From a virus: 21,377 bases of DNA. The stretch lies in the IMG/VR virus record IMGVR_UViG_3300030106_005454, positions 8,290-29,666 of that record; one strand, written 5' to 3'. Numbering within the stretch: position 1 is the first letter of the stretch; each line of letters starts with the position of its first letter. The position numbers and the translations under genes were made by a program. The notes under the pieces were generated by a model. It ran no database searches and was not told the origin of the DNA. It worked only from the letters and a program-made list of their open reading frames with translations. Shown here one piece after another: positions 1 to 21,377 of this stretch.

Positions 1-93
1 ATCTAAAGATGATGGTGGAGTCCAAACAGTTTTTTGAGCTGTTTTAGCTCTTGTTTGACTCGCACGGGAAGTTTTTATTTTATCTGTACTCAT
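1..93 (-). CDS. Conserved phage head-region protein, N-terminal 31 residues only
   Basis: The start codon is the CAT at 91-93 and the frame stays open to the window edge, so only the first 31 residues are present. They begin MSTDKIKTSRASQT and reach W-T-P-P-S-S-L-D. The ribosome binding site AAGGAGG lies inside the last codons of the upstream scaffold-like gene, whose stop is 5 bp before this ATG, so the two are probably translationally coupled. A basic N-terminus followed by a W-x-P-P-x-x-LD motif is, as far as I recall, typical of a small conserved protein next to the capsid gene in marine phages. No function can be assigned from this fragment, and the main capsid gene may follow outside the window. 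Confidence 0.65.
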   Translation of the reverse strand, partial: MSTDKIKTSRASQTRAKTAQKTVWTPPSSLD

Positions 94-98
94 ATGCC

Positions 99-1106
99 TT
101 ACGCCTCCTTCGTGTATTGTTTTTGTTTCGCATATTCTTCAAGTGGCACACCTAATTTTTTAGCGATTGCTACCTCTGAGGATGTGAGTCTCACGGTGTT
201 GCGACCAGGTTTGACACTTCGCGTCGCTGACGCTACTGTTTGTGTCGGTTTAGTCGATTCCTTAGGTTCAGTTCTATCAAATTTATGCGGGAAGTCAAGT
301 TTCATTCTACGATCTACTTCAGCATAATACTCATCTGTATTTGGGTCGAACCCCTCTTGTTCTGTTAGTTTTTTATGTAAATCAAAAGCAGTATAAGTCA
401 TCGCTGAATCTGCTCCAAACCATGGATTTTTTTCTGCCCATGCTTCTGCTTTTGGATCTGCTATAGGTGCTTGTTGCAAAGTTTGATCTAAAGAAGGTGT
501 TCCTCTTGACAGTTTCATCCTCTCTTTAGTTTCTTCAGCCTGTGTCTTTAAACTAGCAACTCTTGCTTCTTCAACACCGATTTGAGCAATCATTTTCTGC
601 GCTTCTACTTCCGCATTAATATCATTTGCTTCTCTCGCTGCTGCAAGTTTTGCTTTAGCTGCTTCTAGACCAGCTACAACTTTATCTTCCATTGCACTAA
701 CATAATTAGGTTCTAATTTTGTTAGTCTATTTTTTATTAAAGAAGATTCTTTTTGGACACCCCTAGCAAAATCTAAAGCGGCTTCTCTTTGCCTTTCAGC
801 TTCTCGCCACTTCTTAGTTAGTTTAGCTATTCTTTTCTTAACGCCATCACTATAATCTTCTAGCTCTTCTTTTGGTTTTTCTTCTTCCTTAGTTTCTTGT
901 TCCTTGTCGCTTGTTTCTTGTTTGCTATCCTGAACATTAGACTCGACATCAGATTTCTCAGATGTATCATCGGGCTTAGGACTGTCTTGAACAGTTTCAT
1001 CTGCAACCTCTACATTTTCTGTTATTTTTTCTTCTGGTAATTCAACATCGGCACCTGGTCCCGAAGTATCTATATCAACTGTTTTTGGTTCTTTATCTTC
1101 TGGCAT
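99..1106 (-). CDS. Scaffold-like head assembly protein
   Basis: The protein has 335 residues. The first 90 or so are strongly acidic and rich in E, D, S and K with no hydrophobic core. A long charged helical stretch (about 90-200, rich in A, K, E and R) probably forms a coiled coil. A more ordered C-terminal part ends in a basic segment (RSVKPGRNTVRLTSSEVAIAKK). This composition and its place downstream of portal and before the presumed capsid gene fit an internal scaffolding protein, which organises the procapsid and leaves before DNA packaging. The ATG at 1104-1106 is preceded by a good AGGAGG at about 6 nt. No protease motif is visible. The function is inferred from composition and position. 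Confidence 0.6.
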   Translation of the reverse strand: MPEDKEPKTVDIDTSGPGADVELPEEKITENVEVADETVQDSPKPDDTSEKSDVESNVQDSKQETSDKEQETKEEEKPKEELEDYSDGVKKRIAKLTKKWREAERQREAALDFARGVQKESSLIKNRLTKLEPNYVSAMEDKVVAGLEAAKAKLAAAREANDINAEVEAQKMIAQIGVEEARVASLKTQAEETKERMKLSRGTPSLDQTLQQAPIADPKAEAWAEKNPWFGADSAMTYTAFDLHKKLTEQEGFDPNTDEYYAEVDRRMKLDFPHKFDRTEPKESTKPTQTVASATRSVKPGRNTVRLTSSEVAIAKKLGVPLEEYAKQKQYTKEA

Positions 1107-1120
1107 AGTTCCTCCTATGA

Positions 1121-1591
1121 TTATATATTATGAAGTACGGATTCTGGATTATCTATTTTACCCAAAACCTCATCGTCATTTAATAAGCGTACTTCACCGC
1201 CTTCGATGGGTAGTCTTGATCCTGCGTAACGTGCAAAAATAACCCAATCACCTTTTTTACACCACGGTCCCGTTGGAAACTTTTCTTTGTCATAGTAGGC
1301 CAACGGTCCTACTTTTAATACATAACCGCAATTAGTTGCGATACGTAATTTTTCTAATGATTCTTGTGCAATTAAAATTCCACCTTTAGTTTTTTCTTTC
1401 GGTGTGAAAGGTAAAACTAAAAGTCTCCAGCCACTAGGATCTGGCAACTGGGAACTTTGTTTTTTAATATTTTCTGGATTTAACGGTTCAGGTTCTGAAC
1501 CAATTTTTTTAGCTTCTTCATATTTTTCAGAAAGTGCATTCCTATGTTTTGGAATTTCCTTTTCCGATGTTGATAACATTTCCTTGCTCAT
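1121..1591 (-). CDS. GroES-like co-chaperonin
   Basis: The protein has 156 residues. After a roughly 50-residue polar N-terminal extension, residues 53-145 match the GroES/Hsp10 fold: GWRLLVLPF at the start, the mobile-loop-like K-E-K-T-K-G-G-I-L-I at 65-74, then G-Y-V-L-K-V-G-P, K-K-G-D-W-V-I-F and a C-terminal E-V-L-G-K-I strand. GroES proteins form heptameric lids on GroEL, and some phages (for example T4 Gp31) encode their own to fold the capsid protein. Its position between portal and scaffold genes supports that role. The RBS AAGGAG lies upstream of the ATG at 1589-1591. The upstream 79-residue gene overlaps its first 50 nt. The N-terminal extension is longer than in bacterial GroES. 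The family call is firm and the client protein is inferred. Confidence 0.85.
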   Translation of the reverse strand: MSKEMLSTSEKEIPKHRNALSEKYEEAKKIGSEPEPLNPENIKKQSSQLPDPSGWRLLVLPFTPKEKTKGGILIAQESLEKLRIATNCGYVLKVGPLAYYDKEKFPTGPWCKKGDWVIFARYAGSRLPIEGGEVRLLNDDEVLGKIDNPESVLHNI

Positions 1592-1781
1592 CTTTTTGCT
1601 CCTTCGATTTTAGCAGGTTAGAGATTTCCTGAAGCGCGTACTGATATGCACGTGCCTGTCCTAACATATACTGATATTTCTCCATATTGTCAATACCACC
1701 ACTAATCATAGTGTCTCCAATACGCTGAAGATTTTCCTGTAATATTTTTTGTAATTTAGCAACAACTACTAATGGATCCAC
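1542..1781 (-). CDS. Small conserved helical protein, 79 residues
   Basis: The gene starts with GTG at 1779-1781, directly next to the stop of the upstream 55-residue gene, and an AAAGGA lies about 9 nt upstream. There is no earlier in-frame start between that stop and the GTG. The N-terminal half (LVVVAKLQKILQENLQRIGD) and residues 34-60 look like amphipathic helices, followed by a charged tail. It overlaps the co-chaperonin gene by 50 nt in another frame, which argues that both are real and coupled. I do not recognise a domain. The position suggests a head-assembly accessory protein. Confidence 0.7.
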   Translation of the reverse strand: MDPLVVVAKLQKILQENLQRIGDTMISGGIDNMEKYQYMLGQARAYQYALQEISNLLKSKEQKDEQGNVINIGKGNSKT

Positions 1782-1949
1782 CTATACCAATCCTTTGTAG
1801 TATTTTGCATAAGATGGATTTGAAACTTTTTTACCACCAAGATCACCTTTAATATATCTTCCAATATATCCACCTGTGTTAAGTTTTACTCTTCCACCTT
1901 TATTGTATTTTGCTATTTTACTTCTTCCTTTTATTTCTTTTCCTGGCAT
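1782..1949 (-). CDS. Basic glycine-rich microprotein with GGRV motif, 55 residues
   Basis: The ATG at 1947-1949 overlaps the stop of the upstream membrane-protein gene, and the frame ends in TAG at 1782-1784, leaving no gap to the next GTG start. The product begins MPGKEIKGRSKIAKY and is very basic and rich in glycine and tyrosine. It contains K-G-G-R-V-K-L-N-T-G-G-Y-I-G-R, a variant of the GGRVGFNKGG boxes of the large protein at 4927-6798. That suggests the two share a binding or processing signal. The exact abutment with both neighbours is strong evidence for a real gene. No family is assigned. Confidence 0.7.
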   Translation of the reverse strand: MPGKEIKGRSKIAKYNKGGRVKLNTGGYIGRYIKGDLGGKKVSNPSYAKYYKGLV

Positions 1950-2332
1950 TATTTCTTTCCTCCTCTAAATATTTGTGTTCCCTTTATACCAAAAATACTC
2001 GCGCATACAAGGATCCATAAATTTGTAAACCAGCTCGGCAGTGCCTGGAAATGCTCGAAAAAGATTTTTATCTTCTCCATAGCCATCGGATCGTCCGACC
2101 AGACCCCATATGCGAGCACCAAAATGGGCAACGTGAGTATCAATAAAACTACCTCGTCCTTATAGTCGTTTTGACGGGCTTCTAAAAGTTTGCCCTGGTA
2201 TTCTGTCTCGCCTCGGGCCATCTTAGTGGCTGCCATATGCTGTGCATCAGCCATAGCCATCTTTGTTTCTTGTTTTTTCTTGTATATGTGCGTTCCTGCG
2301 TTTAACGCTAGTTTAATTGCTGATAACCACAT
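1949..2332 (-). CDS. Membrane protein, possibly holin-type
   Basis: The protein has 127 residues. The first 60 are an amphipathic, charged segment rich in K, A and M. Two hydrophobic segments follow, about 62-77 (VVLLILTLPILVLAYGV) and 101-118 (WFTNLWILVCASIFGIKG), with a short basic tail (RGGKK). Small phage membrane proteins of this build, including the 3-TM holins of gene-transfer-agent type, sit in the same place in some tailed phages and control membrane permeabilisation at lysis. The start codon overlaps the portal stop as TAATG. Membrane location is clear. The holin role is inference, since lysis genes are also present at 20442-21127. Confidence 0.6.
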   Translation of the reverse strand: MWLSAIKLALNAGTHIYKKKQETKMAMADAQHMAATKMARGETEYQGKLLEARQNDYKDEVVLLILTLPILVLAYGVWSDDPMAMEKIKIFFEHFQALPSWFTNLWILVCASIFGIKGTQIFRGGKK

Positions 2333-4824
2333 TAATTCCTCCCGTTTGGTCTTGGTTTCATTCTAGCGAGTGTTAATCTGTTTTCATTCGCCATTTCTTG
2401 CTTTTCTATCGAAGTATCGGCTCTTAACTCTGCTAATTCTTCATTTTGATCTAATTTATCGTCATGAATGTCTTGAGCCATCATAGCCTTCATTTTATCT
2501 AGGTTTAATCTTGCTTCTGCTTCTTTTTGCTTTTTCTCGTTGTCAATTGCTCTAATATCAAGTTCTCTAGCTCTTAATTTAGCAATTGGGTCATTATCAA
2601 ACTGTGAAGTTATCGCTTTTTCCTCTTTTGCGAATTCTTCCATCATTTCTGCGACTAAAGTTGCTTTTCTAGCTTCAATTTTTTGTTGTAGCGCCATCAT
2701 TTCGTTCTGAACTTGCATATTTTGCGGATTTTGTTGCATTATTTGCTGCATTTGCGCTAATTGCTTCATTTCATCGTTAAATTCTAGCTCAATTTGCTCT
2801 TGTGCCATCAAAGAAATGTGTTCTAGGCAGTTTTTTTCAATTGCAGCAGCTACCATAGGTGCATTTCTTACCATATTTGTTGCCATAAAATTTAAATGAG
2901 CTGTAATATGTGATTGATGATCCTGTCCAGGAAATGCTTGAAACTTATTTCCAGCCATTGCATCAATATGTTCTAATGCAGGGTCTTTTGGAGTCGGCTG
3001 AGGTGGTTTTTTCAATATTAAATCAATATCTTTAACACCTAAAGCTTCGTACATGTTCCGATAAACTTCATATTGATTATGAAGCTGTGGATTTGATGTT
3101 GCCAATTGCAGCTCCGTTTGTGCGAGGGATATTCTTTGAGTTTGACTAAAGATGTTTGGATCTGCAACTGGCAGTATATCTACTCTGTCGTCGAAGTCAG
3201 TTTGCTTGATTTGTCTTTGACCACCAACAACATCATAAGGATAGATCGGAGGTAGATATAATTTGAAAACTCTTGCCAATAAATTAAATTCTCTTTTCAT
3301 TGCAGCATACAATCTCTTGTGGATTGCCGACATTGTTCTAGATCCTCTTTCCAACATAGCGACTGTCGTGCCCACTGCTGCTTGTTGGTTCCCGTCTCCT
3401 ACTTGCAGGTCCGCAATGGATGCGAATCGTTGTCCTGCAGATACCACGACACCCATAAGTTGTAATAAAGTTTGTGACGGCTCTTTAAAAGGTAATGGCA
3501 TAAAAGCATCTCTTAAATTTCCACCTGGTGCATCTACATCTCTAAATTCACCTGGTTGAAGAGCTTGTGCTTCATCTCTCATTTTTATGCCACGCATTTT
3601 AAAGCCTGCAGGTAAATTAGACAAGGTACCTGCATCTAGCATTGATCTCAATGCTGCTGTCGCTGTTCTAGATAGTCCACCAATCATATGTATTAAACCA
3701 AAACCATAAAAACCAAGTCCTGGTAAAAATTTAAAGTGAACAAAATATTGGATCTTCTTTTTTAAAGGATCACCTACTTCATAATTTCTTCTAATAGATA
3801 AAACTTTTCTTGTACCATCTTCAACAGTTACAAGATAAGGAAGTTTTATTCCTGTAGGTTCTCCAGTTTCATCTTTATCTTCAAAACCATCTAAATCTAA
3901 ATTAACATGACATTCTAATAATGTATAAACCCTATCATCTCTTCCTTTAGAAGCTCCTTCTAGGGCTCGTTCTTTTTTATCAACGTCTGTTTCATTTAAG
4001 AAAGATGGACTCAATTCTAAGTCTCTATAGAATCCTCCCACCTGTTGTTTTCTTAATTCATTTTCAGACATTTTAACAACATGAATGATCGATTCCGCAT
4101 CATCTAATGAGGTAGCTGTATACGGAACCACTAAATCATCCGCAGGAACAAATTTTGAAACTGCTCTCTGCATTATGTCATCATAATAAACTTTTTTAAA
4201 TGCAGAACCTGCTAATGGTAAATAAAATAACATTTGATCAAATTCTGCTTCGTACTCATTCATTTGATCCATGATTTGATAATTCATAAATTGTTTAACT
4301 CTCAACGCCTGAGCTTCTTTATCTGGATTAGGCATTCCTAATATTTGAGTTCTAACTGGACCTTCTGCAGGAAGTAATTCTTTGTAAGCTAATGATTGAA
4401 ATTGAGTTACCGCTTCAGCTAACACTGGGTGTGTTGCACCTGAAGCTCCTTTAAAAGGTTCTGTTGGTTCTTCATAAGTAAAACCTAAAAGATCTAAACC
4501 TTTAACATAAGAATGCTCCCATTCTTTTCTTGAAGTTTTATAATCTGTAAAATCTTGGTAAAGTTTAGAACCTAATGGATCTAAAATATTATCGGGAAGT
4601 AATTCTGCTAAATTGGCAAAGTGCCCAGCATCTTGTCCAGGATTCACAGCATTGGGATCAAAATTTATATCAATGCTACCATCCTCATTTTCAATTTGTT
4701 CAACAGGTTGACCAGCTTCTTGCTGCTCAATAAGTTTTTCCTGTTCCGCTAATTCTACGTCTTCTTGACTAGGTACGTTTATTGTTTGCTTTACGTTCGG
4801 TAAAGCTTTGTCTATTTCTGCCAT
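2332..4824 (-). CDS. Portal protein
   Basis: The protein has 830 residues, at the long end for portals. The acidic N-terminus (about 1-90) leads into the core. The core holds the phrase YLPLAGSAFKKVYYDD (around 200), the segment GLIHMIGGLSRTATAALRSMLDAG (around 380-400) and QPGEFRDVD...LPFKEPSQ (around 420-455), the style of portals in podo-like and marine phages. The last 150 residues are helical and rich in Q, M, K and E. Portals form the dodecameric ring at one capsid vertex through which TerL pumps DNA. The gene lies two genes downstream of terminase in the same orientation. The ATG is preceded by GGAG and overlaps the end of the 53-residue gene. Confidence 0.85.
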   Translation of the reverse strand: MAEIDKALPNVKQTINVPSQEDVELAEQEKLIEQQEAGQPVEQIENEDGSIDINFDPNAVNPGQDAGHFANLAELLPDNILDPLGSKLYQDFTDYKTSRKEWEHSYVKGLDLLGFTYEEPTEPFKGASGATHPVLAEAVTQFQSLAYKELLPAEGPVRTQILGMPNPDKEAQALRVKQFMNYQIMDQMNEYEAEFDQMLFYLPLAGSAFKKVYYDDIMQRAVSKFVPADDLVVPYTATSLDDAESIIHVVKMSENELRKQQVGGFYRDLELSPSFLNETDVDKKERALEGASKGRDDRVYTLLECHVNLDLDGFEDKDETGEPTGIKLPYLVTVEDGTRKVLSIRRNYEVGDPLKKKIQYFVHFKFLPGLGFYGFGLIHMIGGLSRTATAALRSMLDAGTLSNLPAGFKMRGIKMRDEAQALQPGEFRDVDAPGGNLRDAFMPLPFKEPSQTLLQLMGVVVSAGQRFASIADLQVGDGNQQAAVGTTVAMLERGSRTMSAIHKRLYAAMKREFNLLARVFKLYLPPIYPYDVVGGQRQIKQTDFDDRVDILPVADPNIFSQTQRISLAQTELQLATSNPQLHNQYEVYRNMYEALGVKDIDLILKKPPQPTPKDPALEHIDAMAGNKFQAFPGQDHQSHITAHLNFMATNMVRNAPMVAAAIEKNCLEHISLMAQEQIELEFNDEMKQLAQMQQIMQQNPQNMQVQNEMMALQQKIEARKATLVAEMMEEFAKEEKAITSQFDNDPIAKLRARELDIRAIDNEKKQKEAEARLNLDKMKAMMAQDIHDDKLDQNEELAELRADTSIEKQEMANENRLTLARMKPRPNGRN

Positions 4825-4930
4825 TTATTTTCTCCGATACTACTACTTTAGCAGTATTATATTTAATATTCAACCCCTGTGGTGTTGGGCCTGATTTTGG
4901 TGGGGTTGTGGTTGTTAGTTTTTTGGTCAT
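4769..4930 (-). CDS. Small basic protein, 53 residues
   Basis: I chose the ATG at 4928-4930 because it overlaps the TGA of the upstream GGRVG-box gene (ATGA). An earlier in-frame ATG at 4966 would run far into that gene. The product is basic and low in hydrophobics, beginning MTKKLTTTTPPKSGPTPQG. It overlaps the portal start by 56 nt in another frame. Short proteins with an early P-P-K-x-G-P-x-P-Q-G motif are, from memory, found next to the portal gene in related marine phages. Function is unknown. Confidence 0.6.
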   Translation of the reverse strand: MTKKLTTTTPPKSGPTPQGLNIKYNTAKVVVSEKINGRNRQSFTERKANNKRT

Positions 4931-6798
4931 AATGCACCTGGTCCATGTTCCATATAATCTTTCCATCCTATTGGACCATTTATATATTCATCTAAAGTAA
5001 TTACACCTTGATCATCATAGCCTGCCTCAAAAAAATAATTTCTCATCCACGCTTGACTAGGTGTATCTCCCTCTGCAAGACCTACTCTACCACCTCCATT
5101 AAAAGTTTTTTTAATACCCATTTCTGCTCTTTCAGGACCCATTCCAAAATAAAAATTAAGAAGTTTATCTGGATCATTTTTATAAATTTTAAATAATAAA
5201 TTCTCTATTCCTTCTCCCTTACTTTCAACAATATCCTTTAAAATATTTTCAGATAAATACCCTGGTTCAATATTCTCCATATCATTAATTTCAGAAAATC
5301 CAAGACCAAAAGCATATTTATTTAATGGAGGCATATAAGGTTCACCTGAACCTTCTGCAAGACCCACTCTACCACCTTTAGCTAATAGATAAGCTGGATA
5401 GTCTTCTCGTTTCTCCCCTTGTATTTCTAATAAATCTTTTACTGGAAGTGAGTCATCTTTTTCAAGAGCCCTTGTTTGTGCTTCTCCTGCCTGACCAAAT
5501 AATGGCATAATAGCTTTATTGAATTGTTCTTTAGAAATAATTCCTTCTCTTAAACCATCATCTAAATGTTCACTAACCATATTAAGCCAACCTCTATGTC
5601 CCATTCCGCCTCTGACTTTTTTTAAAAGATTTAAAACTTGTCCCCATTTAATTGTTTTAATTTCTTCTTCTGAAGGTTTAGCTTTTGGAAGTACGACGTC
5701 TCCTTTGTCATAACCTACCCTGCCGCCTGATGCTAGTTGCTGGGCGTATTTACCGTAGATACGGCCGCCTTCTGCTTTTTTAACAACGGGTTCCAGAAGA
5801 TCTACTACTTCATCAATTGTACTTGTCCAAGGTTTATGTATTACTTTATCTGTTGCTTTTGTAGACTTACTAGAAGCATTTATTACTTCATCCATGTGCT
5901 TTATCCAACCTGGATCGTTTTCATAAACTACATAATTACGTTTGGAATGTTGTTTTATATTTTGTTTCATTGATTGTTTTTTAAAAGTATCTGCCCATTC
6001 TTTAGCACCAGGATATTTCTTACCTTGTTTTACTGCATCATCTAATACATCCGTACCCTCATCAACAATACCTGTTATTTTTCCTTTGAATCCTGATTTT
6101 TTTAATTCTTTAATAACGGATTTAGCGTCTCCAGGCTTTATACTAAGATAATCTTTGCCTGTTTTCGCAGGTTTAGTGGCTGATTTATTTTTCATAAGAC
6201 CATGTAAAACTTTTTTAACTTTAGGAGTTAAAGCTGATATATCAAAAAAGGCTTCTCCACTGTCCCCATAATCAACATCAGAATTAAAAAGTCTGGTTCT
6301 TAATTTTACTGTAAAGTCAACTGCAGGTTTTGTAAATTTAACAAACTTACCGAGAACTGGCACAGTAGCTAAACTTCCCATAATTTTTAAGAAAGTTCTT
6401 CTATCCATACCGCCCTTATTAAAACCTACACGTCCACCTTCACTAAACATCATGCCAAGATACGGAGCTAGTGCATCATATAAATCAGAAGCATAAAAAG
6501 CTCCAGTAGATCCTTTTCCCCATGGACCCATTCCTTGCCAATATCTTCTAAGTATATCTTGAAATGATCCACCCTTATTAAAACCTACTCTGCCGCCAGC
6601 AGCGTTGGGTTTTCTAAAATAATGTCCTGTCCAATCTTCTAAAGTTTCACCAGGTCTTAAATAAGTATCTGGGTATTGTTCCATTTCTGTGGATGCATCA
6701 GCAACAGTACCTGCAAAGGTTCTAGCGTTTTGAAGTTTTAAGGATAACTCTAATAACTGATTAAAGTTTGCGCCTGGTTCATCTAAATTTCTTGCCAT
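4927..6798 (-). CDS. Multi-segment protein with repeated GGRVG boxes
   Basis: The 623-residue protein lies between TerL and portal. Unrelated-looking segments are separated by a short recurring box: GGRVGFNKGG at 68-77 and 121-130, GGRIYGKY at 344, GGRVGYDKG at 358, GGRVGLAEG at 475 and 569. Directly after the second box, residues 131-150 read MDRRTFLKIMGSLATVPVLG, which looks like a twin-arginine signal but is internal. Charged, helical segments follow, for example IKWGQVLNLLKKVRGGMGHRGWLN near 384-405. The layout suggests a polyprotein or a virion-internal protein in which boxes are cleavage or binding sites. No enzyme motif is visible. Its position implies packaging or head completion. Start ATG at 6796-6798 is 3 bp after the TerL stop. 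Confidence 0.75.
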   Translation of the reverse strand: MARNLDEPGANFNQLLELSLKLQNARTFAGTVADASTEMEQYPDTYLRPGETLEDWTGHYFRKPNAAGGRVGFNKGGSFQDILRRYWQGMGPWGKGSTGAFYASDLYDALAPYLGMMFSEGGRVGFNKGGMDRRTFLKIMGSLATVPVLGKFVKFTKPAVDFTVKLRTRLFNSDVDYGDSGEAFFDISALTPKVKKVLHGLMKNKSATKPAKTGKDYLSIKPGDAKSVIKELKKSGFKGKITGIVDEGTDVLDDAVKQGKKYPGAKEWADTFKKQSMKQNIKQHSKRNYVVYENDPGWIKHMDEVINASSKSTKATDKVIHKPWTSTIDEVVDLLEPVVKKAEGGRIYGKYAQQLASGGRVGYDKGDVVLPKAKPSEEEIKTIKWGQVLNLLKKVRGGMGHRGWLNMVSEHLDDGLREGIISKEQFNKAIMPLFGQAGEAQTRALEKDDSLPVKDLLEIQGEKREDYPAYLLAKGGRVGLAEGSGEPYMPPLNKYAFGLGFSEINDMENIEPGYLSENILKDIVESKGEGIENLLFKIYKNDPDKLLNFYFGMGPERAEMGIKKTFNGGGRVGLAEGDTPSQAWMRNYFFEAGYDDQGVITLDEYINGPIGWKDYMEHGPGAL

Positions 6799-6801
6799 AA
6801 T

Positions 6802-8277
6802 CTACCAATAATATTTATACTTTTTAGGAGGTATTTTCTCATCCTTATAATCTTCAGGATGCGGAATCAATCCCCCCTGTCTAAATCGCATAACAGCTTG
6901 TGTCATACTATCAACTAAGTCATCGTGATCACCATAAGGAAACGCTGCACATTCTTCAATTACTTCCTGTGCAAAATTTTTATTAGTGGGCGCCCATATC
7001 GTTCCACTCTCAAATAGTGGTGCGACCGAGTTAACACGAGTATGTTTATCATTTCCTTTGCTCGGCGTAAAGTTAATTACAGGTATTCCCATGTTCCTCA
7101 ACTCATACGTCAAAGGCAGTCCTGAAGCCTTAGCCTCTACTAAAACAGTTTCTGGTTGCCAGTATTTATAAGATTCTAGAGCCTTCCTTCTTAATTCTGG
7201 AAACTCGTATCTACCCTTTAAGGCATCTACTAAAATTAGATTAGCGGGCTTGTCTTCATTCTCACGAAACACTCCCCAAGTAGTAATGGCGGAGTAATCC
7301 GCAGTTTCCTTTTTCATGAATGCAGTATCATACGATTGTATGACGTGTTCTAGTTTTGGAAGTTTATCTGCTGTCCATTTCTTCCACCACTCTCGTTTTA
7401 TAATTGCACCTTCTTCAGATGTAGGGTTCTGCATCCACTGCGCATTCCATTTACCGATAGATAAGGATGCTTTTACAGTTTCTAGTTCCTTGACATTCCA
7501 ATACTGTGGCCAGACAGGATTACCTGATGGCATGATAGCTGGAAATTCTATTAGATCCCATTGATCTGCTTTAGCTTCCTTTTGATGCTGCAACAGCATG
7601 CCTGTTAAATCTTTTGTATTCCATCTTGTCATTACACAAACGATGGCTCCACCTGGCTGCAAACGTTGACGTGGACCTGAAGTATACCATTCATAAGCTC
7701 TCTCAAGTGCAGTCATGTTGAGGGCATCTTGCTCCGAGTGAGGATCATCAATGATTAATAAATCAGCACCACGACCCGTTATTGCTCCACCAACACCAGC
7801 TGCAAAGTACTCGCCGCCTTGAGCGGTTTCCCATCTGCCTGCTGCTTGTGAATCTTCTCTAAGTCTTGTCTCAAAGACTTGTTTATACTCTGGGGAATCC
7901 ATAAGTGTTTTAGCCTTTCTACCGAACCGAATCGCTAGTTCCCCTGTGTGAGTTGTTTGAATTATTTTTAATTTTGGTGTACGCCCGATCATCCAAGCTG
8001 GCAACAGGGAACTGGCGAACTCTGATTTCGTATGTCTTGGCGGCATATTCACAATTAATCTTTTTAATTTGCCTTCTGCCAAAGCATTAAATTTTTCTGC
8101 AATAATTTTATGATGGGGTCCCTCTATAAATTCAGGCCACATATGCTTTACAAAACTTAAAAAATTTGCCTGGATGTTATCCACCTTGACCATCTCATTA
8201 TGTTTGAGATACATCTTCATGAAGTCTTCTCTCTGATCTGGTGGTAATTTTTTAATTTTTTCTATGTCTACTTGCAT
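6802..8277 (-). CDS. terL: Terminase large subunit (packaging ATPase and nuclease)
   Basis: The protein has 491 residues. The ATPase half shows a Walker A-type loop (MPPRHTKSE, 78-86), Walker B (DLLIIDDPHS, 172-181) and the coupling motif VMTRWN (215-220). The RNase H-like nuclease half has D317 in SYDTAF, E381 in VEAKASG and D452/D453 in HDDLVD, the expected acidic triad. TerL drives DNA into the prohead through the portal and cuts the concatemer. It is the first gene of the leftward head operon. A sigma70-like promoter ends 11 nt before the ATG and there is no Shine-Dalgarno sequence, so the message is leaderless or nearly so. The small subunit gene is far away on the other strand (13614-14147). 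Confidence 0.93.
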   Translation of the reverse strand: MQVDIEKIKKLPPDQREDFMKMYLKHNEMVKVDNIQANFLSFVKHMWPEFIEGPHHKIIAEKFNALAEGKLKRLIVNMPPRHTKSEFASSLLPAWMIGRTPKLKIIQTTHTGELAIRFGRKAKTLMDSPEYKQVFETRLREDSQAAGRWETAQGGEYFAAGVGGAITGRGADLLIIDDPHSEQDALNMTALERAYEWYTSGPRQRLQPGGAIVCVMTRWNTKDLTGMLLQHQKEAKADQWDLIEFPAIMPSGNPVWPQYWNVKELETVKASLSIGKWNAQWMQNPTSEEGAIIKREWWKKWTADKLPKLEHVIQSYDTAFMKKETADYSAITTWGVFRENEDKPANLILVDALKGRYEFPELRRKALESYKYWQPETVLVEAKASGLPLTYELRNMGIPVINFTPSKGNDKHTRVNSVAPLFESGTIWAPTNKNFAQEVIEECAAFPYGDHDDLVDSMTQAVMRFRQGGLIPHPEDYKDEKIPPKKYKYYW

Positions 8278-8419
8278 ATATGGGACCCATAATGAATTTA
8301 GCGGCTTTGACCGTCAAAATCAAGCTATAAAGGGTGAAGATTGGGACCCCTATTTTAAAGAAGGTAATCGCTTAAGGAAAAAAGTTCAAATTCCAAAATG
8401 GACTTGGTACCTCTATTGA
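8264..8419 (+). CDS. Possible 51-residue protein antisense to the terL start
   Basis: An ATG at 8264 opens a frame of 51 codons ending in TGA at 8417-8419, just before the first GC-rich repeat. The middle part reads like real protein (IKGEDWDPYFKEGNRLRKK), but there is no clear ribosome binding site and the start lies inside terL on the other strand. It may be the remnant of a plus-strand gene tail joined here by recombination, or chance. Confidence 0.2.
   Translation: MSTCIYGTHNEFSGFDRQNQAIKGEDWDPYFKEGNRLRKKVQIPKWTWYLY
8289..8317 (-). promoter_or_regulatory. Promoter of the terminase/head operon
   Basis: On the minus strand TTGACG (8312-8317), a 17-bp spacer and CATTAT (8289-8294) form a sigma70-type promoter. 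Transcription would begin near 8282, about 5 nt before the TerL ATG. Confidence 0.55.
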
Positions 8420-8423
8420 TTTA

Positions 8424-8451
8424 GGGTGGGCCCGCCCGTCATCATGCCCCC
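8424..8451 (+). repeat. GC-rich dispersed repeat, copy 1
   Basis: Core GGGTGGGCCCGCCC (8424-8437) followed by GTCATCATGCCCCC. The family has about eight copies in the window, all intergenic or at gene ends between 8.4 and 12.95 kb. Each can fold into a GC hairpin but has no T-run behind it on either strand. In an AT-rich genome these blocks stand out. Confidence 0.85.
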
Positions 8452-8465
8452 AACTACAACCTCAA

Positions 8466-8490
8466 GATGTATGCAGTTATTGCATACATC
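8466..8490. repeat. Inverted repeat downstream of the 119-residue gene
   Basis: GATGTATGCA (8466-8475) and TGCATACATC (8481-8490) form a perfect 10-bp stem with a 5-nt loop. No T-run follows on either strand, so it is a weak terminator candidate, or a protein-binding or RNA-stabilising site. The rest of 8278-8511 holds the terL promoter and repeat copy 1. Confidence 0.55.
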
Positions 8491-8511
8491 TATTAGTTGC
8501 CTTAACGAAGC

Positions 8512-8871
8512 CTAGTTATTTATCTTCTCCAAAATCTTTCTTTCTATGTTGTGTAATTGATTAACCATAAACTTGTGTCTAGTTCTTTTATCTTTAAGAC
8601 CTCGATTTGTGATTACTATTCTTAAACCTAAATAATTTTTGAATAGCTGTCTTAAATCTGCGTCACTTGGATTACTTACAAAATAAGACTTACCCCAAAC
8701 AAAATCTAAAAACCTAGTTCTGAAAATCATTTCATCAATAGTTTTTTCTGTGATTTCATTTACTCCGATTGCCATCATTAACCAACCTAGAGTGTCCGCT
8801 TGTTTTCTTTCGTCATCTTTGAAAGTCTCTTGGTTGTACTTGTTCATCGCGTTGTAGTGTACTTCTAACAT
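8512..8871 (-). CDS. Hypothetical protein, 119 residues
   Basis: The product starts MLEVHYNAMNKYNQETFKDD, is rich in charged residues and Asn, and has a basic helical C-terminus (KFMVNQLHNIERKILEKINN). No signal peptide, membrane segment or metal motif is visible, and I do not recognise a family. An AAAGGA lies upstream of the ATG and a strong promoter lies at 8903-8931, so it is very likely expressed as a single-gene unit. GC-rich repeat copies lie on both sides of the gene (8424 and 9007). Confidence 0.7.
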   Translation of the reverse strand: MLEVHYNAMNKYNQETFKDDERKQADTLGWLMMAIGVNEITEKTIDEMIFRTRFLDFVWGKSYFVSNPSDADLRQLFKNYLGLRIVITNRGLKDKRTRHKFMVNQLHNIERKILEKINN

Positions 8872-8902
8872 TATATTCCTTTCGTTAAGTTAATATAAAA
8901 GT

Positions 8903-8931
8903 ATTGTATAACATAATATCCTAGAATTCAA
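8903..8931 (-). promoter_or_regulatory. Promoter of the 119-residue gene
   Basis: On the minus strand TTGAAT (8926-8931), a 17-bp spacer and TACAAT (8903-8908). The spacer contains GGATATTATGTTATA, shared with the promoters at 10062 and, with one change, 10322. Unlike those of region 2 that are leaderless, this one has a leader with a Shine-Dalgarno sequence. Confidence 0.75.
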
Positions 8932-9006
8932 GAAAAAAATAGGGGTGATTTGTGCCCTGTGGATAACTCAACACAAGATGTAGTGGGTGTGTTTATTTTT
9001 TTTTTT

Positions 9007-9034
9007 GGGTGGGCCCGCCCATCATCAAGCCCCC
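9007..9034 (+). repeat. GC-rich dispersed repeat, copy 2
   Basis: GGGTGGGCCCGCCC (9007-9020) plus ATCATCAAGCCCCC, preceded by a run of 13 T (8994-9006). The stretch 9035-9115 has no gene. It holds short stems such as GGGT-ATT-ACCC before a T-rich run. Confidence 0.85.
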
Positions 9035-9115
9035 ACTATACAACCTGGCGGTGTGTATCGTGAACCACTCAACACCATTAAGGGTATTACCCACCAGAAT
9101 TTTTATTAATTCATA

Positions 9116-9259
9116 TTATCCGCAATTCATACAATATTTCTTATTTGATGTACTTTGATTGTTGTATAATGGTTCATTACATTTTTTAGCTTTACAAATT
9201 GTAATACCTTTTGTTTTTTTAATATAGTCCTTTATATTTTTATATTCTTTTACTTTCAT
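9116..9259 (-). CDS. Zinc-ribbon-like microprotein, 47 residues
   Basis: The frame runs from ATG at 9257-9259, with GAGGAT 4 nt upstream, to TAA at 9116-9118. The product begins MKVKEYKNIKDYIKKTKG and carries C22, C27, C43 and C46 (ICKAKKC ... YCMNCG). Two cysteine pairs of this kind normally bind one zinc ion. It is rich in lysine, so nucleic-acid binding is plausible. It lies in the accessory region between two unknown genes. No exact family is recognised. Confidence 0.6.
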   Translation of the reverse strand: MKVKEYKNIKDYIKKTKGITICKAKKCNEPLYNNQSTSNKKYCMNCG

Positions 9260-9276
9260 ATTATCCTCGCTTTCAG

Positions 9277-9304
9277 TTGCCATAGTAATATAAAACTATG
9301 GCAA
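9277..9304. repeat. Perfect inverted repeat, possible operator
   Basis: TTGCCATAGT (9277-9286) and ACTATGGCAA (9295-9304) pair perfectly around an 8-nt AT-rich centre. It lies between the 200-residue and 47-residue minus-strand genes and has no T-run on either strand. An operator for a dimeric regulator or an mRNA processing hairpin fits better than a terminator. Confidence 0.6.
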
Positions 9305-9317
9305 CATTATGACTTGT

Positions 9318-9920
9318 TTAACTTAATTGTTTAATATCCATAGAAGTATAAGCAATTCCAATAGCGTCAAAGCCCTTAGACATAGCCTCATTAAAATCAA
9401 CTTCTTTAAATTTCAATTTCGGTTGATTTAATGCAATTAACATCGCTTTTTTTCTATTGTCTATTTCTTGAAGCAACTTGCCATCCTCGGTTGTTTTCTT
9501 ATACTCATTAAACAACTCATCTCTACAAACACTCATCAACTTTCTTTTTACATCGTCAATATCCAGATCCTCATCATCATAAATAGTTTCCCAATTATGA
9601 ATTTTAGCTTGTCTATTGTAAAGGTCAATGATTGAGCTACAAGTACTTCTTTTTTTATCTTTTAAACTTTGAAGTTTTAAATCTTTTTGATTTTCAAAGT
9701 CCTCAAGTTCCTTGCAACTAGTTTCATGGTCCTGATAAGGTTTTAATAATTTCAATTCCTTTAACATCTCATTGAATTTATTATCAACATTATCGTCGAC
9801 TTTCTGCTCGAGATTACGAGACAATGCTCTTTTTTTATCATTAGTCTCGTTGTTAATTAACTCAGTCCAAAATTTAACTTTTTTATCGGACAAGTTAATT
9901 GTTCCATCTTCTTTTGACAT
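9318..9920 (-). CDS. Hypothetical charged helical protein, 200 residues
   Basis: The protein is hydrophilic and rich in K, D, E and N. Long helical stretches (about 45-95 and 125-160) probably form coiled coils. The C-terminal part (KLKFKEVDFNEAMSKGFDAIGIAY) looks more globular. No catalytic or metal motif is visible and I do not recognise a family. It is a single-gene unit in the accessory region: a promoter with a perfect TATAAT lies upstream, an inverted repeat lies just past its stop, and GC-rich repeats lie on both sides. Confidence 0.7.
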   Translation of the reverse strand: MSKEDGTINLSDKKVKFWTELINNETNDKKRALSRNLEQKVDDNVDNKFNEMLKELKLLKPYQDHETSCKELEDFENQKDLKLQSLKDKKRSTCSSIIDLYNRQAKIHNWETIYDDEDLDIDDVKRKLMSVCRDELFNEYKKTTEDGKLLQEIDNRKKAMLIALNQPKLKFKEVDFNEAMSKGFDAIGIAYTSMDIKQLS

Positions 9921-9945
9921 ATTTAGTCCTCACTTTCTATATGGG

Positions 9946-9974
9946 ATTATATAAGATAAATAAGGCAAAATTAA
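9946..9974 (-). promoter_or_regulatory. Promoter of the 200-residue gene
   Basis: Minus strand TTAATT (9969-9974), a 17-bp spacer and a perfect TATAAT (9946-9951). The -35 is weak. Transcription would start near 9939, leaving a short leader before the ATG at 9920. Confidence 0.5.
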
Positions 9975-9995
9975 GGCAGTTTTTATTTTTTTTAT

Positions 9996-10023
9996 GGGTG
10001 GGCCCGCCCGTCTTCAAGCCCCC
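9996..10023 (+). repeat. GC-rich dispersed repeat, copy 3
   Basis: GGGTGGGCCCGCCC (9996-10009) followed by GTCTTCAAGCCCCC. A T-rich run precedes it, as in copies 2 and 4. It is followed by the 13-nt block CTGCGACAATTTG (10045-10057), which recurs at 14848-14860, in both cases a few bases upstream of a TTGAC promoter element. Confidence 0.85.
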
Positions 10024-10061
10024 ACAGATACAACCTGAAGTTGCCTGCGACAATTTGGCTC

Positions 10062-10090
10062 TTGACATGTATGGGATATTATGTTATAGT
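10062..10090 (+). promoter_or_regulatory. Leaderless promoter of the 75-residue gene
   Basis: TTGACA (10062-10067), exactly 17 bp, TATAGT (10085-10090). The expected start point is 10097-10098, which is the A of the ATG. The spacer holds GGATATTATGTTATA, shared with the promoter at 8903. Confidence 0.85.
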
Positions 10091-10097
10091 ATAGGTT

Positions 10098-10325
10098 ATG
10101 AAAACATTTAATTTAACAGATGACCAAGTAGAAAAAATAGTTGAAGCCTTAAACAATAAAATCAATGATATCAGACTAGGTCATTCTAAGTCTTATGATA
10201 GATTAATGCATAAAATTACTAAAAACTTAGAGCAGAGAAAAAAAGACCAAGAAATAGTTGATAGAGCAGAAGAAAAAATATCAGGGTTAGAAAAAATAAT
10301 AAAGGAGATAAAAAATAATGCTTGA
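10098..10325 (+). CDS. Small coiled-coil protein, 75 residues, leaderless
   Basis: The product starts MKTFNLTDDQVEKIVEALNNKI and is almost entirely charged helix. Residues 40-75 have the heptad pattern of a coiled coil. There is no Shine-Dalgarno sequence. The ATG coincides with the expected +1 of the promoter at 10062-10090, so translation is probably leaderless. Its stop overlaps the -35 of the next promoter, which drives the structured RNA. The function is unknown. A helical dimer acting as an adaptor or anti-repressor would fit but is only a guess. Confidence 0.75.
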   Translation: MKTFNLTDDQVEKIVEALNNKINDIRLGHSKSYDRLMHKITKNLEQRKKDQEIVDRAEEKISGLEKIIKEIKNNA

Positions 10326-10350
10326 CTATTATAGGATATTCTGTTATAGT
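10322..10350 (+). promoter_or_regulatory. Promoter of the structured RNA
   Basis: TTGACT (10322-10327), 17 bp, TATAGT (10345-10350). The spacer holds GGATATTCTGTTATA, one base from the copies at 8903 and 10062. No start codon or gene follows. Transcription would begin near 10357. Confidence 0.8.
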
Positions 10351-10980
10351 GTCATTATCTATTTAAAACAACTTTAGTTCGTATTTAAATAGGTGGGACA
10401 TATACAGATTGTTAGTAGCGGGGATTGACCTAACCAACGCAATCTGTACTGATCCCTGATCTACTCACGCCTTAGAGTAGAGTTAGAGTTTCGACATTTA
10501 GTTGTGGAACTCTTTCAAAACGGCTCTAAGCGGTTTGCCTCGCTAGGCTTCCTCGCAAGAGTTGAGTGGATCAGGGATCAACGGTGGATTAGTGCACAAG
10601 TGTCCACCACTGATCCCAGATCCTATTGTTGAAGCCGAGTCTAGATCAACGGCAATAGGATCTGGGATTAGTTGTGTTGGAAATGGCGTTGGAATGTCCA
10701 GCCAAGTGAAAGCTTGTTTGCCATAAGACAACTGATCCCTGATCCATGTTTATAGGCAAGATATCAATAGCCAAATAAACTGATGCCTTTTGGATAAGCA
10801 TGGATCAGGGATCAGTTACTATTACTGCTGTAGTCTATAGATCTACTAGTGGGAAGAGTACTGATCCCTGATCCGATGTAGAACTCTGCAACAATCATGA
10901 GCATCGGATCAGTAATTCCAGATCCATTGGAGATATAGGCATTCTAGATAATAACCAACTAGCCAATGGGTCTGGAATTA

Positions 10981-11010
10981 ATCATCAAGCATCAAGCATC
11001 AAGCATCAAG
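10981..11010 (+). repeat. Heptamer tandem repeat CATCAAG
   Basis: About four copies of ATCAAGC in tandem at the 3' end of the structured RNA, just before its terminator. The same 7-bp unit with small changes (CAAGCGTC, CGCAAGC) recurs at 11037-11046, 12202-12222, 12253-12283 and, inside a gene end, 12955-13016. Confidence 0.8.
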
Positions 11011-11031
11011 CGCGCGCAGCGCGCCCTTTTT
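11010..11031 (+). terminator. Intrinsic terminator of the structured RNA
   Basis: GCGCGC (11010-11015), loop GCA, GCGCGC (11019-11024), then CC and TTTTT (11027-11031). It is a short but very stable stem with a U-tract on the plus strand only. Confidence 0.7.
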
Positions 11032-11072
11032 AGTAAAGCGTCAAGCCCTCCCCCCCATTGTTTTTTTTGTTT

Positions 11073-11100
11073 GGGTGGGCCCGCCCAGCGTCAAGCCCCC
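11073..11100 (+). repeat. GC-rich dispersed repeat, copy 4
   Basis: GGGTGGGCCCGCCC (11073-11086) plus AGCGTCAAGCCCCC, preceded by a T-run. Its last base starts a 26-nt block (11100-11125) whose exact reverse complement is at 14822-14847. Confidence 0.85.
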
Positions 11101-11125
11101 TATATGTTGTGTCAATCACTTTTTA
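11100..11125 (-). repeat. 26-nt dispersed inverted repeat, copy A
   Basis: Read on the minus strand this contains GTGATTGACACAACATATAG and is identical over 26 nt to 14822-14847 on the plus strand. It includes TTGACA but no matching -10 at a usable distance. Confidence 0.85.
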
Positions 11126-11149
11126 GTTGAAAATAAATTAATTTAGTTG

Positions 11150-11177
11150 TTGATTTTATTATATGGGATGTTATATT
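11150..11177 (+). promoter_or_regulatory. Leaderless promoter of the Gp88-like gene
   Basis: TTGATT (11150-11155), 16 bp, TATATT (11172-11177), with TATTAT two bases further as an alternative -10. The ATG at 11185 is 7-8 nt after the -10, so +1 is at or beside the start codon. The spacer holds TGGGATGTTATATTA, a diverged form of the shared core. Confidence 0.65.
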
Positions 11178-11184
11178 ATATTAT

Positions 11185-11808
11185 ATGATCCATATATCAA
11201 AAATGACGGGTAAATTGGAGGGCTTCCAATCTATTTCAACTAATACCGTGACCAATAAATATTGCATTAAGCAAAACAGCAAAAAAGATAAAAACAATAT
11301 TTGTAATTTTTGCTATTCTCACACCATGTTGAACACTTTCAGAAAAAACATGGCGCCAGCGCTTGAAAGAAATTCTCAGGCGCTGGCGGCGAGGATCTTG
11401 CATCCTGACGGGCTGCCTACCATCAATAGCGCTTTTTTTAGATTCAACTCTCATGGTGAATTAATTAATGAGATTAATTTAATTAACTATGTAAACATAG
11501 CTATAAAAAACCCGCATTGCAATTTTGCGTTATGGTCAAAAAGATACGATATAGTCTATAAATATTTTAAGAATAACCCGAAGCCAAAAAATTTTATTCT
11601 GGTATATTCAAATCCAAAAATAAACCATATCTTTAGCAAGCCGCCTAAGTTTTTTGATAAAACTTTTAATAATGTACAGGAAGATATACACAAAGATAAA
11701 CAGAACTGTACTGGCCAAAAATGCAAAGATTGCTTATTATGTTACAAATTAAATACAACCGACACGATAGTCGAGAAAGTGAAAAGTTATGGCAAAAAGA
11801 AGGCTTAA
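11185..11808 (+). CDS. Cysteine-rich phage protein, Gp88-like
   Basis: The protein has 207 residues. Cysteines occur as C40-x2-C43 (ICNFCYS), a single C near 112 and a C-terminal cluster N-C-T-G-Q-K-C-K-D-C-L-L-C. Conserved-looking phrases are FFRFNSHGELINEINLINYVNIA and NPHCNFALWSKRYD. This pattern resembles the Gene 88 family of phage proteins first named in mycobacteriophages, whose function is unknown. The cysteine layout suggests an iron-sulfur or zinc site. There is no Shine-Dalgarno sequence and the ATG lies at the expected +1, so the message is leaderless. The next gene overlaps its end by 20 nt. The family call is from memory. Confidence 0.65.
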   Translation: MIHISKMTGKLEGFQSISTNTVTNKYCIKQNSKKDKNNICNFCYSHTMLNTFRKNMAPALERNSQALAARILHPDGLPTINSAFFRFNSHGELINEINLINYVNIAIKNPHCNFALWSKRYDIVYKYFKNNPKPKNFILVYSNPKINHIFSKPPKFFDKTFNNVQEDIHKDKQNCTGQKCKDCLLCYKLNTTDTIVEKVKSYGKKKA

Positions 11809-11935
11809 AAGCGGCGATCTGTTGCCGTGGTTTTTAGAAGACCACGCGACGCTGCCAAAATGGTATATTGAAGAATGCACCAAATTTTTTGAATGGTTAA
11901 GGGAGCAGCATCAAGCCAGGAAGAAGTTACACTAA
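11789..11935 (+). CDS. Small protein, 48 residues
   Basis: An ATG at 11789-11791 inside the end of the Gp88-like gene opens 48 codons to TAA at 11933-11935. The product (MAKRRLKSGDLLPWFLEDHA...) has four tryptophans and a strongly basic end (HQARKKLH). The 20-nt overlap with the upstream gene, the protein-like composition and the following gene at 13 nt support a translationally coupled gene. No family is recognised. Confidence 0.6.
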   Translation: MAKRRLKSGDLLPWFLEDHATLPKWYIEECTKFFEWLREQHQARKKLH

Positions 11936-11948
11936 CAGAAAGGATAAT

Positions 11949-12149
11949 ATGAAAGTAAAAGATTTAATTACTAAACTACAAAAACTAGAAAAAACTACAA
12001 GTGGTGAAGTATCTTTTAAACTTGCAAGTCCAAATTGGGCAGAAGGTGATATTTTACATGAGCTAGATTTAGTTTTATTAGAAAATGCTGATGATGTATT
12101 TACAGAGATTATTTTTGAAAACCAACAAGCGAGCGAGCAGAAGGGATAA
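11949..12149 (+). CDS. Small acidic protein, 66 residues
   Basis: The start is preceded by AAAGGA at 6-7 nt. The product (MKVKDLITKLQKLEKTTSGE...) looks like a small alpha/beta fold with an acidic second half (DILHELDLVLLENADDVFTEIIFE). Proteins that begin like this and then describe a small beta domain are common in phage accessory regions, and the 81-residue protein at 13328-13573 has a similar plan (MISAKELAKQLDNFL). It belongs to the transcript starting at 11185. Function is unknown. Confidence 0.65.
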   Translation: MKVKDLITKLQKLEKTTSGEVSFKLASPNWAEGDILHELDLVLLENADDVFTEIIFENQQASEQKG

Positions 12150-12152
12150 ACA

Positions 12153-12335
12153 ATGGAATTTAAATCACCAAAATGGTGGAAAGAGTTTAAAGCTCTAGGC
12201 CGCAAGCATCAAGCATCAAGCTTGGGTGGGCCCGCCAAGTCGCAAGCCCCCAGCAGCAAGCCACAAGCGTCAAGCATCAAGCTGGGTGGGCCCGCCCATA
12301 ATCAAGCCCCCGAGATTGTCAAGAAAAAAATCTAG
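12153..12335 (+). CDS. Small protein with a repeat-encoded tail, 60 residues
   Basis: The ATG follows the previous stop by 3 nt and has an AAGGG sequence upstream. The first 17 residues (MEFKSPKWWKEFKALGR) look like a normal basic helix with two tryptophans. From residue 18 on, the frame runs through heptamer repeats and GC-rich repeat copies 5 and 6, giving the low-complexity text Q-A-S-S / G-G-P-A / N-Q-A-P. The original gene probably ended near residue 18, and the repeats extended it. Whether the tail is made is unknown. Confidence 0.45.
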   Translation: MEFKSPKWWKEFKALGRKHQASSLGGPAKSQAPSSKPQASSIKLGGPAHNQAPEIVKKKI

Positions 12336-12362
12336 GGTGGGCCCGCCCAACCTCAAGCCCCC
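12202..12362 (+). repeat. Repeat cluster: GC-rich copies 5, 6, 7 with heptamer tracts
   Basis: GGGTGGGCCCGCC at 12224-12236, and GGGTGGGCCCGCCC at 12284-12297 and 12335-12348, each followed by a variable triplet and CAAGCCCCC. Heptamer CAAGCRTC tracts at 12202-12222 and 12253-12283 lie between them. After each of copies 6 and 7 comes a short TTGTCAAGAAAAAAA-type sequence, so the unit itself was duplicated. No independent gene is seen in 12336-12432. Confidence 0.85.
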
Positions 12363-12397
12363 GCCTTTGTCAAGAAAAAAAATTTTAAATAAAATGC

Positions 12398-12426
12398 TTG
12401 ACACCAGATACTTGATGGGATATTCT
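12398..12426 (+). promoter_or_regulatory. Leaderless promoter of the 90-residue gene
   Basis: TTGACA (12398-12403), 17 bp, TATTCT (12421-12426). The ATG at 12433 falls on the expected +1. The sequence GGGATATTCT overlaps the -10. Confidence 0.7.
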
Positions 12427-12432
12427 AGGATC

Positions 12433-12705
12433 ATGAAATATATATCAATCTATCACGCGACCCGTGAACACGGCGGAGACGAAGAGGGTGGTTGGTCTTA
12501 TTGGGCTCGTGGCAAGGTTCAAGACATCAAAGTTGGTCTTGATACCGATGCCAAAGTTCAAAGGGCTATGAACCGTCTTATACCCGCTATGAAGCGTCAC
12601 CCACAATTTGCTGATGACAACCCACATTTATCTAGACTTGAAGCACATGTGTTTGAGGGTCAACACGGGCCCGAGTATTACTCGGATCAATCTTACTATG
12701 ATTAA
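12433..12705 (+). CDS. Hypothetical protein, 90 residues, leaderless
   Basis: The frame is open further upstream through the repeats. I chose the ATG at 12433 because it lies 7 nt after a good -10 and the protein-like text begins there (MKYISIYHATREHGGDEEGG). The product is rich in His, Gly, Asp and aromatic residues and has no membrane segment. It shows no known catalytic pattern, although the many H and D residues could hold a metal. It is followed by a GNRA hairpin and a small gene. Confidence 0.65.
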   Translation: MKYISIYHATREHGGDEEGGWSYWARGKVQDIKVGLDTDAKVQRAMNRLIPAMKRHPQFADDNPHLSRLEAHVFEGQHGPEYYSDQSYYD

Positions 12706-12714
12706 TAACCAGAA

Positions 12715-12736
12715 GCTAGGCGCGAAAGCGCCTAGC
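12715..12736 (+). repeat. Stable hairpin with GAAA tetraloop
   Basis: GCTAGGCGC (12715-12723), loop GAAA, GCGCCTAGC (12728-12736): a perfect 9-bp stem closed by a GNRA loop, in the gap between the 90-residue gene and the 45-residue gene. No T-run follows, so an mRNA-stabilising or processing element is more likely than a terminator. A second small stem, CCGAGT-ATT-ACTCGG, lies at 12671-12685 in the coding end. Confidence 0.7.
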
Positions 12737-12751
12737 CTCGAGAAAGGAAAA

Positions 12752-12889
12752 ATGAAAACTAACTATGATCAACTAGCAGCGGTGCTCAGGCTGTGGTACA
12801 GCGACGAGCAGATTCAAGAGATTTGGAAATTGCTTAAAGATTACGATGACCAACTTATGGATCAAACTAAAATAACAAAGGACAAGTAA
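12752..12889 (+). CDS. Small helical protein, 45 residues
   Basis: I chose the ATG at 12752 because AGAAAGGA stands 6-10 nt upstream. The longer in-frame start at 12608 would overlap the previous gene by about 100 nt with unlikely sequence. The product (MKTNYDQLAAVLRLWYSDEQ...) is a short acidic helix-rich protein with no known motif. It is followed by the diverged GC-rich repeat at 12895. Confidence 0.55.
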   Translation: MKTNYDQLAAVLRLWYSDEQIQEIWKLLKDYDDQLMDQTKITKDK

Positions 12890-12894
12890 CAAGC

Positions 12895-12945
12895 GTCGGG
12901 GGGGGCCCGTCCATAATCAGGCCCCCCGACTTAGAATGATTCTAA
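12895..12945. terminator. GC hairpin (repeat copy 8) and palindrome between convergent genes
   Basis: GTCGGGGGG (12895-12903) pairs with CCCCCCGAC (12922-12930). The inside is a diverged repeat copy (GGCCCGTCCATAATCAGG). TTAGAAT-G-ATTCTAA (12931-12945) follows and overlaps the stop of the minus-strand nuclease. Its place between convergent genes suggests a bidirectional terminator or barrier, though there is no T-run. Confidence 0.5.
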
Positions 12946-13307
12946 ACTGCCTCTAGTCGCAAGCGGCAAGCTTCAAGCCCTTCGCTGCAGGCATCAAGCT
13001 CCAAGCCGCAAGCAACTAGATCCAAAATTTTTTTGCCCTCATAAAGTTTCACGTGTCCAGCGACGAGGGACTTGGCTATGATAAATGTATTGTCAGGATG
13101 TTTCACGTGAAACGCGATTTGGTGTGGTGAGAAAACTAATTTATTACGCTTTGTTACTTTTAACTCTACTGTAAAAAAGTGGCCAGAATTATTATACCCC
13201 AATAGATCAGGAGTACCGAGAAGGCTAGTATTTTCAATCCTTGTCCAATTAATTTTAGGTGTATGTTTTTTAATTTCTTGCCAAAATCTAGTCTCATTTT
13301 TTACCAC
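12942..13307 (-). CDS. PD-(D/E)XK nuclease, VRR-NUC / resolvase-like
   Basis: The protein has 121 residues. E5 in the first helix, G-T-P-D34-L-L-G, then V-E48-L-K50 form the PD-(D/E)XK metal site with the expected spacing, followed by FSPHQIAFH. Proteins of this build include VRR-NUC nucleases and Holliday-junction resolvase-like enzymes of phages that cut branched or damaged DNA. The last 24 residues (98-121, A-C-G-L-E-L-D-A-C-S type) are encoded by heptamer repeats, so the original end was probably near residue 97. The start has a weak RBS. An 81-residue gene lies just upstream on the same strand, so the pair probably shares its promoter. Confidence 0.75.
   Translation of the reverse strand: MVKNETRFWQEIKKHTPKINWTRIENTSLLGTPDLLGYNNSGHFFTVELKVTKRNKLVFSPHQIAFHVKHPDNTFIIAKSLVAGHVKLYEGKKILDLVACGLELDACSEGLEACRLRLEAV
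12955..13016 (-). repeat. Heptamer repeats inside the nuclease gene end
   Basis: On the plus strand about eight imperfect units of the type CGCAAGCNNCAAGC. They are the same family as those at 10981 and 12202, but here they sit in a reading frame. Confidence 0.75.
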
Positions 13308-13327
13308 TTTTTGCCGTAATTATGTTG

Positions 13328-13573
13328 TTATAATTTCAGCTTAGGCTTTCCCATTTTCCAGGATTCGCCAGTGGAAATTTCTAATACAATTCGGTGAGTC
13401 TCTCTAGCTCCAATTAAATTATTTTGCAAGAGAGAAATACTTTTAATGTCAAAATGACCATCAGGTGATCTAAACTCACCACGTGGAAGTTTAACTTGTA
13501 TTCGAGCATTCTGGCAAGTAGGTGATACTAAAAAGTTATCCAACTGCTTTGCTAATTCTTTCGCGCTTATCAT
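13328..13573 (-). CDS. Small conserved protein, 81 residues, leaderless
   Basis: The product begins MISAKELAKQLDNFLVSPTC, then has a beta-rich part with R-S-P-D-G-H-F-D-I-K-S and IIGARETHR-like text (LIGARETHRIVLEI). Short proteins with a GARETHRIVLE phrase are, from memory, widespread in marine phages, with no known role. The ATG lies about 2 nt after the expected +1 of the minus-strand promoter in 13582-13610, so it is effectively leaderless. It probably forms a transcript with the VRR-NUC-like gene 20 nt downstream. Confidence 0.7.
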   Translation of the reverse strand: MISAKELAKQLDNFLVSPTCQNARIQVKLPRGEFRSPDGHFDIKSISLLQNNLIGARETHRIVLEISTGESWKMGKPKLKL

Positions 13574-13577
13574 AATA

Positions 13578-13610
13578 TTGACTTTTACGCTATGTTACTG
13601 TATTTGTCAA
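13578..13610. promoter_or_regulatory. Overlapping divergent leaderless promoters
   Basis: Plus strand: TTGACT (13578-13583), 17 bp, TATTTG (13601-13606), ATG at 13614. Minus strand: TTGACA (13605-13610 read in reverse), 17 bp, TAAAAG (13582-13587), ATG at 13573. The -10 of each overlaps the -35 of the other and the ends are inverted (TTGAC ... GTCAA). Only one side can be bound by RNA polymerase at a time. Confidence 0.65.
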
Positions 13611-13613
13611 TAT

Positions 13614-14147
13614 ATGGGATTACCAAAAAGACTTACAGAAATGCAAATGAAATTTGCTCACCTATTGGTGACAAATGAAGGTAGAATGACTGGCTATGAA
13701 TGTGCCAAAGAAGCAGGATATTCAGAGGATAGAGCTAGAGTCACAGCATCAGAATTACAGAGTCCAAAAAAATATCCACTAGTAGTTAAATACATTGGAG
13801 ATATCCGAGAAGAGTACCAAAAGAAATATGCTGTCACATATGATAGACACATAACAGAACTTGCAAAACTTAGAGATGAGGCCAGGAAAAAAGGTGCATG
13901 GAGTGCTGCAGGAAATATGGAGATAGCTAGAGGTAAAGCTGCAGGATTATATATTGAACAGAAGATAATTAGAACTGGTAAGATAGATGATCTAACTAGA
14001 GAAGAATTAGAAGCACGTATGAAAAAAGTATTAGATGATAATGAATTAATTATTAATGGTGATGCTGAAGAAGTAAAAAATACTAACTCAACTTCGTCAT
14101 CTTCACAACCCAAGAAGTTGGAATCATCGTCCGATCCCCAAAAGTAA
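13614..14147 (+). CDS. terS: Terminase small subunit
   Basis: The protein has 177 residues from the chosen ATG at 13614. The frame is open 12 codons further, but that part overlaps the promoter. The N-terminus MGLPKRLTEMQMKFAHLL...GYECAKEAGYSEDRARVTASEL is the helix-turn-helix region of Terminase_2-type small subunits. A coiled segment (RDEARKKGAWSAAGNMEIARGKAAGLY) used for ring assembly follows. The tail is Ser/Asn-rich. TerS recognises the packaging site and regulates TerL. Unusually it lies about 5 kb from terL on the opposite strand. Its last 65 nt overlap a convergent gene. The message is leaderless. Confidence 0.85.
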   Translation: MGLPKRLTEMQMKFAHLLVTNEGRMTGYECAKEAGYSEDRARVTASELQSPKKYPLVVKYIGDIREEYQKKYAVTYDRHITELAKLRDEARKKGAWSAAGNMEIARGKAAGLYIEQKIIRTGKIDDLTREELEARMKKVLDDNELIINGDAEEVKNTNSTSSSSQPKKLESSSDPQK

Positions 14148-14397
14148 TCTCTTTTGTTGTAGGATCTAAATCATATGACGCAAATATTTTAACTGCATCT
14201 TTGTCTTTAGAAAATACCCAGCCTTCATTGATTGGTTTAGCTAATTTCATTTTAGTAAACTCTCTGTCATCAGCCCAGCCAGAATCTGATAACGCATCAG
14301 TCCACTCAATCCTGTACTTTGAATACGGGATGTCGTTTGGTTGACTTGGAACGACTTGTTTTCTTCTTCTCGGTTTTCTTCTTTTTAAGTTTTTCAT
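14083..14397 (-). CDS. Conserved small protein, 104 residues
   Basis: The first 20 residues are very basic (MKNLKRRKPRRRKQ). The rest is a compact domain with the phrases YRIEWTDALSDSGW, EGWVFSKDKDAVKIFASYD and TSWVVKM, a style known to me from hypothetical proteins of marine myo- and podophages, where it may sense or bind a partner. Its 3' end is antisense to the last 65 nt of terS. No Shine-Dalgarno sequence stands before the ATG, and the upstream gene overlaps the start, so coupling is likely. Confidence 0.65.
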   Translation of the reverse strand: MKNLKRRKPRRRKQVVPSQPNDIPYSKYRIEWTDALSDSGWADDREFTKMKLAKPINEGWVFSKDKDAVKIFASYDLDPTTKEITFGDRTMIPTSWVVKMTKLS

Positions 14398-14455
14398 AGA
14401 ATTGTGGATTATGCTTTCGGTTGAACTTATCCCAAAATTCGCTCTCTGTCATCAT
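14306..14455 (-). CDS. Small basic protein, 49 residues
   Basis: The frame starts either at the ATG pair at 14450-14455 (MMTESEFWDKFNRKHNPQFYE) or, less likely, at 14488. The product is a charged helix followed by a lysine-rich tail. Its last 92 nt overlap the 104-residue gene in another frame. The clean start of the protein-like text at MMTESEF supports the shorter form. No family is recognised, and the RBS is weak. Confidence 0.45.
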   Translation of the reverse strand: MMTESEFWDKFNRKHNPQFYEKLKKKKTEKKKTSRSKSTKRHPVFKVQD

Positions 14456-14596
14456 ACTTATTGCCAACGTTATTGCATTTCCTATCATTAGACTCTAATA
14501 ACACTACTATAGCTTTTTTTAAACTTTTTATGTGTTTTTTGAAAATAAAAGTTCCCCCTTGCCCCTGTATTCAAAAAGTGTTGATTTTACTTGCTG

Positions 14597-14622
14597 ATCA
14601 CCTCAATCACCTCATCACCTCA
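14597..14622 (+). repeat. Three tandem ATCACCTCA units
   Basis: ATCACCTCA at 14597-14605, 14606-14614 and 14614-14622 (sharing one base), with an inverted copy at 14672-14680. Confidence 0.8.
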
Positions 14623-14726
14623 TGATTTGAAAACCCTTTTTGCAAATTTCAATGTTTTAAAAAAGCTATAGTGAGGTGATAATGGCGTAAAATGGGGTGC
14701 GACATCCCCGCACACCTGTGATATAT

Positions 14727-14768
14727 ATGTCACTGTTGCATAAATGTCACTGTTGCATAAATGTCACT
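14727..14768 (+). repeat. 17-bp tandem direct repeats (iteron-like)
   Basis: ATGTCACTGTTGCATAA at 14727-14743 and 14744-14760, then a partial third copy ATGTCACT (14761-14768). The exact tandem copies suggest binding sites for a DNA-binding protein. Confidence 0.85.
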
Positions 14769-14821
14769 TGTCGCCTGATTCTTGACACAATTGCCTTGAT
14801 TCTGCCATAGTTATTTTCGCG

Positions 14822-14847
14822 TAAAAAGTGATTGACACAACATATAG
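14822..14847 (+). repeat. 26-nt dispersed inverted repeat, copy B
   Basis: Identical to the reverse complement of 11100-11125. It contains GTGATTGACACAACATATAG. It is followed at once by CTGCGACAATTTG (14848-14860), a 13-nt block also found at 10045-10057. Confidence 0.85.
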
Positions 14848-14864
14848 CTGCGACAATTTGTTCC

Positions 14865-14891
14865 TTGACTTATCCTACATTATCCTATAGA
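14865..14891 (+). promoter_or_regulatory. Promoter of the 53-residue gene
   Basis: TTGACT (14865-14870), 15 bp, TATAGA (14886-14891). The short spacer makes it weaker than the other promoters. A 19-codon frame begins at ATG 14900, close to +1, and runs over the true start at 14935. It could be a leader peptide. Confidence 0.5.
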
Positions 14892-14934
14892 CTGGAAGTA
14901 TGAATATTAAAAAGTTTCATAGAAAGGAGAAAGC

Positions 14935-15096
14935 ATGGCAAGAGACCCTAAAGTATTAAGACGGCTTGTTTGTAATTGGGATAAAGCCGATAAAATGTTC
15001 TATTGTATAGTTCAAAAATGGGATGAAAAATTAGAAAGAATGATAAACACATCTTATTTTGAAGTAGAAAAAACAGAAGTAAATAAAAGCCAGTAA
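14935..15096 (+). CDS. Small protein, 53 residues
   Basis: The ATG at 14935-14937 is preceded by AAAGGAG at 6 nt. The product (MARDPKVLRRLVCNWDKADK...) has two cysteines (C13, C24) and a charged helical end, with no recognised motif. It is the only plus-strand gene between terS and 19098 and ends just before the shared terminator. The function is unknown. Its place beside the repeat-rich region could suit a small DNA- or protein-binding factor. Confidence 0.65.
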   Translation: MARDPKVLRRLVCNWDKADKMFYCIVQKWDEKLERMINTSYFEVEKTEVNKSQ

Positions 15097-15143
15097 GTTG
15101 CAACTTACGCGGGTGTCTCATCACCCGCGTGAGATATTTTTTT
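15094..15143. terminator. Bidirectional terminator between convergent genes
   Basis: A 14-bp palindrome TAAGTTGCAACTTA (15094-15107) carries both stop codons. It is followed by ACGCGGGTG (15107-15115), a 6-nt loop and CACCCGCGT (15122-15130), then GAGATA and a T-run (15137-15143). It terminates the plus-strand message. The 9-bp stem also encodes the last residues of the minus-strand exonuclease. Confidence 0.75.
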
Positions 15144-15806
15144 ATAGTACTGATCCACTTTTTCTAGAAATTTATGCTGGTATCTTATAAACTCTTTACC
15201 CTTCACTTGAAATTTTTGGAAATAATTATCTGGAGTGCACATTAAAATCACTCCTTGAGTAATTTCAGTTTTATAAACTGTATTGTGAGCCATGGCATAG
15301 GCTCCAAGTTGCATGAAATAATCTTCTATCCACTCTCTACGTTTCGGTTTATTAGACTGTTTAAAGTCAATAATGCTATCTTCATAATCATAAACTCCAA
15401 CAAGATCCGTTGCGCCTGCGTACAAATTTGGATAAAATAAAGTTACCTCAGATCCCCAAATTTCTTGTAAATCCTTGAATCCTTTATCTATTATTGTGTC
15501 CGCCATTGCCTTTGCAACTTTGCCTTCTTCCGTTAAATCTAAATGGCCTTCACCTGTAATATGTCTTTCTAAGTGTAAGTGCATGTTAGTGCCCCGTGCA
15601 GCCGCTTGATCCTTGATCCTTGTCGCTGCCTCCTCGCCTACTTTCGCCTTCCATCTATTAATCGAGTCTATAGCTTCTTGGTCCTTAGTCGCGCCTAAAA
15701 TAGTCGTAACACTTGGTAGCTTTTCGTCATTTACATCGTAAGTTCGAAAACCTTCTACTGTACTTCGAGTCGAAGCAGGATATTTATATAGTTTATTCCA
15801 CTTCAT
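15105..15806 (-). CDS. RecB/Cas4-like PD-(D/E)XK exonuclease
   Basis: The protein has 233 residues. R-G-T-N-M-H-L-H (71-78) is followed by the acidic pair around E117/E120, G-A-T-D134, then I-I-D147-F-K149 and Q166-L-G-A-Y. These are the motifs of RecB-family and Cas4-like nucleases, with D134, D147 and K149 as the metal and catalytic residues. Phage members resect DNA ends during recombination or replication. It is the last gene of the leftward operon and overlaps the upstream 72-residue gene by 4 nt (ATGA). No iron-sulfur cysteine cluster is present (only one Cys), unlike Cas4 itself. Confidence 0.85.
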   Translation of the reverse strand: MKWNKLYKYPASTRSTVEGFRTYDVNDEKLPSVTTILGATKDQEAIDSINRWKAKVGEEAATRIKDQAAARGTNMHLHLERHITGEGHLDLTEEGKVAKAMADTIIDKGFKDLQEIWGSEVTLFYPNLYAGATDLVGVYDYEDSIIDFKQSNKPKRREWIEDYFMQLGAYAMAHNTVYKTEITQGVILMCTPDNYFQKFQVKGKEFIRYQHKFLEKVDQYYKKISHAGDETPA

Positions 15807-16021
15807 GCTATTTTAACCTCTGCTTCTGTTTCAATCCAAACTCTTGCACCACAACTTAATGGTTTGTCAGGACTATATACAACTTTACTGGGTCCTAATA
15901 TCTCAACCTTATGACCATAATCATTAGACTTAGAAGTCTTAACAGTTATCACAGGTTTATTTGTACCATGTTTTTTATTATGTCGAATGTGATGCATGTT
16001 CACATGTATTCTTTTTTTCAT
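15803..16021 (-). CDS. Conserved small basic protein, 72 residues
   Basis: The product starts MKKRIHVNMHHIRHNKKHGT and contains PVITVKTSKSNDYGHKVEI and VVYSPDKPLSCGARVWIET. This text is highly characteristic, and I recall it from many phages, often beside an exonuclease gene, but without known function. Its many His and basic residues at the front suggest nucleic-acid contact. It overlaps both neighbours by 4 nt, so it is translated together with the exonuclease. Confidence 0.75.
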   Translation of the reverse strand: MKKRIHVNMHHIRHNKKHGTNKPVITVKTSKSNDYGHKVEILGPSKVVYSPDKPLSCGARVWIETEAEVKIA

Positions 16022-16512
16022 ATTTTTATATGTTTTAATTTTTCAATATCTTCATAAGGTACCCAGCAAAATTTATCTTGTTTACCAAAATAAGATCTAT
16101 CATAAGTCGCATAAGGTTCTTTCTCATACCAGGGGCCCGTAGATGCAGAATAGTTTCTTTCTTCTAACTTACCCTTCAACATATCCCACAATTCTTGACG
16201 GTTCACACATAACCAGGAATATTTTTTTCTTTTAAAAGCAATGTAATCTGCTCCACCTTGTACCCATCCAGGATAACCTGCAACACCTACATACTCAACG
16301 CAGGCCATTTCATCTTGTGGTTCGGGATCTTTACGATTAAATTTTTTTAAATCTTTAATGTCGAACTTTAAAAGTTCACCATTTAAAATCCCTTGAACGT
16401 CCCAATGTTCTCTACGGTTTTGATGACCGTTTGCCCAGACTGGGTTTTCCAGATTCTTGGCAAAGGCTTCTTCTACTATTTTAGCTTTTTCTCTAAATTC
16501 TTCCCAGGTCAT
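16018..16512 (-). CDS. Possible PD-(D/E)XK-fold protein, 164 residues
   Basis: Residues 34-53 read R-E-H-W-D38-V-Q ... F-D51-I-K53, and later come V-E73-Y-V-G-V-A-G-Y-P-G-W and G-G-A-D-Y-I-A-F. D38 followed by D51-x-K53 and a G-x-A-D-Y segment is reminiscent of restriction-endonuclease-fold phage proteins. The match is weak and the domain is not certain. It overlaps both neighbours by 4 nt in the leftward operon next to the exonuclease, which fits a DNA-processing role. Confidence 0.65.
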   Translation of the reverse strand: MTWEEFREKAKIVEEAFAKNLENPVWANGHQNRREHWDVQGILNGELLKFDIKDLKKFNRKDPEPQDEMACVEYVGVAGYPGWVQGGADYIAFKRKKYSWLCVNRQELWDMLKGKLEERNYSASTGPWYEKEPYATYDRSYFGKQDKFCWVPYEDIEKLKHIKI

Positions 16513-16730
16513 ATAATTTTATTTAATACCCACTTAATTCCTCTAATAACATATCCTCTTATAAATTTATTGAAGGCATAACGTAGCACTCTTACAACAA
16601 TTAAAATTGGAGAACTTAATACATCAAATACAATTAACATAACATCAACACCAACATCGATAGCATTATCGCTGTTTATCAGCCTCCTTATCTTTCTCTT
16701 CTTCCTCATCTTTTCGAAAAATTTTATCAT
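16509..16730 (-). CDS. Small membrane protein, start uncertain
   Basis: The end is fixed by an ATGA overlap with the next gene. The conserved-looking part is about 50 residues with a hydrophobic segment (VMLIVFDVLSSPILIVVRVL) and a basic amphipathic end (FNKFIRGYVIRGIKWVLNKII). The strong AAGGAGG inside the upstream gene is not well placed for any in-frame ATG. Starts at 16730 or 16640 are both possible, or a rare start codon is used. A membrane-active or membrane-anchored role is likely. Confidence 0.5.
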   Translation of the reverse strand: MIKFFEKMRKKRKIRRLINSDNAIDVGVDVMLIVFDVLSSPILIVVRVLRYAFNKFIRGYVIRGIKWVLNKII

Positions 16731-16842
16731 AATTTTTCTTATATAGATCATTTGAAGGACGAGATCTACCATCCCATTTTCTTCCAGACTCTTTATTCTT
16801 TTCTGCTTTTTGCTTGTCTGACTGATTCTTGATAACTGTCAT
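16666..16842 (-). CDS. Small charged protein, 58 residues
   Basis: The frame runs from ATG at 16840-16842, with AAAGGAG upstream, to TAA at 16666-16668. The product includes K-W-D-G-R-S-R-P-S-N-D-L-Y-K-K-N-Y and ends in an acidic-lysine tail. The WDGxSRPSxDLYKK phrase is, from memory, recurrent in marine phage small proteins. It overlaps the 69-residue gene upstream by 50 nt and the membrane gene downstream. The function is unknown. Confidence 0.65.
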   Translation of the reverse strand: MTVIKNQSDKQKAEKNKESGRKWDGRSRPSNDLYKKNYDKIFRKDEEEEKDKEADKQR

Positions 16843-17002
16843 TGAGTTCTCTCCTTTCTTTTTCTGCTTCTTCTAAAAAATCTTTCTTATGCTCCCACTT
16901 GGTAATAATATTACTAATGGTTTGAAATGGATAATTACGCGCCACCATTTTATTTCGGTAAACTTTAATTTCTTCTAACAATTGTTTTGTTTCATCATTC
17001 AT
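16793..17002 (-). CDS. Small coiled-coil protein, 69 residues
   Basis: The product starts MNDETKQLLEEIKVYRNKMV. It is predominantly charged helix, and the C-terminal half (KDFLEEAEKERRELNDSYQESV) is coiled-coil-like. The start ATGA overlaps the upstream stop, and the AAGAAGAG before it serves as an RBS. No domain is recognised. Confidence 0.65.
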   Translation of the reverse strand: MNDETKQLLEEIKVYRNKMVARNYPFQTISNIITKWEHKKDFLEEAEKERRELNDSYQESVRQAKSRKE

Positions 17003-17175
17003 TTAATACTCTTCTTGTTCTGCCAAATATTATTATTAAAGACTCTAATTAATCTTGATAATTCAACTTCATACTTTACTCCATGTTTATTAGTAAACAT
17101 AACTTTGCAGTCTTCACAAGGTAGTTTGTTTCCTCTCCATAATAAAGTAATTTCTTTATTTTGCTTTTCTGTCAT
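16999..17175 (-). CDS. Small protein with CxxC, 58 residues
   Basis: The ATG at 17173-17175 lies 20 nt inside the end of the LAGLIDADG gene, and the TGA overlaps the next ATG. The product (MTEKQNKEITLLWRGNKLPC...) has C20-x2-C23 and a basic alpha/beta-like remainder. One CxxC alone cannot complete a zinc site, so dimerisation or a redox role is possible. Function is unknown. Confidence 0.6.
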   Translation of the reverse strand: MTEKQNKEITLLWRGNKLPCEDCKVMFTNKHGVKYEVELSRLIRVFNNNIWQNKKSIK

Positions 17176-17560
17176 TCTTCCACATTCTATAATATTCTAA
17201 ATCAACTATATTGCCTTCTTTTAATTTCTTTTTAGAATAGTGCGCGATAATCTGTTGAATCTTATCTAATTTTACATGAGCATAGGGCCACAATATACAA
17301 CAAACGTGAAATGCATCTCTAAAGCTGCATCTCCAGCGCCATTGCATCTTATGTCCTGGTCTTGGTTTTTTTCTTAAAGTGCCACAACCTAAAACTTCTT
17401 TTAGCCAGATTAAAACTGATTGATCTGTCATAGAAATTTCCATAACAATGCGCCAACAATCATATGTTCCAGTTTTCTTTTTTTCTTTATATTTTTTGTA
17501 AGTGATACTACCTTCACCATCAAAGAGTCCTGCTATGTAGGCTGCGTCTACCTCATTCAT
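17156..17560 (-). CDS. LAGLIDADG-type homing endonuclease, single motif
   Basis: The protein has 134 residues. Residues 7-19 (A-Y-I-A-G-L-F-D-G-E-G-S-I) are a clear LAGLIDADG helix with the catalytic acid (here D-G-E-G). A basic beta-rich part follows (TLRKKPRPGHKMQWRWRC), then helices. Single-motif members act as homodimers and cut a long DNA site, spreading their gene by homing. It is free-standing, with no intron or intein sequence around it, and overlaps its neighbours by 4 and 20 nt, so it is well integrated in the operon and may have been domesticated. Confidence 0.85.
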   Translation of the reverse strand: MNEVDAAYIAGLFDGEGSITYKKYKEKKKTGTYDCWRIVMEISMTDQSVLIWLKEVLGCGTLRKKPRPGHKMQWRWRCSFRDAFHVCCILWPYAHVKLDKIQQIIAHYSKKKLKEGNIVDLEYYRMWKNDRKAK

Positions 17561-17763
17561 ACACCTGTACCTATATTTAACTTAGATATAACTAATATTT
17601 GTAAATCTCTAATTTTATCATTTTGAGATTTTATTATTTGTTGATAATCTATTAAGGCACTCCAAAGATCATTTAAATCATGAAAAATCATAGATATAAA
17701 AACTAAAGATATTATCATACTAAGCGCAACAACTAGAGACAAAATTCTATCTGAAAATTTCAT
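17557..17763 (-). CDS. Small one-pass membrane protein, 68 residues
   Basis: Residues 7-27 (ILSLVVALSMIISLVFISMI) form a membrane segment. The rest (SQNDKIRDLQILVISKL) is a short coiled coil. The start and stop overlap their neighbours as ATGA. Together with the 30-residue gene just upstream it forms a pair of small membrane proteins. They could act on the host envelope, but no family is recognised. Confidence 0.65.
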   Translation of the reverse strand: MKFSDRILSLVVALSMIISLVFISMIFHDLNDLWSALIDYQQIIKSQNDKIRDLQILVISKLNIGTGV

Positions 17764-17852
17764 ATTTTTATAATTATGTATATGGACAGAAGACTCATTA
17801 AAGCTAGAAACGTAAAAACAAGTGCAAAGGCTTTATTTCTTGGATCCCTCAT
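17760..17852 (-). CDS. Membrane microprotein, 30 residues
   Basis: The ATG at 17850-17852 overlaps the TAA of the upstream gene and is preceded by AAGGAG at 6 nt. The TGA overlaps the next ATG. After MRDPRNK, residues 8-28 form one hydrophobic helix, ending in a lysine. The RBS and the double overlap make it a convincing gene despite its size. Possible roles are host membrane-protein modulation or a lysis helper. Confidence 0.6.
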   Translation of the reverse strand: MRDPRNKAFALVFTFLALMSLLSIYIIIKI

Positions 17853-18280
17853 TAGTTCTCCTTAGTTATATTTGTGCCATCTTCATTCTTAACCCATTTA
17901 TAATCATCTGAAACCCAATCGGCATCTTCATAGTTTAAGAATCTTTTACCTGTGTCTATGTCTCTATCATCACGTGGAACACACTCTTCAATCTTCTTCC
18001 ATTCCACAGGTTCATCACCTGACAGATCGTTGACATGTCTACCTGTGATGGTTTCTCTGAAGGTTTCTCCATAATCATCAACGTTGCCAACATTAATACA
18101 CTCTTTTTTTTCAAAGAGTTCTTCAGCTTCTTCTTTTGTCTTGGCAACGATTTCATATTCCATTTCTACTTCATATGTTTTTTTTACACGCCATTTTTGA
18201 TAACCAATCTCTTTATTGGGAGTATCTTTTTTATACGTCCCATTGATTATTGGTATTTCTTTTACAAATTTAATTTGCAT
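17852..18280 (-). CDS. Hypothetical acidic protein, 142 residues
   Basis: The product starts MQIKFVKEIPIINGTYKKDT. Residues 30-70 look like a beta-alpha-beta unit (WRVKKTYEVEMEYEIVAKTKEEAEELFEKKE) and the C-terminal half is very acidic. It resembles small DNA-mimic or adaptor proteins only in charge, and no motif proves a role. AAAGGA lies upstream of the ATG, within the gap to the coiled-coil gene. Confidence 0.7.
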   Translation of the reverse strand: MQIKFVKEIPIINGTYKKDTPNKEIGYQKWRVKKTYEVEMEYEIVAKTKEEAEELFEKKECINVGNVDDYGETFRETITGRHVNDLSGDEPVEWKKIEECVPRDDRDIDTGKRFLNYEDADWVSDDYKWVKNEDGTNITKEN

Positions 18281-18282
18281 CT

Positions 18283-18504
18283 TTATTTTCCTTTCATTAT
18301 TATTTCTAAGTTATATTTATCTTCAGTAAGACGATCAATATCTCCTTTTAAGAATTCTCGATCTCTTTCCAGTTCCTTGATCCTTGCTCCTGCCTTCTTG
18401 CAATGAAATTTAAGCAACTCTTTTTGTTTCTCTAGCTGCTCGATTCTTTCTTCAAGGTCAGCAGGACCTCGAACGACTCTTTTAACATCTTCTTTAGTTA
18501 TCAT
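18283..18504 (-). CDS. Small coiled-coil protein, 73 residues
   Basis: After a short start (MITKEDVKRVVRGPAD), residues 17-70 are one long heptad coiled coil (LEERIEQLEKQKELLKF...). The ATG overlaps the stop of the zinc-finger gene upstream (ATGA). It probably dimerises and serves as an assembly or regulatory partner. No enzyme motif is present. Confidence 0.7.
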   Translation of the reverse strand: MITKEDVKRVVRGPADLEERIEQLEKQKELLKFHCKKAGARIKELERDREFLKGDIDRLTEDKYNLEIIMKGK

Positions 18505-18689
18505 CTTTCTCCTTTAAGTGGCTTAAGCAGAAGGTGAGTATTAAAATACTCATCAAACTCCTTATCATGTACTTCTCCTTTCGAATTACACATCGGGCAT
18601 TGTACTACTTCGTCCACTTGTCTTTCTACACTTTCTTTTACTTTAAAAAACCCGTTGCCTTTACATCTTGGACAGATTTTATTTTCCAT
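18501..18689 (-). CDS. DnaJ-type zinc finger microprotein, 62 residues
   Basis: C6-P-R-C9-K-G-N-G-F and C31-P-M-C34-N-S-K-G-E are two CxxCxGxG-like repeats, as in the central domain of DnaJ and in related small zinc proteins. The four cysteines should bind one zinc. Such domains bind unfolded protein or nucleic acid. There is no J domain, so it is not DnaJ itself. TAATG and ATGA overlaps link it to both neighbours. Confidence 0.75.
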   Translation of the reverse strand: MENKICPRCKGNGFFKVKESVERQVDEVVQCPMCNSKGEVHDKEFDEYFNTHLLLKPLKGER

Positions 18690-18859
18690 TACATTACCAC
18701 CCTTTCAGGTTTTTTACCATTTTCTTTTTTATCCTCCTTTTTATTTTCAAGAGGTTTTAATCCTACAAGTAATGCAATCAATTGAAACACTTCGGCATAA
18801 GGTCTATTTTGTAAATACTTCAAAAGTACCTGTCTTTCTTCTTTTGATATTTTAAACAT
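18689..18859 (-). CDS. Small protein, 56 residues
   Basis: The ATG at 18857-18859 overlaps the RHH gene's stop and has AAAGGAG upstream. The stop overlaps the next ATG. The N-terminal 35 residues (MFKISKEERQVLLKYLQNRP) look like two helices, followed by a lysine-rich disordered tail. No family is recognised. It is co-expressed with the RHH protein, so it could be its partner. Confidence 0.65.
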   Translation of the reverse strand: MFKISKEERQVLLKYLQNRPYAEVFQLIALLVGLKPLENKKEDKKENGKKPERVVM

Positions 18860-19032
18860 TATTTCTCCTTTATTTTACCGTTTAGTTTTTCTACTTTTTC
18901 GTTTACTAAAATATTTACTGTTTGACTTCGACTTACAATCGTATTTGGTACGATTACGCGTCTAAGTTTGTCAATCTTAGTGTAAGTATCTTTTGATAAA
19001 GATACATTTTTATATTTGCTTATATCGGTCAT
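18859..19032 (-). CDS. Ribbon-helix-helix transcription regulator, 57 residues
   Basis: Residues 8-50 fit the RHH (Arc/MetJ/CopG) fold. K-N-V-S-L-S forms the DNA-contacting strand, D-T-Y-T-K-I-D-K-L the first helix, and S-R-S-Q-T-V-N-I-L-V-N-E-K the turn and second helix. Such proteins act as dimers with a two-stranded sheet in the major groove and usually repress. It is the first gene of the long leftward operon. AAAGGA lies 9 nt or so upstream, and its own divergent promoter carries TATAGGATAATATAT, related to the GGATATT core of other promoters here. It is a good candidate for their regulator. Confidence 0.8.
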   Translation of the reverse strand: MTDISKYKNVSLSKDTYTKIDKLRRVIVPNTIVSRSQTVNILVNEKVEKLNGKIKEK

Positions 19033-19060
19033 ATGATATAGTTTCCTTTCATTATTTATT

Positions 19061-19096
19061 TATAGGATAATATATAAATTTCTAGAGGAATGTCAA
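19061..19096. promoter_or_regulatory. Divergent promoter region of the RHH operon
   Basis: Minus strand: TTGACA (19091-19096 reversed), 18 bp, TATTAT (19067-19072), start near 19060. Plus strand: TATAGGATAATATAT lies 30-40 nt before the 19098 gene, with a weak -35. A possible RHH operator TATAGGATAA lies over both. Confidence 0.6.
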
Positions 19097-19097
19097 G

Positions 19098-19316
19098 ATG
19101 AAAATCGTATTAACTTTATTAATGTGTAGTTATGCAGCTGGTGATTGTATGCCGCCGTATACATGGCACGAAACATTTGAAGATCCATATTCATGTAGTA
19201 TTTTTGGGTATGAAGAATCCGCTAGAAAACTAAAAGAAATTGGTCCAGAGGAAGTCAATAAGCTTGGAATATCTATTACATTTAGATGTACACAATATCC
19301 TGAAGCAACTACTTAA
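19098..19316 (+). CDS. Small cysteine-containing exported-type protein, 72 residues
   Basis: The start M-K-I-V-L-T-L-L-M-C-S-Y-A-A-G has a short hydrophobic stretch like a signal peptide. It continues with CMPPYTWHETFEDPYSC and a C-terminal half with IGPEEVNKLGI and FRCTQYP, in total four cysteines. Proteins of this plan are, from memory, frequent in marine phages, and the one at 21130 is similar in style. AGAGGA lies about 9 nt before the ATG. Its stop overlaps the stop of the convergent gene (TTAA). Confidence 0.7.
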   Translation: MKIVLTLLMCSYAAGDCMPPYTWHETFEDPYSCSIFGYEESARKLKEIGPEEVNKLGISITFRCTQYPEATT

Positions 19317-19498
19317 TCCTCTGAAGTATCTCCATGTTTTTTCTTGCCCCACTTAATAATTTTATCAAAGTTTTTAGCTTTAATATCTACCAATGGACCA
19401 TATTTCCTCCAAGCCTTAGCCATTAAATTTAATTCAACTAAAAATAATGGCCATTGCTTTTGAGATATATTACTTATTTTTATGTTTATTTCTTTCAC
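19313..19498 (-). CDS. Small basic protein, 61 residues, GTG start
   Basis: The start is GTG at 19496-19498, 1 nt after the stop of the alpha-CTD gene. AAAGGA in that gene's end serves as the RBS. The product (MKEINIKISNISQKQWPLFLVELNLMAKAWRKYGPLVDIK) is a small alpha/beta protein with a basic C-terminus (WGKKKHG). I recall similar small proteins in marine phages, with no known role. It ends face to face with the 72-residue gene, the two stop codons sharing TTAA. Confidence 0.65.
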   Translation of the reverse strand: MKEINIKISNISQKQWPLFLVELNLMAKAWRKYGPLVDIKAKNFDKIIKWGKKKHGDTSED

Positions 19499-19499
19499 G

Positions 19500-19922
19500 T
19501 TAAAATAATTCCTTTAAAGCTTTTTCATAAAAATCCATAACTTTTCTATGTTCGGCAAAGTAATCATCTACCTGTGTATAGGTATATTGATGCTGAGTAG
19601 TAATACGATTAAGTGACCTATTCGCCGCCTCCTGACTTTTTGCAATAATATCCCAATTAAACTCTTTCCATAAATTAGGGTGTTTTTTAGGAATATCTTT
19701 TTTTCGTTCTTCTTCTGTCATACCTAGTTTTAAATTCATATTAGAAAGAACTTCTTTAACTTCATTTAAAGATTTCCTCCCAAAATTTGGAGTTCTTAGT
19801 ATTTCTCCTTCAGTTAATTTAACTAGGTCTTCAATGGTATCAATCTCATTATTCTTTAGACCACTCATAACACGAATAGATAATTCTAATTCGTCTATTT
19901 TTCTATCTAGATTATTTGTCAT
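19500..19922 (-). CDS. Free-standing RNA polymerase alpha C-terminal domain protein
   Basis: The protein has 140 residues. Residues 10-68 align with the bacterial alpha-[11 protein letters not shown] then [39 protein letters not shown]. Of the E. coli DNA-contact residues, R265 (here R17), K271 (K23), G296 (G48), K298 (K50) and S299 (S51) are kept, while N268 is S and C269 is G. The alpha-NTD that joins polymerase is absent. The unique part (70-140) is charged and helical. It could bind UP elements or activators in place of host alpha, or act as a competing domain. It has its own promoter and a 5' stem-loop leader. The domain call is firm, and the mode of action is inferred. Confidence 0.85.
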
Positions 19923-19954
19923 ATTTTTCCTTTCATATTCTTTATAGGCAGTTA

Positions 19955-19981
19955 TTTAGGCTCATACCCAGGAGCCTTAAA
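19955..19981 (-). promoter_or_regulatory. 5' leader stem-loop of the alpha-CTD message
   Basis: TTTAAGGCTC and GAGCCTAAA pair with one bulge around an 8-nt loop, at the expected 5' end of the transcript (start near 19978). It could shield the message from 5' decay or act as a control element. The RBS AAAGGA lies downstream, next to the ATG. Confidence 0.5.
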
Positions 19982-19984
19982 TGT

Positions 19985-20013
19985 AATATAGTACTTTATA
20001 GGATATTTGTCAA
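19985..20013 (-). promoter_or_regulatory. Promoter of the alpha-CTD gene
   Basis: Minus strand TTGACA (20008-20013), 17 bp, TATATT (19985-19990). The spacer contains AATATCCTATAAA, the reverse of the TATAGGATATT motif seen in the plus-strand promoters. Confidence 0.75.
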
Positions 20014-20016
20014 CCC

Positions 20017-20160
20017 CTATTTTCCCTGCCCACGATATTTTTTAAATTGCCTGCGTTTATGCTTGTTCATTTTGCATAAACTAGGGTGACGTCCAATCGA
20101 AGTTTTGTGAAATATAGGCTCATGTGGTAGTTTTGCGTATAATCCTTTTGCTTTAGCCAT
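20017..20160 (-). CDS. Small basic protein, 47 residues
   Basis: The ATG at 20158-20160 overlaps the TAA of the zinc-ribbon gene, and the frame ends in TAG at 20017-20019. The product (MAKAKGLYAKLPHEP then KMNKHKRRQFKKYRGQGK) is very basic. The phrases F-H-K-T-S-I-G-R and K-R-R-Q-F-K-K-Y-R-G-Q-G-K are, as I recall, conserved in many marine phage microproteins. The basic tail suggests RNA or DNA binding. It is followed by the alpha-CTD promoter. Confidence 0.7.
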   Translation of the reverse strand: MAKAKGLYAKLPHEPIFHKTSIGRHPSLCKMNKHKRRQFKKYRGQGK

Positions 20161-20354
20161 TATGCCTCAGGTTTTACTTCTATTCTGGGTATATAGCTTA
20201 TTACACCATTTATTTTCTGTTCTAAATCAGAACCACATGTAATACATCTATAAAAATCTTTTGTTATAGATATTAACATAGTTGGTTCTTTACACGTCGG
20301 ACAAACGCCGTGTGTTACTTCTGAACTAAAACCTTTTTTAAAGTAGTTTTCCAC
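20160..20354 (-). CDS. Zinc-ribbon protein, 64 residues
   Basis: C18-P-T-C21 and C37-I-T-C40 form a zinc ribbon of the rubredoxin/TFIIS-like type (HGVCPTCKEPTMLISITKDFYRCITCGS). The remainder is short and beta-rich. It overlaps the membrane microprotein upstream by 17 nt and the 47-residue gene downstream (TAATG). Zinc ribbons of this size usually bind nucleic acid or a protein partner. The exact role is unknown. Confidence 0.75.
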   Translation of the reverse strand: MENYFKKGFSSEVTHGVCPTCKEPTMLISITKDFYRCITCGSDLEQKINGVISYIPRIEVKPEA

Positions 20355-20445
20355 TGTCTAGTATTAATATGATAAGTATTGCTAAAAGTATATATCCATG
20401 ATGGTTATTAACAAATTTTCTTATCTCTTTTAAAAATGCTCTCAT
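20338..20445 (-). CDS. Membrane microprotein, 35 residues
   Basis: The ATG at 20443-20445 overlaps the stop of the endolysin (ATGA), and the frame ends in TAA at 20338-20340. After a basic start (MRAFLKEIRKFVNNHHG), residues 18-30 (YILLAILIILILD) form one membrane segment. Its position directly behind the endolysin suggests a part in lysis, such as a spanin- or holin-like helper, but this is inference. Confidence 0.55.
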   Translation of the reverse strand: MRAFLKEIRKFVNNHHGYILLAILIILILDSGKLL

Positions 20446-20922
20446 CCTTTTACTTTTCCCCCTTCCCATTTCATGTCTGGGAGGCCGTTTTCATAGCTTT
20501 TCCCATCATAAGTTAGTACTTGTTTTCTGTTTGCACCTGCTTCGTTATAGCTAACGTGCACCCAGCCACCTGCTGGATCGTTAGGATTGTAAAATTCTAG
20601 TATAAGTTGATCAAAATCTACGTTATTAGACAGCCAGTAAGCTATCTTAATGTTTGGCACACCTGCAATTTCAAAGTCAACCGCCTGGCCCTTTGCATGC
20701 TGCGACGTCTTTTTCGATCCTATTGCCTCACACAGCGCCTCTGTAGCCCGATGTAATAGTTATTGGTTTGTCAAAGTGTGCACGAGCTGGTTCTAATATT
20801 TCGTAGCATACGTTTTCCAAATTTTTTATATCGCCTGAACCTGGCGAATTGTCAATACCTTTACGTGTTGCGGTCATTGACTTAGTCATTTCTTCAAGTT
20901 TAAAATGTTTTGATAGTTGCAT
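20442..20922 (-). pseudogene. Peptidase M15-type endolysin, split by a frameshift
   Basis: The N-terminal frame (20728-20922, 64 residues, MQLSKHFKLEEMTKS...) ends at I-T-S-G-Y-R-G-A-V and a TGA. In the +1 frame the rest continues without a break: L-C-E-A-I-G-S-K-K-T-S-Q-H-A-K-G-Q-A-V-D then PNIKIAYWLSNNVDFDQLILEFY and G-G-W-V-H-V-S-Y to 20442. Together they give a full M15_3 D-Ala-D-Ala-type peptidase, with the SxHxxGxAxD zinc motif and the second histidine (WVH) both in the second frame. Cause: a small deletion after GYR, a sequencing error, or a programmed +1 shift at GTG-TGA. AGGAAAT lies before the ATG. The gene sits between the XhlA-like and membrane microprotein genes. Confidence 0.8.
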
Positions 20923-20935
20923 AATTTCCTACCTT

Positions 20936-21127
20936 TTATTTAGTTACTAAAGTAAATATAACATATGACATACCTGTAATCAATGCTCCTACAGATACTA
21001 ATAAAATACTTTCAATCCTATCAATTTGTTTTTTTATTCTAGAAATTCTTTCATGTGTTTGTTTCTGCATAATCCTACATAATTTTTCGTGCGAATCTAT
21101 TCGTTGTAATGCGTTTTCTTTTTTCAT
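20936..21127 (-). CDS. XhlA-like holin-associated membrane protein, 63 residues
   Basis: The protein has an N-terminal charged coiled coil with the phrase H-E-K-L-C (13-17) and K-K-Q-I-D-R-I-E-S, then a C-terminal membrane helix (about 41-62, ILLVSVGALITGMSYVIFTL). This is the layout of haemolysin XhlA-type proteins, which pair with holins and endolysins at the membrane. It lies 13 nt upstream of the endolysin gene. The family call rests on layout and neighbourhood. Confidence 0.65.
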   Translation of the reverse strand: MKKENALQRIDSHEKLCRIMQKQTHERISRIKKQIDRIESILLVSVGALITGMSYVIFTLVTK

Positions 21128-21129
21128 GA

Positions 21130-21345
21130 TTATTCAAGTATTATCTTTTTAATAGCTATAGAGCCATCAATATTTTTTTCTAATTCAGCCTTAGTCTTAA
21201 TACATTTGTAAGTTACATTTGGCGTATATTGTCTCTCCGCATGACGCTTACCTCGTAAGCACTGAGCCATTCCCTCCATCTGTATTCTGTGTTCCTTAAT
21301 TTCTGCTCCTACAAACATAAGTAGGGCCACTACAACCTCTGTCAA
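21130..21345 (-). CDS. Small protein with N-terminal hydrophobic segment, 71 residues, TTG start
   Basis: TTG at 21343-21345 is the start, with GGAGG 7 nt upstream. The product begins M-T-E-V-V-V-A-L-L-M-F-V-G-A-E-I-K-E-H-R-I-Q and has C-L-R-G-K-R-H-A-E-R and Y-K-C-I-K-T-K. The first 14 residues are hydrophobic and may be a signal or anchor. I recall similar proteins in many marine phages, and the 72-residue protein at 19098 has the same style. Function is unknown. Confidence 0.7.
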   Translation of the reverse strand: MTEVVVALLMFVGAEIKEHRIQMEGMAQCLRGKRHAERQYTPNVTYKCIKTKAELEKNIDGSIAIKKIILE

Positions 21346-21377
21346 TGTGTGCCTCCATTTCCGTTTTTATAATGCAT
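21342..21377 (-). CDS. 3' end of an upstream gene
   Basis: The frame is open from the window edge to TGA at 21342-21344, with the last residues H-Y-K-N-G-N-G-G-T-H. It overlaps the TTG start of the next gene by 4 nt and contains its RBS, as is usual for this operon. An ATG stands at the very edge, so the fragment could also start there. Too short for any identification. Confidence 0.35.
   Translation of the reverse strand: MHYKNGNGGTH

Follow-up and report, generated by a model that had tools for sequence, protein, structure and literature searches.

The window analysed here is a 21,377-nucleotide stretch of a virus record of 29,666 bases (IMG/VR IMGVR_UViG_3300030106_005454). It encodes a TerL that shares 74% identity with its counterpart in HTVC027P, a phage of SAR11, and a portal of the SU10 type. 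There is no tRNA gene in the window. A 623-aa protein encoded beside TerL (4927–6798, minus strand) has repeated GGRVGFNKGG-like motifs and no match in Pfam or PHROG. Another minus-strand ORF, at 17156–17560, contains AGLFDGEGS, a motif of the kind typically seen in LAGLIDADG homing endonucleases. It has relatives in 17 of the array-bearing loci described below, the window counted. Between a 75-aa ORF (10098–10325) and the GP88 gene (11185–11808) lies the feature studied here, which probably encodes a large structured plus-strand RNA. The 75-aa ORF had no match in Pfam or PHROG; relatives occur in L007 (58%) and L040 (62%), both array-bearing. Three related promoter-like 30-mers (TTGACA..TATGGGATATTATGTTATAGT type; 10061–10090, 10321–10350 and 11153–11182) precede the 75-aa gene, the RNA and the GP88 gene, respectively. 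A 43-nt direct repeat (9981–10023 and 11058–11100; 84% identical; TTTT...GGGTGGGCCCGCCC...TTCAAGCCCCC type) brackets the stretch with the 75-aa ORF and the RNA. The GGGTGGGCCCGCCC part is also found 3' of the arrays in L016 and L206. Possibly, the repeat is a cassette boundary or a bidirectional terminator.

An earlier note, made from the window sequence alone, placed a structured RNA at 10357–11031. These coordinates are correct. The promoter and the parts of the RNA are as follows.

10322–10350, plus strand: promoter of sigma-70 type, TTGACT-17-TATAGT (10/12 consensus), expected start near 10357
10357–10394, plus strand: 5' leader hairpin, from the MFE fold
10395–10449, plus strand: 5' element GGGACA and first variable hairpin P2 (10403–10448), the counterpart of GGGACAACUUCUGGUUGU...ACAACCAGAA in relatives
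10450–10580, plus strand: module Ma, a hairpin with outer arms TGATCCCTGATCT / GGATCAGGGATCA and inner hairpins
10581–10610, plus strand: spacer module sa, a hairpin in the MFE fold with loop palindrome GTGCAC (10592–10597)
10605–10676, plus strand: module Mb, a hairpin with loop palindrome TCTAGA (10640–10645)
10662–10741, plus strand: spacer module s18, branched, containing the hairpin UGGA-AUG-UCCA and, on a covarying stem, a GAAA tetraloop (10708–10711) that is invariant
10730–10817, plus strand: module Mc, a hairpin with core 10747–10800 and palindrome GATATC (10760–10765)
10815–10861, plus strand: spacer module sc, 83–86% identical in L044 (86%), L119 and L059
10862–10911, plus strand: module Md (cluster M42), 30-nt core 100% identical in L108 in another context
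10907–10986, plus strand: module Me (cluster M45), a hairpin with loop palindrome TCTAGA (10943–10948)
11010–11034, plus strand: intrinsic terminator GCGCGC-GCA-GCGCGC and T-run, from a terminator scan

As the note had proposed, a promoter (TTGACT-17-TATAGT, 10322–10350) and a terminator (11010–11024, with T-run) enclose the RNA, scans alone being weak evidence for such signals. Relatives have TTGACA-17-TATATT at the position matching the promoter and, at the equivalent place, a leader hairpin of different sequence. A near-identical terminator lies 3' of the L206 array. The view that no credible gene lies inside also holds; the sole ORF of at least 60 aa is a 62-aa frame on the minus strand. 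For 10350–11035, the MFE of the plus strand is −272.9 kcal/mol, compared with −183.3 ± 9.1 for dinucleotide shuffles (z −9.84). The minus strand gives −242.6 (z −7.67). In six related arrays, the plus-strand RNA likewise folds better than the minus-strand RNA. The MFE fold of the window RNA has 195 Watson-Crick and 18 G-U pairs. The long stems described previously are present, at 10450–10467/10563–10580, 10605–10628/10653–10676, 10730–10766/10781–10817 and 10907–10930/10963–10986.

Scanning the whole window with Rfam release 15 (cmscan, gathering threshold) gave 0 matches, and the same was true for 10 related loci (66 kb). Hence GOLLD, ROOL, OLE and HEARO, the families against which a check had been advised, match neither. 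A permissive scan of the window RNA returned sub-threshold matches only, nearly all to miRNA hairpin models. Blastn of the window RNA against 50,697 phage records found no real match; blastn of the 5' element with a common insert also found none.

Relatives were found by pattern. A gapped two-arm pattern led to 17 IMG/VR loci, in which a shared 5' element, GGGACAACTTCTGGTTGT...ACAACCAGAACTGATCCC, was seen. Searching with this element returned at least 120 stretches. A second branch, with arms CTTGAGCCCTG / CTGGGGTCAAG, comprises at least 120 stretches. Retrieval relied on exact matches to the arms and the 5' element, so the conservation of these parts themselves is partly ascertainment. Statements about cores, orientation, covariation and palindromes are independent of this. 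Relatives are present in about 240 or more IMG/VR contigs and in HTVC027P, usually at the same position, next to TerL and GP88. The 5' element was not found in GTDB genomes. The arm pattern has a single GTDB match, L184 (KB911123.1), a Flavobacterium single-cell scaffold whose array is of the HTVC027P type and which is probably a phage contig binned with the cell.

The earlier note had put the RNA in an accessory region. It is not a random spot of that kind; relatives occupy a conserved syntenic place. Among the 127 loci listed, the same divergent gene lies ~120 bp upstream of the array in 99, and GP88 lies ~600 bp downstream, on the same strand as the RNA, in 97. In HTVC027P, the array RNA (L161 4198–4745 complement; MN698241.1 17671–18218) sits between the syntenic neighbours gp35 and gp33 (GP88). 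This copy was reached solely via TerL and synteny. We considered the divergent neighbour as a protein partner of the RNA. The candidate was rejected: the protein has no PDB-like fold (AlphaFold pLDDT 80; best PDB match E 0.6) and its relatives are all uncharacterised viral proteins.

The arrays follow a common grammar. Briefly, a strong promoter is followed by the 5' leader hairpin, GGGACAAC, the variable hairpin P2 (closed by UUCUGGUUGU/ACAACCAGAA) and then a series of modules of two alternating kinds. The 'M' modules have CUGAUCCCUG...CUGGGAUCAG as closing arms, and the 's' modules lie between them. Hairpins and spacers measure ~30–130 nt between universal arms. The arms come in two dialects, CUGAUCCCUG/CUGGGAUCAG and CUUGAGCCCUG/CUGGGGUCAAG, that are never mixed; among the loci listed, 0 of 117 with dialect 2 have a dialect-1 hairpin and 0 of 115 show the reverse. 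All M modules start with the same arm and end with its near-complement, so two pairing partners are conceivable for each arm. The register of pairing may be set by GGGACAAC, the first arm, which is imperfect. The outer stem of an M hairpin is ~17 bp on average and a U.U mismatch recurs (170 U.U cells in 206 distinct M stems); fully paired versions occur in the window. At their 3' ends, many arrays run into CAAGCTTCAAGC repeats and then the next promoter. CATCAAG / CAAGCTT(C) repeats, followed by a promoter (CAAGCTTGACA), also lie 3' of many arrays (window 10985–11015; L011 1190–1270; L016; L111). In L012, a second array without the 5' element (4978–5339) is found directly 3' of a small ORF, with a complete array on the opposite strand. 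To judge from this locus, arrays may sit in mRNA tails too.

Two alignments were used to assess selection on pairing. The 5' element is present in 127 arrays. In alignment A1, a class of P2 hairpins covaries. Among 36 distinct first hairpins, 99.6% of cells are paired. One pair occurs as A-U 21/G-C 15 and another as A-U 13/C-G 13/G-C 7/U-A 3, all four Watson-Crick types with no break. The covariation score is 0.253, compared with 0.114 for shuffled alignments (0/500 reach the observed score) and at most 0.063 for slid ones. Alignment A4 represents s18 of the window. Its 12 distinct rows have 100% of cells paired, with 22 two-sided changes in 6 pairs, and score 0.348 against 0.168 shuffled (0/500) and at most 0.139 slid. 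The GAAA tetraloop of s18 is invariant, and the stem below it reads CGGA/UCCG, CAGA/UCUG, CGAA/UUCG or CAAG/CUUG. Covariation in homologues, proposed earlier as a check, is hence above both controls in A1 and A4. The outer stems of M modules have 115 G.T and 16 A.C cells, and those of s modules 26 and 6. The M-module counts support, for the family, the argument for plus-strand selection that had been drawn from G-U pairs in the window. An excess of G.T over A.C would also suit a strand-specific ssDNA hairpin. Comparison of homologues shows a structured RNA under selection on one strand. The note's claim of a structured, probably undescribed plus-strand RNA agrees with the covariation in relatives and with the lack of an Rfam match at the gathering threshold.

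These data bear on whether the locus acts as DNA. The alternating inverted repeats could be sites of recombination, replication or packaging, similar to attC sites or shufflons, with the RNA incidental. Such repeats with variable inserts, a place near terminase genes and mosaicism itself would all suit this explanation. However, it does not account for G-U pairs on one strand with compensatory changes, an invariant GAAA tetraloop on a covarying stem, or a promoter before and a terminator after the array. Furthermore, modules are never inverted and the arms do not fit attC R sites. We consider a DNA element very unlikely.

Mosaicism was analysed using the 127 listed arrays and the window, from which 243 M and 139 s modules were taken. 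They form 156 M and 85 s clusters in 114 distinct architectures. All but one of the clusters found in more than one array (55/56) have more than one context. Homologous modules share the same orientation without exception (same versus inverted, 154:0 for inner and 147:0 for spacer pairs). Shufflon-type inversion was rejected, with 0 cases. Phages whose GP88 or divergent neighbour protein is only 42–60% identical have modules in common that are at least 95% identical. Hence, modules move between lineages. Identical modules recur in differing orders, and 42 of the 241 dialect-1 clusters have dialect-2 relatives. Exchange is also nested. The two sub-hairpins of the s0 module occur in 26 combinations, and the Me and s18 cores are found on different arms, at M as well as s positions.

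On sequence comparison, the window RNA is itself a mosaic, with at least 6 parts whose best relatives are each in different phages. In P2, 36 nt are identical in L212. Relatives of s18 occur in 15 other loci, with 62 nt identical in L147. The Mc core (54 nt) is 100% identical in L206, where the arms around it belong to the other dialect. The Me core is present in 10 other loci on at least 3 arm types, and is 97.6% identical in L183 and others. For the Ma core, no relative was found. The earlier note had seen that the stem arms are related, and they are alike. It had explained this by duplication of one hairpin, but the arms are universal connectors and the cores are mutually unrelated and from different phages. 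With only the arms in common, and with cores that are modules swapped between phages, the hairpins did not arise by divergence of duplicates. Neither module exchange between phages nor the conservation of palindromes is visible from a single sequence. We know of no other ncRNA gene that evolves by cassette exchange between universal arms.

Most loci are metagenomic, and shared stretches of 60–100 nt can mislead assemblers. The mosaics might then be assembly artefacts across repeated arms and common modules. The arms, at 10–13 nt, are nevertheless below usual k-mers, and the same architectures appear in contigs of different metagenomes (L072/L079/L093, L039/L068 and L029/L058). In HTVC027P, a cultured isolate, the array is a mosaic drawn from the common module pool, which contradicts an artefact. 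We regard this explanation as extremely improbable.

The strongest rival explanation is a processed precursor. The long stems would be RNase III sites, and the array would be cut into independent small hairpin RNAs acting as sRNAs, decoys or inhibitors of host or defence proteins. Module exchange would be exchange of independent effectors. Consistent with this, each module is a self-contained hairpin with a closure of ~17 bp on average, and modules occur in any order and number and are swapped singly. Conversely, the spacers are as structured and exchanged as the M modules, arms are uniform within an array, with dialects kept apart, and most outer stems have the recurrent U.U mismatch. A simple precursor would need none of these features. 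Palindromes would be left unexplained. On balance, processing appears rather unlikely.

The palindromes are widespread. Those in the hairpin cores of the window are GTGCAC, TCTAGA, GATATC and TCTAGA. Across 409 independent core families of both dialects, 289 have a palindromic hexamer (175.9 ± 9.5 expected) and 151 have an 8-nt palindrome (54.7 ± 6.8 expected). Almost every possible palindromic hexamer (58/64) is in use. The second sub-hairpin of s0 contains one in 20 of 23 variants, compared with 6.6 expected and a maximum of 14 in 1000 shuffles, and uses 10 different hexamers to do so. The first sub-hairpin has no excess (2 versus 5.5 expected).

Short self-complementary loops of hairpins were examined as a cause. 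Observed/expected ratios for inverted 3-nt arms are 1.73 at gap 0, 0.69 at gap 1, 1.53 at gap 2 and 0.98 at gap 3. Gap 0 is thus enriched (z 12.2 and 14.7), gap 1 is depleted and gap 3 has no excess. Arms with gap 0 are unable to form a hairpin, and the even-odd pattern is the one expected of perfect dyads. The gap test rejects this cause. Intramolecular loop-loop pairing was also rejected; only 4 of 447 loop pairs within arrays are complementary (permuted mean 1.5), and the modules of an array do not tend to have the same palindrome. The number of palindromes matched between modules of a single RNA is 13, compared with 12.6 expected. Hence, pairing between molecules is favoured. The enrichment of palindromes inside predicted closed loops (at least 5 bp) is modest, 11.2% versus 6.0%. 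With that modest enrichment, the loops stay palindromic while their sequence changes, as in homo-oligomeric ornate RNAs. The constraint appears to be self-complementarity of the module, whatever its sequence. This fits, rather than proves, homotypic kissing, in which the same loop of two RNA copies pairs. Alternatively, the palindromes could have arisen by mutation at the tips of hairpins.

We compared the array RNA with known systems. Integron attC arrays and shufflons also have variable inserts between conserved inverted arms that are reshuffled between genomes. In the array RNA, by contrast, orientation is fixed, RNA pairing is selected, the arms are unrelated to R sites and no recombinase was identified. 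The attC R'/R'' consensus is GTTRRRY / RYYYAAC at element ends; the arrays end in CTGATCCC / GGGATCAG or CTTGAGCCC / GGGGTCAAG, which differ from it. Type III toxin-antitoxin RNAs of the ToxI type share the sequence of promoter, array of repeated structured units and terminator. Those units are near-identical tandem repeats, whereas cores within an array are unrelated. Among neighbours scanned with Pfam, there was no ToxN-like toxin; GP88 was seen. Nor is this a CRISPR array, as the arms alternate as inverted repeats (ABAB) and the 'spacers' are structured and conserved. Dimer signals of the HIV-1 DIS type are self-complementary hexamers in an apical loop, conserved as palindromes rather than as sequence. 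The array RNA differs in having several different palindromes per RNA, in being a phage ncRNA and in its exchangeable modules.

The resemblance to GOLLD and ROOL suggested earlier holds in kind, these being large phage RNAs with signs of kissing-loop self-association, but not as membership, since neither Rfam model matches. GOLLD is, like the array RNA, a large ornate phage RNA of unknown role, and forms a homo-oligomer through kissing loops with palindrome-switching covariation (PMC12286853). However, a single 3' domain is conserved in GOLLD, which is not known to be put together from modules that can be exchanged, and we found no motif common to the two RNAs. ROOL is of similar length (~660 nt), is of phage or prophage origin and assembles from RNA only, also with kissing loops (PMC12286853). 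It has one conserved architecture, whereas that of the array RNA differs in nearly every phage. Palindrome switching in loops was the argument for intermolecular kissing in GOLLD and OLE (PMC12286853). In a literature search that left out most preprints and subscription journals, no paper on the array RNA was found, and it matches no described system known to us or found there.

Our best reading is that the locus encodes a modular, homo-oligomerising phage RNA, whose transcription, assembly and role we infer. We give this a probability of about 0.6. The RNA would belong to an undescribed superfamily of HTVC027P-like (SAR11) phages. Its build is modular, with universal arms linking hairpin modules that can be exchanged. 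As sequence comparison shows, recombination has swapped modules between phages while pairing, orientation and arm dialect were kept. The self-complementary hexamers seen in many modules would allow two RNA copies to pair loop to loop, and the conserved GAAA tetraloop may add tertiary contacts. RNA copies would thus build a homo-oligomeric or network-like body, perhaps a cage, mesh or condensate, comparable to GOLLD and ROOL cages. Speculatively, this body could form in early to middle infection. The weakest steps concern its use. It might be a scaffold, or a sink that takes up ribosomes, defence proteins or other host factors, and module swapping might renew its surface in an arms race or keep assembly specific to the phage's own RNA.

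Some published observations on HTVC027P touch on this. A fraction of infected cells lack detectable ribosomes (PMC11066056); a link to the array RNA is speculation. The two genes downstream of the array RNA, gp33 and gp34, form an extra temporal cluster with high expression 6–9 h post infection (PMC12753301). As a hint on expression of the RNA this is only suggestive, and the timing could stem from the genes' own promoter, as there may be one at a TTGACA box 3' of the RNA. The infection transcriptome paper (PMC12753301) does not mention intergenic or noncoding RNA, and neither does a pelagiphage genome paper.

Alternatively, the array could be a counter-defence RNA. Each module of a combinatorial aptamer set would occupy a different factor of the host or of a rival phage, self-pairing would only raise avidity and an arms race would have produced the module diversity. 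In support, small modules are exchanged horizontally while the frame stays conserved, which would resemble other arms-race loci. However, there is no known target, and diversity alone is insufficient to show an arms race. We judge this explanation unlikely. We also tentatively raise the possibility of a combinatorial system. Phages would share a pool of hundreds of self-pairing modules, swapped as cassettes between the universal arms, with lineage-specific dialects, and each would make its own self-recognising RNA body for use in SAR11 takeover or in competition with defences or rival phages.

There are few large ornate phage RNAs, and what they do is an open question. Here, a new superfamily is abundant in ocean phages, and SAR11 are among Earth's most abundant bacteria. 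Expression can be checked at once, as one member is in HTVC027P, a cultured SAR11 phage with published infection RNA-seq (PRJNA1253180). The superfamily provides natural domain-swap and loop-recoding experiments. It is also strong comparative evidence of selection on phage RNAs to pair with their own copies. If true, the combinatorial reading would make these arrays an equivalent, in RNA, of the diversity seen in modular tail fibres or integrons.
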